Shown here piece after piece: positions 1-64,000 of a DNA stretch of 64,000 nt. The stretch covers positions 4,305,001 through 4,369,000 of the forward strand of contig NZ_CP034783.1 of NCBI RefSeq assembly GCF_006094435.1, given 5' to 3'. Every line of letters starts with the position of its first letter. Position 1 is the stretch's first letter. This stretch comes from Pseudomonas sp. MPC6. GTDB taxonomy: Bacteria; Pseudomonadota; Gammaproteobacteria; Pseudomonadales; Pseudomonadaceae. The position numbers and the translations under genes were made by a program. The notes under the pieces were generated by a model that was not told the DNA's origin, did not search any database, and saw only the letters and a list, made by a program, of their open reading frames with translations.

Positions 1-41
1 GGCCTGAAAGCCGTGTTGATCTCAATAGCGTCCGCCTGAAA

Positions 42-1145
42 TCATTTCCCCGCCGCCGTCTTGAACTTGGTCCAGGTTCGCATGCGCGCCCGCATGTCGG
101 ACTGGGGGATGTCCTTGCCGGGAATCAGCCGGGCATATGTGGCTTCATCGATGTAAATGTCCGGGTTGTCGCGCATGGTCGAATCGACACTTGGGCGAGC
201 CTTGGCGTTGGAGGTCGGGTAGCCGGTGAAGTTGCTGATGGCGGCCATGTTCTCCGCACGCATGACGAAATTGATGAACGCGTAGGCGTATTCCGGATGC
301 CGGGCGTCGACCGGAATCGCCATGGTGTCCATCCACACCGTGGTGCCTTCACGGGGAATGCGGTACTGGAACGCGGTGTTCTTGCCGGCGGAGTCCGCCG
401 CCCGTTGTGCCTGGGTCATGTCGCCGCTGTAGCCGAGCGACAGGCACAGGTTGCCGTTCACCAGGTCGGTCACCGGCTGCGACTGGAACTTGCGGATGTA
501 AGGTCTCAGCTTCAGCAACAGTTCACTCGCCGCCGCCAGGTCTTGCGGCTTTGCGCTACGAGGTTCGCGACCCAGGTAGTTGAGCACCACCGCCAGCACT
601 TCGTCGGGCGAGTCGATCATGGAGATGCCGCAATCGGCAAATTTTGCGGCCAGTTCCGGTTTGAACAGCATGTCCAGGCTGTTGACCGGGGCATCCGCCA
701 AACGCTGTTTGATTTGCCCGGCATTGTAGGTGAGGCCGATGGTCCCCCAGGTGTAGGGGACGGTGGCCTGGCTCGAATGTTCATACTGCGAACGCAGCTT
801 CTGCAGGCCGGGCTCGATGTCACCCAGGGCGGTGAGTCGCGAGCGGTCCAGCGGTTGCAGGCTGCCGGCGCGCATCAAGCGTTCGGCGACGGTGTCGCCC
901 GGGAAGATCAGGTCATACCCGCTGCCACCGGCGAGCATTTTGGCTTCCAGCGTCTCACTGCCATCCATGACGTCGTAGATTACCTTGATCCCGGTTTCGG
1001 CAGTGAACCGGCTGAGGGTGTCCTCGGCGAAATAGTCGGCCCAGTTGTACAGCCTGAGGGTCTTCTCATCCGCGTGCAGCACCGGCAGGGTACAGCCGAG
1101 CGCCAGGCCCAGGGCGCCGCTCAACAGCGTGTTGATCCTGTGCAT
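42..1145 (-). CDS. Polyamine-type ABC transporter substrate-binding protein
   Basis: This 367-residue protein belongs to the PotD/PotF/SpuD family of periplasmic polyamine-binding proteins. Residues 1-25 look like a signal peptide (basic MHR, hydrophobic stretch, cleavage near VLHA), and the mature part begins with the family's LRLYNWADYF motif. It would capture putrescine, agmatine or a related amine for an ABC importer, but no cognate permease or ATPase sits beside it. It is the last gene of an aguA-aguB-binding-protein run, starting 1 nt beyond the aguB stop, so co-transcription is likely. The family is clear. The ligand is inferred from the neighbours only. Confidence 0.88.
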   Translation of the reverse strand: MHRINTLLSGALGLALGCTLPVLHADEKTLRLYNWADYFAEDTLSRFTAETGIKVIYDVMDGSETLEAKMLAGGSGYDLIFPGDTVAERLMRAGSLQPLDRSRLTALGDIEPGLQKLRSQYEHSSQATVPYTWGTIGLTYNAGQIKQRLADAPVNSLDMLFKPELAAKFADCGISMIDSPDEVLAVVLNYLGREPRSAKPQDLAAASELLLKLRPYIRKFQSQPVTDLVNGNLCLSLGYSGDMTQAQRAADSAGKNTAFQYRIPREGTTVWMDTMAIPVDARHPEYAYAFINFVMRAENMAAISNFTGYPTSNAKARPSVDSTMRDNPDIYIDEATYARLIPGKDIPQSDMRARMRTWTKFKTAAGK

Positions 1146-1146
1146 A

Positions 1147-2055
1147 TCAAACCCCTTGAGTAGTCCAACGTGGATTGAGTTGACGACCGTCCTGAGTCAA
1201 TAACGCGCCGTACATCTCCGGGCGACGGTCGCGGTAGATTCCCCAGCTGCGGCGTTCTTCGCCCATGGCCGCCAGGTCCAGGCTGTGCACCAGCACGCCA
1301 GTACTGTCGCGGTCGGTCTCGGCGAGCAACTGGCCCTTGTGATTGCAGATGAAGGACGAGCCATAGAAGCTCATGTGCAGGGCAGGATCAGTGGTGGCCA
1401 CCTCGCGGCCGACGCGGTTGGCTGCCACTACCGGCAGTAGATTGGCGGCAGCGTGACCGCGCATGGTTATCTGCCAGTGGTCACGGGAATCCAGCGTTGC
1501 GCAGCCGGGCTCAGAGCCGATGGCGGTGGGAAACAGCAAGACTTCAGCGCCCATCAACGCCAGGCAGCGAGCGGTCTCGGGGAACCACTGGTCCCAGCAG
1601 ATCCCCACGCCGAGGCGCCCGAACGCCGTGTCCCAGACACGAAAACCGCTATCGCCAGGGCTGAAGTATTCCTTCTCCTGGTAGCCTATGGCGTTAGGAA
1701 TGTGGGTCTTGCGATACACACCCAGCAGGCGCCCGTCGGCATCAGCCACGCTCAATGAATTGAAACAGGCATTGCCGGCCTTTTCGAACCAGCTCAGCGG
1801 CAGCACCACCCCCAACTCCCTGGCCAGTGCGGCAAAGCGTTTGAGCACCGGGCTGTGCCGATACTCCTCGGCCAAGGCCAGGTGTTTATGGTTTTGCTCA
1901 ATGCAGAAGTACGGTGTGGCAAACAGTTCCTGCAACAAAATGACCTGGGCGCCCTTCCCGGCCGCCTCTCGCACCAGTTGCTCGGCCTGATCGAGATTGT
2001 GTTGCAAGTCCCAGGTGCAGGGCATCTGCGTCGTGGCAATCGTCAGCAAGTTCAT
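1147..2055 (-). CDS. aguB: N-carbamoylputrescine amidase
   Basis: This nitrilase-superfamily amidase hydrolyses N-carbamoylputrescine to putrescine, CO2 and ammonia, the second step of the agmatine deiminase route. The Glu-Lys-Cys triad is visible: Glu43 in LLQELF, Lys in YRKTHIP and Cys in GICWDQWFPE. The start at 2055 (MNLLTIATTQMP) gives 302 residues, the usual family length. The open frame runs further upstream to 2121, but that would overlap aguA. It lies 4 nt after the aguA stop and just before the polyamine-binding protein, which matches the known aguBA pairing in Pseudomonas. Confidence 0.93.
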   Translation of the reverse strand: MNLLTIATTQMPCTWDLQHNLDQAEQLVREAAGKGAQVILLQELFATPYFCIEQNHKHLALAEEYRHSPVLKRFAALARELGVVLPLSWFEKAGNACFNSLSVADADGRLLGVYRKTHIPNAIGYQEKEYFSPGDSGFRVWDTAFGRLGVGICWDQWFPETARCLALMGAEVLLFPTAIGSEPGCATLDSRDHWQITMRGHAAANLLPVVAANRVGREVATTDPALHMSFYGSSFICNHKGQLLAETDRDSTGVLVHSLDLAAMGEERRSWGIYRDRRPEMYGALLTQDGRQLNPRWTTQGV

Positions 2056-2059
2056 GGCT

Positions 2060-3112
2060 TCAAACCCCCACTGACCAGGCGGGCTGTTGCTGGGTGATGC
2101 AATGCACACCGCCACCGCCATGGGCCAGGTGATTGATCCGCACCGGCACCACTTCGCGCCCAGGGAACGCCTGGCTCAATACGCCGGCTGCCACGTTGTC
2201 GGCATCAATACCGTAGGCCGGCATGATGATGGCGTCGTTGGCGATGTAGAAATTGGTGTAGGAGGCGCAGAACACTTCAGCCTCGGTGTCCACGGCATCG
2301 CTGGCTTCATACAATTCGATCAGTTCGAACGGTCGGCCTCGGGCATCGGTGGCCAGCTCCAGCGCGCGACGATTTTCGCGGGCCACTTCGGCATACACCG
2401 ACTGCCGGTCATGGGTGGCGTCCACCAGCAAAACCCCTGGACGGGCGAAAGAGCACACGCCATCGACGTGGCCGTCGGTCATGTCGCCAGTCACATAGTC
2501 CGGATCCCCGGGCAGCCAGATCGTTTTCTTCACCCCCAGCAGACGCGAGAAGATTTCCTCTATCTGCGCCTTGCTCACGCCCGGATTGCGATTGGGGTTG
2601 AGCAATACCGATTCGGTGGTGATCAGCGTGCCTTCGCCGTCGACATGGATGGCCCCGCCTTCATTGCTCAGCGCCGTACCAAAGCACTCCATGCCCAAGT
2701 GATTGAGAGCGCGGCGAGCCAGGCTTTCATCCAGATCGTGAGCTGACTTGCCACCCCAGGCGTTGAAGCGCCAGCTCACCCCGGCCACGCCCTGTTGCGG
2801 GTGACAGATGAAACTCGGGCCGGAGTCCCGGCACCAGCTGTCGTTCACCGCCAGCTCGATCAATTCGATGTTCGGCCCACACAGCGTTTTGGCGCTGGCG
2901 ACAGCAGAAGGATCGATCACCAATTTCACCGGTTCGAAACGGGCGATGGCATTGGCCACTCGAGCGAAGTCCTGTTGCACCTGCGTCAATGTCACACCCC
3001 AACCGGACTCCCAGAGCGCCGTGTTGTGTGGCCAGACCATCCAGGTGGCAGCGTGCCTGACCCACTCGGCCGGCATCATCCAACCACTGTTTCGAACTTT
3101 ATCCTGCTGCAT
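2060..3112 (-). CDS. aguA: Agmatine deiminase
   Basis: This 350-residue enzyme converts agmatine to N-carbamoylputrescine and ammonia. It has the pentein fold signatures of the family: the N-terminal MPAEW with WMVWPHN, the central WCRDSGPSF, the GGAIHVDGEG block, DGHVDG, and the C-terminal GGGGVHCITQQQP with catalytic Cys338. It is the first gene of the aguA-aguB-binding-protein operon. The adjacent divergent regulator is LysR type, not the TetR-type AguR described in P. aeruginosa, so control of the pathway may differ here. Confidence 0.94.
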   Translation of the reverse strand: MQQDKVRNSGWMMPAEWVRHAATWMVWPHNTALWESGWGVTLTQVQQDFARVANAIARFEPVKLVIDPSAVASAKTLCGPNIELIELAVNDSWCRDSGPSFICHPQQGVAGVSWRFNAWGGKSAHDLDESLARRALNHLGMECFGTALSNEGGAIHVDGEGTLITTESVLLNPNRNPGVSKAQIEEIFSRLLGVKKTIWLPGDPDYVTGDMTDGHVDGVCSFARPGVLLVDATHDRQSVYAEVARENRRALELATDARGRPFELIELYEASDAVDTEAEVFCASYTNFYIANDAIIMPAYGIDADNVAAGVLSQAFPGREVVPVRINHLAHGGGGVHCITQQQPAWSVGV

Positions 3113-3246
3113 GACAAGTACCTTTAAGTTAAGTCATTGTGTTCAATGAAAACTGCTTGGGTGGTCCTGGCATGCATGCTACGGCCGTAAAAACAGGCAA
3201 ACAAACGATGGATTTTGCCGACAACTGATTAGAGGAACTTATCTAT
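3113..3246. promoter_or_regulatory. Divergent promoter region aguA / lysR
   Basis: This 134-bp AT-richer gap separates two divergent starts and must hold both promoters. It contains a short GCATGC-centred palindrome near 3171. I see no convincing -35/-10 pair to single out. LysR regulators usually bind such divergent intergenic regions, so control of aguA by the neighbour is an inference. Confidence 0.5.
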
Positions 3247-4116
3247 ATGCTCAAACACTGGCCGCCTCTGAGCACCCTTCGCGGCTTTGAAGCTGCCGCC
3301 CGGCTCGGCAGCTTCCACAAGGCGGCTGACGAGCTGCACCTGACCCAATCGGCGATCAGCCAGCAGATTCGCAGCCTCGAGGCATACCTTGAACAACCCT
3401 TGTTCCATCGAAGCGGACGCAGCGTCAGCCTGACCGATGCCGGGCACGATCTGCTCAGCACCACCCAGGCGTTGCTGCAACAACTGGCCGTCGGCATTCG
3501 CCGGCTGGGGCAGTACCAGAAACCCAACCAGTTGGTCCTCAACACCACCCCGGCGTTCGCCCGTCATTGGCTGTTGCCGCGCCTGGGGGACTTTCGCCGT
3601 GAACATCCGGAAGTAGACCTGTGGATTTTCAGTACCGATGAAGTCCCGGACCTGACCCGCCAGACCATCGACCTCGCGGTGCGCGACGACATCAGTTCCC
3701 AGGCCGAGTGCAGCTTCAAGGTGCTGCACGCCGACCGGCTCTACCCGGCTTGTCACCCGGACCTTTTGACGCTGGCGCGGGAACAGCGCACGACCCTTCA
3801 CGGCGAGCGGGAAATGGACTGGAGTCACTGGGCGGTGGAGGCAGGCATCGATGTCGGCCAGAAAGATCAGGGGCTGAACTTCTCCGATCCCGGCCTGCTG
3901 CAGGACGCCGCGTGTGCGGGGCTCGGTATCGCCTTGGTCAGCCGATTGCTGAGCCAGCAGGCGCTCGCCAATGGCCTGTTGCAACCTTTGGTGGAGCAAT
4001 CCATCCGCGGTCCGAACTGGGCGCTGCTGACCCACCGTGACAGTGAGAACAATGCACTGGCGCGAAGCTTCAGCGAATGGCTGCAGAGTCACCTGGAGGA
4101 TCGCCCGACGGGTTGA
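3247..4116 (+). CDS. LysR-family transcriptional regulator (GcvA-like)
   Basis: This 289-residue LysR regulator has an N-terminal winged helix-turn-helix at about residues 5-65 (FEAAARLGSFHKAADELHLT, then QSAISQQIRSLE). An effector-binding domain starts near residue 95 with the GcvA-like TTPAFARHWLLPRL motif. It is transcribed away from aguA across 134 bp, the classic arrangement for a LysR regulator and its target. The likely role is control of the aguA-aguB-binding-protein operon by agmatine or a derivative. That assignment rests on position alone. Confidence 0.85.
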   Translation: MLKHWPPLSTLRGFEAAARLGSFHKAADELHLTQSAISQQIRSLEAYLEQPLFHRSGRSVSLTDAGHDLLSTTQALLQQLAVGIRRLGQYQKPNQLVLNTTPAFARHWLLPRLGDFRREHPEVDLWIFSTDEVPDLTRQTIDLAVRDDISSQAECSFKVLHADRLYPACHPDLLTLAREQRTTLHGEREMDWSHWAVEAGIDVGQKDQGLNFSDPGLLQDAACAGLGIALVSRLLSQQALANGLLQPLVEQSIRGPNWALLTHRDSENNALARSFSEWLQSHLEDRPTG

Positions 4117-4129
4117 GCCACTGATGTCA

Positions 4130-4570
4130 GGCAGCCTCGACCCTGACATCGCCCTCCTCGTTCAAGACCGGCGGTAGGTCAAGACGATCTGCACGGCCCG
4201 AAAATGCACGGCATAGGCCGCGCGAGACATGTTCGATTCGCTCGCCAGCCCCGCCACCGACCAGGCACGCTGGGGTGCGTTGTGTATTTGCACCAGGGAG
4301 CGCGCCAGCCGCACATCCGCCAGTCCAGCCATCATGCCGGTACGCAATTGCCGATGGTCGAGCAGATGCCTGAACAACAAGATGATCAGTAGTTCGAACA
4401 AGCGATCCAGCGCTGCCTCCCGGCCACAATGCCCGCCTGCCGCCTCATCCAACATCATTTAAGTGTATCGGCCAGCAGCGGCAGCTCATCCAGGGACAAC
4501 ACCCGGATGTCGGGTAACGACGCCGACAACGGGTTATCGACGCCGCCCGAGGGGGCTCAACTCCTGTGTG
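4130..4570 (-). pseudogene. Degraded AraC-family (cupin_6 type) regulator
   Basis: Minus-strand frames carry the pieces of an AraC-type regulator with an N-terminal cupin_6 domain. One frame near 4460-4540 reads NPLSASLPDIRVLSLDE. A second frame (to 4162) reads GREAALDRLFELLIILLFRHLL, then ARSLVQIHNAPQRAWSVAGLA and MSRAAYAVHFRAV, the start of the AraC DNA-binding domain. The pieces lie in different frames, the N-terminal half is gone, and the sequence stops making sense after the first helix-turn-helix. At least one frameshift and truncation at both ends make this a non-functional remnant. Its original target cannot be known. Confidence 0.7.
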
Positions 4571-4664
4571 CAGCCATGCAGTTCGAGCATATCACTGGCA
4601 GCTTTCGATCCCGTTTTGGTGGCAGGCGCTGGATTCCGTTCGTCCACTGGTCGAGATGCCTTGC

Positions 4665-4706
4665 TCTATAGATTCAATATAACTATATTTGAATCTATAG
4701 ATTCAA
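4665..4706. promoter_or_regulatory. Probable operator of the first RES/Xre pair
   Basis: The 13-mer TCTATAGATTCAA occurs at 4665-4677 and again at 4694-4706. The second copy is the right part of a perfect 18-bp palindrome, TTGAATCTATAGATTCAA, at 4689-4706. It sits 15 bp before the antitoxin start, where autoregulated toxin-antitoxin operons bind their antitoxin. The first copy is an imperfect version of the palindrome. Confidence 0.7.
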
Positions 4707-4721
4707 CGTGAGGTATTAAAC

Positions 4722-5126
4722 ATGGCCGTCGCCTTCCAGGAACAGACATTCACCAAGCACCAGTGCGTAACAGGTCTGCGTGCGGCGGTTGGCATTCTCG
4801 AAAAATGGGCCGCGTCCAGCGATCAGGCCTGCCGCATCCTGCGCATTTCCCGCAGCACCTACACCCGCGCCAGGCAGCGCGATCCCGACTGGGCCGTGAC
4901 GCTGGACTCGGACCAGATGCAGCGCATCAGTTTTGTGCTCAACATCCACGCCGCGCTGCGCCTGGTCTTCGACAACCCGGAAAATGTCTACGGGTTTCCA
5001 TCGATGGCCAACGATAACGAGTTTTTCAATGGGCGCAGCCCGCTCGAGATCATGTCCCAGGGCGATATGATTTCCCTGTATGAAACCTTTCGGCGCATTG
5101 ACGTGCTGCGGGGCGCGCAATGGTGA
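4722..5126 (+). CDS. Xre/MbcA/ParS-type antitoxin
   Basis: This 134-residue antitoxin would neutralise the RES toxin encoded next to it. The N-terminal half has a helix-turn-helix-like segment (DQACRILRISRSTYTRAR). The C-terminal half is the toxin-binding ParS/MbcA domain, with LNIHAALRLVFDNPENVYGF and NGRSPLEIMSQGDMISLYETFRRID. A GTGAGG ribosome site precedes the ATG, and the coding region overlaps the toxin start by 7 nt (ATGGTGA). The palindrome just upstream is the likely autoregulatory site. The pairing with a RES protein makes the assignment firm. Confidence 0.88.
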   Translation: MAVAFQEQTFTKHQCVTGLRAAVGILEKWAASSDQACRILRISRSTYTRARQRDPDWAVTLDSDQMQRISFVLNIHAALRLVFDNPENVYGFPSMANDNEFFNGRSPLEIMSQGDMISLYETFRRIDVLRGAQW

Positions 5127-5818
5127 GGCTCGGCGAACTGGCCACGCTTGCCGGCGAGCAGTTACAGGCCTACCGACTGGTCAATTCGAAGTTTCCGCCG
5201 ATCGCATTGTTTGATGATGTCGCCGATGCGGACGAGTTTGAGGTGCTGTATCAGATCCAGGCGTTGACCAATCCCAGGCTGAAAAACGAAATGGGTCACC
5301 TCGAGTTGATTCCACGAGCGCAGATCCCGTTCGGCATTCCTGGCTGTTCTTACGCCACCGCCCCTTTTACCCACGTCAACCCGGCGGGTTCGCGGTTCAG
5401 CGATGGCAGTTTTGGCGTGCTGTATCTGGCGGACTCCATGGAAACGGCGCTGGCCGAAGTCCGGCATCATCAGACGCTGTATTGGTCGAATGTGCCAAGC
5501 CTCAACTACGAGCGGTTTGTTTTCCGCGGACTGTCCTGTTCCTTTGTCGACGAAGCGATGAAGGATGCCGCGGCTATCCCGATGACCGACCCTGTCTATG
5601 CTCCTGACGATTACACCGATTCCCGTCGTCTGGGGCGGTCCGTCAAGGAAGCCGGATGTCCCGGCATTCGCTACAACTCGGTGCGCATGCAGGGCAGTCA
5701 TTGCTGGGCGCTGATGACGCCACGACCGGTGTTATCAGTGATTCAAACGGCGCATTACGAGATGGTCTGGAATGGACAGGTCACCAGTGTCAGCAAGATC
5801 GTAGGAGCTGTCGAGTGA
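5120..5818 (+). CDS. RES-domain toxin (NAD-degrading family)
   Basis: This 232-residue RES-family toxin belongs to a group that depletes cellular NAD+ when not bound by its Xre partner. The conserved active-site pattern is present: Arg92 in SRFSDG, Tyr102 in VLYLAD and Glu113 in TALAEVRHH. A later Ser lies in the RYNSVR segment. It is longer than minimal RES proteins, with about 85 residues before the core. It is translationally coupled to the antitoxin through a 7-nt overlap. The last codons and the stop are supplied by a REP-like repeat that starts at 5801, so the C-terminus has been remodelled by a repeat element. Confidence 0.88.
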   Translation: MVRLGELATLAGEQLQAYRLVNSKFPPIALFDDVADADEFEVLYQIQALTNPRLKNEMGHLELIPRAQIPFGIPGCSYATAPFTHVNPAGSRFSDGSFGVLYLADSMETALAEVRHHQTLYWSNVPSLNYERFVFRGLSCSFVDEAMKDAAAIPMTDPVYAPDDYTDSRRLGRSVKEAGCPGIRYNSVRMQGSHCWALMTPRPVLSVIQTAHYEMVWNGQVTSVSKIVGAVE

Positions 5819-5846
5819 AGCGAGGCTGCGATCTTTTGATCTTGCC
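5801..5846. repeat. REP-like element (type A), copy 1
   Basis: This 46-bp element matches 32179-32224 with four mismatches clustered in the middle. It begins GTAGGAGCTGTC and ends GATCTTTTGATCTTGCC. It overlaps the 3' end of the RES toxin gene and supplies its stop codon. Confidence 0.8.
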
Positions 5847-5852
5847 GTTGCC

Positions 5853-5900
5853 TTTGCCTTTGCCTTTGCCTTTGCCTTTGCCTTTGCCTTTGCCTTTGCC
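5853..5900. repeat. Hexanucleotide microsatellite (TTTGCC) x 8
   Basis: Eight perfect tandem copies of TTTGCC are flanked by a partial copy (TTGCC at 5848-5852). The array lies between two different REP-type sequences, just beyond the RES toxin stop. Copy number is expected to vary by replication slippage. It is outside any gene I can support, although one frame would read a Leu-Pro repeat. Confidence 0.95.
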
Positions 5901-5901
5901 G

Positions 5902-5981
5902 AAGGTCTCAGGGGGCGACGCGTTTATTCAGAAATAAACGCGTTATCGTTGACGTCCATCGCGAGCAAGCTTGCTCCTACA
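5902..5981. repeat. Partial REPIN (type B)
   Basis: From GGTCT at about 5905 through CATCGCGAGCAAGCTTGCTC to TCCTAC at 5980 it parallels the complete REPIN at 59680-59778. The left REP half is missing and is replaced by the type A REP and microsatellite. The right REP hairpin (GCGAGCAAGCTTGCTC) is intact. Confidence 0.75.
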
Positions 5982-6020
5982 GCGAAGGCGTCCTCATGGG
6001 CGATGCAAGTCTTGAGGCAG

Positions 6021-6048
6021 CCTTCGCCGGCAAGCCGGGCTCCCACAG
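6021..6048. repeat. Single REP element (type C-like)
   Basis: CCTTCGCCGGCAAGCCGGGC followed by TCCCACAG is a solitary REP with a GCCGGCAAGCCGGC-type hairpin. It resembles the arms of the REPIN at 9541-9630. It lies downstream of the truncated TPR gene. Confidence 0.65.
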
Positions 6049-6077
6049 GATTTGTGTAGGCCTGTCGGTTCCGGGCA

Positions 6078-7106
6078 TCAGTTGCAACAACGCTCCCCCA
6101 CCCGACAGAAACACGATGCCGTGATCTGCACATCAGCCCGGGCCATCGCCAGGTCGAGTCGCGTCTGTGCAGCGGCCGCTTCCGCATCCCGGCCCAGCCG
6201 TTTCAGGCATTCCACATAACCGTGCAGGCTCCACACATTGTCCAGATGCCAGGCCGCGCGGCTGAGGGTGTTGTCCAGCCCCAGATCGGCGCGGTAGGCC
6301 TGCAAGGCGTCTTCCACCCTGCCCTGCTCCAGCAACAGTGCGCCCAGCGCATGCCGCACCGGTTGCATCCAGCCCCATGGCTCGTCGTAGGGCAGGTTGT
6401 CGTCCAGCGCCAGCGCCTGGCGCAAGTGGGCAAAGGCGCTGTCGTAGTTGCCTTTGCGGTACTCGATTTCCCCGCTGAGCATCGCGCCGGCCACCGCCAG
6501 GATGTCGATGCAGGTGTTGTTGAAGACGTAGCGGGTTGCCGGCACCCGGGTCAGGGCATTGCGGAAAAATTGCTGTTCGGTTTCTGCCGCGGCGACATGC
6601 CCGCAGGCGGCGTGCGCCACGCCCCTGGCGTAATGCAGCATGGCCGTGGTCACGCAGTACAGCGCCTGGTCGTTCGGCAACGGGATGGCGAGGATGTCCT
6701 GCCATTTGCCGAAGCGTATCTGCACATGGACCTTCATCGAAACGAAGCCTTCCAGCCAGTCGGCCATGGGCGGCTGTTCCACGCGCAGCAGTTCTTCGCG
6801 GATCGTCGCCTGCAGTTGCTCGGCGGCTTCCAGGGCCGGTCGGTACTGGCCGAGGAACATCGCCGAATAGAGTTTGAAGTGGTAATTGTGGCAACGGTAC
6901 AGGGTGTAGAAGTTGAGCGGGCCTTCCTGTTCCAGGTATCGGCTGTCGGCCTGGATCGCCCGGCTGTTGGTGATCATCGCGCCACGGTAATCACCGCAGA
7001 GCACGTCGATGTGCGACGGCATATGGCGCAGATGCCCGGCGGTGCTGGCTGAGCGGTGGAGCCGACGACAGGCCAGGTACGGTCGAGGACGATGAAACCT
7101 GCTCAT
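6078..7106 (-). pseudogene. TPR-repeat protein, N-terminally truncated
   Basis: This is the C-terminal part of a tetratricopeptide-repeat protein of the family containing AGHLxHMPSHIDVLCGDY. From there the match runs to the end: NFYTLYRCHNYHFKLYSAMF, PPMADWLEGF, ALDDNLPYDEPWGW, LLEQGRVEDALQAYRADLGL and a final SCFCR. Family members as I know them are about 550 residues; roughly the first 200 are missing, and the neighbouring cupin gene starts only 175 bp upstream. The first 25 or so residues of the open frame do not resemble the family. It is probably a non-functional remnant, although the repeats themselves remain open. Confidence 0.65.
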
Positions 7107-7281
7107 ATCACAGGGGCAACGGACGGTCTTGGATGACGCGTTTCATCACCAGGGTGAAGGTCAGTCGCTGGACGTCGGGTTAGCTGGAACGCACCTTTGC
7201 GAGTACAGGGAGTCATAGAAAACATGCCTCGTTCGTAACGACTTCACCACGCTGGCATTGCCAGGTTCTGGAGGTTTCCCA
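7107..7281. promoter_or_regulatory. Upstream region of the cupin gene
   Basis: This 175-bp non-coding stretch separates the TPR remnant from the cupin gene. A good ribosome site (GGAGG at 7270-7274) precedes the ATG at 7282. No promoter consensus or operator stood out. Confidence 0.4.
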
Positions 7282-7818
7282 ATGGCCAATTCGCAAGCTG
7301 TAGCGACTCCCGCACAACCGCTGTTGCTCGAGCGCAACGGCTGGGTCCCCAACAACCCGCGCCTGCCGGTGCTCATTTACCCCAAGGCCATTGCCGTCCA
7401 GGGCAGCGACCCGGCCGCACTGTTCGAGAAGATTTTCAACGCCAATGGCTGGCCACCGCAATGGCGCTACGGCGTGTACAACTACCACCACTACCATACC
7501 GAAGGCCATGAAGTGCTTGGCATCGGCAGCGGCCACGCCCGCCTGATGTTGGGCGGGCCGCTGGGTCATGTGTTGGAGGTCGGCCCGGGCGATGTGTTGT
7601 TGCTGCCAGCGGGCACCGGCCATTGCAACCTGGAATCCAGCGACGACTTTCTGGTGGTCGGCGCGTACCCGCCGGGGCAGCACGCCGATATCTGTCGCGA
7701 GGCGCCGACCGCCGCGCAACTGGCGAGCATCGACGCGCTGCCAATTCCCCACCGGGACCCGGTGCAAGGTGTGGACGGTGCGGTAGGCCAGTATTGGGTC
7801 AGTCAGCGTCAGCAATGA
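7282..7818 (+). CDS. Cupin-domain protein
   Basis: This 178-residue single-domain cupin has the metal-site motif spread over YNYHHYHTEGHEVLGIGSG (two histidines and a glutamate plus a later histidine). The second cupin motif follows in GDVLLLPAGTGHCNLESSDD. The start at 7282 (MANSQAVATP) is chosen for its GGAGG site; an in-frame ATG at 7258 lacks one. Proteins of this type are usually small metal-dependent dioxygenases, isomerases or sensor proteins. It is convergent with the permease gene and in no operon, so its substrate is unknown. Confidence 0.8.
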   Translation: MANSQAVATPAQPLLLERNGWVPNNPRLPVLIYPKAIAVQGSDPAALFEKIFNANGWPPQWRYGVYNYHHYHTEGHEVLGIGSGHARLMLGGPLGHVLEVGPGDVLLLPAGTGHCNLESSDDFLVVGAYPPGQHADICREAPTAAQLASIDALPIPHRDPVQGVDGAVGQYWVSQRQQ

Positions 7819-7900
7819 AAATCCCGGGGGCCGAACGCTCATTGACCGCGCTACTGGCGTCCAGCCTCAATCGGGCCCAAGGCAGTCAATCCGGTTTGAC

Positions 7901-9301
7901 CTAGCCCAGCGAGGCAGCCTTTTCGGGCTGCGGCTGTTCCCGCGAAGTCACCAGCCCGATAAAGGAAATCGCCAACGCCAGGCCGATGGTCGTGCTCACC
8001 TCGGTACGGTGCTCCGGGGCGATCATCATGACCGCCAACGCTGCGCAAATGAACACGATCACCAGCCAGGTGAGCCACGGGAATAGCCACATGCGAAAGG
8101 TCAGTTCGACATTCTGCCGATGTAGCATCCGGCGCATACGCAGCTGCGACACCGCAATGGCCAGGTACACCAGCAAGGCAATCGCGCCGGAGCTGGCCAG
8201 CAGGAACTCAAACAGCCCGGCGGGCATGAAGTAGCTCCATACGGTGATCGCCCCGCCCAGCACGGTGCTGGCGATGACTGCTGCCCGGGGCACGCCTTCG
8301 GAGGAGGTCGCCTTCATCGCCTTCGGCGCATCGCCACGACGGCCAAGCGAGTACAGCATGCGCGAGGCAATGTAGATCGAGGAGTTCATGCAGCTGGCCA
8401 CGGCGATCAACACCACCACGTCCACCATGAACTTGGCGTGGGGAATGTTCATGATTTCCAGTGCCCGCTGGTAGGAACCCACCGACGCCAGCAGCGGATC
8501 GTTCCAGGGCACCACGGAGATGACCACGAAAATCGACAACAGGTAGAACACGCCGATGCGCCAAATCACCGAACGCGTGGCTTTGGCAATGTTCTGCGAC
8601 GGGTTGTCGGATTCGGCGGCGGCGATCGTGACCGCTTCCGTGCCGATGAAGCTGAACATGATGGTGATGAAAGCGCCGACGACCGCCGACAGGCCGTTGG
8701 GGGCAAAGCCGCCATGGTCGGCCATCAGTCCGCTCAAGCCGCTGACTTCCCGATCGGGAATCCAGCCCATCAGCACGGCAAAACCCACGCCGATGAAACC
8801 GATGATCGCTACCACTTTGGCCATGGCGAACCAGAATTCGAATTCGCCGTACTTGGAGACACTGAACAGATTGGTGATCACCAACGCAATGATCGACACC
8901 AGGGCGAACAGCCAGGCATCGATCTGGGGAAACCATTGGTTCAACACATGGCCGGCCGCCAGTGCTTCGATCGGTATGACCAGCACCCAGAACCACCAGT
9001 AGAGCCAGCCAATGGTGAAGCCGGCCCAGCGTCCGATGGCCTGGTCGGCATAGGTGGAAAAAGACCCGGTGTCCGGGTTGGCAACCGCCATTTCACCCAG
9101 CATGCGCATGACCAGCACGACCAGCAGGCCGGAGAACAGGTACGCCAGCATGACGGCCGGGCCGGCCGCGGCGATGGCATGCCCGGAACCGACGAACAAT
9201 CCTGCGCCGATGATTCCCGCGATAGACAGCATTGTGACGTGGCGTGGCTTGAAGCCCTGCGCCAATTGGCCATTCGAATCCTTGGAAGTCGGGCTGATCA
9301 T
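7901..9301 (-). CDS. gabP: Amino-acid permease of the APC/AAT family, GABA permease-like
   Basis: This 466-residue inner-membrane transporter has the amino-acid/proton symporter layout of twelve hydrophobic segments. It opens with FKPRHVTMLSIAGIIGAGLF, the family's first-helix motif, followed by GEMAVANPDTGSFSTYAD and FSFIGTEAVTIAAAES. The overall sequence resembles GABA permease GabP more than proline or aromatic carriers. Substrate cannot be proved from sequence. No gabT or gabD gene is adjacent, although the flanking polyamine gene cluster would generate GABA as an end product. Confidence 0.82.
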   Translation of the reverse strand: MISPTSKDSNGQLAQGFKPRHVTMLSIAGIIGAGLFVGSGHAIAAAGPAVMLAYLFSGLLVVLVMRMLGEMAVANPDTGSFSTYADQAIGRWAGFTIGWLYWWFWVLVIPIEALAAGHVLNQWFPQIDAWLFALVSIIALVITNLFSVSKYGEFEFWFAMAKVVAIIGFIGVGFAVLMGWIPDREVSGLSGLMADHGGFAPNGLSAVVGAFITIMFSFIGTEAVTIAAAESDNPSQNIAKATRSVIWRIGVFYLLSIFVVISVVPWNDPLLASVGSYQRALEIMNIPHAKFMVDVVVLIAVASCMNSSIYIASRMLYSLGRRGDAPKAMKATSSEGVPRAAVIASTVLGGAITVWSYFMPAGLFEFLLASSGAIALLVYLAIAVSQLRMRRMLHRQNVELTFRMWLFPWLTWLVIVFICAALAVMMIAPEHRTEVSTTIGLALAISFIGLVTSREQPQPEKAASLG

Positions 9302-9690
9302 TGGTTTTGTATTCTCTGGTGATCGACATTTAAGCGTACTGACTGAGGGTCAGGCGATCATCATTCCTTCCTGTAGCCCCTCCTGGAAGCGGCACTCCTC
9401 AAACGCTACTGCTCTTTTCAGTCGGTCATCGCGATGTGCCCACCGCGCCTGAAAAGATGCGCCACCTTACCCGCCTTGTCCGCCAAATCGGTTACCTGAT
9501 CGCGCCACCGCCGTATCTGATCTCGCCACGCGCCCCCCCCTGTAGGAGCTGGCTTGCCAGCGAAAGGGCCGTCACATTCAACATCATTGTTGCCTGACAG
9601 TCCGCCTTCGCTGGCAAGCCAGCTCCTACAGGGCAGGGCCGTTTGAATAGAGGGAGACACCGAGCCAGACGGCTCAGCCGTGCAACGCCA
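9302..9690. other. Intergenic region between gabP-like gene and GlxA-type regulator
   Basis: This 389-bp gap contains the gabP-like promoter side (from 9302), a C-run at 9532-9540 and the complete REPIN at 9541-9630. I see no gene in it. A short run of minus-strand codons reads open but has no coding character. Confidence 0.6.
9541..9630. repeat. REPIN (type C): paired inverted REP elements
   Basis: The left arm TGTAGGAGCTGGCTTGCCAG and the right arm CTGGCAAGCCAGCTCCTACA are perfect inverted copies separated by about 50 bp. This is the standard Pseudomonas REPIN form, mobilised in trans by RAYT transposases. No RAYT gene is present in the window. Confidence 0.9.
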
Positions 9691-10731
9691 TCAGCCCGAC
9701 CGCTCCTGACGCTGATACTGCCGCGGGCACACGCCAAACCGGGCGCGAAATTCGCGGGAGAAATGCGCGCCGTCGGAGAAGCCACAGTCCATGGCAATCT
9801 GGGTGATGCTGCTGTGGCTGTTCACCAGCAGCCAGCCGCCGTACTCGACCCGCAGCGAGCGTTGGAACTCCATGGGTGACAGCCCCAGCGACTGCTGGAA
9901 TGCCCGTGTCAGCTGGCGCCGGCCGAGCCCTACGTAGCGTGCGATGGCATCCAGGGTCGGCAGGCTGTCCATGCGCTGCTCGATATAGTGCGCGGCCTGG
10001 CGCACGCGCTCATCCTTGATGTCCGCCAGGTTGGCATAGAAGTGTGCCTGGGGTTGCCGCCCCGGGCGCATGCCCTGCAGCATCATGTGCCGCACCGCCT
10101 GCTGGGCTTTTTCCCGGCCGCAATGCCGGGCCACCAGGTACAACCCGAGGTCGATGGCCGCGGTCGAGCCGGCACAAGTGATCAGGTCGCCCTCGTCGAT
10201 GAACAGGTGATCCACCGCCGCCGGGGTCTTGGGGAAACGTGCGCGGAACGCGTCCAGCACGTTCCAGTGCACACACACCGACCGGCTGCCGACCACCCCC
10301 GCCTGTGCCAGGGCAAAGGTGCCGGTGCAGATGCCCAGCAACCGCGTACGACTCTTCGCCGCGCGCTGCAGCCAGTCACGCAAGGGGGTGGGCAGATGGG
10401 TATTGAGGTAATCGTTGCCGCCGCAGATGGCCACGTAATCGAAGGCATCAAGATCCTGCGCCAGGCCCCCGGACACCTCCAGCGTGATCCCGGCGCTGGA
10501 AGTTCGCGGCAAGCCGTCCACACTCATCACCCGCCAGGCCGTATGGATCTGCCGGCTACCGCCGCCGAGGTCGGCGGACAAGCGCAGCACATCGACAAAG
10601 CCGGAAAATGCCGCCAGGGTGAATTGATCCAGCAGGACCAGGCCCACCGACAGCTGCGGACGACTGCCTGCCCCGGGAACGGGGGAGTCAGGTTGCAGGC
10701 TTTCTCGATTGAGCTGAGTCATTTTTGTCAT
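9691..10731 (-). CDS. GlxA-family transcriptional regulator (DJ-1/PfpI plus AraC domains)
   Basis: This 346-residue regulator has an N-terminal class I glutamine amidotransferase-like (DJ-1/PfpI) domain at about residues 25-195, containing YVAICGGNDYL and RLLGICTGTFALAQAGV. A C-terminal AraC DNA-binding domain at about 235-335 contains DAIARYVGLGRRQLTRAFQQ and IAMDCGFSDGAHFSREFRARFG. GlxA proteins commonly control catabolism of quaternary amines and small amino-acid derivatives. It is divergent from the ABC importer and proline-racemase-family genes across 108 bp and is their likely activator. Confidence 0.9.
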   Translation of the reverse strand: MTKMTQLNRESLQPDSPVPGAGSRPQLSVGLVLLDQFTLAAFSGFVDVLRLSADLGGGSRQIHTAWRVMSVDGLPRTSSAGITLEVSGGLAQDLDAFDYVAICGGNDYLNTHLPTPLRDWLQRAAKSRTRLLGICTGTFALAQAGVVGSRSVCVHWNVLDAFRARFPKTPAAVDHLFIDEGDLITCAGSTAAIDLGLYLVARHCGREKAQQAVRHMMLQGMRPGRQPQAHFYANLADIKDERVRQAAHYIEQRMDSLPTLDAIARYVGLGRRQLTRAFQQSLGLSPMEFQRSLRVEYGGWLLVNSHSSITQIAMDCGFSDGAHFSREFRARFGVCPRQYQRQERSG

Positions 10732-10839
10732 GACCTAACTATTCAACTTTAAGACCCCGAAGTGCAAGCGCTCGCAGCACGGATACGAGCAAGATTCAGC
10801 CAAGGGGAACAGTCCAACAACGCCCCAAGAGGCCTCACG

Positions 10840-11892
10840 ATGAAACTGAAGACAGGTAAGCAAATCACCGCTGCTCTTTTAGTTACCGGCTGCATCTCCT
10901 CATCGGCCGTCATGGCCGAACAGCAAAAGCTGACCGTTGCGTTGTATGGCGGCAACTGGGGCGAGGCGTTCCTCAAATGTGTTGCAGAACCTTTCACGCA
11001 AGCGACCGGGATTGCCGTCGCCCAGGAGGTCGGCACCTCGACCACCACCCTGGCCAAACTCCAGCAACAGAAATCCAGCCCAATGATCGATGTGGCCTGG
11101 ATGGACGGTGGCATCAGTGAATTGGCGTATGCCGCCGGGGTCGTCGCCGATCTCGATCCGGCGGCCATTCCCAACCTGAAGAACGTGCAGGAAAAAGCGG
11201 TCTACACCGATGCCGGCCATACCTTCGCCGTCAGCAGCGGTTTCTATTCCCTGGGCCTGACCTACAACACCAAGGAAATCAAGGAAGCGCCCACCAGCTG
11301 GAAAGACCTGTGGAAACCCGAGTATGCCGGTGCCATTGCCCTGCCCTCGCCCGCCAACTCTTCCGGGGTGCCCTTCGTGTTTTTCATGGCCGATGTCTGG
11401 GGCATCGACCGGGCCGACCTGGCGCCGGTCTACACCAAGCTGGGCGCGCTGGACACCGCACTGTTCTTCGACAGCTCGGGTGCCGCCACCAATGCCTTCC
11501 AGAGTGGCGAAGCGATCATCGGCGCGCATTTCAACGTCGGTGCCTGGGACTTGATCGACAAGGGCGCGCCCATCGGTTTCACCATTCCCAAGGAAGGCGC
11601 CTGGGCCACCGACGCCCGCCTGCACCTGATCAAGGGGGCGAAGAACAGCAAGGCCGGCGAGCAGTTCATCAATACCGCGCTGACCAAGGAAGCGGCGGCC
11701 TGTCTGGCCGGCAAGCTGTACCTGGGGCCGGCGGTGAAAGATGTCGTGGTCACCGATGACGTGGCCCGCAAGCTGCCCTGGGGCGTGGGCGGTTCGATCG
11801 ACAACCTGCGTTTGTTCGACTGGAGCCAGATCAACGCGCAGCGCGCCGCTGTCACCAACGACTGGAACCGCAAGGTCACCGCCAAAAACTAG
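10840..11892 (+). CDS. ABC transporter substrate-binding protein (PotD-like family 1)
   Basis: This 350-residue periplasmic binding protein starts at 10840 with a signal peptide (MKLKTGKQ, then a hydrophobic run ending SSAVMA). The mature part has YGGNWGEAFLKC and later GLTYNTKEIKEAPTSWKDLW, typical of the extracellular solute-binding family that serves PotABC-like importers. The open frame extends back to 10762, but 10840 has AAGAGG about 7 nt upstream and gives a proper signal peptide. It leads a five-gene set (binding protein, ATPase, two permeases, epimerase-like enzyme). The enzyme suggests a hydroxyproline- or proline-derived ligand, which is inference. Confidence 0.87.
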   Translation: MKLKTGKQITAALLVTGCISSSAVMAEQQKLTVALYGGNWGEAFLKCVAEPFTQATGIAVAQEVGTSTTTLAKLQQQKSSPMIDVAWMDGGISELAYAAGVVADLDPAAIPNLKNVQEKAVYTDAGHTFAVSSGFYSLGLTYNTKEIKEAPTSWKDLWKPEYAGAIALPSPANSSGVPFVFFMADVWGIDRADLAPVYTKLGALDTALFFDSSGAATNAFQSGEAIIGAHFNVGAWDLIDKGAPIGFTIPKEGAWATDARLHLIKGAKNSKAGEQFINTALTKEAAACLAGKLYLGPAVKDVVVTDDVARKLPWGVGGSIDNLRLFDWSQINAQRAAVTNDWNRKVTAKN

Positions 11893-11907
11893 CTCAAGAG
11901 GTCTGCA

Positions 11908-12975
11908 ATGTCAGTTTTGTTGAGCATCGACAGTGTCTGTAAAAGCTTCGGGCCGTTCCAGGCGCTGGACAACATCCACCTGGACATCGAGCAGGGCGAA
12001 TTCATCGTGCTGCTCGGCCCCAGCGGTTGTGGCAAGACCACCCTGCTGCGCTCGATCGCCGGCTTCATGCAGCCCGATTCCGGCCGCATCGCCATCGATG
12101 GCCAGGATGTGAGTCGCTTGCCGCCCTACCGTCGGCCTCTGAATACCGTGTTCCAGAACTACGCGCTGTTCCCGCACATGACCGTCCTGGAAAACGTCGC
12201 CTACGGACCGCGGCGCCAGGGGGTCAATCGCGCCGAGGCCCGGCTCAAGGCGCGAGAAGCCCTGGCGATGGTCGGCCTGGAAGCCCTGGAGGAGCGTTTT
12301 CCCCGCGGCTTGTCCGGTGGGCAGCAGCAGCGCGTGGCCCTGGCTCGCGCCATCGTCAATCAACCGAAACTGCTGCTGCTCGACGAGCCGCTCTCGGCCC
12401 TGGACATGAAACTGCGCAAGCGCATGCAGCTGGAGCTCAAGCACCTGCAGGCCAAGCTCGGCATCGCCTTCATTTTCGTCACCCACGACCAGGAAGAAGC
12501 GATGACCATCGCCGACCGTATCGTGGTGATGAATGCCGGACGCATCGAACAGGTCGGCGCCAGCAGCGAGATTTACAGCGCCCCGGCTTCGCGTTTCGTC
12601 GCCGACTTCATCGGCGAGGCCAACCTGATCGGCTATCAGGCCAGCGATAGCGGCGAGATTCGCCTGGGCATCGCGCATACCCCGATTTCGAGCGGCGCCA
12701 AGGATCTCCTGCCCCACGGCGTGGCGGTGCTGCGTCCCGAGCATCTGCAGGTCCTGGATGCCTCGAGCCCGGCGAGCGCCAGTTGCTGTGAACTCAAGGG
12801 CACAGTGACCGATATTGTCACTGTGGGCAGCCATACCCTGGTGCACTCGCTGATCGACGGGCAATCGATCGTGGCGCGCACCATGGGTTTCCCCCGCGCC
12901 GACCTGAGCACCGGAAGCGCGGTGCGCCTGGGCTTCAATCCCGCGCACCTGCACCTGATCGGGGAGCCGGTATGA
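11908..12975 (+). CDS. ABC transporter ATP-binding protein, PotA-like
   Basis: This 355-residue ATPase powers the importer encoded around it. Walker A is GPSGCGKTT near residue 35. The Q-loop, the signature LSGGQQQR, Walker [13 protein letters not shown] and the switch VTHDQEEA follow in order. A C-terminal TOBE domain ([11 protein letters not shown] onward) is typical of polyamine/iron-type ATPases. It begins 15 nt after the binding-protein stop and overlaps the first permease by 4 nt, so the three are translationally linked. Confidence 0.92.
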
Positions 12976-13814
12976 AACGCCCGGTGCTCGCCCCGTCGTT
13001 GATGCTGTTCGGTGCCCTGGCCTTTTTCACCGCGTTCTTTCTCGCGCCGTTCGCCGTGGTGATCTTCGCCAGCCTGACCAAGGGCGCCGATCAGGCGTTC
13101 ACCCTGGAGCACTACATCAGGGTGCTGGGCGACCAGTACCACTGGGACGTGATTCTGGTGACCTTCCGCATCGCCGCGCTGACCACCCTGATCTCGTTGC
13201 TGCTGGGTTATCCGCTGGCCTGGTATCTGGTGCGGATCGTGAAGTGGCGGGCCTGGCGCCGCGCCTGCGTGATTCTGCTGGTGGTGCCGATGTTCACCAG
13301 CAACATCGTGCGTTCGTTCGGCTGGATGGTGCTGCTGGGGCGTAAGGGCCTGGTCAACCAGAGCCTGCTGGAAACCGGCCTGATCGATACGCCGGTGCGT
13401 TTCCTGGGTACCGAACTCGGGATCCTGATCGGCATGGTGTACATCCTGCTGCCGTTCATTGTGCTCGCGGCCGGCAATGCCCTGGCACAGGTCGACCCGG
13501 CCTTCGAACAGGCTTCCGAGGACCTTGGCGCCAGCCCCCGCGCGACCTTTTTCCATGTGGTGCTGCCGCTGACCATGCCCGGCATCATCTCCGGTTCGAT
13601 CATGGTCTTCACCCTGGCGGCGAGCGCCTACGTCACGCCGGCCCTGCTGTCCGGGGGACGGATCTCGGTGCTGTCGATGCTGATTTTCCAGCAATACAGT
13701 TCGGTCTTCGACTTCAACTACGGCGGCGCGCTGAGCGTGGTGCTGCTGATCTTTACCCTGGTCATGGTCGGGCTGGCCGGGCGCGTCGGCAGTATTCGGG
13801 GGAGCAACCCATGA
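12972..13814 (+). CDS. ABC transporter permease, PotB-like
   Basis: This 280-residue inner-membrane permease has about six hydrophobic segments. The cytoplasmic EAA loop lies near residues 178-197 ([20 protein letters not shown]), where it docks to the ATPase. It overlaps the ATPase gene and the next permease gene by 4 nt each. It pairs with the following PotC-like subunit to form the channel. Substrate specificity is set mainly by the binding protein and is not known. Confidence 0.91.
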
Positions 13815-14599
13815 TCACTAAAATACTGGTCAGGCTGGTGGCCTGGGCCGTGCTGGGCTACATGCTGCTGCCACTGGTGGTCATCCTCGGCGTCTCGGTG
13901 ACCGCCACGTCATTCCTGGCTTTCCCGCCGCAGGGCTGGACCCTGGACTGGTACGCCAAGATGCTCAGCGATCCAAGCTATGTGGCGTCCTTTGCCACCA
14001 GCACCGTCCTGGCCCTGGTCGCCACCTTTGTCGCTGTGCTGCTCAGCGTGCCGGCCGCCCTGGCGATGGCACGCTACGACTTTCCCGGCAAAGCCACGAT
14101 CCTCGCCGCCCTGACTTCACCGCTGGTGTTTCCGCACATCGTGCTGGGGGCGGCGCTCTTGCAGTTTGGCAGTTACTTCGGCTTGACCCGCAGCTTCCTG
14201 GCGTTGTTGATCGGTCACACCATCATCATCTCGCCCTTCGTCCTGCGTTCGGTGCTGTCGATGCTGACGCCCGAGCAGCGCGCCCTGGAAGAAGCCTCGA
14301 GCGATCTGGGCGGTACGCCCTGGGCCACCTTTTTCCTGGTGGTGCTGCCGCAGATCCGGCCGGGGATCGTCACCGGGTCGATCTTTGCCTTCATCTCGTC
14401 ATGGATCAACGTCGAGCTGTCGATCTTCAACACCACGCCGGACCTGAACACCATCCCGGTGAAGCTCTTCAACTACGTGCAGTACACCGTCGACCCGACC
14501 ATCGCCGCCGCTTCCGGCGCCACCATCATCGTCGTCGTAGTCGCGGTGATCGTGCTGGATCTGTGCATTGGTCTGGACCTGTTGTCAGAACGCAAATAA
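13811..14599 (+). CDS. ABC transporter permease, PotC-like
   Basis: This 262-residue permease is the second channel subunit of the same importer. It has six predicted membrane segments and an EAA loop (LEEASSDLGGTPWATFFLVV). The start overlaps the preceding permease stop by 4 nt. The following proline-racemase-family gene begins 35 nt later, so the operon probably continues into it. Confidence 0.91.
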   Translation: MITKILVRLVAWAVLGYMLLPLVVILGVSVTATSFLAFPPQGWTLDWYAKMLSDPSYVASFATSTVLALVATFVAVLLSVPAALAMARYDFPGKATILAALTSPLVFPHIVLGAALLQFGSYFGLTRSFLALLIGHTIIISPFVLRSVLSMLTPEQRALEEASSDLGGTPWATFFLVVLPQIRPGIVTGSIFAFISSWINVELSIFNTTPDLNTIPVKLFNYVQYTVDPTIAAASGATIIVVVVAVIVLDLCIGLDLLSERK

Positions 14600-14634
14600 C
14601 CCCCCACATACCCCCGTAAGCCAGGAGTTCCGTC

Positions 14635-15648
14635 ATGCGCATGCAAGACACGTTCGATGTCATCTATACCCATACCGAAGGCGAACCATTGTGCATCGTC
14701 CACAGCGGCATTCCCTACCCCGCCGGCTCCAGCATCCTGGCCAAGCGCGCCTTTCTCGAGCAGAACTATGACTGGCTGCGCAAGGCACTGATGCAGGAAC
14801 CGCGCGGCCACAAGGACATGTTCGGGGTGTTTCTCACCCCGCCTTCCAGCAGCGAGTTCGACGCCGGGCTGATCTACATGGACGGCAGCGTGTATTCGCA
14901 CATGTGCGGCCACGGCACCATTGCCGTGAGCATGGCGATGGTCGCCCTGGGCCTGGTGCCGCGCGGTGCCGATGGCATCACCAAAATCCGTTTTGAAACC
15001 ACCGCCGGCCTGGTAGTGGCCGAGGTGGCGTCGGAAGGTGACAACGTGCTCTGGACCCGTTTCGAAAACGTGCCGGCCTACGTGGCCGCCCAGGACATCC
15101 CGATCAGTCTTCCCGGTTATGGCGACCTCAAGGCCGACCTGGTCTGGGGCGGCAACTACTTCGGCATCGTCGACCTGACCGATTGCGCCCTGCGCATCAG
15201 CCCGGACAACGGCAGCGAACTGTCGCGCCTGGGTCTGCTGGCACGCGAGCAGATCAACCGGCAGATGAAGATCCAGCACCCCACCGAGGCGCATATCAAC
15301 GACCTCAACTTCATCACCTTCTGGCACCCGGCAACCATCGAAGGCGCCTTCTACAAGAACGTGCACGTGTTCAGCGCCGGCCAGCTCGACCGCTCGCCCG
15401 GCGGCACCGGCACCAGCGCGATGATGGCCATGTTCGAGGCCCGGGGCAAACTGGGCCTGAACCAACCCATCCTGTCCGAAGGCCTGCTGGGCAGCGGCAC
15501 CTTCGAAGGCTGCCTGCTGGGCGAAGTCGACCTCAACGGCACCCGCGCGGTGCGCCCCACCGTCAAGGGTACGGCCAGCATCCTGGGGACTTCGCGCTGG
15601 GTTATCGAGCGCAATGATCCGGTGGGGGCGGGTTTCGTCGTCAACTGA
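14635..15648 (+). CDS. Proline racemase superfamily enzyme (hydroxyproline epimerase/dehydratase-like)
   Basis: This 337-residue enzyme belongs to the family of proline racemase, 4-hydroxyproline 2-epimerase and trans-3-hydroxyproline dehydratase, which work with two active-site acid/base residues. The first is present as Cys91 in HMCGHGT. The second motif normally reads SPCGTG (racemase/epimerase) or SPTGTG (dehydratase); here it is SPGGTG with Gly256. The missing second thiol or hydroxyl is unusual and argues against a simple two-base racemase. The gene ends the importer operon, so the substrate is probably the transported compound. Family is certain; reaction is not. Confidence 0.85.
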   Translation: MRMQDTFDVIYTHTEGEPLCIVHSGIPYPAGSSILAKRAFLEQNYDWLRKALMQEPRGHKDMFGVFLTPPSSSEFDAGLIYMDGSVYSHMCGHGTIAVSMAMVALGLVPRGADGITKIRFETTAGLVVAEVASEGDNVLWTRFENVPAYVAAQDIPISLPGYGDLKADLVWGGNYFGIVDLTDCALRISPDNGSELSRLGLLAREQINRQMKIQHPTEAHINDLNFITFWHPATIEGAFYKNVHVFSAGQLDRSPGGTGTSAMMAMFEARGKLGLNQPILSEGLLGSGTFEGCLLGEVDLNGTRAVRPTVKGTASILGTSRWVIERNDPVGAGFVVN

Positions 15649-15684
15649 CGGGCTGAACCGGTACTTCCCAAGACCGTTCGCATA

Positions 15685-15738
15685 GTCGGCATTTACCGGG
15701 TACAATTCGGTAAACGCCGACTAAATCGGTAAACGCCG
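15685..15738. promoter_or_regulatory. Probable operator of the second RES/Xre pair
   Basis: The 13-mer TCGGTAAACGCCG occurs at 15707-15719 and 15726-15738. An inverted, slightly diverged copy (GTCGGCATTTACCG) lies at 15685-15698. The cluster ends 15 bp before the antitoxin start, so it is a likely autoregulatory site. It shares no sequence with the operator of the first pair. Confidence 0.68.
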
Positions 15739-15753
15739 TCCCAGGAGAAGGCC

Positions 15754-16203
15754 ATGCTGGCTGAAATCATGCGTGAACCCGCCTACGGTGCCTACCGCGC
15801 TCGGCTGCACGCCTTGCTGCAAATTCCCACCGATGCGTCTGACCTGGAAATCCACGACATCATCCAGATCGGCTTTGCGGCTGGCCGTCTTGTGTCACTC
15901 TGCGAACAGGGTGAACTGACGCCGCTGGAGCGCGACCAGATCATCCCCTTGAAAACGCTGAAGACCCGGGTGGCTAAAGACCAGCACCTCACGGTCGACG
16001 AGAGTGATCGCCTGTTCCGCGCCGCCCACATCACCGCCATGGCAGACGCTGTATTTGGCAACGATGAAAAAGCCAAACGCTGGCTGTCGAAACCCAAGGA
16101 CCGGTTTTCGGGCCGTAGCCCAATGGCAATGCTGTCGACGGTACAGGGAACACGCCAGGTTGAGGAAACACTGATCCAGTTGGCCGAAGGCTACGCCTTT
16201 TGA
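15754..16203 (+). CDS. Xre/MbcA/ParS-type antitoxin (second pair)
   Basis: This 149-residue antitoxin has the ParS/MbcA toxin-binding C-terminus (DRLFRAAHITAMADAVFGND, then AKRWLSKPKDRFSGRSPMAML). The N-terminal part is a helical DNA-binding region. An AGGAGAAGG ribosome site precedes its ATG. It overlaps the toxin by 4 nt. Little similarity to the first antitoxin is visible outside the C-terminal motif, so the two pairs are independent acquisitions rather than a duplication. Confidence 0.9.
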   Translation: MLAEIMREPAYGAYRARLHALLQIPTDASDLEIHDIIQIGFAAGRLVSLCEQGELTPLERDQIIPLKTLKTRVAKDQHLTVDESDRLFRAAHITAMADAVFGNDEKAKRWLSKPKDRFSGRSPMAMLSTVQGTRQVEETLIQLAEGYAF

Positions 16204-16646
16204 TCTTTTGGCGAATCAGCGCTTTTGCGGATCTGACCGGACGTGGCGGCATCCTCGCGGGGGGGCGCTGGCACACGGCGGGGAGACCGGTGGTCTATCT
16301 GGCGGGGACACCTGCCGGTGCAATGCTCGAGATACTGGTACACCTTGAGATCGATCAGGAAGACCTCCCGGAGACGCTCCAGTTGCTCAAAGTCGAGGTG
16401 CCCGACGATATCAGCCTCGCCCCTGCCCCGGCACTCAAGCCGGATTGGGAATTCGAGCCGAACCACACCAAGGGCATTGGCGATGCATTCCTGAAAGGAT
16501 GCCCTGCCCTGCTGTTGCCGGTACCGAGCGCTATCATGCCGCATTCGCTGAACTACCTGTTCAACCCCATGCACCTCGACTCGGTCAAGGCCATCATTAC
16601 CGCTGAGCCGTTCAGGCTCGACAACCGACTGATCAGGAAAACGTAA
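16200..16646 (+). CDS. RES-domain toxin (second pair), TTG start
   Basis: This compact 148-residue RES toxin is the common size of the NAD-degrading family. The active-site residues are present as Arg23 (GGRWH), Tyr33 (VVYLA) and Glu44 (MLEILVH), with the late NPMHLDS motif also intact. Translation begins at TTG, overlapping the antitoxin stop in the sequence TTGA. The N-terminus IFWRISAFADLTGRGG fits the family from the first residues. It appears functional. Confidence 0.9.
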   Translation: MIFWRISAFADLTGRGGILAGGRWHTAGRPVVYLAGTPAGAMLEILVHLEIDQEDLPETLQLLKVEVPDDISLAPAPALKPDWEFEPNHTKGIGDAFLKGCPALLLPVPSAIMPHSLNYLFNPMHLDSVKAIITAEPFRLDNRLIRKT

Positions 16647-16703
16647 GCCGCACGCCAGCGTGTTCGGACGCCTCCATTGCAGTGCGAAGCGCGGAACATA
16701 GGT

Positions 16704-19700
16704 TCAGTTAACTTCAGTGTTCCGGATCGTGATTCTCATACGCTCAAGGTTGCGGAAAATAATGCTTTGACGCCAAGCCAGGCCGCCAGGTACCAGCCTG
16801 ATGTCACGACGGGCGAGAGCCGGCATCACATGCTCGAGTTCAAGCCTGGCCAATTCAGCGCCCAGGCAGTAATGCGCACCATGGGAGAAAGCGAGGTGTT
16901 GCTTGGCGCCCCGGCCCAGATCCAGGCGGTCAGGGTCAGGAAACATCGCGGGATCACGATTGGCCGCCGCGATCGACATAATGACCGCGTCACCCCGCCT
17001 GATGTGTTGCCCACCGATTTCAACATCCTCCAGTGCATAGCGAATTGTACTGCGGGCCGCGCTGTCAAAGCGCAAAAACTCATCGACAGCGACCTTCGCA
17101 AGTTCCGGATGTTGATGCAATCTGTCGCGTTGGTCAGGGTTGCGCAGCAACGCCAACGCGCTGTTACCGAGCATGCTCATTGACGTTTCGAAGCCGGCGG
17201 TGAAAATGAGCGCGTAGTGGGAGATGAGCTCATCCATGGTGATGCCATTGTCCAGCGCCGCATTCAAGTCCAGTGCACAGCCGTGCTTGGCGGCCCCATC
17301 GATCTGCTTGCCCAAATGTTCGCGCAGGTAGGTTGCGAAACTGGTGGCACTGCGATTGGCACGTTGCACAACTTCATGGGAAACCAGTGGATCAAACACC
17401 AAGGCGAGATCTCGTGCCCAAGGCACCAGTAAATTGGCATCCCCACGAGGAAATCCGAGAACCTCGGCCATTATTTTTACCGGAAGGGGAAGCGCAAGAT
17501 CGCGGATCAGATCGGGCGTGGAGCGCAGACACATATCGGCGATGTGCTCGTCGACACAATCGCTGATATAGCGCTCCCAGCCCTGCATCGCTTCGCGAGT
17601 GAACAATGGGCCGAAGACCTGCCGCAACAATTGTTGCCGTGGTGGGTCGATGAAGAGCATGAACTCGTTGAACAGAAGCGTCAGGGGCATGCTTTCCCGG
17701 CGTTGATACCAGGCACCGAGCAGTGATGGCTGTGTTTGTGCGAGTTCTACCCCAATGGCATTGCGCGAATCCGCGGAGAAGCGCTTGTCGCGCAAGGCGG
17801 CGGAGACGTCCTCGAACCGGGTCAGCCACCACTGCCCCCGTGCATCACGGTGAATGGGGTCATGCTTGCGGATCTGATGAAGAATGGGATAGGGATCTTC
17901 GATGAAGGTCGGGTGGTAGGGATCAAAGCTCAGGCCAGCAGATGAATAATCAATCGCGCGTCCTGTGGTCCGGCTACCTTTGGCCGCTATCAATCGATCC
18001 AGACCGATATCAAAGTGCACATCGGTCTGCGTTTGCTGGGTTATTGCAGCAGCAAGGGTTTGAACATGCGGGCGGGTGATCATGCTGAAGTGGTCTCCGG
18101 GAACATCAATCACACGCAATGCCGGACACCACTGATTCCAGCCCAGCGCGTCCGTCCCGAAGCGAAAGCGCACGCGACGAGCGGGATGCATGACACTGGC
18201 CGGAAAACCGCCGGTCGCCCTGAACAAAACGACTGGACCAGGATAGGGGCGTGGCCGGTACTGTTCCATTGCCGCGTAGCCGGCGCGATATGTGCGCAGT
18301 ACGTGGGCAATGGCCGAGCCGTTCAATAGTCCGGCCTGCGCTCCCAGCTCCTGGGTCAACAATTGGCGTTGCTGATTCGGGTCGAGCGAGATGATGGACG
18401 CAAGAACGTCGGGCTCATCGCTGGCACCGGAGATACGCCGATACGAGTTGCGCAACTCGAATAACGCCATGAGCTCGTCATCATCGCTCGGACTGCCTTC
18501 GTACTGTGCAGCGGAAGAGTCAAGTAATAACAGGGGATCCACACGCTCCCCCCGTTCTGCAAGCTGTTGTGCGATCTCAAAGGCCACCAGGCCACCGAAG
18601 GAGTGGCCAGCAATCGTGTAGGGCCCCGAGGGCTGAATGGCGCGAATCTCGTTGATATAGCGCCGAGACATTTCCTCAACCGAACCCAGGGGCGGTTCGG
18701 CACCGTTGGTGCCTGGCGCCTGGAGCGCAATGAAAGGTCGTGTGCTGTCGAGCGCGGTGCAAAGATCAACAAGGTAGGAAACGGTGCCACCCAGCCCACC
18801 GATGCAAAACAGTGGCGGGGATGACGACAAGTCACGCAAGGCAAATGCGCAGCTCGTGCGAGTGTTACTGAGAGGCACGGCCTCTGCGGCGACGTGAGGC
18901 GTTGGCGTGCCGGGCTGGGAACCAGCGGTCTCGTGGCCTGATGCCTCATATTGTTTGATCAGCCGAACAGCCAGTTCATCGAGTGTGGTAGTCCCTACCA
19001 GTGTCGTTACCGGGATGGTGATACCGAGACTTCGCTCCAGATAGCTGGTCAAGTCCATCGCGACGAGCGAGTCGAGTCCCAGGTCGTCCAGCCTGGTATC
19101 CTCCGAAGGCCGACCACCGCCTGTCAAACGCACTATTTCCTTGGCGATGTGGTCGATCAGGGCGAATCGACTGTCAGCGTCATTGCCCATTAAGGTCAAC
19201 GTTTCGTCGAAAGCCACAGGACTGAGCTCCCAGGCCTGTTCGACCTCAAGTTGCTGCTTCAGGTAACGTTTCTGGCAGGCTTGGCGTGCCAGCTTACCGC
19301 TCGAGGTCTTATCGATGCTGCCCGTTTTGATCAAGACGATGTCCTGCGCTTGCAACTGGTAATGGGCACTCAGAGCACAGCGTATGGCATCCAGCACAGA
19401 GGCAAGGGTTTGCTGGCGCTCCGTCTCATCGGGCAGATGACGCGCGTCTACCTCAGCGATGATCGTCAGCCGCTGCTGGGTGTCTCGTTCACAGGAAAAG
19501 ACGATCACAGCTCCAGGTCGTATCCTGGCATGGCTCTGCTCAATCGCTAATTCAAGGTCTTGGGGGTAGTAGTTACGTCCGCGAAGGATGATCAGATCTT
19601 TGATCCGCCCGGTGACATAAAGATGACCATCCTCCAGGCAGCCCAAGTCCCCCGTCCTCAGCCAGGTGCGATTGGGGTCCTGGTCGAGGGTGGCCGCGAA

Positions 19701-20984
19701 TGTGGCTTCGGTATCGGCCGGCTTGTTCCAGTAACCGGTGGCCACATGAGGGCCTCGTACCCATATTTCGCCAATCTCACCCACCTGCACGAGTTGGCGC
19801 GAGTCCGGATGCACGATGCTGACCTGAACGTCTTGCAACGGCCTGCCACAGGAGGTGAACGGTATGGCTTGCGGATGGGACGGTTGGACTGGCGTGAAGC
19901 GATTATGCTTGAGGGCTTCGCCATCAATGAAAAGGGTTCGCGGTGTCTCAGAGGCAGGACCTGCGGCCACGGCAACCACTGCTTCGGCCAAGCCATACGC
20001 TGGCACCATGCAGTTTCTGCTCAAACCTTGTTTGCCAAAGGCCTGAAGAAAGCGTTCAACACTGGCGTGACGCACAGGTTCGGCGCCCACGATGCAGCTT
20101 CTGAGACTGCTGAGGTCGAGCGCATCTCGGTCGACCCCGACAATTTTACGTACAGCGATGTCGAGTGCGAAATTCGGAACGAATGTATCGGTGGCGCGGT
20201 ATCGGCTGATCGTCGACAACCAGACCGCCGGGCGACGCATAAAGTCCAGAGGCGACATAAGTACGGAGCGACCGCCACTGATGACCGGGAGCAGGACCCC
20301 ACCCATCAGGCCGAGGTCATGATAAAACGGGGTCCAGGAGACCACCGTACGATCAGGTCCTTGTTCGACTTGCGCTTCCATTTCTGCCTGGATCATCCGC
20401 ATGTTGGCAATGATGTTGCCATGACTCAGGATGACCCCCTTGGGCCTTGATGTAGAGCCTGAAGTATATTGGATAATCGCCGGGTGCCGGGGCGTTAGCC
20501 CGAGCGCTTTGAACATAGGGGAAGTCTCGCCCTGGCACAGGGTGTCGACGGCCAGCCATGGCAGTTTCGCTAATTGAGGGGCGAAGGCCAGCATGGGCTT
20601 TGCCAGCTCAAGAATCGTGCTGCTGGTGAGTACCACCGCAGGGGCTGCATCGGCGACGATGGTCATGAGGCGTGCCAAGGTACGCTCGATCCGGGAAGGC
20701 TCTGGCGGATAGGCGGGAATAGCGGTGGCCCCGGCGTACAGGGCGCCGTGCAGGGCGGCAATAAAATCGAGCCCGGGCCAGAATAGCAATAACACCCTGG
20801 TATCTTGCCCAAACTGCTCGTCCAGGGATTGCGCGATGACTCGGGCCCGACGGTCGAGCTCGGCGTAGCTGAAGCCAATCTCGGATTGATTGGCGTTGTC
20901 GAGGAAAATATGGACCTGTTTGTCGGGTGATTGTCCAGCACGTTCACGCAGGTAAACGTCCAGCGAGGGATAGGCGTTATCCAT
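16704..20984 (-). CDS. Multidomain fatty acyl-AMP ligase - acyl carrier protein - thioesterase - cytochrome P450
   Basis: This 1426-residue single protein has four domains. (1) Residues 1-580: fatty acyl-AMP ligase with P-loop YTSGSTSRPKG at 173-183 and the FAAL-type RGRNYYPQDLE near 468-478. (2) About 600-690: carrier protein with LGLDSL, phosphopantetheine site Ser639. (3) About 715-985: type I thioesterase with GHSFGG (Ser795) and His965. (4) About 1018-1426: P450 with I-helix AGFET (1263-1267), ExxR at 1302-1305 and heme Cys1373 in FSHGAHYCLG. The likely cycle is free fatty acid to acyl-AMP to acyl-ACP, oxidation by the P450 and release by the thioesterase. The start at 20984 is chosen for its GGAGG site. 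No partner ferredoxin or phosphopantetheinyl transferase is adjacent. Confidence 0.92.
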   Translation of the reverse strand: MDNAYPSLDVYLRERAGQSPDKQVHIFLDNANQSEIGFSYAELDRRARVIAQSLDEQFGQDTRVLLLFWPGLDFIAALHGALYAGATAIPAYPPEPSRIERTLARLMTIVADAAPAVVLTSSTILELAKPMLAFAPQLAKLPWLAVDTLCQGETSPMFKALGLTPRHPAIIQYTSGSTSRPKGVILSHGNIIANMRMIQAEMEAQVEQGPDRTVVSWTPFYHDLGLMGGVLLPVISGGRSVLMSPLDFMRRPAVWLSTISRYRATDTFVPNFALDIAVRKIVGVDRDALDLSSLRSCIVGAEPVRHASVERFLQAFGKQGLSRNCMVPAYGLAEAVVAVAAGPASETPRTLFIDGEALKHNRFTPVQPSHPQAIPFTSCGRPLQDVQVSIVHPDSRQLVQVGEIGEIWVRGPHVATGYWNKPADTEATFAATLDQDPNRTWLRTGDLGCLEDGHLYVTGRIKDLIILRGRNYYPQDLELAIEQSHARIRPGAVIVFSCERDTQQRLTIIAEVDARHLPDETERQQTLASVLDAIRCALSAHYQLQAQDIVLIKTGSIDKTSSGKLARQACQKRYLKQQLEVEQAWELSPVAFDETLTLMGNDADSRFALIDHIAKEIVRLTGGGRPSEDTRLDDLGLDSLVAMDLTSYLERSLGITIPVTTLVGTTTLDELAVRLIKQYEASGHETAGSQPGTPTPHVAAEAVPLSNTRTSCAFALRDLSSSPPLFCIGGLGGTVSYLVDLCTALDSTRPFIALQAPGTNGAEPPLGSVEEMSRRYINEIRAIQPSGPYTIAGHSFGGLVAFEIAQQLAERGERVDPLLLLDSSAAQYEGSPSDDDELMALFELRNSYRRISGASDEPDVLASIISLDPNQQRQLLTQELGAQAGLLNGSAIAHVLRTYRAGYAAMEQYRPRPYPGPVVLFRATGGFPASVMHPARRVRFRFGTDALGWNQWCPALRVIDVPGDHFSMITRPHVQTLAAAITQQTQTDVHFDIGLDRLIAAKGSRTTGRAIDYSSAGLSFDPYHPTFIEDPYPILHQIRKHDPIHRDARGQWWLTRFEDVSAALRDKRFSADSRNAIGVELAQTQPSLLGAWYQRRESMPLTLLFNEFMLFIDPPRQQLLRQVFGPLFTREAMQGWERYISDCVDEHIADMCLRSTPDLIRDLALPLPVKIMAEVLGFPRGDANLLVPWARDLALVFDPLVSHEVVQRANRSATSFATYLREHLGKQIDGAAKHGCALDLNAALDNGITMDELISHYALIFTAGFETSMSMLGNSALALLRNPDQRDRLHQHPELAKVAVDEFLRFDSAARSTIRYALEDVEIGGQHIRRGDAVIMSIAAANRDPAMFPDPDRLDLGRGAKQHLAFSHGAHYCLGAELARLELEHVMPALARRDIRLVPGGLAWRQSIIFRNLERMRITIRNTEVN

Positions 20985-21302
20985 GTAGCCTCCGTATTCC
21001 ATCGTCAGGAGCCCAAGCATTCATCCAGCGTAAAATCAATGACTTGAATGCTTCGCACGCCAAACTTGGTGACTACATGTTGCCGCCGGGCCGGCTCTGG
21101 ATCTACTGTCATAGTTGACAGTTTTTTATAACCAATTGAAATTCCATCAATAATCAAAGTGTCCAAAGGCCAGTGGCCAAACTGCGAGCACAGTGACTCG
21201 CAGCGCCCTTCAGACAGGCGAGTCAAGTCACGCTTCAACTCAAGGGGGCAGCGAACCTGGAATGGACCGGTGCTCCCGGTCCACTCCATTGATCACTGGT
21301 GA
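20985..21302. promoter_or_regulatory. Promoter-side region of the FAAL-P450 gene
   Basis: This 318-bp gap lies between the RidA 3' end and the start of the multidomain gene. It has an AT-rich stretch around 21115-21160 suitable for a minus-strand promoter, although no well-spaced -35/-10 pair is clear. It also holds the hairpin at 21258-21288. A 94-codon open frame across it has no recognisable content. Confidence 0.45.
21258..21288 (-). terminator. Hairpin downstream of the ridA-type gene
   Basis: The arms TGGAATGGACCGG and CCGGTCCACTCCA pair over 13 bp with one mismatch around a 5-nt loop, 14 nt past the RidA stop. No T-run follows on the minus strand, so it may be a transcript-stabilising or inefficient terminator hairpin ending the nine-gene operon. 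Confidence 0.45.
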
Positions 21303-21656
21303 TCAGCCCGCCGCAACCACGGTGATTTCCACCAGCAGGTCCGGCGCGGCCAGGCGCGATTCGACGGTGGCACGGGCAGGCGCGTGGCCTTCGGGTGCCC
21401 AGGCGTCCCACACCTCGTTCATGCCGGCGAAGTCGGCCTGGATGTCCGACAGCCAGACCTGGGCGGTGAGGATACGGGTTTTGTCCAGGCCGGCCTGGGC
21501 CAGGAAATTGTCGATCTTGGCCAGCACCTGGGCGGTCTGGCCCTTGATGTCCTGGGTGCGGTCGGTGGCGGTCTGGCCGCCGAGAAAGGTGAAGCCGTTG
21601 CATTGAACGACGCGGCTCATGCGTTGATTGGTTTCGATGCGTTTGATTTCCAGCAT
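21303..21656 (-). CDS. RidA-family imine/enamine deaminase
   Basis: This 117-residue protein is in the RidA/YjgF family, which hydrolyses reactive enamines and imines to ketones and ammonia. Visible family features are SRVVQCNGFTFLGGQTA, TAQVLAKIDNFLAQAG and the C-terminal APDLLVEITVVA. It is the last gene of an operon rich in amine-oxidising flavoproteins, whose imine products are its natural substrates, so a role as operon-specific detoxifier or pathway enzyme is a sound inference. Confidence 0.9.
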   Translation of the reverse strand: MLEIKRIETNQRMSRVVQCNGFTFLGGQTATDRTQDIKGQTAQVLAKIDNFLAQAGLDKTRILTAQVWLSDIQADFAGMNEVWDAWAPEGHAPARATVESRLAAPDLLVEITVVAAG

Positions 21657-21665
21657 GTGAACTCC

Positions 21666-22844
21666 TTATGGGTGTGCGATGGTTGAAGCGGATTGAAAAG
21701 ATCCCGGCGGCGCGCTGGCCGCCGGGTTGAAACGGTCGATGGCGAAGGGTTCCAGTGAAATGTCCGAGTGTTCGCCGAGAATCAGTTGGGCCAGGCGTTT
21801 ACCAGTGCCGGGGCCCATCTGAAAGCCGCTGCCGCAAAACCCGAATGAATAACTCAGGTTACTGGCCTTGCGACTGGCGCCGATCACCGGCAGGTCATCG
21901 GCGGTGAAGGCTTCGACCCCGGCCCAGACGCGGTTGACGCCCAAGTGTCGCAAATGCGGAAACAAGTCGGTGACCGTGCGCGCGCTGCTACCCAGGCGTT
22001 CCATCTCGACCTCGCCATGGCGCGCGAGAAAATCCAGGGAGCCGACCAGCTTGCCGCCGATCACTACCGTACCATTGGCGAACTGTTTGAACGACAGTGC
22101 GCGTGATGTGGCACCCAGCACCGGGACACAGAACGGCGCAACGCGATGGGTGACCATCAGCATCAGGCCTTCCGGGTGCACGGGCACCGGCTCGCCGATC
22201 TGCGCCGCCAGCCCTCCGGCCCAGGCGCCCGCCGTGACCACCAGGTGCTCGGCGCTGAAATGGCCAGCGGCTGTGCTCACCCGCCACTGGGTTCCGGTCT
22301 GCTCGATCCGTTGCGCCGGGGTGTTTTCGTGAATCCGCACCCCGCGCTGTTGCGCAGCCAGGCGAAACGCGGTGACGGTCTTGAACGGCACCGCATAACC
22401 ATCGTCCTTGACCCAGATACCGCCCGTCACATGCCGTGCCACGGTCGGCACTGTGTCGAATACCTGTTGTTGATCGACCAACACTTCATGGCTGAAACCC
22501 AGCGCCTGCAGTTGTTCGACCCGCAGCCGGCACTCCTGCAGATCGGCCTGGCTCTCCGCCAGCTTGAGCTGGCCGCTGGGGACAAAACCGCCGTCGTCGC
22601 CCAGGGTATTTTTCAGCTCATGCCACAGATCGCGCGAGGCCAGGGCCAAGGGAATTTCCGCAACGTGTCGGCCCAGGGTGCGTACGCCACCGGCATTGAC
22701 GCCGGAGGCATGGCGCCCGCAATACTCCGCTTCCAGCACGGTCACCTTGACTCCCGCTTGCGCCAGGTACAACGCGGTGCTCAGGCCATGGATGCCACCG
22801 CCGATCACCAGCACGTCGGCCTGGCGCTTGCTCGACTCACTCAC
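21666..22844 (-). CDS. FAD-dependent amine/amino-acid dehydrogenase, beta-type subunit (DAO fold)
   Basis: This 392-residue flavoprotein of the DAO family binds FAD through VLVIGGGIHGLSTAL near its N-terminus and ends with GFCGSGFQMGPGTGKRLAQL. The start is the GTG at 22844, overlapping the upstream alpha-subunit stop by 8 nt (GTGAGTGA). The ATG-led frame from 22934 lies inside that gene. Together with the next two genes it matches the catalytic subunit of heterotrimeric opine oxidase, HcnABC or D-hydroxyproline dehydrogenase complexes. It would oxidise a secondary or D-amino acid and pass electrons to the partner subunits. Confidence 0.86.
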   Translation of the reverse strand: MSESSKRQADVLVIGGGIHGLSTALYLAQAGVKVTVLEAEYCGRHASGVNAGGVRTLGRHVAEIPLALASRDLWHELKNTLGDDGGFVPSGQLKLAESQADLQECRLRVEQLQALGFSHEVLVDQQQVFDTVPTVARHVTGGIWVKDDGYAVPFKTVTAFRLAAQQRGVRIHENTPAQRIEQTGTQWRVSTAAGHFSAEHLVVTAGAWAGGLAAQIGEPVPVHPEGLMLMVTHRVAPFCVPVLGATSRALSFKQFANGTVVIGGKLVGSLDFLARHGEVEMERLGSSARTVTDLFPHLRHLGVNRVWAGVEAFTADDLPVIGASRKASNLSYSFGFCGSGFQMGPGTGKRLAQLILGEHSDISLEPFAIDRFNPAASAPPGSFQSASTIAHP

Positions 22845-24213
22845 CGGCCAGTTCCCCCAGGGTGATGGGCTTGATCGGCGGACGAATGCGGTAATAACCC
22901 ACCTCCGCCGCCGATACGCCGCGGGCCTTGGCAATGACTTCGGTCACGGTCAGCCCGCACAGGCGCCCCTGACACGGCCCCATGCCACAACGACCGAATG
23001 ACTTGGCCTGATTCGGACCGGCGCAACCCAGGGCGACAAAGCTGCGCAGTTCACCCGCCGTCACTTCTTCGCAGCGGCAGACCATCACTTCATCGGCCGG
23101 AATGCGATTGGGTTCCTTTGGTTGATACAGCGCGTCGAGAAACGGCCGAATCCGCAGGTTGGCCTCCAGTTGTACGCGCAACGGTCGGTCCTGGTTATCA
23201 CGCTCGGCGTTGCTGATGCGCTTGAGCTGCCCGGCAATCCCCAGTGCCGCCAGCTGCCCCTGCACTGCCGCTGCCTGGGCGCCACCGATGCCGGCACCGT
23301 CGCCGGCAACGTAGACCCCCGGCACATCGAGTTCGCCCCAGGCATCGGTGACCGGGCGGAAACACAGCTGATCCAGGTCCCACTCATGCCGGGCGCGCAA
23401 GGCCTGGCTGAACTGGATATTCGGCACCACGCCCTGGTGCAACAGCACACAACGGGTGTCGATGCGCTGCGCCTTGCCGGAGGCGCTGAAGGTCAGTGCC
23501 CGGGCCGCGTCCTCGCCCTCCACCGCCAGGTGTTCGGCACCGGTGTAATGAGCGATCCCGGCACTGCGCAAGCTGCGCATCAGTTCCAGTCCCTTGCGCA
23601 AATACGGCCAGGCGCGCAGCGCGGCAAACAGGTGGCGGCGGGCACGCCAGTAATCTTCGGGCCGCGTGGTGTCGACCAGGGCCTTGATTGTCACGCCGGC
23701 CCGCAGGTACTGCCAGCCCAGCAAATACAGGAGCGGGCCGCAACCGGCCAGGACCACCGGTTCGCTCGGGGCCAGGCCGGCGCTTTTCAGCAGGATCTGC
23801 GCCGCGCCGGCGCTCATCACCCCGGGCAGGGTCCAGCCGGCAATCGGAAACGGCCGTTCCATGGCGCCGGTCGCCAGCAGCACGGCCTTGGCGTCCAGGG
23901 TATACAGCCGACCTTCGCGCAGGTAGCTGACCTGATGCTCCCGGGTCACTTGCCACACCGACGCGCCTTTTTCATAACGCACGCTCGAGGAGGCCAGGGC
24001 CTGGGCCAGCTGATTGCCGTGGGCGTAATCCGGCCCCAGCAGGTCCCGGCGGGACAGCGGCGCCAGGGTGATACCCCGGTAAATCTGGCCACCCGGGCTG
24101 CCCTGCTCATCCAGCAACACCACCTGCAAGCCCAGCCCGGCCATCCGCGTCGCGGCCGCCATGCCGGCCGCGCCGGCGCCAATCACCACCACCTCCACGC
24201 TTTCACGGTTCAT
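22837..24213 (-). CDS. FAD/NAD(P)-binding alpha-type subunit with C-terminal [2Fe-2S] BFD-like domain
   Basis: This 458-residue protein has an N-terminal VVVIGAGAAGMAAATRMAGL dinucleotide fold, a second nucleotide fold around VVLAGCGPLLYLLGWQYL, and the GVYVAGDGAGIGG motif. A C-terminal cysteine cluster (CRCEEVT, then GRCGMGPCQGRLC) is a BFD-like iron-sulfur domain. This is the alpha-subunit layout of HcnB, opine oxidase OoxA and D-hydroxyproline dehydrogenase. It overlaps the gamma-like gene by 4 nt and the beta-like gene by 8 nt. The subunits are almost certainly made together. Confidence 0.87.
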   Translation of the reverse strand: MNRESVEVVVIGAGAAGMAAATRMAGLGLQVVLLDEQGSPGGQIYRGITLAPLSRRDLLGPDYAHGNQLAQALASSSVRYEKGASVWQVTREHQVSYLREGRLYTLDAKAVLLATGAMERPFPIAGWTLPGVMSAGAAQILLKSAGLAPSEPVVLAGCGPLLYLLGWQYLRAGVTIKALVDTTRPEDYWRARRHLFAALRAWPYLRKGLELMRSLRSAGIAHYTGAEHLAVEGEDAARALTFSASGKAQRIDTRCVLLHQGVVPNIQFSQALRARHEWDLDQLCFRPVTDAWGELDVPGVYVAGDGAGIGGAQAAAVQGQLAALGIAGQLKRISNAERDNQDRPLRVQLEANLRIRPFLDALYQPKEPNRIPADEVMVCRCEEVTAGELRSFVALGCAGPNQAKSFGRCGMGPCQGRLCGLTVTEVIAKARGVSAAEVGYYRIRPPIKPITLGELAGE

Positions 24214-24563
24214 GACTGCACCTCCACGGCCTGGACATTCAGCGGTTGATAGATCAAATCCCGAGCCCCTTCCTGGGAACGGATACGCATGCCGTCAACC
24301 GCTTCGATCAGGCAGCTCTGGCGGTTGGGAACACCGTCGATCTCCACCAGGCATTCGAAGCACACGCCCATCATGCAGTACGGCGCCCGGGGCGACTCGC
24401 TGACCGGCGTGGCGCGAAAGCGGCTGATGCCGGACATCAGCAAGGCCGCCGCGACGCTGATGCCGGCGGGCACGCTTAGCGGTTGATCGTTGAAGGTCAG
24501 GCTCACCGTCCGCGTCGCCCTGACCTCACTCATGACCGGTTGAAACAGCGGATCAGTGCGCAT
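24210..24563 (-). CDS. (2Fe-2S)-binding gamma-type subunit
   Basis: This 117-residue protein is a plant-ferredoxin-like small subunit. It keeps the cysteine pattern APYCMMGVCFECLVEIDG plus RQSC, enough for one [2Fe-2S] cluster. Such proteins are the gamma subunits of HcnA/opine-oxidase-type complexes and relay electrons between the flavins. The start overlaps the preceding FAD oxidoreductase stop by 11 nt; an internal Met (MSEVRATR) 10 residues later is an alternative start. Assignment rests on motif and position. Confidence 0.85.
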   Translation of the reverse strand: MRTDPLFQPVMSEVRATRTVSLTFNDQPLSVPAGISVAAALLMSGISRFRATPVSESPRAPYCMMGVCFECLVEIDGVPNRQSCLIEAVDGMRIRSQEGARDLIYQPLNVQAVEVQS

Positions 24564-25695
24564 GTGAAAACACCTTGTCAGTTAGAAAACGATCACCGCA
24601 AAACACCTCAAGCTCCTCAGGTCGAGCGCCGCCCATGATCCACGGCGCGATGCGCAGGGCATGGGCGGCGGCCAGGGTCACGCCGCTGTGGCAGGTGACC
24701 ACGAAGGCGCCCGGGTGCGCGCTGGATTGCTGGTAGATGGGCAAGCCGTCCGGGCTCAACACCCGCAATGCGCCCCAGGCCCGCACCAGCCGCACATCGC
24801 GCAGCAAGGGAAAGGTCGCCACACCACGTCTGGCGATCGCGGCCAGAACCTCGGTGGAGGTGCCGTCATCGAAGCCCACCTCCTCCATCGAATCCCCCAG
24901 CTGCACGGTGCCTTCGTCGGTCTGGCGGACGTTGAGGGTCGGGTATTCAAGAAAGGGCCGCAGCCGTTCGCTGATCAACACCTGTCCGCGATTGGGCGCC
25001 ACCGGTGCATACAGCCCCACCTGCCGCGCCAGCGCCGCATTGCCCAGCCCGGCGGCCAGGACTATGCGTGGCGCGACGAAACTGCGCTGCCCGGCCTTGA
25101 CCCGAAACTCGCCGGGGGCGCAGTCGATGCGATCGACCTGCACGCCGCCATGCATCTGCGCGCCTTTGGCTTGCGCGGAGGTATGCAGCGCCCGCAGCAG
25201 TTTTAATGGATTGACGTGGCCGTCCTGCGGGGTGTAACTGGCGCCGATCACTTTGGGTCCGATCAATGGCAGACGCGCTTTCACTTCAGCGGCGTCCAGC
25301 ATCTCGTACGGGTAATCGCCCAGCGCATCCTGCAAAATCTGCAATCGCGACTGGCGCTCCAGCAGTTCTTCGTCGCTGAAGCACATGTGGAAACCACCGG
25401 GCTGCTTGAGCTGCACGTCGACCCCGCTGTCGGCCAGCAGCGCTTGCGCGAACGCCGGCCAGCGGCTCGCCGAAGAGCGGGTCCAGCGCGCGTAATCCGG
25501 CAGGTCATGGCCTTTGCCCTGGACCCAGACCAGGCCGAAATTGCCTCGGGACGCACGAAACGCATCGTCGCCCTGATCGAGCACCACGGTGTCGACACCG
25601 CTGCGGGCCAAGCCATAGGCCACCGCCGTGCCCACCAGCCCGCCGCCGACCACAATCACATCCGACTGCACGACCTTGAGTCTGTCCTGGCTCAT
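24553..25695 (-). CDS. FAD-dependent oxidoreductase (DAO/glycine-oxidase-like)
   Basis: This 380-residue DAO-fold flavoprotein is distinct from the beta-type subunit downstream. It has the FAD motif VIVVGGGLVGTAVAYGLARS and a GNFGLVWVQGKGHDLPDYAR segment. The C-terminal CHSGVTLAAAHALRIAPWI completes the cofactor site. ATG at 25695 overlaps the permease stop (ATGA). A much longer open frame through the permeases on this strand is an artefact. Having two DAO enzymes in one operon suggests two successive oxidations, or alternative isomers of the imported compound. Confidence 0.86.
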   Translation of the reverse strand: MSQDRLKVVQSDVIVVGGGLVGTAVAYGLARSGVDTVVLDQGDDAFRASRGNFGLVWVQGKGHDLPDYARWTRSSASRWPAFAQALLADSGVDVQLKQPGGFHMCFSDEELLERQSRLQILQDALGDYPYEMLDAAEVKARLPLIGPKVIGASYTPQDGHVNPLKLLRALHTSAQAKGAQMHGGVQVDRIDCAPGEFRVKAGQRSFVAPRIVLAAGLGNAALARQVGLYAPVAPNRGQVLISERLRPFLEYPTLNVRQTDEGTVQLGDSMEEVGFDDGTSTEVLAAIARRGVATFPLLRDVRLVRAWGALRVLSPDGLPIYQQSSAHPGAFVVTCHSGVTLAAAHALRIAPWIMGGARPEELEVFCGDRFLTDKVFSHAH

Positions 25696-26489
25696 TTGCC
25701 TTCTCCGATCAATACCCGATCCAGCCCGACCATGCGATCCAGCACCAGCATCAACACCAGGGTGCCGACGATCAGCACCGTGGAGACGGCGGTGATCAAC
25801 GGATCGATGGTCTGGGAAATCTGGTTGTACATGGCCACCGGCAAGGTGGTGGTGCCGGGCGTGGCGACGAACACGGTCATGGTCAGTTCGTCGAAGCTCT
25901 GGATGAAGGCCAGCATCCAGCCGCCGATCACGCCGGTGCGAATCCGTGGCAGGACCACCCGGTGAAAGGCGGTCCAGCGCCGCGCCCCCAGGGACAAGGC
26001 GGCCTGTTCGATGTCGCGCTCCAGGCCGATGGTCGAGGCCAGCGTCAGCCGCAAGGCATAGGGCAGCACCACGATCACATGGGTAATGCTCAGGGCCCAG
26101 AAGGACCCGCCGATCTGCGCCATGGAGAAAAACCGCAGGAACGCAATGCCCAGCACCACCGAGGGAATCATCAGCGGCGACAGCAGGAAACCGGTCAGTG
26201 CGCCGCGCCCCGGAAACTCGTAACGGCTGATCGCCAGTGCCGCCGGGACTGCCAGCAACGTGGCGACGGTGGCCGAGACCAGGCCCAGCTTGAGCGACAG
26301 GAAAAACGCATCGAGCATCTCCTGGTTCTCCAGCAACGCCCGGAACCAGCGCAACGACAGGCCGTCGGTGGGCAGCGACAGGTAACCCTTGTCGGTAAAC
26401 GCCATCGCCATCACCACCAGCAGCGGCGCGACGATGAAGGTGATGAAGAGCAAATGGAACAGCAGCGAGAAAAATCCGTTCTTGTGCAT
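25692..26489 (-). CDS. ABC transporter permease, PotC-like
   Basis: This 265-residue channel subunit has about six membrane segments and an EAA loop (IEQAALSLGARRWTAFHRVV). It follows the PotB-like gene by 6 nt and overlaps the FAD oxidoreductase by 4 nt. With the upstream permease, ATPase and binding protein it forms a complete polyamine/opine-class importer linked to the oxidising enzymes. Confidence 0.9.
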   Translation of the reverse strand: MHKNGFFSLLFHLLFITFIVAPLLVVMAMAFTDKGYLSLPTDGLSLRWFRALLENQEMLDAFFLSLKLGLVSATVATLLAVPAALAISRYEFPGRGALTGFLLSPLMIPSVVLGIAFLRFFSMAQIGGSFWALSITHVIVVLPYALRLTLASTIGLERDIEQAALSLGARRWTAFHRVVLPRIRTGVIGGWMLAFIQSFDELTMTVFVATPGTTTLPVAMYNQISQTIDPLITAVSTVLIVGTLVLMLVLDRMVGLDRVLIGEGK

Positions 26490-26495
26490 GGCGGC

Positions 26496-27368
26496 TTACT
26501 CGAAGACTTGCTTGAAGCGGCGCTCGGCCAGCTTGCTGCAACCCAGGATGATGATCAGGTTGGCGACCAGCAGGAGCATCGCGATGGCGGCACCGAGGGG
26601 CCAGTTGAGGGTGCCGAGGAACTCGTCGTAGGCCGCCGTCGCCACCACTTTCAAGCGTCGCCCGCCGATGATCGCAGGGGTTGCGAAGGCCGACGCCGCC
26701 AGGGCGAAGACAATGATCGAGCCGGAGAGAATGCCGGGCATGATCTGCGGCAGGATGATTCGGCGGAACACCGTCAGGCGCGACGCGCCGAGGGACAACC
26801 CGGCCCATTCCACCTGCAGATCCAGGCGCTGCAGGGTGGCCCACACGGCAATCACCATGAACGGCACCAGCACATGGGTCAGGGCGATGATCACGCCGAC
26901 CTGGGTGAACAGCATCTTCACCGGCTGTTCGGTCATCCCCAACGCCTGCAAGGCATCGTTGATCAGGCCGTTGTTGCCCAGCAGGATCGCCCAGCCGAGC
27001 GTGCGCACCACCACCGAGATCAGCAGCGGCCCCAGCACCACCAGCAGAAACATCGAACGCCAGCGCGGCGCCATGCGCGCAATGATGATGGTTTCCGGCA
27101 CCCCGAGCAGCACGCAGAGGACGGTGACCGCCAGCGCCATGCCGCCGGTGCGCAGGAATATTTCGTGGAAGTAGCCGTCCTTGAACACTTCCAGGTAATT
27201 GCCCAGGCTGTAGACCGGCAACACGCCTTCGGTGTCGCTGAACAGGTTGAGCGACAGCAGCGCGGTCAACAGCAGCGGCACCAGCAACAGCGCGACGAAC
27301 ACCAGCACCGCCGGACCGCTGAGCAACCACGGCGCGGCACCGACGCGTTCGGCATCATACCTGGCCAT
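26496..27368 (-). CDS. ABC transporter permease, PotB-like
   Basis: This 290-residue permease begins at MARYDAERVGAAPW (27368); the open frame upstream to 27437 lies inside the ATPase gene. It shows six hydrophobic segments and an EAA loop (AGLSLGASRLTVFRRIILPQ). It overlaps the ATPase 3' end by 14 nt, consistent with tight coupling in the operon. Confidence 0.89.
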   Translation of the reverse strand: MARYDAERVGAAPWLLSGPAVLVFVALLLVPLLLTALLSLNLFSDTEGVLPVYSLGNYLEVFKDGYFHEIFLRTGGMALAVTVLCVLLGVPETIIIARMAPRWRSMFLLVVLGPLLISVVVRTLGWAILLGNNGLINDALQALGMTEQPVKMLFTQVGVIIALTHVLVPFMVIAVWATLQRLDLQVEWAGLSLGASRLTVFRRIILPQIMPGILSGSIIVFALAASAFATPAIIGGRRLKVVATAAYDEFLGTLNWPLGAAIAMLLLVANLIIILGCSKLAERRFKQVFE

Positions 27369-28428
27369 GGGCGACCTCCCGATCCAGCAGGCGCAGGTCG
27401 TCGTCGGACCAGTCCAACCCGACTTCACTGTTTTCATCCGGCGGTGGCGTGCCCAGGTTGGGCTGGGTCATATGCACCACGCCGAAGCTGGTTTCCACCG
27501 CGATCAGCCACAGGTTGCCGAGGAACACCCGCAAGCGCACGCGCCCGATCAAACGGCCCGTGCCCACCTGGGTCAGGCGGATTTTTTCCGGACGGATATA
27601 GACGTTGACGTCGTTGCCCAGGGAGCGATCTTCGTGGGGCACGTGCAACAGCGTGTCCTTGACCTGCACATGGCAGCACCGATCGTTGCGGGTTTGCACC
27701 GCGCCGGCGAAGGCGTTGGTCTTGCCCAGGAACGCCGAGGCGAATGGCGAGTGCGGCCGTTCGTAGGCTTCGTAGGGCGTATCGATCTGCACGATCCGGC
27801 CTTTTTGCATCACGGCGATGCGGTCGCTCATGGTCATGGCCTCGACCTGGTCGTGGGTCACCAGAATCGTGGTGATGCCCAGGTCGCGCTGGATCGCCCG
27901 CAATTCGATGTGCATCTCTTCGCGCAGCTTGGCGTCGAGGTTGGACATGGGCTCGTCGAGCAGCAACAGGTTCGGTCGAATCGCCAGGGCCCGGGCGATG
28001 GCGACCCGTTGCCGCTGCCCGCCGGACAGCGCCTTGGGATAACGCTCGCCGAGACCGCCAAGGCGCACCAGGTCCAGCGCTTCATCGATGCGCTTGCTGC
28101 GCTCGGCCTTGGGCACGCCGCGCATCTCCAGGCCGAAACTGATGTTCTGCGCCACCGTCATGTGCGGGAACAACGCGTAGCTTTGAAAGACGATGCCCAG
28201 GCCGCGCTGCTCGGGACGCACATGGGTGATGTCGCGCCCATCGAGGACGATGCGCCCTTCGGTGGGCTGGACGAAGCCGGCGATGGATTGCAGGGTGGTG
28301 GTCTTGCCGCAGCCGGAAGGGCCGAGCAAGGCGATGAATTCGCCGTGGCGGACTTCCAGGTTCAAGCCGTCGATGGCCCTGAAACTGCCATAGGTCTTGA
28401 CGATGCCTTCAAGGGTGAGAAATGCCAT
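27355..28428 (-). CDS. ABC transporter ATP-binding protein, PotA-like
   Basis: This 357-residue ATPase has Walker [10 protein letters not shown], signature LSGGQRQR, Walker B LLLLDEPMSNLD and switch VTHDQVEA. A C-terminal TOBE domain includes YIRPEKIRLTQVG. It serves the importer encoded by its neighbours. It starts 69 nt after the binding-protein stop. Compared with the importer at 10.8-14.6 kb it is a separate paralogue, so the window encodes two full PotABCD-class systems. Confidence 0.92.
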   Translation of the reverse strand: MAFLTLEGIVKTYGSFRAIDGLNLEVRHGEFIALLGPSGCGKTTTLQSIAGFVQPTEGRIVLDGRDITHVRPEQRGLGIVFQSYALFPHMTVAQNISFGLEMRGVPKAERSKRIDEALDLVRLGGLGERYPKALSGGQRQRVAIARALAIRPNLLLLDEPMSNLDAKLREEMHIELRAIQRDLGITTILVTHDQVEAMTMSDRIAVMQKGRIVQIDTPYEAYERPHSPFASAFLGKTNAFAGAVQTRNDRCCHVQVKDTLLHVPHEDRSLGNDVNVYIRPEKIRLTQVGTGRLIGRVRLRVFLGNLWLIAVETSFGVVHMTQPNLGTPPPDENSEVGLDWSDDDLRLLDREVAHGQV

Positions 28429-28497
28429 GGGCTTGCCACGCAGGCGCGGGCCTGCGTCTCCAGAAAGAGGTCGGGAAGGATCGGAGCCAGTGCGCGG

Positions 28498-29574
28498 CTA
28501 GCGTTCGACCGTGCGGTTCCAGCGCGTCGTCCATTCGCTGCGCTGCTGGTTGATCGTGTCCCAATCGACCTTGATCAGCGCGTTGACCTTCTCCGGGCCA
28601 TAGGGCATGCGCGCGGCGATGTCCGGTGCGAGGGTGACGGTCTGATTGACCGGGGCGAAGCCGTTTTCCCGGGCCTGGATGGTCTGCACTTCAGGCGACA
28701 GCACGTACTGGATGAATTGCTGCGACAGTTCCGGCTGCGCGTTGGGCGTGATGCCGCAGGCGGCGATCTGCAAGGCGATGCCGCCCTCTTTCGGGTAGAT
28801 GAATTTCAGCGGAAAACCGGTGCCCTGCAACGCCACCGCACGACCGCTGCCGTACACCGCCATGACCACGTCGCCGTTCTGCATCATGCCGTCCATCTCA
28901 CCCGGCGCCGAGACCCAGGCCAGGACGTTGGGGCCGATTTCGTCTTTCAGCGCCTTGAAGCCCGGGTCGATATTCTTTTCGCCACCGCCGCGCAGACGGG
29001 CCATTTCCACCAGGGTGTGCAGGCCATAGGTGTTGGTCACCGGCGGCATGCCCAGCAGTTGCTTGTAGCGCGGGTCGGTGAGGTTCTCCCAGGAGTCCGG
29101 CGCGGCCCAGCCGCGCTTCTTGAACGCCTCTTCGTTGTAGCCGATGCCCGTGGCGACCACGCCGACCCCGGTCGCTTCAGGGCTGAGCCGCGCCAGCGGA
29201 TAGAGGTCCTTGTAGACCGGTGCGTCGCTGAGTTTTTCGCACAGGCCCAGTTGCAGCGCCTGGTACATCGGCCCGTCGTCCATCATCGCGACGTTGATCT
29301 GCTGGCGCCCCTTCTGCGCTTGCAGTTTGGCCAGGGTTTCGGTGGAGTTGCCGGCGACGTACACCACTTTGACGTTGTGCTGCTTCTCGAACGCGGGGAT
29401 GACTTTGGTCTTGTACATCTGCTCGGTGGAACCGCCGACTCCGGCGACATACAGCGTCGGCTCGGCGAACGCGGCGCCACTGCCCAGCCCGACAAGGGCG
29501 ACAGCGACAGCAGTGGCAATGCGGGTCAGGGGGCGAAACGACGGCGTGATCAAGGTCGATTTATAGTTATTCAC
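28498..29574 (-). CDS. ABC transporter substrate-binding protein (PotD/opine-like)
   Basis: This 358-residue periplasmic protein has an N-terminal signal peptide ending near GSGAAFAEPTLYVAG. The binding-protein body contains AFEKQHNVKVVYVAGNSTET, GIGYNEEAFKKRGWAAPDSW and GEMDGMMQNGDVVMAVYGSG. It is the first gene of the nine-gene operon and faces the LysR regulator across 222 bp. The ligand is unknown; the downstream amine-oxidising flavoenzymes favour an opine, hydroxyproline-like or other secondary amine. Confidence 0.87.
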   Translation of the reverse strand: MNNYKSTLITPSFRPLTRIATAVAVALVGLGSGAAFAEPTLYVAGVGGSTEQMYKTKVIPAFEKQHNVKVVYVAGNSTETLAKLQAQKGRQQINVAMMDDGPMYQALQLGLCEKLSDAPVYKDLYPLARLSPEATGVGVVATGIGYNEEAFKKRGWAAPDSWENLTDPRYKQLLGMPPVTNTYGLHTLVEMARLRGGGEKNIDPGFKALKDEIGPNVLAWVSAPGEMDGMMQNGDVVMAVYGSGRAVALQGTGFPLKFIYPKEGGIALQIAACGITPNAQPELSQQFIQYVLSPEVQTIQARENGFAPVNQTVTLAPDIAARMPYGPEKVNALIKVDWDTINQQRSEWTTRWNRTVER

Positions 29575-29796
29575 AGACTATCTCCGAAGTGCGTGGGGCA
29601 GATCGAACAATGCGTCAGTTGCTTCGGCGTCAATCGAAGCCATGCAGCGCGCTGCATGTTCCCGGTGAATACATCACGGGATGGCGCATCTTCATGTGCG
29701 CTATGGGTTGCTGGTCTGGAGTATTGCGAGGCACTATCCATGTGGTCAAATCACAATATCCGGGTTAGTTATTCATATTTGATATGGAAGGTCGGG
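29575..29796. promoter_or_regulatory. Divergent promoter region of the flavoenzyme operon and its LysR regulator
   Basis: This is a 222-bp intergenic region between two divergent genes. The AT-rich part near 29745-29785 holds TTATTCATATTTGATAT, a plausible LysR half-site area. No clean T-N11-A palindrome or promoter boxes could be fixed by eye. Confidence 0.45.
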
Positions 29797-30693
29797 ATGA
29801 ACCTCAGGCAGATCGAAGCATTCCGCAGCGTCATGCGCTTGGGCTCCATGACCGCCGCGGCAGAAGTGCTGTACACCTCGCAGCCCAACGTCAGCCGGCT
29901 GATAGCCCAGCTGGAACTGAGCACCGGGCTGACCCTGTTCAAGCGCGCAGGCGTGCGGCTGATCCCGACGCAGGAGGGGCAGGCGTTTTTTCATGAGGTG
30001 GAACGCGCCTATGTCGGCCTCGACAGCCTCAAGCACTCGGCGAAGAACATCCGCAACCTGGGCACCGGACGCTTGCGCGTCGCGGCAGTGCCTTCGACCG
30101 GCATGAGCGTGCTGCCCGGGGTGATCAAGCACTTCACCGATACTCGCCCGGAGCTCACGGTGTCATTGCACGTGAACTCCTCGCCCACCGTGGAGCAATG
30201 GGTCAAATCGCAGTTCTGCGACATCGGCATCGTGGTGCACCCCGGCGACGTCAACAGCCAACAGGTCGAGTTGCTCGCCGAGATAGCGGGCGTGTGCGTG
30301 TTGCCTCGCTCACACCCGCTGGCTGAACGCGCGCAGATCACCTTCGCCGACCTCGAAGGGCAACCGTTCATTTCGCTCTGTCATGGCGATGGCACCCGCT
30401 CGTTGGTCGATGGTTTGTTCGAGCAGGCAGGCGTCGAGCGGGTGATGGCCGTCGAAGCGCAGTACAGCGCAATCAATTGCGAAATGGTCGCGCTGGGCAT
30501 GGGCATCACCCTCGCCCACCCATTGGTGGCCAAGGATTATCGGCATCGGGACATCGTGATCAGACCGTTCAGGCCGGACATCCTGCTGCCGACCTACGTG
30601 ATCTGGCCGAGCGCGCCCACGCGCACGCGACTGGCCGAGGAATTTGTCGATACGCTGAAGGGGTATTACAGGGACGCTGTCGACGCCGTTTAA
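29797..30693 (+). CDS. LysR-family regulator, OccR/NocR-like
   Basis: This 298-residue regulator starts MNLRQIEAFRSVM and has the winged helix-turn-helix GSMTAAAEVLYTSQPNVSRL. These closely follow the OccR/NocR opine regulators. The effector domain starts around residue 92 (LRVAAVPSTGMSVLPGVI). The start at 29797 gives normal length; a long upstream frame on this strand is only antisense to the ABC genes. It is divergent from the importer/flavoenzyme operon and likely activates it in response to the imported amine. Confidence 0.88.
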   Translation: MNLRQIEAFRSVMRLGSMTAAAEVLYTSQPNVSRLIAQLELSTGLTLFKRAGVRLIPTQEGQAFFHEVERAYVGLDSLKHSAKNIRNLGTGRLRVAAVPSTGMSVLPGVIKHFTDTRPELTVSLHVNSSPTVEQWVKSQFCDIGIVVHPGDVNSQQVELLAEIAGVCVLPRSHPLAERAQITFADLEGQPFISLCHGDGTRSLVDGLFEQAGVERVMAVEAQYSAINCEMVALGMGITLAHPLVAKDYRHRDIVIRPFRPDILLPTYVIWPSAPTRTRLAEEFVDTLKGYYRDAVDAV

Positions 30694-30725
30694 AAGCACG
30701 CCGAACCTGCGCCCCTCCGGTCATT

Positions 30726-31898
30726 TCACATTGTTGCGACCATGGCCATCAGTCGACTCGCACCTGCCATTCGCCGGGTGTCGGTAAAAGGTGTCCACTT
30801 ATGACCACCTTCTATCGCCAACGGCTGGCCGACCAGACGGAGCTTGCCGTCCCCGACCTTTTGCACGGAGCCATCGACTCGATACTGACCGGGCGTCATG
30901 CCGAACCAGCGGATGCACGCTTTGTGGAAACTGCTGTGGTCGTGGAACCCGAGCGCGTGGGTCACGTGCTTCATATTGAAATGGGAATACCGCAGGTAGA
31001 AGTCGGCCAACTGCCGACGTACATCGTTGAGCACGTCCTTGAACTGCGCGCCATCCTTCTCCAGTGCCCGTTGCAACGTGCGCTTGCTGATGTTCAGCGC
31101 AGTGGCTATCGATTCCATATCACACTGCCCCTGCCCCTGACTCAGGCGTTCGGTGATCAATGCCCGAATCCTGCAGACAATGGTGAAGCCGTACAGCTGG
31201 TCCAGCTGAGCTTCGGCAAAACTGTCATGCAGTACAGCCAGCGACTCGTTGGCCATGCTCAACGGACGCAGAAGCTCCTGGCCATCGAACAGGATGCTGT
31301 CGTAGGCCGCCCCGAAACGCAGTTCATTGCCAAACAGCCGCTGATGCTCCGAGATGTCTTCAGGCTCCGGATAGGTAAACTCCACGCGTAACGGTTTCGG
31401 CAACCTGCCGCCCGTCAGCCAATTACAGAATCCCAGCAGCGACGCGAGTCCGGCATCGCTGTACTGCCGCGGCTTGACCGAGTCGCATTGGTGATCCAGC
31501 CCGGCCAGTCGGAAATTCTGCCCTTCCTGCCCCAAAAACAGGCTGAGGCCAGAGCTGATCAATGGGCTGAAACGCACCAGGCGTTCGAGCGCCCGCTTCA
31601 GGTTCATGCTGGACATCATCGAGTACCCCACGACCTGGAAGTTACCCGGATGTACATGGTCGTAGGCTTTCAGTCCAATATTCGCATCACCAGACGCCTG
31701 CGCTGCCAACGCCCAAAGACGGTAGATGACACTTCGTTCATAGAAGGCATGCTGCTGGCTCAGAACTGCCAGATTCAGCCCCGCTTCCCGGGATAATTCG
31801 ATCACATCCAAGCCTTCAGCCGAGAGCGTATTCACCAACACATTGGTATAGCCTGTACCCACTCTATACATGACGACCTCAAAAACCTGTTGAACCAC
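30726..31898 (-). CDS. AraC-family regulator with arabinose-binding-type N-terminus (OruR-like)
   Basis: This 390-residue AraC regulator is of the kind represented by OruR and ArgR-like proteins. It has a long N-terminal sensor region and a C-terminal DNA-binding domain (MESIATALNISKRTLQRALE, then THALGFHDHSSFHKACIRWFG). After the usual end at GMTPGQYR there is an extension of about 45 residues (ending MAMVATM), which may be a readthrough tail created by a lost stop. It is convergent with the LysR gene. The target is unknown, and no catabolic operon is adjacent on its upstream side. Confidence 0.8.
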   Translation of the reverse strand: MVQQVFEVVMYRVGTGYTNVLVNTLSAEGLDVIELSREAGLNLAVLSQQHAFYERSVIYRLWALAAQASGDANIGLKAYDHVHPGNFQVVGYSMMSSMNLKRALERLVRFSPLISSGLSLFLGQEGQNFRLAGLDHQCDSVKPRQYSDAGLASLLGFCNWLTGGRLPKPLRVEFTYPEPEDISEHQRLFGNELRFGAAYDSILFDGQELLRPLSMANESLAVLHDSFAEAQLDQLYGFTIVCRIRALITERLSQGQGQCDMESIATALNISKRTLQRALEKDGAQFKDVLNDVRRQLADFYLRYSHFNMKHVTHALGFHDHSSFHKACIRWFGMTPGQYRVDGSVQKVGDGKLRLVGQPLAIEGGHKWTPFTDTRRMAGASRLMAMVATM

Positions 31899-32130
31899 GC
31901 TTTCTTTCGTGAACCATTGAATTTGCTGTGAAATTCATCTTAATGGCCATTCATTACAAGGCCGTTATGCTTGATGTCAAAGACGACCCACGGCCAGCGT
32001 AGACCCGAAATCCCGATGTCGCCAAAATAAGCCACAATCAGCGATCCAGACGGCTTTTTTGAAGCGAGCCTGCTCGAAAAAAAGTTCGATAATCGGCGAA
32101 TTTGATTGATTGACTGTGTACAAATCCGAA

Positions 32131-32174
32131 CTGGCTCCACCTGAACACATCCCTGGCTCCACGTGAACGCATCC
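32131..32174. repeat. Two tandem 22-bp repeats, insertion-sequence-end-like
   Basis: CTGGCTCCACCTGAACACAT plus CC at 32131-32152 is repeated as CTGGCTCCACGTGAACGCAT plus CC at 32153-32174 with two mismatches. Closely spaced terminal repeats of this size occur at ends of IS21-family elements. No transposase is nearby, so this would be a leftover end. That interpretation is tentative. Confidence 0.5.
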
Positions 32175-32178
32175 CCCC

Positions 32179-32224
32179 GTAGGAGCTGTCTCGCGAAGCG
32201 AGGCTGCGATCTTTTGATCTTGCC
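32179..32224. repeat. REP-like element (type A), copy 2
   Basis: GTAGGAGCTGTCTCGCGAAG leads into CGAGGCTGCGATCTTTTGAT and CTTGCC. It matches 5801-5846 apart from four central bases. Here the TCGC-GAA-GCGA hairpin core is intact. Confidence 0.8.
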
Positions 32225-32252
32225 TCCCAGCGATCCCGAGAAGACCCAAAGA

Positions 32253-32942
32253 TCAGGGCTGGCGCGCAGCGCTGCGAGTCCCGGCAAACGCGCTAGTACC
32301 CAGCCAGCCCCACAGGTTTTGCGCATCCTGCGCGGCGCCGTCGACCCGCAGCTCTTTCGACTGAAGCACCTCCTGCGGTGTACGGTCGCCGGTCCACACC
32401 TCGGTCAGCGCGCGCACGCTGGAGTCCACGACGAGCGTCAGTTCGCGACCGGGGTCGTCGCGGCACAGGTCTGCCACTCCCGCTTCGACCACGAGCCACC
32501 ACACTCGCTCGCCGGGCCGCGCGTCGCGGAAATTGAAATGGATCACCACCGGTCGGGACGGGAAGGTTTCGATGCGCACGAACCGGCGCACGTCCCACAT
32601 CAGCAGGCCCGCGTCGAGTTCGTCTTCACGAAGGCGACTGCCGATCCAGCGCGCGCCCCAATGGCCCAGCGCCATGATGATCGGGCGCAATTCCTCGCCC
32701 GCCTCGGTCAGGCTGTACTCCCAGACTTTGCCGGCGGCCGTGCGATGCACCACGCCGATTTCTTCCAGATGGCGCAGCCGCTGGGCCAGCAGGCCGGTGG
32801 AGATCCGGGGCACGCCGCGGTGCAGTTCGTTGAAGCGCTTGCTGCCGCACAGCAGTTCGCGCACGACCAAAGGTGTCCAGCGCTCGCACAGGGCCTGCGC
32901 ACCGCGCGCGACCGTGCAGAACTGACCATAGTTCTCTTCCAT
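32253..32942 (-). CDS. HxlR-family regulator with SCP2-like C-terminal domain
   Basis: This 229-residue protein starts at 32942 (MEENYGQFCTVARGAQAL). It has an HxlR winged helix to about residue 105 (LCERWTPLVVRELL, RISTGLLAQRLRHLEEIGVV, AGKVWEYSLTEAG). About 120 further residues (HFNFRDARPGERVWWLVVEA onward) resemble the SCP2/sterol-carrier-like domain seen in some HxlR regulators. It faces the nitrilase gene across about 100 bp and is its likely regulator. An open frame extending to 33065 overlaps the nitrilase and is not used. Confidence 0.86.
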   Translation of the reverse strand: MEENYGQFCTVARGAQALCERWTPLVVRELLCGSKRFNELHRGVPRISTGLLAQRLRHLEEIGVVHRTAAGKVWEYSLTEAGEELRPIIMALGHWGARWIGSRLREDELDAGLLMWDVRRFVRIETFPSRPVVIHFNFRDARPGERVWWLVVEAGVADLCRDDPGRELTLVVDSSVRALTEVWTGDRTPQEVLQSKELRVDGAAQDAQNLWGWLGTSAFAGTRSAARQP

Positions 32943-33045
32943 CAGCGGACTCCGCAACCGCAACGCTTCAGATTCTGAACTGGCCCCTGGACTTTCCCAC
33001 GCGCACGCTGAAGCCTTCGCAAGCCAATCGCTAAAGGAGAACGCC

Positions 33046-33987
33046 ATGACCAAGGTAGCCATCATTCAGCGCCCGCCCGTGCTGCTCGATCGCAGCGCGA
33101 CGATCGCCCGGGCCGTGCAATCGGTCGCCGAAGCTGCGGCGGCGAGCGCCTCGCTGATCGTTTTGCCCGAATCCTTCATACCAGGTTACCCGTCATGGAT
33201 CTGGCGGCTGGCGGCGGGAACGGACGGGGCTGTCATGGGCCAGTTGCACACGCGGCTGCTGGCCAACGCCGTCGATATCGCGAACGGTGACCTCAGCCCG
33301 TTGTGCGAGGCCGCCAGCGCTCACGCCGTGACGATCGTGTGCGGTATCGATGAATGCGACCGGCGCAATGGCGGCGGTACGCTCTACAACAGCGTAGTCG
33401 TAATCGGCCCCGACGGCGAAGTGCTCAACCGCCACCGCAAGCTGATGCCAACCAATCCCGAGCGCATGGTGCATGGCTTCGGTGATGCATCCGGGTTGCG
33501 CACGGTCGATACACCGGTCGGCCGCGTGGGTACGCTCATCTGCTGGGAAAACTACATGCCGCTGGCCCGCTATTCCCTATATGCCCAAGGGGTGGAGATC
33601 TACGTCGCCCCCACCTACGACACGGGCGACGGCTGGATCAGCACCCTGCGCCACATCGCACTCGAAGGCCGCTGTTGGGTGCTCGGCAGCGGCACCGTAC
33701 TGCGCGGCAGTGACATCCCCGACGACTTTCCGGCCCGTGCGCAGCTGTTTGCCGATCCGGACGAATGGATCAACGACGGCGACTCGGTGGTGGTCAGTCC
33801 TCAAGGCCGGGTCGTGGCCGGTCCGCTGCACCGCGAGGCTGGCATTCTGTATGCGGACATCGACGTCGCACTCGTGGCACCCGCGCGACGGGCGCTCGAC
33901 GTCACCGGGCACTACGCGCGCCCGGATATTTTCGACCTCCAGGTACGACGCACGCCGGCGACAGCGGTGCGCTACATCGACGAGTGA
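33046..33987 (+). CDS. Nitrilase (carbon-nitrogen hydrolase)
   Basis: This 313-residue enzyme belongs to the nitrilase branch that converts a nitrile to a carboxylate and ammonia. The catalytic triad is present: Glu42 in LPESFIPGYP, Lys132 in RHRKLMPT and Cys166 in LICWENYMPL. The CWENYMP form is typical of true nitrilases rather than amidases. An AAAGGAGA ribosome site precedes the ATG. It is divergent from the HxlR regulator. The preferred substrate (arylaceto-, aliphatic or aromatic nitrile) cannot be read from the sequence. Confidence 0.9.
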   Translation: MTKVAIIQRPPVLLDRSATIARAVQSVAEAAAASASLIVLPESFIPGYPSWIWRLAAGTDGAVMGQLHTRLLANAVDIANGDLSPLCEAASAHAVTIVCGIDECDRRNGGGTLYNSVVVIGPDGEVLNRHRKLMPTNPERMVHGFGDASGLRTVDTPVGRVGTLICWENYMPLARYSLYAQGVEIYVAPTYDTGDGWISTLRHIALEGRCWVLGSGTVLRGSDIPDDFPARAQLFADPDEWINDGDSVVVSPQGRVVAGPLHREAGILYADIDVALVAPARRALDVTGHYARPDIFDLQVRRTPATAVRYIDE

Positions 33988-34059
33988 AGTCAGGCAAGGT
34001 TCCGGCGATCCATGCCCTCTGCGGCGGTATCGCTTGACCAATGATCGAGGAGTCATGCA

Positions 34060-34494
34060 ATGAACAATGAACGGTCGTACCAGGGCAGTTGTTTTTGCGG
34101 CGCAGTCGAATTCACCGTCCGCGGCGAGCCCGCCGCGATGGGCTATTGCCACTGCGAATCCTGTCGGCACTGGTCGGCAGGGCCAGTGAATGCCTTCACC
34201 CTGTGGAAACCCGAGGCGCTGCAAGTGACTCGGGGGGCAGACAACATCGGCACCTACAACAAGACAGCGCAGAGTTACCGCAGGTGGTGCAAGACGTGCG
34301 GCGGGCACCTCTTCACCGAACACCCGGGGATGGGGCTGATCGACGTGTATGCCGCGCTGATCCCGGAGCTCGCCTACTCGCCAGGCGTTCACGTGCACTA
34401 TCAGGAGACCGTGCTGCGCATCAAGGATGGGTTGCCCAAGCTGAAGGATGTCCCCAAGGAACTGGGGGGATCGGGCATCAGCCTGGACGAATAA
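34060..34494 (+). CDS. GFA/CENP-V-family zinc protein
   Basis: This 144-residue protein has the zinc-binding layout of the GFA family: GSCFCGAVEF, YCHCESCRHW and WCKTCGGHLF. Family members include glutathione-dependent formaldehyde-activating enzymes, but most are uncharacterised. It follows the nitrilase by 72 nt on the same strand and could be co-transcribed. Any link to nitrile metabolism is speculative. Confidence 0.88.
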   Translation: MNNERSYQGSCFCGAVEFTVRGEPAAMGYCHCESCRHWSAGPVNAFTLWKPEALQVTRGADNIGTYNKTAQSYRRWCKTCGGHLFTEHPGMGLIDVYAALIPELAYSPGVHVHYQETVLRIKDGLPKLKDVPKELGGSGISLDE

Positions 34495-34638
34495 CGCAAG
34501 GCTGGCGGGCGGGCGGTCAGTGATCCATCCGATATTCACTACGCCCGCCCTGCGCCCGGCTATGATCTACAGGATCCAGCCTCGCCGACGGTCGTTGCTG
34601 CGACCCGTCCCGCTTTTTCTTCCCCCGGGAGAAGCGCC

Positions 34639-36234
34639 ATGCGTGTTAGCTATTGCTTCAGCGCAATCCTGCTCGCCGTGCTGTCTTTGCCCGGTGGTTC
34701 GGACGAGGGCGGGTTCTTCATCACCCAGGCATTGGCCGCCACCCCCGAGGCCGGTGCCGCAGGCGCTGCGCCCGCACCCGAACCGACTGCACCGGCCGAG
34801 GCGGTCTTCAAGCCGGAAGAACTCGACCAGATGCTGGCGCCGCTGGCCTTGTTTCCGGACTCGTTACTGGCCCAAGTCCTGATGGCGGCGACTTATCCGG
34901 GCGATGTCGCCGACGCGGTGGCCTGGTCCAAGGCGCATCCGGACAGCAGCGGTGACGCCGCGGTGCGGCAAGTGGCGAATGAACCCTGGGATCCGAGCGT
35001 GCAATCGCTGGTCGCCTTCCCGGCAGCGCTGGTGATGCTGGGTCAGGATCCGGCCTGGGTGCAGCGCGTGGGCGACGCCTTCCTCGCGCAGCCCAACGCC
35101 GTGATGGATTCGGTGCAACGCCTGCGTCGCCAGGCGCAAGCCGCCGGCCACCTCGAATCCAACGCGCAACAGCGCGTCACCGTGCAGCCCGCCGTGCCAG
35201 CACCGGCACCGGCACCGGCACCGACCAATTCGACCGTGGTGGTGCAGCAACCTGCGGCCACCCAGACCATCATCATCGAGCCGGCCCAGCCGCAGACCGT
35301 CTACGTGCCGAGCTACAACCCGAGCGTGGTCTACGGCACCTGGGCCTATCCGTCCTACCCGCCGGCGTACTATCCGCCACCGCCGGGTTACTACCTCGGC
35401 ACCGCGCTCGCCGCCGGCCTCGCCTTCGGCGCTGGCGTGGCTATCGTCGACTCGCTCTGGGGCGACTGCGACTGGGGCCGCGGCGACATCGACATCGACG
35501 TCAACCGCTACAACAACATCAACACCAACCGCCAGATCAACGCCAACCAGAACAATTGGAAACACAACTCGATCAACCGTGACGGCGTGCCCTACCGCGA
35601 TAGTGTGAACCGCGAGCAGAATAGCCGGCGTCTGGCCGGCAGCGAACAGCGCGACGCTTTCCGCGGCCGCGATCCGGTGCGGGCCTCCGAGCGCGAGCGC
35701 GCCAACCAGGCGCTGGCGCAACGCGGCATCGAACCCGCGGCTACCAGCAATCGCCAGGCGCGCGAGCGGGCCCAGGCCGCGAGCCGCGACCTGGACCAAC
35801 AACCGCAGGTGCGCGAACGCGCGCAAGCCAGTGCGCAGGCGCGCCAAGATACCCAGGCCAACGCGCAGAAGCGCGAGCAGGCGCAGGCCAATGTACAGGC
35901 GCGTCAAAATACTCAAGCCGGTGCGCAAAAGCGCGAGCAGGCGCAAGCCGGTGCGCAGGCGCGCCAGAAGACTCAGGCCGGTGCGCAGCAGCGCCAGGGC
36001 ACGCCAGACAATCCAAAGGTCCGCCAGCAAGCGCGTCAGCAACAGGCCAGCACCCAAGGGCCGCGCAACAATGCCTTCGCCGGCGCCAGCAACCCCTCGC
36101 AATCGCGATTGCAAGCCAGCCGCGGCCAGGCCAGTCACGTTTCCGCCAGTCGGCCGCGCGCGGAGCGCGCCAGTGGTCATACCGTACAACGCCCGGCCCG
36201 GGCACCGTCCCGGGGCGGTGGCAATCGGCGCTGA
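34639..36234 (+). CDS. DUF3300-domain secreted protein with repetitive tail
   Basis: This 531-residue protein has an N-terminal signal-like segment and a DUF3300 domain at about residues 55-260 (LDQMLAPLALFPDSLLAQVL, EPWDPSVQSLVAFPAALVML, VYVPSYNPSVVYGTWAYPSY). A Gly-rich hydrophobic stretch near 255-275 could anchor it to a membrane. The last 250 residues are low-complexity, rich in Gln, Arg, Ala and Asn, with three 20-residue tandem repeats encoded at 35821-36000. It precedes a DUF2950 gene by 13 nt, a pairing common in proteobacteria. Function is unknown, with an envelope location inferred. Confidence 0.88.
   Translation: MRVSYCFSAILLAVLSLPGGSDEGGFFITQALAATPEAGAAGAAPAPEPTAPAEAVFKPEELDQMLAPLALFPDSLLAQVLMAATYPGDVADAVAWSKAHPDSSGDAAVRQVANEPWDPSVQSLVAFPAALVMLGQDPAWVQRVGDAFLAQPNAVMDSVQRLRRQAQAAGHLESNAQQRVTVQPAVPAPAPAPAPTNSTVVVQQPAATQTIIIEPAQPQTVYVPSYNPSVVYGTWAYPSYPPAYYPPPPGYYLGTALAAGLAFGAGVAIVDSLWGDCDWGRGDIDIDVNRYNNINTNRQINANQNNWKHNSINRDGVPYRDSVNREQNSRRLAGSEQRDAFRGRDPVRASERERANQALAQRGIEPAATSNRQARERAQAASRDLDQQPQVRERAQASAQARQDTQANAQKREQAQANVQARQNTQAGAQKREQAQAGAQARQKTQAGAQQRQGTPDNPKVRQQARQQQASTQGPRNNAFAGASNPSQSRLQASRGQASHVSASRPRAERASGHTVQRPARAPSRGGGNRR
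35821..36000 (+). repeat. Three in-frame 60-bp tandem repeats within the DUF3300 gene
   Basis: Units at 35821-35880, 35881-35940 and 35941-36000 encode variants of AQAxAQARQxTQAxAQKREQ. Each unit is exactly 20 codons, so gain or loss of units would keep the frame. Divergence is mostly at third positions and a few residues. Confidence 0.9.
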
Positions 36235-36247
36235 CAGGAGACTCGCC

Positions 36248-37138
36248 ATGAAGGCTGCTTTGCGTATTTTCCCGATTACGCTGCTGGCGATCCTGGCCCT
36301 GGACGCGCGCGCGCAGCAGGCCTTTCCCAGTCCGGATGCCGCCGCCGAGGCCCTGGTCGCCGCGCTCGGCACCCGACAGGCCGATCAAGCACGCCTCGCG
36401 GCCCTGCTCGGGGCTGACTGGCGCGCCTATATACCGCTCGAAGGCATCGACCGCGACGATGTCGATGCCTTCATCGCCCACTACCGGGAACAACACAGCA
36501 TCCGGCCCGACGGGCAAGGCCAGGCGCACCTGGTGGTCGGCACCGACCCCTGGACCTTGCCGCTGCCGATCATGCAGGGCAAACATGGCTGGGCCTTCAA
36601 CGCCAAGGCCGGTGGCGAGGAGATCCGCGAGCGTCGCATCGGTCGCAACGAACTGGCCACCGTGCAATCGGCGTTGGCCTACTACGATGCCCAGATGGAC
36701 TACGCCGCGGTCGACCGCGACGGCGACGGCGTGCTCGAGTACGCGCAAAAATTCATCAGCAGCAACGGCAAGCATGATGGCCTGTACTGGGCCGAGGAGC
36801 CCGGGATGGAACAGAGTCCGCTCGGCCCTTTGTTCGGCGACGCCAAACCCGGCGACGACTGGCATGGCTATCAGTACCGTATCCTCGACGCGCAGGGACC
36901 CTCGGCGCCGGGCGGCGCCTACAGCTACAAGCTCGGCGACAACATGAGCCGCGGCTTTGCCCTGGTCGCCTGGCCGGCGAAGTACGGCGACAGCGGCGTA
37001 ATGAGCTTCATGATCAGCCACGAGGGCGAGCTGTTCCAGAAAGACCAGGGCCCGGACAGCGCGAAACTGTCGACGTCCATGCACCGCTTCGATCCCGACA
37101 GCAGCTGGAGCGATGTCGATGAGCAACCCGGGCTTTGA
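36248..37138 (+). CDS. DUF2950-family secreted protein
   Basis: This 296-residue protein begins at 36248 (MKAALRIFPITLLAILALDARA, a signal peptide) after an AGGAG ribosome site. The body has the DUF2950 features FPSPDAAAEALVAAL, ERRIGRNELATVQSALAYYDAQ, RDGDGVLEYAQKFISS and GDNMSRGFALVAWPA. It lies 13 nt after the DUF3300 gene, so the pair is one operon. The proteins probably act together in the envelope, but no biochemical role is established. An earlier in-frame ATG would start inside the DUF3300 gene and is rejected. Confidence 0.9.
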   Translation: MKAALRIFPITLLAILALDARAQQAFPSPDAAAEALVAALGTRQADQARLAALLGADWRAYIPLEGIDRDDVDAFIAHYREQHSIRPDGQGQAHLVVGTDPWTLPLPIMQGKHGWAFNAKAGGEEIRERRIGRNELATVQSALAYYDAQMDYAAVDRDGDGVLEYAQKFISSNGKHDGLYWAEEPGMEQSPLGPLFGDAKPGDDWHGYQYRILDAQGPSAPGGAYSYKLGDNMSRGFALVAWPAKYGDSGVMSFMISHEGELFQKDQGPDSAKLSTSMHRFDPDSSWSDVDEQPGL

Positions 37139-37235
37139 GCGCGGTGGCGGGAATGCCCCCTGACGTCGTTCTCAGCCATCGCCTGGTAGCCTGCCAGGCC
37201 CACCGGGCTCAAGTACCGCGTCCGTTTGGCCCTGC

Positions 37236-37544
37236 TCACGCCCACGTTTTCCCGAGCCGTTCCAGACCGGACTTTTGCAGATCCTGCGGACTCATCACAA
37301 TACGGAACTTGCAGCTGGCGTTGAAGTTGAGAAAAAAGGGTTCCGCTAAAGCCGGGATATCGGAAGGGTCTTGCACGTCGACCAGAAAGATCCCGCCGCG
37401 CATGCCATCCTGCTCGGTAAAGTACGCCGCCTCCGGCTTGATGCTTTGCAGAATACGCTCGATAACCTTGCCCACCTCCCCGGCTTTGACAAGGGTGTTG
37501 AAGGGTTCATTAGGGCACTCGACCATAAGTAACATCTTCATCAT
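37236..37544 (-). CDS. Small conserved hypothetical protein (dimeric alpha-beta barrel-like)
   Basis: This 102-residue protein begins MMKMLLMVECPNEPFN and ends FRIVMSPQDLQKSGLERLGK. Its size and pattern resemble small ferredoxin-like or YciI/DUF3303-type proteins, some of which carry a doubtful pantothenate-synthetase label in databases. No catalytic motif is visible. It stands alone, convergent with the DUF2950 gene and followed upstream by a REPIN. I do not assign a function. Confidence 0.7.
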   Translation of the reverse strand: MMKMLLMVECPNEPFNTLVKAGEVGKVIERILQSIKPEAAYFTEQDGMRGGIFLVDVQDPSDIPALAEPFFLNFNASCKFRIVMSPQDLQKSGLERLGKTWA

Positions 37545-37866
37545 TCGATCCTCTGTTCAACGTGCAACCCTATCGCCAGATCGCGGCTTCTGGCGCTCAT
37601 GCCGCCAGCGTCGCGGTACCTGTCGTCAAGAATAGCCAAGCACGAGCCAACCCTCGTGCAGGGTTACGGGCGGTCATCAGGCAGGGTCGGGGAAGACGGC
37701 GCGAGGGAAAACGGGATCAGCGCCGGGGGATTGCCAAATGGAGTTGCCCTGTAGGAGCGAGCTTGCTCGCGATGGACGTCAACGATACCGCGTTAATTCT
37801 GGATAAACGCGTCGTCCTCGAGACCATCGCGAGCAAGCTCGCTCCTACAGAAAAGCGCGAGGCTGA
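37545..37866. other. Intergenic region carrying a REPIN
   Basis: This is a 322-bp gap between two minus-strand genes. It contains the promoter side of the 102-residue protein and the complete REPIN at 37750-37850. The small open frames across it are generated by the repeat and have no coding support. Confidence 0.6.
37750..37850. repeat. REPIN (type B), complete, inverted relative to 59680-59778
   Basis: The left arm TGTAGGAGCGAGCTTGCTCG and the right arm CGAGCAAGCTCGCTCCTACA flank a central section homologous, in reverse, to the REPIN at 59680-59778. The ends form long hairpins. Confidence 0.9.
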
Positions 37867-38082
37867 TTACGCAAACTTGATGGTGCCGCCCGGGATATCG
37901 TCTCGAGCCAAGCGCAAGTCGCAGGCGTCCTGATTGAGCTGGTGAATCAGGTTGAGCAACCGCTGGCGCAACAGTTCGTCTTTGAGTTGCTCGGCTGCGC
38001 GCATGATATCCAGCGCGGCGTTCTCATTGTTGCTGGCGACGGAGTCGAGCAGTTTGCGCATGCTCCTTGATGGCCGATTCAT
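37867..38082 (-). CDS. Small hypothetical protein
   Basis: This 71-residue protein starts at 38082 (MNRPSRSMRKLLDSVAS) after a strong GGGAGGCAAC ribosome site. It is hydrophilic and helical (NENAALDIMRAAEQLKDELLRQ), ending DDIPGGTIKFA. There is no known domain. Upstream frame extension to 38199 lacks a ribosome site and overlaps the GFA gene, so the short form is preferred. The good start signal and charged helical composition support a real gene. Confidence 0.6.
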   Translation of the reverse strand: MNRPSRSMRKLLDSVASNNENAALDIMRAAEQLKDELLRQRLLNLIHQLNQDACDLRLARDDIPGGTIKFA

Positions 38083-38140
38083 CTGTTGCCTCCCTGGTTT
38101 TGATAGACGCGAATCATAGGGGGCGAATGTTTCGGCAATG

Positions 38141-38533
38141 TTACTCCTCGGAACGCCCCGTGGCGTCACGATCGCGCTCGTAGTGCCTGGTGAGCGCAAA
38201 CGGCGGCAACCAGGACTCGCGACGCACGGTCCAGCTTTCGTAAGTGGGCCTCAGTTGGTCAGGGGCATCCAGGGATCCCAGGTTCACTTCGATTTCGTCG
38301 CCGGTGCGGGCGAACACCGATGAGCCGCAGCGGGGGCAAAAATACCGCCCGGCATAGTCACGTGTTTCGCCCTCGATCGTCACCGCGTCCTGCGGGAAGA
38401 TCGCCGAAGCGTGAAAAAGCGCCCCATGGTGCTTGCGGCAATCGAGACAGTGACAAAGGCCGACCCGGTAGGGGCGCCCTGTCGCCTCGATCCGGACGTT
38501 GCCGCACAGGCAACCGCCGGTGAATCGGTCCAT
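38141..38533 (-). CDS. GFA/CENP-V-family zinc protein (second)
   Basis: This 130-residue GFA-family protein has zinc ligands in GGCLCGNVRIEA, LCHCLDCRKHHG and YFCPRCGSSVFA. The longer tail (RRESWLPPFALTRHYERDRD) is common in this subgroup. It is not closely similar to the GFA protein at 34.06 kb, so it is not a local duplication. Biochemical role is unknown. Confidence 0.88.
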   Translation of the reverse strand: MDRFTGGCLCGNVRIEATGRPYRVGLCHCLDCRKHHGALFHASAIFPQDAVTIEGETRDYAGRYFCPRCGSSVFARTGDEIEVNLGSLDAPDQLRPTYESWTVRRESWLPPFALTRHYERDRDATGRSEE

Positions 38534-38615
38534 GCTGCGTCTCCTCTGGAATCAGGCGATCAACCCACCCCGCCGGCCCATGAACAAGGCTGCCCGCGGC
38601 CCAGGCAAACGCTGA

Positions 38616-39095
38616 TCAGCCTTTTACAGCCGCTTCGATCGCAGCGATGTCGATCTTGCGCATCTGCATCATGGCGTCGAATGCGCGCTTGGCCACTGCT
38701 TGATCGGGGTTGGTCACCGCGCTCGTCAGCACCCGTGGCGAGATCTGCCATGACAGTCCCCACTTGTCCTTGCACCAGCCGCAGGCACTTTCCTGGCCGC
38801 CGTTACCGACGATCGCGTTCCACAAGCGGTCCGTTTCGGCCTGGTCATCGGTCGCCACCTGGAACGAAAACGCCTCGTTGTGCTTGAACGCCGAGCCCCC
38901 GTTGAGTCCGACACAAGGGATGCCCATCACCGTGAAATCGACCGTCAACACATCGCCCTGCTTGCCCGCCGGATAGTCGCCAGGCGCGCGATGGACGGCG
39001 CCCACGGCGCTGTCGGGAAACGTCTTCGCATAGAACGTCGCAGCGTCCAGTGCGGTGCCGTCGTACCAGAGACAAATCGTATTCTTGCTGAGCAT
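38616..39095 (-). CDS. PhnB-like VOC-fold protein
   Basis: This 159-residue protein has the glyoxalase/bleomycin-resistance (VOC) fold of the PhnB/3-demethylubiquinone-methyltransferase-like family. Visible features are ICLWYDGTALDAATFYAKTF, FTVMGIPCVGLNGG, FSFQVATDDQAETDRLWNAI and CGWCKDKWGLSWQI. The start is set at 39095; the frame to 39203 has no ribosome site. These proteins are usually not methyltransferases despite the database name, and the substrate is unknown. Confidence 0.86.
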   Translation of the reverse strand: MLSKNTICLWYDGTALDAATFYAKTFPDSAVGAVHRAPGDYPAGKQGDVLTVDFTVMGIPCVGLNGGSAFKHNEAFSFQVATDDQAETDRLWNAIVGNGGQESACGWCKDKWGLSWQISPRVLTSAVTNPDQAVAKRAFDAMMQMRKIDIAAIEAAVKG

Positions 39096-39295
39096 CCTGG
39101 TTCTCCAGAATCGGGAGTGAGATAGGCAGTCTAGCAGCCCAGGCAACGAGCACAGCTTTGCAGGCACCCGTGGACGGTCCTGGAGATCTGGCCTCAATCG
39201 CATACGTTATGCCGACGGTCTGGTGGCACGCCGGATACCTGTCGAGTGGTGTTGGCGGGGTGTCGAAATTAATCGCCAGCGCGATCAACCCGTGC

Positions 39296-40114
39296 TCAGG
39301 ACCAACGACCTCGCACGACCAGCCCCAGCAATTCTCGATGCCCGCTGACGCCGGTTTTTCGATAAAGCCGCTTGATGTAGGTAGCGGCGCTTGAGTGCTG
39401 GATGCCCATCAGGGGCGCGATGTCTTCCGCCCCCAGGCCACTGAGCAAATGCCTGAGCAGTTCACGGTCCCGACGAGTCAGTTCAGGATAAAGTTGCTCA
39501 ACCCGTTGACTCAGCAAAGACGGCATCTGATTGGCTTCGATATAGGCACGATAGTGCAAGCGCGTAACTTGAATCAGTAACGGCGCAACCGACTCGATAA
39601 ATTCGATTTCGCGCTGATTGAAGTTGCCGTGCTCGCGCCCTCGATAGAAATTGATCGACAGCCAGCCCCCGCCCTCCTCCTGATGATTGAGCAAGGCCAT
39701 GCGTTGGGAGATTTGCGGCTGCTCATAGCAGACTCGACGATAGTCACGATGGGTGATGTCTTCGACCGACTGCAGCTGCGCCAGGATTCGTGCACCTCCG
39801 TATTTCGCCTTGTGACCGAGCATCGCCTGGCGGTTGCCATCCAGGCTGTGAAAACGCTCGACATAATCCCGGGAAATACGCGATATCTGCACCAGTCTGG
39901 CCTGGTCGGAGCACGACAACACCTGCGGCTCCTGGCCCTCGGGATAAGCGAACACAGTGCATTGCGCCAGCGGCATTACCCCGCGCACCAACGTCAGTAA
40001 CTCAGCCGCCAGCCAGGTCCGGCAGTCCTCGCCCACCCGAGCCAACAGATGGGCGATTTGTCCCGTCGTCAACGGGACCTGGTGGTAAACGGTGGTGAGC
40101 GGCCAGTGGTTCAT
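39296..40114 (-). CDS. LuxR-type transcriptional regulator
   Basis: This 272-residue protein has a C-terminal LuxR helix-turn-helix (ELTRRDRELLRHLLSGLGAE, then IKRLYRKTGVSGHREL) at about residues 210-265. The N-terminal domain is GAF-like and shows none of the autoinducer-pocket motifs I would expect of a LuxR/LasR sensor. It overlaps the MFS transporter gene by 4 nt, so the regulator is last in the transporter operon and may govern the aromatic-acid genes upstream of it. Confidence 0.82.
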   Translation of the reverse strand: MNHWPLTTVYHQVPLTTGQIAHLLARVGEDCRTWLAAELLTLVRGVMPLAQCTVFAYPEGQEPQVLSCSDQARLVQISRISRDYVERFHSLDGNRQAMLGHKAKYGGARILAQLQSVEDITHRDYRRVCYEQPQISQRMALLNHQEEGGGWLSINFYRGREHGNFNQREIEFIESVAPLLIQVTRLHYRAYIEANQMPSLLSQRVEQLYPELTRRDRELLRHLLSGLGAEDIAPLMGIQHSSAATYIKRLYRKTGVSGHRELLGLVVRGRWS

Positions 40115-41436
40115 TCAGGGATCAATTCGCGCGTTGAAGATTGGCGTTCGTGGGGCAGTGCCCGCACCAGTATGGCAGCTACCAGTAACAGCAGCGCCGC
40201 GTACAGACAACCGGCCGTATAGGTATGGGTCAGGTCTTTGAGCCAGCCGACCACCAGGGGGTTGAGGGCCGACCCCAGATTACCCACGGCGTTGATCACC
40301 GCGATACCCACTGCCCGGGCTTGAAAACTCAATGAGCGATCCGGCAGGGTCCAGAAAATCGACATGGCCGTGTAGGAACCCGTCGCCGCCATGCAGACCC
40401 CGGCCAGTTGCACGATCGGCTCGCTCGACAGGGCCGTGCAGCACCAGCCCGCAGCGGCCATCAGCATCGGCAGCGCGAGGTGCCAGCGCCGTTCCTGGGT
40501 CAGGTCCGAATGTCGACCCCAGAGGAGCATGCCCACAATGGTGCATACCTGAGGAATGGCCGACAACAATCCGATCAGCGTATTGCTCTGTCCAGCGCTG
40601 AAACTCTTGACGATCAACGGCGTCCAGACCGCGATCATCGCCAGGGTGTTGACCAGGCAAAAGTACACCAGACAGAACAGCAGCACCGCTGGCGACAGCA
40701 ACTCGCGTCCCCAGTGAGCGTGGGGGGAAGGTGCCTGGCGGTCCTGCTCCAGCAACTCGGCCAGCTGCAGTTTCTCATCGGCGCTCAGCCAGCGTGCCTG
40801 GCGCGGCTTATCGTCCAGATAACCGTACACCGCCAGGCCGAGTACGACGCTGGGCAATCCTTCGAGAAGAAACAGCCATTGCCAGCCTGCGAGTCCCCAA
40901 TGGCCATCCAGGCCCAAAATGGCGCCGGACAAGACCGAACCAAAGCCCGCGGTAAACGGCATGGCGATCATGAACAGCGCATTGGCCCGGGCCCGGTACG
41001 CCGCCGGAAACCAGAACGTCATGTACAGCAGTACACCAGGCAGAAACCCTGCCTCGGTGATGCCTACCAACGCACGCAACCAATACAGGCTGGCTGCGTC
41101 ATGGGCAAACAGGGTGGCGGTCGACGCCACGCCCCAGGCAATCATCAGGCTGCCGATCCAGCGCCGGGCGCCAAGTTTCGCCAGGACCATGTTGCTGGGG
41201 ATGCCGCACGCAATGTAGGCCAGGTAGAAAATCGTGGTTGCCATGCCGAACTGGGTACTGCTCAACCCCAGGTCGTCCATCATCGTCAGCCCGGCAAACC
41301 CGATATTGATACGGTCCAGAAATGAAAAAACGAAACAGATGAACAGAAACCACAGCAGGCGTTTCGAGACTTTGGCGATGACCGGCGGATGAGCGCCGGC
41401 CTCCTCGCCAGGGGTCACAGCAGGACGGGATGGCAT
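40111..41436 (-). CDS. MFS transporter, anion:cation symporter (ACS) family
   Basis: This 441-residue transporter has twelve predicted membrane segments. ACS-family signatures include FVFSFLDRINIGFAGLTMM in the first helix and RALVGITEAGFLPGVLLYMT in the fourth. The family imports organic anions such as phthalate, tartrate or glucarate with protons. Placement beside an MhpA-type hydroxylase suggests an aromatic or dicarboxylic acid. It lies 41 nt downstream of the DUF2783 gene, and a luxR-type gene overlaps its end. Confidence 0.88.
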   Translation of the reverse strand: MPSRPAVTPGEEAGAHPPVIAKVSKRLLWFLFICFVFSFLDRINIGFAGLTMMDDLGLSSTQFGMATTIFYLAYIACGIPSNMVLAKLGARRWIGSLMIAWGVASTATLFAHDAASLYWLRALVGITEAGFLPGVLLYMTFWFPAAYRARANALFMIAMPFTAGFGSVLSGAILGLDGHWGLAGWQWLFLLEGLPSVVLGLAVYGYLDDKPRQARWLSADEKLQLAELLEQDRQAPSPHAHWGRELLSPAVLLFCLVYFCLVNTLAMIAVWTPLIVKSFSAGQSNTLIGLLSAIPQVCTIVGMLLWGRHSDLTQERRWHLALPMLMAAAGWCCTALSSEPIVQLAGVCMAATGSYTAMSIFWTLPDRSLSFQARAVGIAVINAVGNLGSALNPLVVGWLKDLTHTYTAGCLYAALLLLVAAILVRALPHERQSSTRELIPE

Positions 41437-41477
41437 AGGGTGATCCTGTTTTTGTAATTATTGGCTGAAACCAGGTG

Positions 41478-41660
41478 TTACAGGTCCTGCACGGAGCACT
41501 CGACCAGCGCGTCGAAACGCTCGGCATCGTTCAGTGCCTCGGCCGCCAGCAGCGCCAATTTGACCAGGAACAACTCGCTGTCGTTACCCGTACGGTCGAT
41601 CGCCTCGGCGAGCCGATCGTAGACGCGCTCCAGGTCTGCCACATTCATCGACTGGCTCAT
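41478..41660 (-). CDS. DUF2783 small protein
   Basis: This 60-residue protein (MSQSMNVADLERVYDRLAEA, then LFLVKLALLAAEAL) is in the DUF2783 family, which typically sits directly after MhpA-type FAD hydroxylases. It overlaps the hydroxylase stop by 4 nt. Its constant pairing suggests an accessory or assembly role for the hydroxylase. No motif indicates catalysis. Confidence 0.82.
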   Translation of the reverse strand: MSQSMNVADLERVYDRLAEAIDRTGNDSELFLVKLALLAAEALNDAERFDALVECSVQDL

Positions 41661-43369
41661 GCTTGGTGACTCCCGTTGTGGCCAAGGGCCTGGTTTAATC
41701 CATGGCGCAAACGCTCGCCATCCAGATGCAGCCAGCGGGCGCAGACATGCTGGTCCGGGCGTGCCAGGTACGCGGCGCCTGCGTGCTGCACGCCATAACG
41801 CGTGCTGAACAGACCGTCGGTATCTGGCAGCGTCAGGTCGGCGCGTTGCACCTGACTGACGCCGTTCATGGCGATCGCGATCACTTGTATCGGCAGCCCC
41901 TGACGGCGCAGCGCCTGGACCTGGGCATCGACGTCGGCATCAAGTACCGCCGAGTCAGTGAAGCAAATCAGATGGAAGGCAGGCGCCAGCTCGTCGAACA
42001 AATAGCGCTGCTCGGCCAGGCGAACATTGAGCAACGGCGCACCGTTGCGCGGCCCCCCGGTGAACAGCAGGTTATCGTCGGCCACCGCGTTAAGTTGCGA
42101 ATCGGCGTAGTCGTGAGCCCTTGAGGTCCGCCAGTGATACAACGGGCGCACGAACTCCCGAGTCAATGACAGCGACAGCACCGCATCACGTAACAGTCGA
42201 TAGCCGCGAGTGGGAGGCGCCATGAACCGCGTGCTCTTGCCTGCCTCCTCAATGATTTCCCGAGCAGCCTTGACTCGCTCGTCACTGTAGGAAGCCAGCA
42301 GCCCGGCACCGGCCAGGCCTTTGATGTGCAGGGCCAGTTTCCAGCCCAGGTCGTGGCAATCCTGGAACCCGGTATTGGCACCGCGCACGCCGAAAATCGG
42401 TAACAGGTGCGCCGCGTCTCCGGCAAAAATCACGCGGTCATTGATGTACTGCGCCAGGGTCAGCGCCCGGGCTGAATACACCGAACTCCAATCCAGCTCC
42501 CAAACCGGGTTCTCGACGCCGAGCATCGCCAATTGCGCATCGATACGCTCACGCAACGAGTCGGGGTGCAGCGCCTGCTCGGGCGTTTCGTCCACGGGCA
42601 ACTGGTAATCGATGCGCCAGATATCGCCGGGCTCGCGGTGCATCAACACGGTGTTGCCGGGATTCCAGGAGGGATCGAAAAATGCCAGGCGTTCAGTCGG
42701 CAGATCGAGCTTGATGCGGATGTCGGCAATCACGAACCGCCCTTCATAGGACGCCCCTTCAAGCTTGAGCCCCAGCAACGAGCGCAGTCCGGATCGGGCG
42801 CCATCAGCGGCCACCACCCAATCGGTCTCCAGGCTATAGGTATCGCCCGGGGTATCGACTTGCAACACCGCATGGTCGACGCCTTGCTCGATATCGATGA
42901 CTTTATTGCCCCAACGCACTTCGATCAGCGGCTGTGCCTGGGCGGCCTCCACCAGATGTTGCTCGAGGTACTGCTGTTGCAAGTTGGTCATCGGCGCAAA
43001 ACGATCGTGCGGATCGACCGGTGCCTCCATACGGAAAACCCGCTGGCCGCGGTAGTAGGAGTTGCCGAAACGCCAGGGCAGCCCCTGCCCGGTCACCGCT
43101 TCCGACACCCCCACTTGCTGGAAAATCTCCATGGAACGGCGAGTGAAGACAATCGCGCGACTGCCTTCACAGACTTGCTGCTCAGCCGCCAGTACGGTCG
43201 TTCGGACACCGTAGCGTGCCAGTTCGAGCGCCAGCGTCAGGCCAATGGGGCCGGCGCCCACAATCACCACGGGCGAGCGATTGAGGATGCCTTGAGACGG
43301 CACGAAAGCAGGATAAACCTGATAGGGAAAATACAGGGATTGATGGGGTACGACTTGAGGCTGATGCAT
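41657..43369 (-). CDS. FAD-dependent aromatic hydroxylase, MhpA/PheA-type
   Basis: This 570-residue flavin monooxygenase is in the 3-(3-hydroxyphenyl)propionate hydroxylase group. The FAD/NADPH signatures are VVIVGAGPIGLTLALELARY near residues 34-53, the DG motif in DWVVAADGARSGLRSLLG, and the ribityl-binding FAGDAAHLLPIFGVRGANTG. A C-terminal thioredoxin-like domain follows. It would hydroxylate a phenolic acid with O2 and NADPH. The start gives an N-terminal extension of about 33 residues before the FAD fold; an internal Met is absent, so it stands. Exact substrate is unknown. Confidence 0.88.
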   Translation of the reverse strand: MHQPQVVPHQSLYFPYQVYPAFVPSQGILNRSPVVIVGAGPIGLTLALELARYGVRTTVLAAEQQVCEGSRAIVFTRRSMEIFQQVGVSEAVTGQGLPWRFGNSYYRGQRVFRMEAPVDPHDRFAPMTNLQQQYLEQHLVEAAQAQPLIEVRWGNKVIDIEQGVDHAVLQVDTPGDTYSLETDWVVAADGARSGLRSLLGLKLEGASYEGRFVIADIRIKLDLPTERLAFFDPSWNPGNTVLMHREPGDIWRIDYQLPVDETPEQALHPDSLRERIDAQLAMLGVENPVWELDWSSVYSARALTLAQYINDRVIFAGDAAHLLPIFGVRGANTGFQDCHDLGWKLALHIKGLAGAGLLASYSDERVKAAREIIEEAGKSTRFMAPPTRGYRLLRDAVLSLSLTREFVRPLYHWRTSRAHDYADSQLNAVADDNLLFTGGPRNGAPLLNVRLAEQRYLFDELAPAFHLICFTDSAVLDADVDAQVQALRRQGLPIQVIAIAMNGVSQVQRADLTLPDTDGLFSTRYGVQHAGAAYLARPDQHVCARWLHLDGERLRHGLNQALGHNGSHQA

Positions 43370-43616
43370 GGTCCGGTGGCTCCCGGTTTATTGTTTTTTC
43401 GGGGACAGGTTTTGTCTCGGGCCACTCTAAATCCAGGCGCGCAGGGGGATGTCCCCTGGAAGGGACATGTTGCTGGCGCCCGCCAGCCATACCTCTCAGG
43501 TATCGTGCGGCACCCAAACGATATTAGACCCTGGCGAGCCCCACACTTAGCCTGTAACTCGGCAGGCTCTGCCTGCGCGAAAAAAACAACAATAATGCCC
43601 TTTGAGAGGAGTCGCC
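43370..43616. promoter_or_regulatory. Divergent promoter region, hydroxylase / AAHS transporter
   Basis: This 247-bp intergenic region faces both the hydroxylase and the AAHS transporter. It includes the perfect inverted repeat ATGTCCC-N6-GGGACAT at 43449-43468, a likely regulator site. A GAGAGGA ribosome site lies before the transporter ATG at 43617. Confidence 0.55.
43449..43468. promoter_or_regulatory. Inverted repeat ATGTCCC-N6-GGGACAT
   Basis: This perfect 7-bp inverted repeat has a 6-bp spacer in the centre of the divergent promoter region. Its size and symmetry suit a dimeric regulator such as IclR or MarR. The only IclR-like sequence nearby is the fragment at 44987-45090. Confidence 0.55.
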
Positions 43617-44954
43617 ATGAGCACTCGCTATTCCATTCCCGAGTTGATCGACAGCACTCGACTCAGCGCTTTTCAGTGGCGAGTCTTTGTCCTGTGTTTT
43701 CTGGTGGCCATCCTGGATGGATTCGATACCCAGGCGATTGCCTTCACCGGCCCCTCGATCATCCAGGCCTTCGGACTGGGAGCCGGAGCGTTGGCGCCGA
43801 TCCTGACAGCAGGCATTGTCGGCATGGTGCTCGGGGCAATGGCATTGGGCTTGCTGGGCGATAAATTTGGTCGACGACCGACGATTATCGGCTCGGTAGC
43901 CTTGTTTGGCGTGGCGTCCCTGGCGACCGCATTCGCCCAGACGACCGAGCAGATCCTGGTGCTGCGATTTATCGCCGGGCTGGGCATGGGCGGCGCAACA
44001 CCCGTTGTCCTGTCGCTGGCGGCCGAGTACGGCAGCGCCAGGCATCGTGGCACGATCATGACCACGGTGTTACTGGGCTTGCCCGCTGGGGCCATTCTTG
44101 GAGGATTGTTGGCCGCCAGGATGTTGCCCTCGATCGGTTGGCAAGGCATCTTTGCCGTCGGTGGTATCGTGCCGCTGGCGCTGGTGGTGATATTGATGTT
44201 CGCACTGCCGGAGTCGTTGCATTTCCTGGCCAGGCACCGAGCAGTGATCGGTCGTCAAAAGATTGAGCGAATCGTCGCCAGAATCACCAAACGCCCAGTG
44301 TCTCCCGACAATACTTACAGTGTCCCGGAGATGGACGTAAAAACCAGAGTGACCTCCTTGTTCAGTGGTGGCCTGGCGCGTAATACCTTTGGCATATGGA
44401 CGGTCTATCTCTTTAACTGGGTTGCCTGGTTCATGTTTCTCTCCTGGCTGCCCACCGTTCTCAAAGCCACCGGATTACCAACGGAACAGGCACCCATGGG
44501 GACGGTTGCGGTCAACGCGGTGTTTGTCGTGTGTGCCATTCCACTCTCGATCATCCTGCCCAAGATCAACACCCGGCTGTTGTTGCTGGTCCTGTTTCTC
44601 TTCGGCATTGTCCTGTGCATTGGACTGGCCAACAGTGGCAACAACTGGACGCTGGTATTCATCCTCGCCGGCTGCGCGGGCTTGGGCATTGGCGGTCAGC
44701 AAATCGTGTTGAACTACATGGTTGCCCAGGCCTATCCGACTGCCTTGCGTGCCACGGCAACCGGCTGGGCGATTGCGCTGGGTCGGGTGGGCGCCATTAT
44801 CGGATCGGCCAGCGGTGGCTGGTTTCTCGAACATGGTGGTCCTGCGGGCTATTACTCGGCGCTGATCGTGCCATTGGTGATTGCGGCGGCAGGGCTCATG
44901 ATCATTCGCACCCAACCCGATGCCATGGAAAGTCAGCCACTCGCCGCGCATTGA
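43617..44954 (+). CDS. MFS transporter, aromatic acid:H+ symporter (AAHS) family
   Basis: This 445-residue transporter has the AAHS first-helix motif LDGFDTQAIAFTGPSI and the family loop GLLGDKFGRRPTIIGSVALF. Twelve membrane segments are predicted. Relatives carry benzoate, 4-hydroxybenzoate and 3-(3-hydroxyphenyl)propionate. It is divergent from the MhpA-type hydroxylase and would import its substrate. The start at 43617 is chosen for the GAGAGGA site; 5 codons upstream there is an unsupported ATG. Confidence 0.9.
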   Translation: MSTRYSIPELIDSTRLSAFQWRVFVLCFLVAILDGFDTQAIAFTGPSIIQAFGLGAGALAPILTAGIVGMVLGAMALGLLGDKFGRRPTIIGSVALFGVASLATAFAQTTEQILVLRFIAGLGMGGATPVVLSLAAEYGSARHRGTIMTTVLLGLPAGAILGGLLAARMLPSIGWQGIFAVGGIVPLALVVILMFALPESLHFLARHRAVIGRQKIERIVARITKRPVSPDNTYSVPEMDVKTRVTSLFSGGLARNTFGIWTVYLFNWVAWFMFLSWLPTVLKATGLPTEQAPMGTVAVNAVFVVCAIPLSIILPKINTRLLLLVLFLFGIVLCIGLANSGNNWTLVFILAGCAGLGIGGQQIVLNYMVAQAYPTALRATATGWAIALGRVGAIIGSASGGWFLEHGGPAGYYSALIVPLVIAAAGLMIIRTQPDAMESQPLAAH

Positions 44955-44986
44955 GCATCAGTGCCAGCCCGCATGGCTGGCAAAAA

Positions 44987-45090
44987 CTACCCCAACTGTG
45001 CCTGAATCTTTCGCACGACTCCCTGCATCGCCGGTAAATACCGGCGAGCGGCTTCCTCGATGGGTATCGCCTTGGCGATGTAGAAAGGTA
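44987..45090 (-). pseudogene. C-terminal remnant of an IclR-family regulator (MhpR-like)
   Basis: Minus-strand codons immediately after the aldolase stop read FYIAKAIPIEEAARRYLPAM and QGVVRKIQAQLG before a stop at 44987. This resembles the C-terminus of E. coli MhpR, which I recall as YMASAMTIEQAAEKHLPALQ. The rest of the gene is missing: the sequence changes to the aldolase stop codon at about 45092. It is the cut 3' end of the regulator expected for the adjacent MhpA/AAHS cluster. Only about 32 residues remain, so the family call is moderate. Confidence 0.6.
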
Positions 45091-45091
45091 A

Positions 45092-45868
45092 TCAGGAACA
45101 GTACTCAGACTTTTGATCGTCGATCAGACGCAGCGCGGCTTCCCAGGCCAGGAGATGAAGATTATCGCGAATTTCATCGGCTGACTGCCTGGCAGTGAGT
45201 TCACATACCTCTTTGGCGGGGACGCGCAAACGTTGCCCGCCAGTCAAGGCAGCCACCTGAGCTTGACAAGCTCGCTCGAGAAAATAGATCTGATTGAAGG
45301 CCTCGGCAATAGAGCCTCCTACAGCCAACAACCCATGGTTTCTGAGAATCATTGCCATGTTTGAACCCAGATCAGTGACAAGTCTCGGGCATTCAGCAGG
45401 GTTGAGCGCGATGCCTTCATAATCATGATAACTGAGGCAGCCATAGAACTTTAATGCATGCTGTGTAATCGGCAGCAGACCTTCCTCTTGAGCGGCTACT
45501 GCCATGCCCGCCGAGGTATGGGTATGCACGATGCAAACAGCATCATGGCGAGCGCCGTGAATGGCTGAGTGGATGTTAAAACCAGCCTTGTTGACCGCTC
45601 CTGCAGCATGCAGCTGATCTACGATATCGCCGCCGATATCAATCCTGACCAGGTCAGATGCTTTCATCTCGTGGAACAGGACACCATAGCGATTGATGAG
45701 AAACAGTCCTTCATTGCCTGGCGCGCGCACCGAAATATGGGTGTCGATCAGGTCCGTCATTCGAAAATGAGCGAGCAATCGATAAAGGGCTGCCAGTTCG
45801 CATCGGACACTCCATTCAGCGTTGGATATGAAAGCATGGGGACTTGCAACATTAAACATAAGTTCCAC
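45092..45868 (-). CDS. Class II aldolase/adducin-family protein
   Basis: This 258-residue protein has the class II aldolase zinc-site layout: DTHISVRAPG, HSAIHGARHDAVCIVHTHTSAGMAV and a later ILRNHGLLAVG. Histidines in HTHT and NHG are the usual metal ligands. It is last in the minus-strand hydantoinase block, 106 nt after gntR. It may cleave a C-C bond in a downstream intermediate, but many homologues have unknown reactions. The region upstream (45869-45974) is AT-rich and may carry its own promoter. Confidence 0.88.
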   Translation of the reverse strand: MELMFNVASPHAFISNAEWSVRCELAALYRLLAHFRMTDLIDTHISVRAPGNEGLFLINRYGVLFHEMKASDLVRIDIGGDIVDQLHAAGAVNKAGFNIHSAIHGARHDAVCIVHTHTSAGMAVAAQEEGLLPITQHALKFYGCLSYHDYEGIALNPAECPRLVTDLGSNMAMILRNHGLLAVGGSIAEAFNQIYFLERACQAQVAALTGGQRLRVPAKEVCELTARQSADEIRDNLHLLAWEAALRLIDDQKSEYCS

Positions 45869-45974
45869 CTAAGCAAACAAACAGAATGCGCAACAAAAAT
45901 AAAAGAAACCAAACTCAAGACAAAAAAATCCCTGCACTATCACTAGAGATTGCCAAGGTGTTGCTGCCGACAAA

Positions 45975-46685
45975 TTAGAAGTTGTAAGCTTCCTTGATTC
46001 TTTTCCAGGAATCGCCTATATGAAACCGTAGCGATTCAATGATGGCTTGCTCATCCTTGGTGCGAAACGCCTCGACAATAGGCCAATGATCCGCTGCCGC
46101 ATCTTCCAGACTTGCAAATCGATGTTCAACCAGGCTGATCGAAATCTGGATTTCTGCATAGATATTTGAAAAAGCCCGAATGGTCTGTGTGTTTCTCGAC
46201 AACTCGCAAATTCGCTGGTGGAACGCGATGTCGCGTTCGACAAGGTCCATTTCACGCCCTGTTTTTGCCGCTGATTCCATCTGGCCGACGATTGCAGCCA
46301 AACCCTCGATATCCTCGTCGGTGAGGTAGGGAAATGCCTGACGAACCGCAAACTCCTCCAAAGCCAGCCGGAATGAGAAAATATCCTGGATGTCCGACTC
46401 CGAAAACGAACGGACAAAAGTGCCTCGCCGTGGGCTGGAGATAAGCAAGCCGCGCTCTTCCAGCTTGCGGATCGCCTCCCGGATCGGGTTACGGCTGATC
46501 TTCAACGTCCGCGCCAACTCAGCCTCATTAACACGCTGCCCCCCTTTCAGCTGGCCGCTGACCAGCAGCTTGTACAGATACTCGGTCACCTGCTCCGACA
46601 AGCTTTTACTGTCGACAACCGGTGCCGGGAACGATCCTGGCTCGCTCGTAGGGACGTTTGAAACTGAGGATGGAAACTGATTCAT
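45975..46685 (-). CDS. GntR-family regulator, FadR subfamily
   Basis: This 236-residue regulator has an N-terminal GntR winged helix (LYKLLVSGQLKGGQRVNEAE, then ISRNPIREAIRKLEERGLL) and a helical FCD effector domain (FRLALEEFAVRQAFPYLTDE onward). It lies between the NCS1 permease and the aldolase. The ACTGTGGACAGT palindrome 80 nt upstream of its start reappears in the hyuA/hyuB intergenic region, making it the likely regulator of the hydantoinase genes and of itself. Confidence 0.88.
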   Translation of the reverse strand: MNQFPSSVSNVPTSEPGSFPAPVVDSKSLSEQVTEYLYKLLVSGQLKGGQRVNEAELARTLKISRNPIREAIRKLEERGLLISSPRRGTFVRSFSESDIQDIFSFRLALEEFAVRQAFPYLTDEDIEGLAAIVGQMESAAKTGREMDLVERDIAFHQRICELSRNTQTIRAFSNIYAEIQISISLVEHRFASLEDAAADHWPIVEAFRTKDEQAIIESLRFHIGDSWKRIKEAYNF

Positions 46686-46764
46686 CTGAAGTTGATCCGC
46701 TATGTCTTCGATGTAGATAACGATCGTGGTCGAACTGAATCGCGTTACAGATTGCGCACTGTCG

Positions 46765-46776
46765 ACTGTGGACAGT
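46765..46776. promoter_or_regulatory. Palindromic operator candidate upstream of gntR
   Basis: ACTGTGGACAGT has perfect half-sites ACTGT and ACAGT. The surrounding 14 bp GACTGTGGACAGTT is identical at 53067-53080. The GntR protein encoded just downstream is the obvious candidate binder. Confidence 0.65.
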
Positions 46777-46824
46777 TAGCTTGCCTTTTTATCCCCCCCC
46801 TGTCAATTCAAGTAGTCGGTGTCA

Positions 46825-46855
46825 CGTAGGCCCCTTAAATAGTAAGAAGCCTACG
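46825..46855 (-). terminator. Hairpin after the NCS1 permease gene
   Basis: CGTAGGC at 46825-46831 pairs with GCCTACG at 46849-46855 around a 17-nt loop, 10 nt beyond the permease stop on the minus strand. There is no T-run, so termination is uncertain. Confidence 0.35.
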
Positions 46856-46864
46856 CAACAACAA

Positions 46865-48202
46865 TCAATTTACTTTGCTGATACTTGGGCTAGTTACCCC
46901 TTGGCGCTTTGATAGTAGACGCATTACCGCGTAGGCAACAATGGCTGTCGCGGGCGCTGAAAATGTTGCCAACAGGCCTGTACAGTTCATAAGGATTATG
47001 CCCACGACGGAGGCAACCAACCACGCAGTCAACCCGCAATAGTTTACCGTTTTGCACGGAACATCCGAGATACCGCCATCCGCCAACCTGCGAACCTCAA
47101 TGATTCTCGACAGGGCGACACCCACCCAGGCGACAACGATAATCCCTTGGTACGCGAGCGCTTCCAACAGATACTTGAAGACATCGGCGAGCATGAGGAC
47201 AAACACCAATACACCTACAACGACAGCCCACCAGCCCCATTTCCAGCCAATGCCAAAGAACTGCCCTATTGTTTTCAGATTGCTGGTAGCGACAAAGTAG
47301 TTAGCTGAGTTGATTCGGGTCTGTGTTGCCCATACAAAGACCAGTCCCCAGAACCCAAGCAAACTCAGGATGGCCAGCACTACAGAAATTTCACTGATCT
47401 TCTCGATGCTTGGCACAGAGCTGACCAGATAGATACCACACGCCCCATTGATGACTATCGTCACAAAGTAAAATAAAAAGCCGAAATTCCATTTACTGTG
47501 AAACGCCTCGTCGGAAGGCTTGCCAAACTTCGCATACTCATAGGCGAAGAGCATGAGGACCCAGATGCCCATGTAGTACACAAAGCAGTTCCACCAGCCG
47601 TAAGGGGATGGTTCGGCGGGTCCAAAGGTCATCCAATTGGTTGAGTAGCCATATTCGGATATGGAGATACACACGGCTGCGACAAGGCCTATGACGTAGA
47701 CCGGTAGCAACACACCATTGAGCTTGTCGAGCCAGACCTGGATTTTCCCCAATACCAACGGGACGCTATAGGCCACGACGATCAGAGCGGCGACTGTGTG
47801 ATTGATCGAGGGGAAGAGATGGTTGATCGCAAGCGCGATGACAGACCCTTCGAATACAGCGTAATAAATGGCGGTAGCCCCGAGGATGATCGCAGCGAGC
47901 ACGGCCCCTTTTGAGCCGAAAAGCTCTACTGAGAAGGAGGTCACCGAATGACCTGTTTTAATGGCGTGACGGGCCATCAGGGAGGTGATGACGCCATAGG
48001 AAATGACCGAAAGGAGCATTCCCGTAATCGCATTGAACGTTCCGTATTCCAAAGCAAGTGCGCCGCCTACAATAATGTAGAACATTGCACTGCACACTGC
48101 CCACCACGCCATGGACAGCGATACTTTATTAATACGCTCGTCAAGTCGCACCACGGCCACAGGTTGCCCTGCGCCGCCGTTACTTTTAATTGGGCCCGCC
48201 AT
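46865..48202 (-). CDS. NCS1-family permease (cytosine/purine/hydantoin type)
   Basis: This 445-residue transporter has about twelve hydrophobic segments and the NCS1-like start SMAWWAVCSAMFYIIVGGAL. Relatives move cytosine, purines, allantoin and hydantoins with cations. Its position between the hydantoinase/HD genes and the GntR gene makes it the importer of the module's substrate. Substrate identity is inferred from context only. Confidence 0.86.
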   Translation of the reverse strand: MAGPIKSNGGAGQPVAVVRLDERINKVSLSMAWWAVCSAMFYIIVGGALALEYGTFNAITGMLLSVISYGVITSLMARHAIKTGHSVTSFSVELFGSKGAVLAAIILGATAIYYAVFEGSVIALAINHLFPSINHTVAALIVVAYSVPLVLGKIQVWLDKLNGVLLPVYVIGLVAAVCISISEYGYSTNWMTFGPAEPSPYGWWNCFVYYMGIWVLMLFAYEYAKFGKPSDEAFHSKWNFGFLFYFVTIVINGACGIYLVSSVPSIEKISEISVVLAILSLLGFWGLVFVWATQTRINSANYFVATSNLKTIGQFFGIGWKWGWWAVVVGVLVFVLMLADVFKYLLEALAYQGIIVVAWVGVALSRIIEVRRLADGGISDVPCKTVNYCGLTAWLVASVVGIILMNCTGLLATFSAPATAIVAYAVMRLLSKRQGVTSPSISKVN

Positions 48203-48304
48203 TTTTTATTACTCCAGTGATAGAAGGAGGTGTTTAAAACACGTTTTTTGGGCAGAACGACTACTTAAATGTTTCTTCAGGAATGCTCAAGCGTATATTT
48301 ATTA

Positions 48305-48862
48305 TTATTTGTGCGAGTACGGTTTTCGAGAGAATATCGTTTCGATCAAGGGGGTAAAGCTTTCAAGACTCAAGGTATCGTACTCCGGGTCGAACGAAGG
48401 ACAATCCCATTCACGACAGAATTTGTCGCACTCATCAAACCAAGGATGCCCACGAAATTTCTCGCGAGTATTTTTGTCCCACCCCAGGTTCTCCCAGTAA
48501 TAAAACCCTTGGAAGACGTCGTGATTAAGTACAATCCAATGGGTTTTTTCTGACACATAAGGCTTAATCAGCGCACCCGCCAATTCGGCATGGTTGTACA
48601 GTGCGAGTGTGTCACCAATATCATGGACTAGCGCAGCCAGAACCATTTCATCATCGGCGCCGTCACGCTTCGCCCGAGTGGCCGTCTGCAGCGAATGCTG
48701 CAGTCGGTCAATCTGGTAGGGCTGCTCACCCTGCCCCAGGAGTTGCAGGTGTTTGATCACCAGCTCAGGCATATGTTTATGTTCGTCGGTTTCGAAAGAG
48801 GAAATCAGCTTCCAATCTTCGGGTTTCATCTGGTCAATACTTTTGAAGTTAGCCTTTTCCAT
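48305..48862 (-). CDS. HD-domain protein, possible diiron oxygenase or phosphohydrolase
   Basis: This 185-residue single-domain HD protein starts at 48862 (MEKANFKSIDQMKP). Possible metal ligands are His56 (RLQHSLQ), His80-Asp81 (LVHDIGD), His91 (YNHAEL), His114 (LNHDVFQ) and an acidic residue near 158-162 (SFDPEYDTL). The extra histidines beyond the basic H-HD-D set and the 24-residue spacing of the first two resemble PhnZ/MIOX-type mixed-valent diiron oxygenases, although later spacings differ from PhnZ. It follows the four-cysteine gene by 49 nt. A phosphohydrolase role is the alternative. Confidence 0.78.
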   Translation of the reverse strand: MEKANFKSIDQMKPEDWKLISSFETDEHKHMPELVIKHLQLLGQGEQPYQIDRLQHSLQTATRAKRDGADDEMVLAALVHDIGDTLALYNHAELAGALIKPYVSEKTHWIVLNHDVFQGFYYWENLGWDKNTREKFRGHPWFDECDKFCREWDCPSFDPEYDTLSLESFTPLIETIFSRKPYSHK

Positions 48863-48882
48863 CTTTTTTCCTATCCATCGGA

Positions 48883-48901
48883 CGGGGCTGTAACAGCCCC
48901 G
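48883..48901. other. Intercistronic hairpin
   Basis: CGGGGCTG-TAA-CAGCCCCG is an 8-bp perfect stem with a 3-nt loop, between the four-cysteine gene and the HD gene. It could stabilise or attenuate the transcript. No T-run follows on the minus strand. Confidence 0.6.
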
Positions 48902-48911
48902 CCGAATATTT

Positions 48912-49088
48912 TTACTTCGAAGCGCGCCGCTGCTGACGCTCAGCGCTCCATTTAACACACCAGTCGGAACAGAATTCCTTGCCGTCGACTTTAACCTTCG
49001 TCGGCGCATCCTGTTCGTAGATCAGGACGCCGCAGTTAGCGCATTTCACGTAACGTTCGATGTAGAGACCGTTTTCTGAGAATTTCAT
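48912..49088 (-). CDS. Small four-cysteine (zinc-ribbon-like) protein
   Basis: This 58-residue protein is encoded 2 nt after the hyuB stop. It starts MKFSENGLYIERYVKCANCG and has Cys16, Cys19, Cys40 and Cys44 (CxxC plus CxxxC, the latter in KEFCSDWCVKW), a probable zinc-binding knuckle. The basic tail ends RRASK. The tight junction with hyuB points to a third subunit or assembly factor for HyuA-HyuB, as acetone carboxylase has a small gamma subunit. That comparison is only by position and size, with no sequence similarity claimed. Confidence 0.75.
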   Translation of the reverse strand: MKFSENGLYIERYVKCANCGVLIYEQDAPTKVKVDGKEFCSDWCVKWSAERQQRRASK

Positions 49089-49090
49089 CT

Positions 49091-50788
49091 TCAGTTCCCC
49101 GTGTATCCGTAATTCGACCTTGCAGATTCGAGTGAGATATAGCCATCGCGCAGATCGCGTTCGACGGACTCCGGCGCTCGTTTTTTCGGACTGCCGAAGC
49201 CGCCACCACCCGGGGTGATCAACTTGACCCGATCCCCTTCATGGATGTCGACGTTCGAATAACGGCTCGTGGAAATCTTCCCGTACGCTTCGCACATCGT
49301 TTCCCACTTGTGTGAACCATTTTTCTGGACAAGGGTGGCACCACAGCCACCTTCCAGACCGCCGTCCAAGCCCCAGGGCTTGGTGAAATGACGGTCGGTC
49401 ATTTGCGAAACAGTGATGGTTTCATTCAGGCAAAGCATTTGTTTGGTGTAACCCAACCCCCCTCGGAATTCGCCTGCACCGCCGGAGTCCGCATCCAGAG
49501 CGAGACACTCGACACGCCATGGGAACCGGGTCTCGAAGACTTCGACAGGCGTGGTACGACAGTTGCCGTTGATCGAGTCGACAGCGTCGTTCCCATCTGC
49601 GAAAGCGCGCCCGCCCCAGCCCACGGTTTCCAGGTCATAACAGGCGAAGTATTCGCCGCTGGCTGCATCCACACCGCCGAATACGAAGTTGCAATGGGTT
49701 GCGCCTTCGGCAGCCATGACTCGATTGGGAACCGCGGTTGCCATGGCGCCCAGAATTGCGCCGGTGATGCGTGGATGTGTCTCCGTGTTACCCCCGACCG
49801 AAGGCGCCGGGAAATCCACGTTCACGATAGTGCCGGGAGGCGAAAGCACTTTGATCGGACGGAAACATCCACTATTGCGCGGTATCGATGGGTCCGTCAT
49901 ATGCAGGACTGCGTTATAGGCAGCTGACGTCGATACCCCTAGTGTTGCATTGATCGGACCACGCGCCTGTGGCGAAGAACCTGTGTAGTCGATGATGATT
50001 TGATCGCCACGAACGTGAACTTCCACAGCGATGCGGTAGGTCTTGTTCGGGGTTACACCATCACTCTCCACAGAATCTTCGAAGGAGTAAATACCGTCGG
50101 GAATGGCGTCGATTTCGGCTTTCATGCGACGTTCTGCGTAATCGAGCAGGTCGCCAATGATCTGCTGGACATCACTGACGCCGTATTTCTCAAGCACATC
50201 GCGCATCTGGCGTTCGCCCAGATCTACAGCTGCAATCAAGGCGCGTAGATCGCCATAGTTGGTCCGGGGTGTACGAACGTTGGCCAGCAACAGCTTCCAG
50301 ATATCGTTGTTATCGACGCCGGCGGATTTGATCTTCACCGGAGGAACACGCACACCTTCATGGAAGATTTCCGTGGCCTCGCCAGGGAAACCGCCCGGCG
50401 CCATGCCACCGACTTCAGCGATATGACCAATAGCGATTGCCCAGCCTTGCAGCTCGCCATGGAAGAAGATTGGCTTGAAGAAGGTGTGTTCAGGCGTGTG
50501 GAGGCCGCCACGGTAGGGGTCGTTGTGGAGGATGATGTCGCCTTCTTTGAGGGACACCACGTCGATTTCCTTCAAGCACGACTTCACCAAAAGCGGTATC
50601 CCACCAATCATGGCGGGGCAAAAATCGGCGACCGCAATCAGATTGCCCTGCTTGTCGGCCAGACCGCAGGTGAAGTCCAGCGCTTCGTTGAAGATCGTGG
50701 AGTAGGAGGTCTTCTGCAGGGTAATTCCCATTTCTCGACAGATCGATACCATCGTCGAGTCGAGAATACTCATCGCTACCATATCCAT
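49091..50788 (-). CDS. hyuB: Hydantoinase B / oxoprolinase family subunit
   Basis: This 565-residue HyuB-family protein shares its start with the hyuA stop (TAATG). Characteristic segments are GITLQKTSYSTIFNEALDFT, ILHNDPYRGGLHTPEHTFFK (probable metal ligands), HIAEVGGMAPGGFPGEATEI and the glycine-rich C-terminus KLITPGGGGFGSPKKR. HyuA and HyuB form the ATP-dependent hydrolase or carboxylase pair of hydantoinases, 5-oxoprolinase, acetone carboxylase and caprolactamase. Composition is visibly lower in GC than the hyuBA pair across the intergenic region. Confidence 0.9.
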   Translation of the reverse strand: MDMVAMSILDSTMVSICREMGITLQKTSYSTIFNEALDFTCGLADKQGNLIAVADFCPAMIGGIPLLVKSCLKEIDVVSLKEGDIILHNDPYRGGLHTPEHTFFKPIFFHGELQGWAIAIGHIAEVGGMAPGGFPGEATEIFHEGVRVPPVKIKSAGVDNNDIWKLLLANVRTPRTNYGDLRALIAAVDLGERQMRDVLEKYGVSDVQQIIGDLLDYAERRMKAEIDAIPDGIYSFEDSVESDGVTPNKTYRIAVEVHVRGDQIIIDYTGSSPQARGPINATLGVSTSAAYNAVLHMTDPSIPRNSGCFRPIKVLSPPGTIVNVDFPAPSVGGNTETHPRITGAILGAMATAVPNRVMAAEGATHCNFVFGGVDAASGEYFACYDLETVGWGGRAFADGNDAVDSINGNCRTTPVEVFETRFPWRVECLALDADSGGAGEFRGGLGYTKQMLCLNETITVSQMTDRHFTKPWGLDGGLEGGCGATLVQKNGSHKWETMCEAYGKISTSRYSNVDIHEGDRVKLITPGGGGFGSPKKRAPESVERDLRDGYISLESARSNYGYTGN

Positions 50789-52836
50789 TACTTGCCCTCC
50801 GCGGATTTTGCAGTTACGAGCATGTAGCCGTATTCGTTTACGCGAATTTGCTGATCGGGTCGCAGGATCGTGACCGAGGCACTTTCTTCGATGATCGCCG
50901 GTCCTGTGATCACATGGTTCTGGAGCAACGTTTCGCGCTCATACACCGGCGTATCGATCCAACCGCCCTCATAGCGAACCTTGCGACTGGAATTGGCTTT
51001 GGCGGGCTTTTCGGCAAGCGCCAGTGTCGCAATGTGCGGTTTCTCGCAAGATGCGATTGCCACCGCTTTGATGGTCACCAGCTCAATGGTTTCGCCAGGC
51101 GTGGAGAAGCCAAACCGGGCCTGGTGAATCTCATGGAATTTCTGCCACAACCGGGCTGCAGACTCGGTATCGATCGATGCCTCGTCCACCGGCAGTTCCA
51201 GTCCATGATTCTGACCGAGGTAACGCGCTTCGATGGAGCGTTGCACATGGATGTTGTCAACGTAACCCTGTTCGGTGAGCTCACTGACCGCACTGCTCAC
51301 CAGATGGGTCATCGCTTCATCGACAGCGATCGCGTCGAACCGCGTGGAGACCTGTTGGATAGTTCGCTGCTTGTCGACACGAGCATTGGTCATGATGAAC
51401 CCGAATGCCGAGAACTGGCCGGGATAGTTAGGCACCAGGCCTTGAGGGATGCCGCTGATTTCCAGCAGGTCGCAGATGTGAACCGGCCCTGCGCCACCGG
51501 ATGACAACAGGGTGAAGTCGCGAGGGTCCAGACCGCGTTGCAACAGCACCGTGCGCAGCGCACCCAGCATGTTGTTATTGGCGATCTGGAGCATCGCCAT
51601 GGCCGCTTCATCAACGGCCATATTGAGCTTGTCGGCAATCCGCGCAACCGCACGATGGGCGGCGCTGGCATCGAGCTTCATGCGTCCGCCGAGGAAAAAA
51701 TCAGGGTTGATGCGACCCAACACCACGTTCGCATCGGTCACGGTTGCTTCAAGGCCGCCACGACCATAGCAGGCAGGACCAGGAACGGAGGTCGCAGACT
51801 GCGGGCCCATTCGCAACAGGCCACCTTTATCAATCCATGCCAGGGAGCCGCCACCAGCACCAATGGTATGAACGTCGATCATCGGCACCTGAATCGGAAT
51901 CCCCCACTCGATTTCAAAGTCGGTGGTGATGTTTTCCTGGCCGTTGACCACGGTTGCACAGTCGGTCGACGTGCCACCCATGTCGAACACGACCAGGTTT
52001 TTGATCCCGGTGAGTTCAGCGACAGTACGGGTGGCGACTACGGCACCCGTTGGTCCGGACAACGCCATCTGTACGGGAGTAGCCGCTGCGCCCCAGATGC
52101 TGGATTCGCCGCCATTGGACTTGATGACGCCGACTTTATCGCCGATACCCAGATCATCGAGGCAAGTCTTTATACGTGCGAAGCTTTCCTGAACGATCGG
52201 CTTGAGAAAAGCATCAGCGATAGTCGTGGATGCGCGGTCGTATTCCTTCCACTTCGGAAGTACGTGAAACGAAGACGAAATAGGGATATCAGGCAGCTCT
52301 TCAGCCAGAATCTGCGCAATGCGGTCCTCATGCTTTGGATTGACGTAAGAGAACAGGGTGCAGACGGCGATAGCTTCGATGGTGCCATCGTTGCGAATGG
52401 CCTGCGCGACCTTGCGCACCGAGAGCTCATCCAGAGGAAGTACTACCTCACCCAGGGCGCTGATACGTTCGGCAACTTCATAGCAATCGGCTCGACTAAC
52501 GAATGCCTTGGTCTTGATCCAAGTGATGTCGTAGTGGCTGCGGCGGTCACCACGCTGGATAAACGGCACATCTTTAAAGCCGTTAGTGGTGACGTAGGCA
52601 ACCTTCGCGCCTTTTCGCGTTAACAGTGCGTTCGTCGCAATCGTGGTGCCCAGACGAATCTTGTTAACGGTTGCCATCGACTCGATGTTGGATAGCCCTT
52701 CCAAAACACCATCGATAGGATTGGCTGGAGTCGTTAGATTTTTCCAGTTTTCAATCTTGCCAGTTGTGGCGTCGTATGACACGAAGTCGGTAAAAGTACC
52801 GCCAATGTCGACACCTACAATATTGTCCTCACGCAT
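50788..52836 (-). CDS. hyuA: Hydantoinase A / oxoprolinase family subunit
   Basis: This 682-residue HyuA-family protein has the actin-like ATPase fold: VGVDIGGTFTDFVSYD at the N-terminus, VVFDMGGTSTDCATVVNG in the middle, and the family motif DVHTIGAGGGSLAWIDKGGL. It would phosphorylate or activate the substrate (hydantoin, lactam or ketone) for the HyuB subunit. A GGAG ribosome site lies 8 nt before the ATG. It is the first gene of the minus-strand block. Confidence 0.92.
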   Translation of the reverse strand: MREDNIVGVDIGGTFTDFVSYDATTGKIENWKNLTTPANPIDGVLEGLSNIESMATVNKIRLGTTIATNALLTRKGAKVAYVTTNGFKDVPFIQRGDRRSHYDITWIKTKAFVSRADCYEVAERISALGEVVLPLDELSVRKVAQAIRNDGTIEAIAVCTLFSYVNPKHEDRIAQILAEELPDIPISSSFHVLPKWKEYDRASTTIADAFLKPIVQESFARIKTCLDDLGIGDKVGVIKSNGGESSIWGAAATPVQMALSGPTGAVVATRTVAELTGIKNLVVFDMGGTSTDCATVVNGQENITTDFEIEWGIPIQVPMIDVHTIGAGGGSLAWIDKGGLLRMGPQSATSVPGPACYGRGGLEATVTDANVVLGRINPDFFLGGRMKLDASAAHRAVARIADKLNMAVDEAAMAMLQIANNNMLGALRTVLLQRGLDPRDFTLLSSGGAGPVHICDLLEISGIPQGLVPNYPGQFSAFGFIMTNARVDKQRTIQQVSTRFDAIAVDEAMTHLVSSAVSELTEQGYVDNIHVQRSIEARYLGQNHGLELPVDEASIDTESAARLWQKFHEIHQARFGFSTPGETIELVTIKAVAIASCEKPHIATLALAEKPAKANSSRKVRYEGGWIDTPVYERETLLQNHVITGPAIIEESASVTILRPDQQIRVNEYGYMLVTAKSAEGK

Positions 52837-53067
52837 AAGGCGCTCCGCTTTATTATAAATCTAAAGTTTTTCGGGGGCAGTTCTTAAATACTTTTTATGC
52901 GGTGGTTACCGTGTGCATCGCGATGGACGCGAATAAATGAATTATCACGGTAAGTGCATTTCTCTTATTCTTTTTTTTCTACATTCGTACCTCGCACAGC
53001 GGGTGCTTGTGCCGCTTTCGGTCGGCTGTCCTTGCAGGAGAAGCATGATTCAATCTGTGGACTGAAG

Positions 53068-53079
53068 ACTGTGGACAGT
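53068..53079. promoter_or_regulatory. Palindromic operator candidate between hyuA and hyuB-2
   Basis: This is the same ACTGTGGACAGT palindrome as at 46765-46776. A partial extra half-site (CTGTGGACT at 53055-53063) lies just upstream. It is 232 bp from the hyuA start and 206 bp from the hyuB-2 start, so it could serve either or both genes. Confidence 0.65.
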
Positions 53080-53155
53080 TTGCCCTTGAGGAAAATGGCT
53101 GTCAACCGGTTCTAGCCCTGTCATCGCAAGCGCCAGGAACAATGCGCAGTAACCC

Positions 53156-53183
53156 GTGCACTGGGGATCAACAACCAGTGCAC
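53156..53183. promoter_or_regulatory. Inverted repeat GTGCACTGG-N10-CCAGTGCAC
   Basis: This perfect 9-bp inverted repeat lies about 100 bp before the hyuB-2 start. It could be an operator for a second regulator (for example the AraC protein at 57.25 kb) or a leader hairpin. The two possibilities cannot be separated by eye. Confidence 0.5.
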
Positions 53184-53284
53184 TCGGCGCCAAGCCAGAC
53201 ACGGGTTCGAGCGCGTAATTTTGTGCCGTGGGTTAGACGTTCGTCCTGACCTCCACCTGATAACAACAAGATTTCTGGTGACCC

Positions 53285-55030
53285 ATGAGCACAGTAGATC
53301 CGATCACCCTGGCCGTCGTGCGAGGCGCACTCGAAACCGCGCAGCGCGAAATGACCATCACCCTGGAGAAAACCGGTCGTTCGAGCGTTTTCAACCTGGC
53401 TCACGACTACTCCAATGCCCTCTTCGACCACCTTCCGGAAATGATCCTGCAAGGTCAGGACATCCCGATTCATCTCGGCTCGCTGATTCCGGCGATGAAA
53501 TGCGTCGCCGGTTTCTTCGGCGATGACGTCCAGGAAGGCGATGTGATTTACCACAACGACCCCGCCTACATGGGCAGCCATATTCTCGACTGCTGCATGT
53601 ACAAACCCGTGTTCTACAAAGGCGAGCTGGTGTTCTGGGCGGTGTGCAAAGGCCACCTGACCGACATCGGCGGCCCGGTGCCCGCCGGCTACAACCCGGA
53701 TGCCAGGGAAATCTACGCCGAGGGTTTGCGCATCCCGCCAGTGAAGCTCTGGTCACAAGGCAAGCGCCGTGAAGACGTGATCAACCTGCTGCTGACCAAC
53801 ATGCGCGCCCGCGCCTATCAGGAAGGCGATCTCAACGCCCAATACGGCGCGTGCAATGTCGGTGAACGGCACTTGCTCGAACTGCTCGATCGCTATGGCG
53901 TGGAACAGGTGCGCGCGTGCATCGCCGAATTGAAAGACATGGCCGACCGTCACATGCGTGCCTTGCTGCGCGACGTCCCGGATGGGTGCTACACGGGCAC
54001 CGCAGTGCTTGAGGACTCGGGCCACGGGCTGGGCGAATTGTCGATCACGGCGCAGGTGGAAATCCGTGGCGACGAGGCTCACATCCTGATCCAGAGCCCA
54101 CCGCAAGTTCCTTACTTCATCAACTCTTACGCCGGCAACTCGGTGTCCGGGGTCTACCTGGGGCTGATGATGTTTGCCCAGGTGCCGCCGCCGTACAACG
54201 AAGGCTTGTACCGCTGCGTATCCGTCGACCTCGGCCCACCGGGCACCTTGTGCAATGCGCAGGAACCCGCGCCGCACGTCAACAGCACCACCACACCGAT
54301 GGAAACCCTGGCCGACGCGGTGCGTCAGGCACTGGAGCAAGCCGCGCCGGAACGCGTCACCGCCTCCTGGGGCCACGCCAGCGGAATCAACATTGCAGGC
54401 CATGATCCGCGCAATGGCAACGACGAGTACGTGACCATGGTCCTTGCCTCGATCATCTCCGGCGCCGGCGCCAACAAGGCCATGGACGGCTGGCCGGCAT
54501 GCGGTCCGTTGTGTTGTTTCGGCGCACTGATGTCCGGCGATATCGAGTTGCTGGAGCACGCCTACCCCATCCTGATTCACCGCTACAGCCTGATGACCGA
54601 TAGCGGCGGCGCGGGTGAGTTTCGTGGCGGTTCGGGGACCCGCATCGAGATCGAACCACTGAATCACCCGATGACCGTGGTCGGCTTCGGTGAGGGTCGG
54701 CAACTGCCGACATCGGGTGCCGCGGGTGCCCACAACATCATGCTCGAACCCAAGTTGGGCCGGCTGATTCACCGCAAGGTCGACGGCGAAGAACAGCAGT
54801 TTATCTACAACGCGCAACTCACTGCTCAGCCTGGCGAACGGGTGATCAACATCAACCCCGGGGGCGGTGGCTACGGTAATCCCCTGCGGCGTCCGATCGC
54901 CAGTGTATTGAACGACGTGCGTAACGGCCTGGTGTCCCGTGAAGGCGCGCGCCTGGAGTATGGCGTGGTGATCGAAAGCAATGGCCTGGTCGACGAAGCC
55001 GCGACCCACGCCTGCCGTGCCACCCATTAA
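53285..55030 (+). CDS. hyuB: Hydantoinase B / oxoprolinase family subunit (second pair)
   Basis: This 581-residue HyuB-family protein has GALETAQREMTITLEKTGRS, IYHNDPAYMGSHILDCCMYK, HLTDIGGPVPAGYNPDAREI and the C-terminal ININPGGGGYGNPLRRP. It is plus-strand, divergent from the other hydantoinase block, and followed by hyuA-2 after 39 nt. The sequence differs clearly from the hyuB at 49 kb and has GC typical of the surrounding genome, so it is not a recent duplicate. It probably acts on a related but different cyclic amide or ketone. Confidence 0.91.
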   Translation: MSTVDPITLAVVRGALETAQREMTITLEKTGRSSVFNLAHDYSNALFDHLPEMILQGQDIPIHLGSLIPAMKCVAGFFGDDVQEGDVIYHNDPAYMGSHILDCCMYKPVFYKGELVFWAVCKGHLTDIGGPVPAGYNPDAREIYAEGLRIPPVKLWSQGKRREDVINLLLTNMRARAYQEGDLNAQYGACNVGERHLLELLDRYGVEQVRACIAELKDMADRHMRALLRDVPDGCYTGTAVLEDSGHGLGELSITAQVEIRGDEAHILIQSPPQVPYFINSYAGNSVSGVYLGLMMFAQVPPPYNEGLYRCVSVDLGPPGTLCNAQEPAPHVNSTTTPMETLADAVRQALEQAAPERVTASWGHASGINIAGHDPRNGNDEYVTMVLASIISGAGANKAMDGWPACGPLCCFGALMSGDIELLEHAYPILIHRYSLMTDSGGAGEFRGGSGTRIEIEPLNHPMTVVGFGEGRQLPTSGAAGAHNIMLEPKLGRLIHRKVDGEEQQFIYNAQLTAQPGERVININPGGGGYGNPLRRPIASVLNDVRNGLVSREGARLEYGVVIESNGLVDEAATHACRATH

Positions 55031-55069
55031 TCGAACCCGGCCCCTCTGAGCAATCTGGAAACCCTCATC

Positions 55070-57160
55070 ATGACCAAACAACAATATCGTCTGGGCATCG
55101 ACGCCGGCGGCACCTTCACCGATTTCATCCTGGCTGATCGCAGTGGCAACGTGCAGCTGTTCAAGGCACCGTCAACCCCCCAGGATGGCACCCTCGCCAT
55201 CCGTAACGGCCTGGCCCAGATCGCCGACGCCATCGGTCGCACGCCCGCTGAAATCATTGGCGACTGCGACCTGTGCATCAACGGCACCACCGTGGCCCTC
55301 AACGCCCTGATTGAAAAAACCGGGGTGAAGGTGGGTCTGCTGTGTACCGACGGGCACGAAGACAGCCTGGAAATTCGCCTGGGACACAAGGAAGACGGAC
55401 ACCGCTACGATGCCAGTTATCCGCCGGCCTATATGTTGGTGCCGCGGCATCTGCGTCGGCCCATTCGCGGCCGGATCATCAGCGACGGCAGCGAATACGC
55501 TGCGCTCGATGAACAGGCGATTGTTCAAGCGATCGACTATTTTCGCGAGCAGGACGTCAAAGCCGTGGCCATTTCGTTCGTCTGGTCTGTGCGCAACCCG
55601 AGCCACGAACAACGCGCGGCCGAGATGGTGCGAGCAGCCTTGCCGGGCGTATTCGTCTGCACCGGCAATGAAGTGTTCCCGCAAATCCGTGAATACACCC
55701 GCACGTCGACTACCGTGGTCAACGCCTACCTGAGCCCGGTCATGGGCCGCTACATCGAACGGATCGACGCCTTGTTCGAAGAGCTCGGCGCGCAGCAACC
55801 GACTCGCTACTTCCAATCCAACGGTGGCCTGGCGCCCGGCATGGTGATGCGTGAACGTGCGGTCAACGCGATCAACTCGGGCCCGGCGTCCGCGCCGCAA
55901 GCCGGCTTATGCGTTGCACAGCCGTTCGGCATCGACAACGTGATCACCGTGGACATGGGCGGCACCTCGTTCGACATCACCTTGAGCAAGTCAGGGCGCA
56001 CCAACTTCAGCAAGGACACTGATTTCCTGCGATACCGCATCGGTGTGCCGATGATTCAAGTGGAAACCTTGGGTGCCGGCGGCGGCTCGATTGCCTTTCT
56101 CGACGACTTCGGCATGCTCCAGGTCGGCCCGCGCAGTGCCGGTGCCAACCCTGGACCGGTGTGCTACGGCAAGGGTGGCACCGAGCCAACCGTCACCGAC
56201 GCCAATCTGGTGCTCGGCTACCTGGCCGACGGCGCGCTGCTGGGCGGTAGCATCCGGCTCGATCGCAAGGCCGCGATCGAGGCCATCCAGCGCAAGATTG
56301 CCGAGCCTTTAGGCATCAGCGTTGAACGCGCGGCCATTGGCATCATCACCTTGGTGAACCTGAACATGGTCAGTGGCATTCGAAGGGTGTCGGTCGAGCG
56401 TGGTTACGATCCGCGGGACTTCGCCCTGATCGGCGCGGGCGGGGCTGCGGGCATGCATGTCATGCGTCTGGCCGAGGAGATCGGTAGCCGGGTGGTGCTC
56501 ATCCCGAAAGTCGCTTCCGGACTGTGCGCGTATGGGCAGATTCTTTCAGACATCCGCTATGACCAGCTGACCACGCTTGCGATGCGCCTTGACGACGACC
56601 TGGTCAACTTGCCCCTGCTCAACCAGACCTTGCGTGACCTGCGCGAACGCGGCATGAACAATCTGCGCGACGATGGATTCGACGCCGGGGACAACGTTGA
56701 GTGCCTGTACAACCTGGAGATCCGCTACCTCGGCCAGATCCACGAATGCAGCGTTGAGTTGGCCTGCGATCAACTGGATCATGCCGGCCTGCTCACCCTG
56801 CGCGAGGCATTCCATACGCGCCACAAAGCCCTGTTTTCCTACAGCGAGCCTGAGAGTCCGGCAGAACTGGTGAACCTCGAGTGCTCCGTGATCTCACGCC
56901 TGCAACGCCCGCCCATGCCGGAACTGCCACCACCTGCCGAAGAGGTCACACCTGCCGCGAGCGGTTACCGGTCGATGCTGTTCAGCGCGCAATCGTCCTG
57001 GCAGGAAACGCCAGTGTACAACGGAGATCGGCTGCAATCCGGGCAAACGGTACACGGCCCTTGCGTGATCGAAGAGGCCACGACCAACATCGTCGTGCCA
57101 CCTGGCTGGCTGGCAACGCTTGCCCCCTCGGCCACCTACCGACTGACACCTGGTGATTGA
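55070..57160 (+). CDS. hyuA: Hydantoinase A / oxoprolinase family subunit (second pair)
   Basis: This 696-residue HyuA-family protein has the ATPase motifs LGIDAGGTFTDFILADRS, ITVDMGGTSFDITLSKSG and VETLGAGGGSIAFLDDFG. It forms a pair with the preceding HyuB. The GDP-like tail EATTNIVVPPGWLATLAP is the usual C-terminal domain. An AraC-family gene follows 93 nt later and may regulate the pair. Substrate is unknown. Confidence 0.92.
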   Translation: MTKQQYRLGIDAGGTFTDFILADRSGNVQLFKAPSTPQDGTLAIRNGLAQIADAIGRTPAEIIGDCDLCINGTTVALNALIEKTGVKVGLLCTDGHEDSLEIRLGHKEDGHRYDASYPPAYMLVPRHLRRPIRGRIISDGSEYAALDEQAIVQAIDYFREQDVKAVAISFVWSVRNPSHEQRAAEMVRAALPGVFVCTGNEVFPQIREYTRTSTTVVNAYLSPVMGRYIERIDALFEELGAQQPTRYFQSNGGLAPGMVMRERAVNAINSGPASAPQAGLCVAQPFGIDNVITVDMGGTSFDITLSKSGRTNFSKDTDFLRYRIGVPMIQVETLGAGGGSIAFLDDFGMLQVGPRSAGANPGPVCYGKGGTEPTVTDANLVLGYLADGALLGGSIRLDRKAAIEAIQRKIAEPLGISVERAAIGIITLVNLNMVSGIRRVSVERGYDPRDFALIGAGGAAGMHVMRLAEEIGSRVVLIPKVASGLCAYGQILSDIRYDQLTTLAMRLDDDLVNLPLLNQTLRDLRERGMNNLRDDGFDAGDNVECLYNLEIRYLGQIHECSVELACDQLDHAGLLTLREAFHTRHKALFSYSEPESPAELVNLECSVISRLQRPPMPELPPPAEEVTPAASGYRSMLFSAQSSWQETPVYNGDRLQSGQTVHGPCVIEEATTNIVVPPGWLATLAPSATYRLTPGD

Positions 57161-57193
57161 CCGTCCGTAAGCATTGGCAAATGATGGCAACCC

Positions 57194-57224
57194 ACGGTGC
57201 CGACGGTTTGTTCCTCGGCACCGT
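57194..57224. terminator. Hairpin between hyuA-2 and the AraC gene
   Basis: ACGGTGCCGA at 57194-57203 pairs perfectly with TCGGCACCGT at 57215-57224 around an 11-nt loop. It is 33 nt past the hyuA-2 stop and 29 nt before the AraC start. No T-run follows, so it may act as a terminator or as a leader structure for the AraC gene. Confidence 0.45.
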
Positions 57225-57253
57225 CCTCAGAACAAAATCATACGAGGGCAGCC

Positions 57254-58237
57254 ATGGCGACCAAACTTTCCACCCGCTCCTGGTCCGACAGTCAACGCCA
57301 GCCACTGTGGGCGGACGCGATCGCCTGTGCTTATTTCCCACTTTCGCTGGAGTTCGCGCCCAACGCCACCTTCAGCGGCAGCCTGCAAATCTGGGAAACC
57401 GCCACAACCCCGCTGACGCTGTCACGCTTGCGCTCCAGTCAGCTTGGCTATTCGCGCAGCAAGGCCCAGGTCAGTGAAGATCACGACGCCTGCTACCTCG
57501 TCACCGTGCCGCGTCGCAGCGAAGTGCATTTCGAGCAGGACGGCCGGGAACTGCATTGCCAGCCCGGAGGATTCATCTTCGAACGTGGCGATGCCCCCTA
57601 CCGCTTCCACTATGCCAGCGACAACGATTTGTGGGTGTTCAAGCTCCCGGAGCGCGCGCTCCATGGCCAACTGCGCGGTGCCGAGCGCTACACACGCTTG
57701 TGCTTCGATGCCAAGCGCGCGCTCGGTCGGATCTTTGTCGACCAATTGGCCATGTGCGCCGCTCGTTTCGATGAATGTAACGAGGCGGCCCGCCACATGC
57801 TGCTGGAGCAAGCGCTTTCAACGTTATTGATGGCGCTGCGCGATGATGAGCGGGTGCTCAGCAGCGAAAGCTCCAACCTGACCGCCTTGCACTTGCAACG
57901 CATCGAGCAATACGTCGAAAGACATCTGGGCAATCCCGACCTGGCGCCGCCGATGATCGCCGACGCCTGCGGTCTGTCAGTGCGCTATCTGCACAAACTG
58001 TTCAACAGTACGCCCTACAGCGTCGGGGAATGGATTCGCCTGAGGCGTCTGGAGGCGGTCAATCGAGGCCTGCACGACCCCAACTGCCATCTCTCGATCG
58101 GCGAGTTGGCCATGCGCTGGGGCTTCAGTGATCAGGCTCAATTTACTCGAAGTTTCCGTCAACACTTCGGCTGCACCGCCAGAGAGGTGCGTACCGGCAC
58201 GACTCGCTCACCGGGCGCGTCGCAGCTTTGTGTATGA
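57254..58237 (+). CDS. AraC-family regulator
   Basis: This 327-residue regulator begins at 57254 (MATKLSTRSWSDSQRQP). It has an N-terminal AraC-binding-like domain (CYLVTVPRRSEVHFEQDGRE, CQPGGFIFERGDAPYRFHY) and a C-terminal AraC DNA-binding domain (MIADACGLSVRYLHKLFNST, LAMRWGFSDQAQFTRSFRQH). It follows hyuA-2 on the same strand, so control of the hyuBA-2 pair is likely. An ATG at 57197 in frame has no ribosome site. Confidence 0.88.
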   Translation: MATKLSTRSWSDSQRQPLWADAIACAYFPLSLEFAPNATFSGSLQIWETATTPLTLSRLRSSQLGYSRSKAQVSEDHDACYLVTVPRRSEVHFEQDGRELHCQPGGFIFERGDAPYRFHYASDNDLWVFKLPERALHGQLRGAERYTRLCFDAKRALGRIFVDQLAMCAARFDECNEAARHMLLEQALSTLLMALRDDERVLSSESSNLTALHLQRIEQYVERHLGNPDLAPPMIADACGLSVRYLHKLFNSTPYSVGEWIRLRRLEAVNRGLHDPNCHLSIGELAMRWGFSDQAQFTRSFRQHFGCTAREVRTGTTRSPGASQLCV

Positions 58238-58348
58238 GGCGGGGCTTTTCCTGCTCGACGGCAGCGCCGAAGATTCCATCGGCATAACGGTATCTGGCCC
58301 CCGCAGCCGCTATCGTTTCAAACAGCGCTTTACCAGGTGAATAACTCC

Positions 58349-59035
58349 ATGCCGGACAGCAAAATGCCCGCCCCCGAATCCACCCTCCTCCAAAGCTGGC
58401 ACCACAACGCCCGGCTCTGGATCGAAGCCGTCCGTACCGGCACCATCGAAAGCCGCCTGAAGGTCACCGACCAGGCCATTCTGTTGGCGGTGCTGGGTCG
58501 CCAGCCGGAGCGCGTGCTCGACCTGGGCTGCGGCGAGGGCTGGCTGTTGCGGACGCTGGCTGAACGAGGCATCACCGCAGTCGGTGTCGATGGCGATGCG
58601 ACGCTGGTCGAGGCGGCGCGAGCGGCGGGCTCTTCGCCGGTGCACCTGGCGAGTTATGAAGCGTTGGCGGAGGGCAAAGCGGACATCGGCAGCGGCTACG
58701 ACCTGATCTGCGCCAACTTCGCGCTGCTGCACCAGGACATCATCCCGCTGCTCGCCGCCATGAACGCCCTGCTCGCCCCTGGCGGCGCGCTGGTGATCCA
58801 GACGCTGCACCCATGGACCGCGGCGGCGGGCGACTATCAGGACGGTTGGCGGGAAGAAGCCTTTGCCGGGTTCGAGGGTCAGTGGCAACCCATGCCGTGG
58901 TACCTGCGCACCTTGTCCAGCTGGTTCAATGCGCTGGACATGGCCGGTTTTCGCCTGGTCGGCCTGCAAGAGCCACAGCACCCGCAAAGTCCGATGCCGC
59001 AGTCGTTGCTGTTGGTGGCCGAGCCACGGGAGTGA
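58349..59035 (+). CDS. Class I SAM-dependent methyltransferase
   Basis: This 228-residue protein has the SAM-binding motif VLDLGCGEGWLLRTLAERGI, followed by VGVDGDATLVEAA and the post-motifs YDLICANFALLHQD and LLAPGGALVIQTLHP. The fold is UbiG/UbiE-like, but the substrate is unknown. ATG at 58349 (MPDSKMPAPES) has an AGGTGA site; a GTG four codons upstream is possible. No partner enzyme is adjacent. Confidence 0.86.
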   Translation: MPDSKMPAPESTLLQSWHHNARLWIEAVRTGTIESRLKVTDQAILLAVLGRQPERVLDLGCGEGWLLRTLAERGITAVGVDGDATLVEAARAAGSSPVHLASYEALAEGKADIGSGYDLICANFALLHQDIIPLLAAMNALLAPGGALVIQTLHPWTAAAGDYQDGWREEAFAGFEGQWQPMPWYLRTLSSWFNALDMAGFRLVGLQEPQHPQSPMPQSLLLVAEPRE

Positions 59036-59200
59036 ACGCTATCGATGGCTCTAGCAAAAGCGAGCAAAAAATCGATGCTGCAATGTCCGTAATGGATCGG
59101 TAGAACCACACCTGCGTGTGAACCATGGGGATTAAATGTCAAAATAGAGTGCTGAACATCACTTGCCAGGTGCAAGCCATCACGATCGAAAGAGTGGCAC

Positions 59201-59665
59201 ATGACTGAACCGAAACCATCTCGGGCCAGAAGGAAAATGTACCTTGCCTGGGCTTTACTGTTGGGCTTTGTAGCGGTGGTGTCCTACGCCCTCCTGAATG
59301 CTCCGGAGCATCCGAAGGAAATAGTCATGAAGCAGAACTTCATACCCGGGCAGTGGATTTACGTCGTTCAGAACCCCAGACACACCTCAGAACCCAAGAC
59401 GCTGAACTTTTATGTCGATGATTACGATTCAAGTAACGAGGTGATGAAAGTACGCCTGGGCAAGAAGCGTCCGTTTCTGATTTCCGACACAGACTTGAAG
59501 GATGTTGTCATTCGCCGTATGGCCAACGGCTTGAAAGTGCAGATCAAAGGCGCGGTAGAGGCCTACCACAGTGACCTCTATCTGGCCGACGGCGATACTT
59601 ACACGACTTTTCGGGTAAGCCTTGTACAGATCGAAACCCGAGCGCCCCTGCCCAGTGGGCGCTGA
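59201..59665 (+). CDS. Hypothetical membrane-anchored protein
   Basis: This 154-residue protein has a basic N-terminus (EPKPSRARRKMY), one membrane segment at about 14-33 (LAWALLLGFVAVVSYALL) and a periplasmic part rich in beta-strand pattern. The body contains NFIPGQWIYVVQNPRHTSEP and LFLADGDTY-like strands but no known motif. It ends within an intrinsic-terminator-like hairpin. Function unknown; it is probably real given the good topology and isolated transcription unit. Confidence 0.65.
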   Translation: MTEPKPSRARRKMYLAWALLLGFVAVVSYALLNAPEHPKEIVMKQNFIPGQWIYVVQNPRHTSEPKTLNFYVDDYDSSNEVMKVRLGKKRPFLISDTDLKDVVIRRMANGLKVQIKGAVEAYHSDLYLADGDTYTTFRVSLVQIETRAPLPSGR

Positions 59666-59675
59666 GGTTGTTTTC
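59641..59675 (+). terminator. Probable intrinsic terminator
   Basis: AGCGCCC at 59641-59647 pairs with GGGCGCT at 59657-59663, followed by the T-rich GAGGTTGTTTTC. The stem overlaps the last codons and stop of the preceding gene. Confidence 0.5.
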
Positions 59676-59679
59676 CCCG

Positions 59680-59778
59680 TGTAGGAGCGAGCTTGCTCGC
59701 GATGGTCTGAAGGGCGACGCGTATATTCAGAAAAAACGCGTTATCGTTAACGTCCATCGCGAGCAAGCTTGTTCCTAC
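59680..59778. repeat. REPIN (type B), complete
   Basis: The left arm TGTAGGAGCGAGCTTGCTCG and the right arm CGCGAGCAAGCTTGTTCCTA surround a core with GGGCGACGCG and CGTTATCGTTAACGTC. It is homologous to 5902-5981 and, inverted, to 37750-37850. Its right edge contains the stop codon of the MvaT/MvaU gene. Confidence 0.9.
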
Positions 59779-60137
59779 GACAGCCAGGACTCAACCGTGT
59801 CGGAACCGTATTTCGCTTTCCACTCTTTCAATATCTTGTGGTTGCCGCCCTTCGTTTCCACGACTTCGCCAGACTCCGGGTTTTTATAGATTTTCACCTG
59901 GCGAGGCTTGCGATTGCCTGTTTTAGGCTCGGCAGCGGGTGCACGGCGACCGGCGTTTGGATCAAGCAGATTGACGATGTCTTTCAAGCTGTAGCCATAC
60001 TTGGCGAGCAGTGCGCGCAGCTTGGTTTCGAATTCGATTTCCTGCTTCAGGCCAGCGTCACCTTTCAAGGCTTCAAGCGCTTGAAGCTGCTCGGCAAGGT
60101 GTTTTTCAAGTTGGCGAAATTCTGCGAGTTTGGACAT
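59775..60137 (-). CDS. H-NS-family transcriptional silencer, MvaT/MvaU-type
   Basis: This 120-residue protein has the MvaT/MvaU layout. The N-terminal coiled coil (MSKLAEFRQLEKHLAEQLQA) drives oligomerisation. The C-terminal AT-hook-like DNA-binding region has VKIYKNPESGEVVETKGGNH and ILKEWKAKYG. These proteins silence AT-rich, often horizontally acquired DNA in Pseudomonas. The N-terminus looks closer to MvaU than MvaT, but I leave the symbol open. The TAG stop lies inside a REPIN arm, so the last residues have been set by the repeat. Confidence 0.92.
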   Translation of the reverse strand: MSKLAEFRQLEKHLAEQLQALEALKGDAGLKQEIEFETKLRALLAKYGYSLKDIVNLLDPNAGRRAPAAEPKTGNRKPRQVKIYKNPESGEVVETKGGNHKILKEWKAKYGSDTVESWLS

Positions 60138-60175
60138 GGGAACTCTCTCCGTGACTGTTATCCTAACGTTACACT

Positions 60176-60204
60176 AAAAACGCCGACTTGCATGAAGTCA
60201 GCGT
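60176..60204 (-). terminator. Intrinsic terminator (minus strand)
   Basis: Read on the minus strand, ACGCTGACTT-CATGC-AAGTCGGCGT is followed by a T-run. The stem has one internal mismatch. It lies upstream of the MvaT/MvaU gene, so it ends a transcript from the right or acts as a leader attenuator. Confidence 0.6.
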
Positions 60205-60212
60205 GTTTACTT

Positions 60213-60407
60213 TTACTCATCAAGTCGCATCCATTGCAGATTCGCACTTGAGTAGAGGTCTATCAATCGACAGTCTGCGACGCGAGAAGGTTCGTAAAAT
60301 CGCCAATGGAACATTGCTTTGATGGGGCCGCGATTTGATAGGGCCGCGATTTCAGGTGCCCGCCGCCGAATCGGTTTGCGGAACGGAACCGGCAGGCACG
60401 GTGTCAT
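60213..60407 (-). CDS. Possible small hypothetical protein
   Basis: This 64-codon minus-strand frame ends 9 nt before an intrinsic terminator. Its C-terminal half (MFHWRFYEPSRVADCRLIDL) looks more protein-like than the basic N-terminal half. There is no clear ribosome site or known homologue. The terminator placement is the main support, so confidence is low. Confidence 0.25.
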   Translation of the reverse strand: MTPCLPVPFRKPIRRRAPEIAALSNRGPIKAMFHWRFYEPSRVADCRLIDLYSSANLQWMRLDE

Positions 60408-60458
60408 TTGTATTAGACACGCTGGTGTCGTACATCCACTCGAGATAGAGAGGTCGTC

Positions 60459-60533
60459 ATGAACAATATCATCTACATCGTTGGGGCCGTTGTGATCGTC
60501 CTGGTTATTCTGTCGTTTGTCGGTCTTGTATAG
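60459..60533 (+). CDS. 24-residue single-membrane-span peptide
   Basis: This short gene encodes MNNIIYIVGAVVIVLVILSF and VGLV. An AGAGAGG ribosome site precedes the ATG by about 6 nt. The product is one hydrophobic helix with a short polar N-terminus. Peptides of this general form are widespread in Pseudomonas as conserved hypothetical membrane proteins. It could be a stress or regulatory microprotein, but nothing fixes its role. Confidence 0.65.
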   Translation: MNNIIYIVGAVVIVLVILSFVGLV

Positions 60534-60717
60534 CCCGCCAGTCGAGACCTTTTTCCGGTGGCTGTAGCGGGTAGCGCTCGGGGGCGAGAACGCCTGCGCC
60601 AGCCATTTTCCAACTGATTCAACTACTTGTCTTAAAACTGAAACCTAACAGTCATATATTGCACTCATCCGCTTACATAACCTGGATTCAGGCCTCATTC
60701 AAGGATGAACTGCCCTC

Positions 60718-61491
60718 ATGCGTCGTGTTGTCTTCAATCAAAAAGGTGGTGTTGGAAAATCCAGCATCGCCTGCAATCTTGCCGCTGTGAGTGCAGCGCA
60801 AGGCTACCGGACACTGCTGGTTGATCTCGATCCCCAGGCGAATTCGACTCACTACCTCACAGGCCTGCTCAACGACGACATTCCCACGGGTATTGCCGAC
60901 TTCTTCAGACAGACACTGTCGGGGGGCTTTGCCAACAAAAAATGTCGAGTAGCCATAACCGAGACGTCCTACAAGAACCTCCATCTGGTGACCGCCAGTC
61001 CGGATCTTGCAGATCTCCAGTCAAAACTTGAGCGCAAGTTCAAGATCAACAAGCTGCGTAGATTGCTGGTCGAGCTTTCCGAGGACTACGAGCGTATCTA
61101 TATCGACACCCCGCCTTCGCTGAATTTTTTCACCTTCAGCGCCCTGGTCGCTGCCGATCGGTTGTTGATTCCCTATGATTGCGACAGCTTTTCCCGGCAG
61201 GCTGTGAACAGTGTCATCGCTCAAGTAGAAGAGCTGCGCATGGATCACAACGAATCGCTGCAAATAGAGGGGGTGGTGGTTAATCAGTTTGTCGCACACA
61301 CGGGCCTGCACCAGACGCTTGTCAACGAAATGCTGGTAGAGGGTCTTCCCGTGCTACCGGTTTATTTGAGCAGCTCGGTTAAAATGCGCGAGTCCCACGA
61401 AGCCTCTGTACCCCTTATCCATTTGGCACCGCGTCATAAACTCTCGATGGAATTCGTTGATTTGCTGGATGCACTGGAGCGAGCCGCTTAG
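60718..61491 (+). CDS. Orphan ParA-family ATPase
   Basis: This 257-residue P-loop ATPase has the deviant Walker A NQKGGVGKSS (Lys9 and Lys14), Walker A' LVDLDPQANST and the IYIDTPPSLNFFTFSALVAA strand. This is the ParA/MinD/Soj class that positions cargo on the nucleoid or cell pole. No ParB partner or plasmid genes are adjacent, so it is not a chromosome partition operon. The C-terminus has VVVNQFVAHTGLHQTLVNEM. Its cargo is unknown. Confidence 0.87.
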   Translation: MRRVVFNQKGGVGKSSIACNLAAVSAAQGYRTLLVDLDPQANSTHYLTGLLNDDIPTGIADFFRQTLSGGFANKKCRVAITETSYKNLHLVTASPDLADLQSKLERKFKINKLRRLLVELSEDYERIYIDTPPSLNFFTFSALVAADRLLIPYDCDSFSRQAVNSVIAQVEELRMDHNESLQIEGVVVNQFVAHTGLHQTLVNEMLVEGLPVLPVYLSSSVKMRESHEASVPLIHLAPRHKLSMEFVDLLDALERAA

Positions 61492-61699
61492 TTGGTGATC
61501 GGTGGCGTTGTTGCCGCGAGCAAAAAATAACGGCGAGAGGTGAATTTTTGCCTATCTTCCAGTATCTGATCTTGAACAAGCCGTGCCATTAAAACGTGGC
61601 ATCGGCCAAGGGAGGTCCGTCCAGCCTGCGCCGCACCGGGCTCAGCGGTTTGCGGCAAGACAGATCATTGACAGAGTGGCTCGCATGAAATCGCCTGCG

Positions 61700-62425
61700 A
61701 AAGACGTCAAGCCGATCGGATTGCGCTCAGCACCTTCGCCATCGGGCTGATACCGTCCTATGCCACGATCGGCATCTGGGCGCCCATCCTCCTGCTGCTG
61801 GCCAAGATGGCTCAAGGGTTTTCGGTGGGCGGCGAATACACCGGCGCCTCGATCTTCGTCGCCGAATATGCCCCGGATCGCAAGCGCGGCATCCTCGGCA
61901 GCTGGCTGGACTTCGGCTCGATCGCCGGCTTCGTCTTCGGCGCAGGCGTGGTCGTGCTGATCAACAGCGGCAAGCTCGGCCTGATCTTCTCCGGGATTGC
62001 TGATGCTGGCGGTGCTGCTCAACTTCTTCATCGGCGTGATGGCGTCCACCCTGCCGGCGATGTTCCCCACCCACATCCGCTACAGCGCACTGGCCAGCGC
62101 CTTCAACATCTCGGTATTGATTGCGGGCCTGACGCCTACCATCGTCGCCTGGCTGGTGGAAAGCACCCACAACCTGTACATGCCGGCCTACTACCTGATG
62201 GTGATTGCGGTGGTGGGGCTGATTACCGGCGTGACGATGAAAGAAACGGCGAACAAACCCTTGCGTGGAGCAGCTCCGGCGGCTTCCGACATTGAGGAAG
62301 CGCACGAACTGCTGCAGGAACACCACGACAACATCGAACAGAAGATCGAGGACATCGACGCACAGATCGCCGAGCTGGAAGCTAAACGCGAGCATCTCGT
62401 GCAGCAGCATCCGCGAATCGAATAA
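61700..62425 (+). pseudogene. proP: Degraded proP (osmoprotectant/proton symporter)
   Basis: Two frames together match the ProP MFS transporter. One reads LSTFAIGLIPSYATIGIWAP, KMAQGFSVGGEYTGASIFVA and GSWLDFGSIAGFVFGAGVVV. It then jumps directly to INSGKLGLIFSG, losing several hundred bp of middle. A one-base insertion (A near 61996) shifts to the second frame: TLPAMFPTHIRYSALASAFN through the C-terminal coiled coil NIEQKIEDIDAQIAELEAKR. The N-terminal third is also missing. It cannot make a working transporter. Confidence 0.88.
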
Positions 62426-62515
62426 GGTGGCGGCACGCGGACAACGAACCGGTCGTTGTCCGCGACTGACGCCTGGTTGAACACTCCTTGTAGAACACTG
62501 GATACACCGCAGGAC

Positions 62516-63307
62516 TCAGTGCCCCAGTATTTTCGACAGAAACAGCTTTGCCCGCTCTGAAGACGTCCCGTTGAAGAACGCTTCAGAGGTTGTATCGTCA
62601 ATGATCATCCCCTCCTCCATGAACACCACCCGGTCGGCCACACGTCGTGCAAAGCCCATTTCATGGGTGACCACCATCATCGTCATGCCGTCCCTGGCCA
62701 GCGCCACCATCACGTCCAGCACTTCGTTGATCATCTCCGGGTCCAGCGCCGAAGTGGGCTCGTCGAAGAGCATGATCACCGGATCCATCGACAGCGCCCG
62801 AGCGATGGCCACCCGCTGTTGCTGACCACCTGAGAGCTGTGCCGGATACTTGTCGGCATGGGCGCTGAGGCCGACTCGCTCGAGCAACGCCAGGCCTTTG
62901 GCAGTGGCGTCCTGTGCCGGACGATCGAGCACCTTGGTTTGTGGCAACGTCAGGTTCTCGATGATTGACATGTGGGGGAACAGCTCGAAATGCTGAAACA
63001 CCATGCCCACTTGCTGGCGCAACCTTGGCAGGTCGGTTTTCGCACTGCCGATCGACTGCCCGTTCACCAGGATCTCGCCTTTCTGGAAAGACTCCAGGCC
63101 GTTGACCGTCTTGATCAATGTCGATTTGCCTGAACCCGACGGCCCGCACACCACGACAATTTCGCCTTTGCTGACGTGGGTCGAGCAGTCTTTGAGGACT
63201 TGCAGGTTGCCGTACCATTTGCTGACTCCGCGCATTCTGATACAGGCAGACTGAACCTCGGCGGCAACAGGCGCGAACGATTGCACAGCGGCTATGGACT
63301 GACTCAT
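62516..63307 (-). CDS. Polar amino-acid ABC transporter ATP-binding protein (GlnQ/HisP-like)
   Basis: This 263-residue ATPase has Walker A GPSGSGKST, the family's MVFQHFELFPHMSIIENLTL, signature LSGGQQQR, Walker B VIMLFDEPTSALDPEM and switch VVTHEMGFARRVADR. It belongs to the polar amino-acid (GlnQ/HisP/AotP) class. It overlaps the agmatinase-family gene by 4 nt, so the substrate may be a guanidino amino acid such as arginine or a relative. The binding protein and permeases are outside the window. Confidence 0.92.
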   Translation of the reverse strand: MSQSIAAVQSFAPVAAEVQSACIRMRGVSKWYGNLQVLKDCSTHVSKGEIVVVCGPSGSGKSTLIKTVNGLESFQKGEILVNGQSIGSAKTDLPRLRQQVGMVFQHFELFPHMSIIENLTLPQTKVLDRPAQDATAKGLALLERVGLSAHADKYPAQLSGGQQQRVAIARALSMDPVIMLFDEPTSALDPEMINEVLDVMVALARDGMTMMVVTHEMGFARRVADRVVFMEEGMIIDDTTSEAFFNGTSSERAKLFLSKILGH

Positions 63308-64000
63308 TTGTCGTAATACCCCGCGCGGATAGAGGCGCCGATCAGATTGACAATCAAGCGGCCCGCAGTCACGCAGGTGAGGTTGCTTGCGTTGTCTTTG
63401 CCCGGTTGGATTTCGACGATATCCATGCCGACTACCCGGCCCTTTTTCACCAACCCGTGGATGAGCTTGCGTGCCTGCAAAAAGGTCACGCCACCGGGGG
63501 CCGGGCCATCTACCGCGGGCATGATGCTTGGATCCAGGCCGTCGGCATCAATGGTCAAGTAGTAGTTGCCACCATCGGGTATACGCGCAAGCACCGCGTC
63601 CATGCCGATATCATGCAATTCGTAGGCGCTGATCAGCTGCGCACCATACTCGCGCGCAACCTCGAGGTCTTCAGGGCGTGCGCTGCCCTGAGCGCGCAAG
63701 CCGATCTGGAAGATACGGCCGACATGGGCCATTTCGGAAGCACGACGGATCGGGCTGGACAACCCTTCCCGGACCCCGTTCACGTCGTCGCGCCAGTCAA
63801 GGTGCGCATCGATATGGATGATGGTGATCGGCTCCTCGAGGCTGTCGTAGGCGCGTAGAACCGGGGTGGTAATGCCGTGGTCACCGCCAAGAACAATGGG
63901 CAGCGCACCTGCTTTGAGAATCTGGCGCACGGCCTGCTCGGCGCGCACATAGTGCTCACCCGGGTTGGCGACGTCGGGCAACACGTCGCCGCAGTCGATG
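63304..64000 (-). CDS. Agmatinase/ureohydrolase-family protein (partial, 5' end beyond window)
   Basis: This is the C-terminal 230 or so residues of a manganese ureohydrolase that removes urea from agmatine or another guanidino compound. Metal ligands are visible in VLGGDHGIT, IHIDAHLDWRDD and TIDADGLDPSIMP. The frame continues upstream past 64000 (reading IDCGDVLPDV), so the start is not in the window. It is co-transcribed with the amino-acid ABC ATPase. Agmatinase, guanidinobutyrase and guanidinopropionase cannot be distinguished from this part. Confidence 0.9.
   Translation of the reverse strand, partial: IDCGDVLPDVANPGEHYVRAEQAVRQILKAGALPIVLGGDHGITTPVLRAYDSLEEPITIIHIDAHLDWRDDVNGVREGLSSPIRRASEMAHVGRIFQIGLRAQGSARPEDLEVAREYGAQLISAYELHDIGMDAVLARIPDGGNYYLTIDADGLDPSIMPAVDGPAPGGVTFLQARKLIHGLVKKGRVVGMDIVEIQPGKDNASNLTCVTAGRLIVNLIGASIRAGYYDK

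Follow-up and report, generated by a model that had tools for sequence, protein, structure and literature searches.

The locus and its gene

The window, that is, the whole 64,000-nucleotide stretch analyzed here, encodes on its minus strand a protein of 1426 residues that brings together a predicted fatty acyl-AMP ligase (FAAL), an acyl carrier protein (ACP), a thioesterase (TE) and a cytochrome P450. The main features are as follows:

16704..20984, minus strand: FAAL-ACP-TE-P450 gene, 1426 aa, with its ATG at 20984 and its stop codon at 16704-16706
20989..20993, minus strand: GGAGG, resembling a ribosome-binding site, 4 bases ahead of the ATG (read from the sequence)
19215..20984, minus strand: predicted fatty acyl-AMP ligase domain, residues ~1-590 (K182, E334, D446, R460, K564)
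18915..19187, minus strand: acyl carrier protein domain, residues ~600-690, with Ser639 at 19068-19070
18030..18842, minus strand: type-I thioesterase domain, residues ~715-985, with Ser795 (18600-18602), Asp822 and His965 (18090-18092)
16707..17942, minus strand: cytochrome P450 domain, residues ~1015-1426, with heme Cys1373 (16866-16868)
within 16707..17942, minus strand: P450 motifs AGFET (1263-1267) and ExxR (1302-1305)

The longest minus-strand frame is unbroken and spans 16704-21020 (1438 aa), but the nearby GGAGG, 4 bases ahead of the ATG, supports the 1426-residue start of the original prediction, whose residue numbering is used here except for Pfam coordinates. A plus-strand reading of 16704-20984 was rejected, as it contains stops throughout. 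All four domains follow one another in one intact frame of 1426 residues, and the sequence cluster to which the protein belongs comprises 27 members, on 1 contig, which counts somewhat against a sequencing error.

In the numbering of the 1438-residue frame, Pfam places AMP-binding at 25-431 (1.9e-67), PP-binding at 638-684 (6.8e-11), Thioesterase at 736-994 (1.4e-31) and p450 at 1257-1401 (1.2e-20). The domain identities originally proposed are thus borne out, together with their unusual order (TE in mid-protein, P450 at the C-terminus), and the motifs identify Ser639 as the phosphopantetheine serine, Ser795 and His965 as the TE serine and histidine, and Cys1373 as the heme ligand. No reductase or ferredoxin domain is found among the eight Pfam matches of the protein, and the lack of a fused reductase led us to reject a self-sufficient P450. 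A CYP152/OleT peroxygenase, in which an I-helix arginine replaces the acid-alcohol pair, was likewise rejected, since AGFET (1263-1267) contains a normal pair.

The gene sits at a synteny break. Eight of the ten neighbouring proteins scanned match a Pfam family and none of the ten is a biosynthetic enzyme of the FAAL-ACP-TE-P450 kind, so that the notion of a gene standing alone holds for the proteins covered by the scan.

Distribution and conservation of the family

The search for the same architecture suggested by the original prediction yielded, among the best 120 of 783 matches, at least 25 other full-length four-domain proteins (41-54% identical), and chance fusion or sequencing error was rejected on these grounds. 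The same 120 matches include at least 17 proteins with ACP-TE-P450 only (the split form, devoid of FAAL), and 6 of the 26 full-length members of the family bear an extra acyl-CoA-binding domain. Named members belong to the Gammaproteobacteria, plus one Collimonas metagenome-assembled genome; relatives come from Halomonas elongata, Dyella caseinilytica, Serratia odorifera and Pseudomonas karstica, among others. The gene is rare and scattered among bacteria. Among plasmids, 45 records match at 1e-100, none covering 80% of the query. A genome scan with a common P450 motif gave 80 loci, 42 of them from Streptomyces and none with a frame joining FAAL and P450 or TE and P450, and the search for Halomonas, Microbulbifer and Enterobacterales neighbourhoods gave 3/114 genomes with an ectoine-synthase probe, 0/2 in the taxonomic family of one of these, 1/390 (its own genome) at the level of the order and 0/94 with RyhB, with no neighbourhood of a full-length or split relative among them.

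Residue conservation was assessed on an alignment (A1) covering 36 of the family's 43 four-domain and split-form members (23/26 full, 13/17 split), in which the window protein stands for P0001; P0006, P0014, P0026, P0032, P0038, P0039 and P0043 were deliberately omitted, either as less complete or so that the alignment stayed small, and the partial P0027 and P0045 were excluded both from A1 and from the final P450 tree. The carrier serine of the DSL motif, the TE (PF00975) serine and histidine, the heme cysteine and the E and R of ExxR are each conserved in 36/36 proteins, and the TE aspartate, the I-helix threonine and the I-helix acid (33 Glu, 1 Asp) in 34/36. Adenylation core residues are present in 23/23 aligned full-length members, and a comparison of domain distances indicates that the divergence of the four domains runs in step.

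On the basis of its sequence, the ligase is of the fatty acyl-AMP ligase type. FAAL-named models score 439, 408 and 395 bits, against 336 bits for one CoA-ligase-named model; the best of these subfamily scores compares with a curated cut-off of 775, and none of the 25 models listed reaches the cut-off of a named NCBIfam FAAL subfamily (FadD21, FadD32 and others). The top ligase-domain matches carry the names Polyketide synthase and Saframycin Mx1 synthetase B, which we take to be FAAL domains, followed by FadD23/FadD32 and others. For activation of the carrier, the host genome holds one phosphopantetheinyl transferase match above the cut-off and one under it.

Evolution of the P450 and of the fusion

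The P450s of the family lie on one side of a branch (support 98/91) that separates them from 25 free-standing P450s, which are the next-best matches of the P450 search and hence a subset of all free P450s. This branch leads us to reject a recent assembly from such P450s. On the same tree there are three or more changes involving the ACP-TE-P450 form, and a single origin of the split form is rejected (p-AU 3.3e-114); split and full labels were set from domain lists before either tree was built, but the origin test came later than the quick tree and with knowledge of it. Since the family P450s constitute one group and the split form changes repeatedly, the FAAL-ACP-TE-P450 fusion looks ancestral on this phylogeny. 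The quick tree, which also took P0045 and ten fragment-labelled rows (P0121-P0130), all dropped from the final tree, shows a few short P450-only relatives nested inside the family. P0123 (440 aa) resides on a 3.5-Mb contig, and P0127 and P0129 (~400 aa) on contigs of 0.18 and 0.21 Mb; they may be either decayed copies or real genes for a P450 alone, and if they were counted as further splits the separations would become more numerous, not fewer.

When solved structures are ranked against the P450 fold, VIA-align, though not Foldseek, places the BioI-acyl-ACP complexes 3ejb, 3ejd and 3eje first. P450 BioI (CYP107H1) is ~30% identical to the window P450 and belongs to a system of separate proteins, with neither ligase nor thioesterase, that makes pimeloyl-ACP for biotin. 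A closer relative is PDB 9w6b ('Cytochrome P450'), 59-60% identical to the P450 of the full-length member P0005 and nested within the family on the P450 tree; it is absent from the VIA-align and Foldseek rows for the window P450, and no mention of its code was found in the open-licence PMC literature. Among the papers that the searches of that literature listed, no title or abstract opening describes this architecture, and passages from papers on lipothrenin and Gigaspora and from an NRPS review contain no such enzyme. The original view that no enzyme of this architecture is known to have been characterised stands within these listings, but must be tempered by the solved structure of a P450 nested in the family.

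Proposed activity and alternatives

The four domains are intact, keep their catalytic residues across the family and have evolved as a unit; these features, a P450 fold that VIA-align ranks nearest BioI and a phosphopantetheinyl transferase in the genome make it reasonably probable that the protein is a self-contained enzyme for loading, oxidizing and releasing acyl chains; the class of substrate, oxidation on the ACP, the kind of oxidation and hydrolysis as the mode of release are what we infer. The FAAL would use ATP to turn a free fatty acid, probably a long-chain one, into acyl-AMP, and the acyl group would pass to the phosphopantetheine that Ser639 carries in the ACP of the same chain, which would offer the tethered chain to the C-terminal, BioI-like P450. 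With O2, and with electrons supplied by redox proteins of the host that are separate from it, the P450 would then oxidize the chain; in-chain or sub-terminal hydroxylation is the simplest possibility, after which the ACP would swing to the TE and the Ser795/Asp822/His965 triad would hydrolyze off the oxidized free acid. The four domains of the original prediction stand, but its complete cycle in cis is not a closed one because the protein has no redox-partner domain.

Alternatively, the oxidized acyl group might be handed to a partner (an amine, an alcohol, an NRPS/PKS or a lipid), with the TE acting as a transferase or cyclase, or for editing only, and no free acid as product. Type-I TEs of NRPS/PKS systems often cyclize or transfer, the best TE match by sequence lies within an NRPS chain (4zxh), and in the cyanobacterial locus L011 related FAAL-ACP and P450 genes adjoin a PKS gene. 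Nonetheless, we regard such a transfer as unlikely, given that no NRPS/PKS or acceptor gene occurs among the ten neighbours scanned, that no protein in A1 lacks the TE serine or histidine and that TE distances track those of the other domains. BioI-style cleavage, yielding a pimelate-like dicarboxylic acid and an aldehyde acid, is in keeping with the VIA-align ranking and with the source name pimeloyl-[acyl-carrier protein] synthase borne by 8 of the 120 P450 relatives listed, but the low identity to BioI, and the fact that TE hydrolysis would yield a free acid needing re-activation for biotin synthesis, render it improbable. It is more doubtful still that the P450 acts on the free acid or the released product and is fused merely for co-localization: many P450s of similar fold oxidize free small molecules and P0123, P0127 and P0129 are short separate proteins, but the ACP shares a chain with the P450 in 26 full and 17 split members (best 120 of 783 matches) and the folds ranked first by VIA-align, if not by Foldseek, are ACP-bound. 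An aryl, amino-acyl or other non-fatty carboxylate as substrate is very improbable in view of the FAAL-type ligase and the acyl-CoA-binding domain seen in some members.

Chances are about even that these proteins represent a class of autonomous fatty-acid oxidases not described before. In these, one polypeptide would take up, activate and tether a free fatty acid and oxidize it at a defined position set by the tether; the P450 would accept only its own ACP, and a new oxylipin, serving as signal, surfactant or antibiotic, would be freed without a gene cluster. It is hard for a P450 to oxidize unactivated fatty acids at one selected position; if the reading is true, a polypeptide able to load its substrate by itself and to position it on a carrier arm would offer a compact biocatalyst, as well as a simple system for studying how P450s recognize carrier proteins in cis. 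The same reading predicts that scattered bacteria make an oxidized lipid, not yet known, whose single-gene origin could let it escape cluster-based genome mining.

Relation to other systems

The self-sufficient P450s CYP102 and CYP116B also sit inside multidomain proteins, but the extra domains of the window protein handle substrate, not electrons, and include no reductase or ferredoxin domain. In JamABC/polyyne cassettes (protegencin pgn, caryoynencin cay), a FAAL and an ACP are described as working with oxidizing enzymes and a required thioesterase (PMC8406139). Those cassettes consist of separate genes, with desaturases in place of the P450 and several extra genes, whereas here a single chain contains a P450; membership in such a cassette was rejected, there being no desaturase among the protein's Pfam matches or in the ten neighbours scanned. 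By analogy, the protein may be viewed as a single-chain variant of the load-oxidize-release logic of polyyne clusters. Lastly, FAAL-ACP-TE proteins of ~930-1000 aa, several of them cyanobacterial (e.g. P0048 from Brasilonema, P0051 from Crocosphaera, P0058 from Okeania and L009 from Laspinema), display the three domains in identical order at ~34-36% identity, but without the P450.

Domain composition and start of the FAAL-P450 protein

The FAAL-P450 machine of Pseudomonas sp. MPC6 is real and conserved, and its chemistry is predicted here from sequence. Its gene is laid out as follows:

16704-21020, minus strand: FAAL-P450 gene frame, coding for 1438 residues
20989-20993, minus strand: GGAGG, four bases upstream of the ATG at 20984, read in the sequence

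The position of this GGAGG supports the 1426-residue start adopted in the original prediction, whose numbering is used below; the plus strand of 16704-20984 contains many stops. The Pfam scan of the protein returned AMP-binding, phosphopantetheine site, thioesterase (TE) and P450 in that order, confirming the four domains originally described, and found no redox-partner domain. The N-terminal region belongs to the FAAL type: among the 25 of 110 NCBIfam matches listed, those with the name fatty-acid--AMP ligase reach 439 bits at most and the CoA-ligase-named PRK07768 scores 336, with the next at 176, and none reaches its own cut-off. Its best PDB matches are chains named Polyketide synthase and Saframycin Mx1 synthetase B, which we take to be FAAL domains, followed by FadD32, FadD23, FadD28 and a 'Fatty Acyl-Adenylate Ligase'.

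A family of full-length and split proteins

The homology search covered 5.8 billion proteins and gave 783 matches, the best 120 of which are listed. The MPC6 protein itself (P0001) comprises 27 member sequences on one contig. Among these best 120, the same domain order recurs in at least 25 other proteins (P0002-P0026; 41-54% identity), with named hosts including Halomonas binhaiensis, Pseudomonas karstica, Pseudomonas graminis, Serratia odorifera, Luteibacter and a Collimonas MAG. A further 17 of the 120 (P0028-P0044, 822-858 residues) consist of ACP-TE-P450 without the FAAL, in named hosts such as Halomonas elongata, Halomonas eurihalina, Dyella caseinilytica, Lysobacter and Microbulbifer halophilus; since the contigs that carry eight of them measure 46 kb to 4.8 Mb, these split forms are not all contig-end cuts. 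P0027 (Pseudomonas khavaziana) diverges from its relatives within the TE, lacks the P450 and is probably a decayed copy. FAAL-ACP-TE proteins without P450 (about 930-1000 residues, several named as cyanobacterial) also occur among the best 120. A Laspinema protein of this kind (L009 9995-12799) has a glycosyltransferase gene close by. Two cyanobacterial loci show other arrangements: FAAL-ACP, a related P450 and a PKS as neighbours in Amazonocrinis (L011 9881-19246), and a P450 of another type with a FAAL, downstream of a 3684-residue frame, in Moorena (L010 11170-14481).

Conservation was assessed on 36 aligned proteins (23 full-length, 13 without FAAL), with residue roles assigned from the known motifs of their families. 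The catalytic residues named in the original prediction, phosphopantetheine Ser639, TE Ser795 and His965, and P450 Cys1373, are invariant in all 36, as are P450 Glu1302 and Arg1305. TE Asp822, the I-helix Thr1267 of the P450 and the acid preceding it (33 Glu, one Asp) are each present in 34. FAAL residues K182, E334, D446, R460 and K564 are unchanged in all 23 full-length proteins, and all four active sites therefore look to be under selection.

Evolutionary history of the fusion

In a tree of 69 P450s (26 full-length, 17 split, 25 free-standing and the 'Cytochrome P450' of PDB entry 9w6b), the free-standing enzymes form one side of a branch (support 98/91). The tree carries at least three changes of the split label, and a single origin of the split form is rejected (p-AU 3.3e-114). 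On these grounds the simplest reading is that the fusion was ancestral and later split repeatedly. When the P450 alone was used as query, eleven short proteins (P0121-P0131) ranked first at 42-54% identity, followed by P450s at 42% or less. Most of the eleven lie on small contigs and are probably, for the most part, fragments of family members. A quick 80-row tree agrees with the 69-row tree and nests ten of the eleven within the fused family, P0131 being too short for inclusion. Three of those nested, P0123 (Dyella sp. M7H15-1), P0127 and P0129, come from long contigs; they may represent P450-only genes produced by further splits, or decayed copies.

Pairwise domain distances among 23 full-length proteins correlate at 0.82-0.95, each value being reached in none of 2000 permutations, and the four domains have diverged as one unit. 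As relatedness alone raises such correlations, they show an absence of domain swapping rather than domain contact.

Predicted mechanism

The P450 fold is close to that of BioI, which is bound to acyl-ACP in the solved folds ranked best by VIA-align but not by Foldseek. Fatty acid and ATP would yield acyl-AMP and then acyl-ACP in cis, after which the P450 would oxidise the ACP-tethered chain and the TE would hydrolyse off the acyl group. The load-oxidise-release cycle originally proposed is partly supported: the four domains are intact, have conserved active sites and diverged together, and the P450 fold is close to BioI, while the chemistry stays at the level of prediction. Hydroxylation is the most likely P450 reaction; BioI-like cleavage, epoxidation and desaturation are less likely alternatives. 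Long acyl chains are suggested as substrate by the FAAL type and by an acyl-CoA-binding domain in six of the 26 full-length proteins (P0008, P0009, P0011, P0016, P0020 and P0022; residues 7-80, N-terminal, on rescan of P0016). The genome encodes one phosphopantetheinyl transferase frame over the cut-off (267 residues) and one just under it (261 residues), and one other P450 (398 residues, L103).

The same logic is found in polyyne cassettes. There the FAAL, the ACP, the desaturases and a thioesterase that is essential are separate proteins rather than a single chain, with the thioesterase fused to a desaturase in one Pseudomonas cluster (PMC8406139). By this analogy, the FAAL-P450 protein would be a variant, built as one chain, of a known load-oxidise-release logic. 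A full-text literature search, judged on titles and abstract starts, returned no description of the FAAL-ACP-TE-P450 architecture, an absence limited to that search.

Rarity, probable acquisition and genomic neighbourhood

A 281-residue probe spanning the TE-P450 junction was answered only by the MPC6 genome itself in overlapping sets at the level of genus (1/398), order (1/390), class (1/369) and phylum (1/398). Because the probe scores at least 169 bits on all 43 full-length and split members, this rarity is probably real, even if the loose first pass of the genome search may miss some cases. The whole-protein query matched 28 of 57 genomes (MPC6 included) at 1e-100; the MPC6 gene aside, no listed match reached beyond about residues 10-716, and these partial matches lie mostly in frames of about 4300 residues, large FAAL-bearing synthetases presumably of the pyoverdine type. 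The proteins named as Pseudomonas (P0015, P0018, P0019 and P0021) are only 45% identical and fall elsewhere in the tree. In the 20-kb stretches from two relatives (G020 and G022), the DNA in common with the window starts at 21303, where the RidA stop ends, and runs rightward only; the left sides of these stretches do not match. G+C is 58-59% over 16-22 kb, against 61-66% over 6-16 and 22-30 kb, and is lower still (52-57%) over 44-54 kb. Horizontal acquisition is the likeliest origin of the gene.

Ten neighbouring proteins were scanned for domains, and the surroundings comprise:

9691-15648, beyond the RES/Xre pair: proline racemase, ABC-transporter genes and AraC/DJ-1 regulator (domain scan)
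15754-16646, plus strand: RES-domain toxin and Xre/MbcA/ParS antitoxin, downstream of the FAAL-P450 gene and convergent with it (domain scan)
upstream, same strand as the FAAL-P450 gene: RidA-like frame, identified by eye
upstream, same strand: two FAD/NAD oxidoreductases and another ABC transporter (domain scan)

The toxin-antitoxin pair ends 57 bases from the FAAL-P450 stop. The 9691-15648 segment resembles a catabolic locus of the (hydroxy)proline type and is not present at this place in G020 or G022. A small perfect hairpin (21105-21122, ACTGTCA..TGACAGT), terminator-like on the plus strand and possibly an operator, lies in the 318 bases that separate the RidA-like stop from the FAAL gene.
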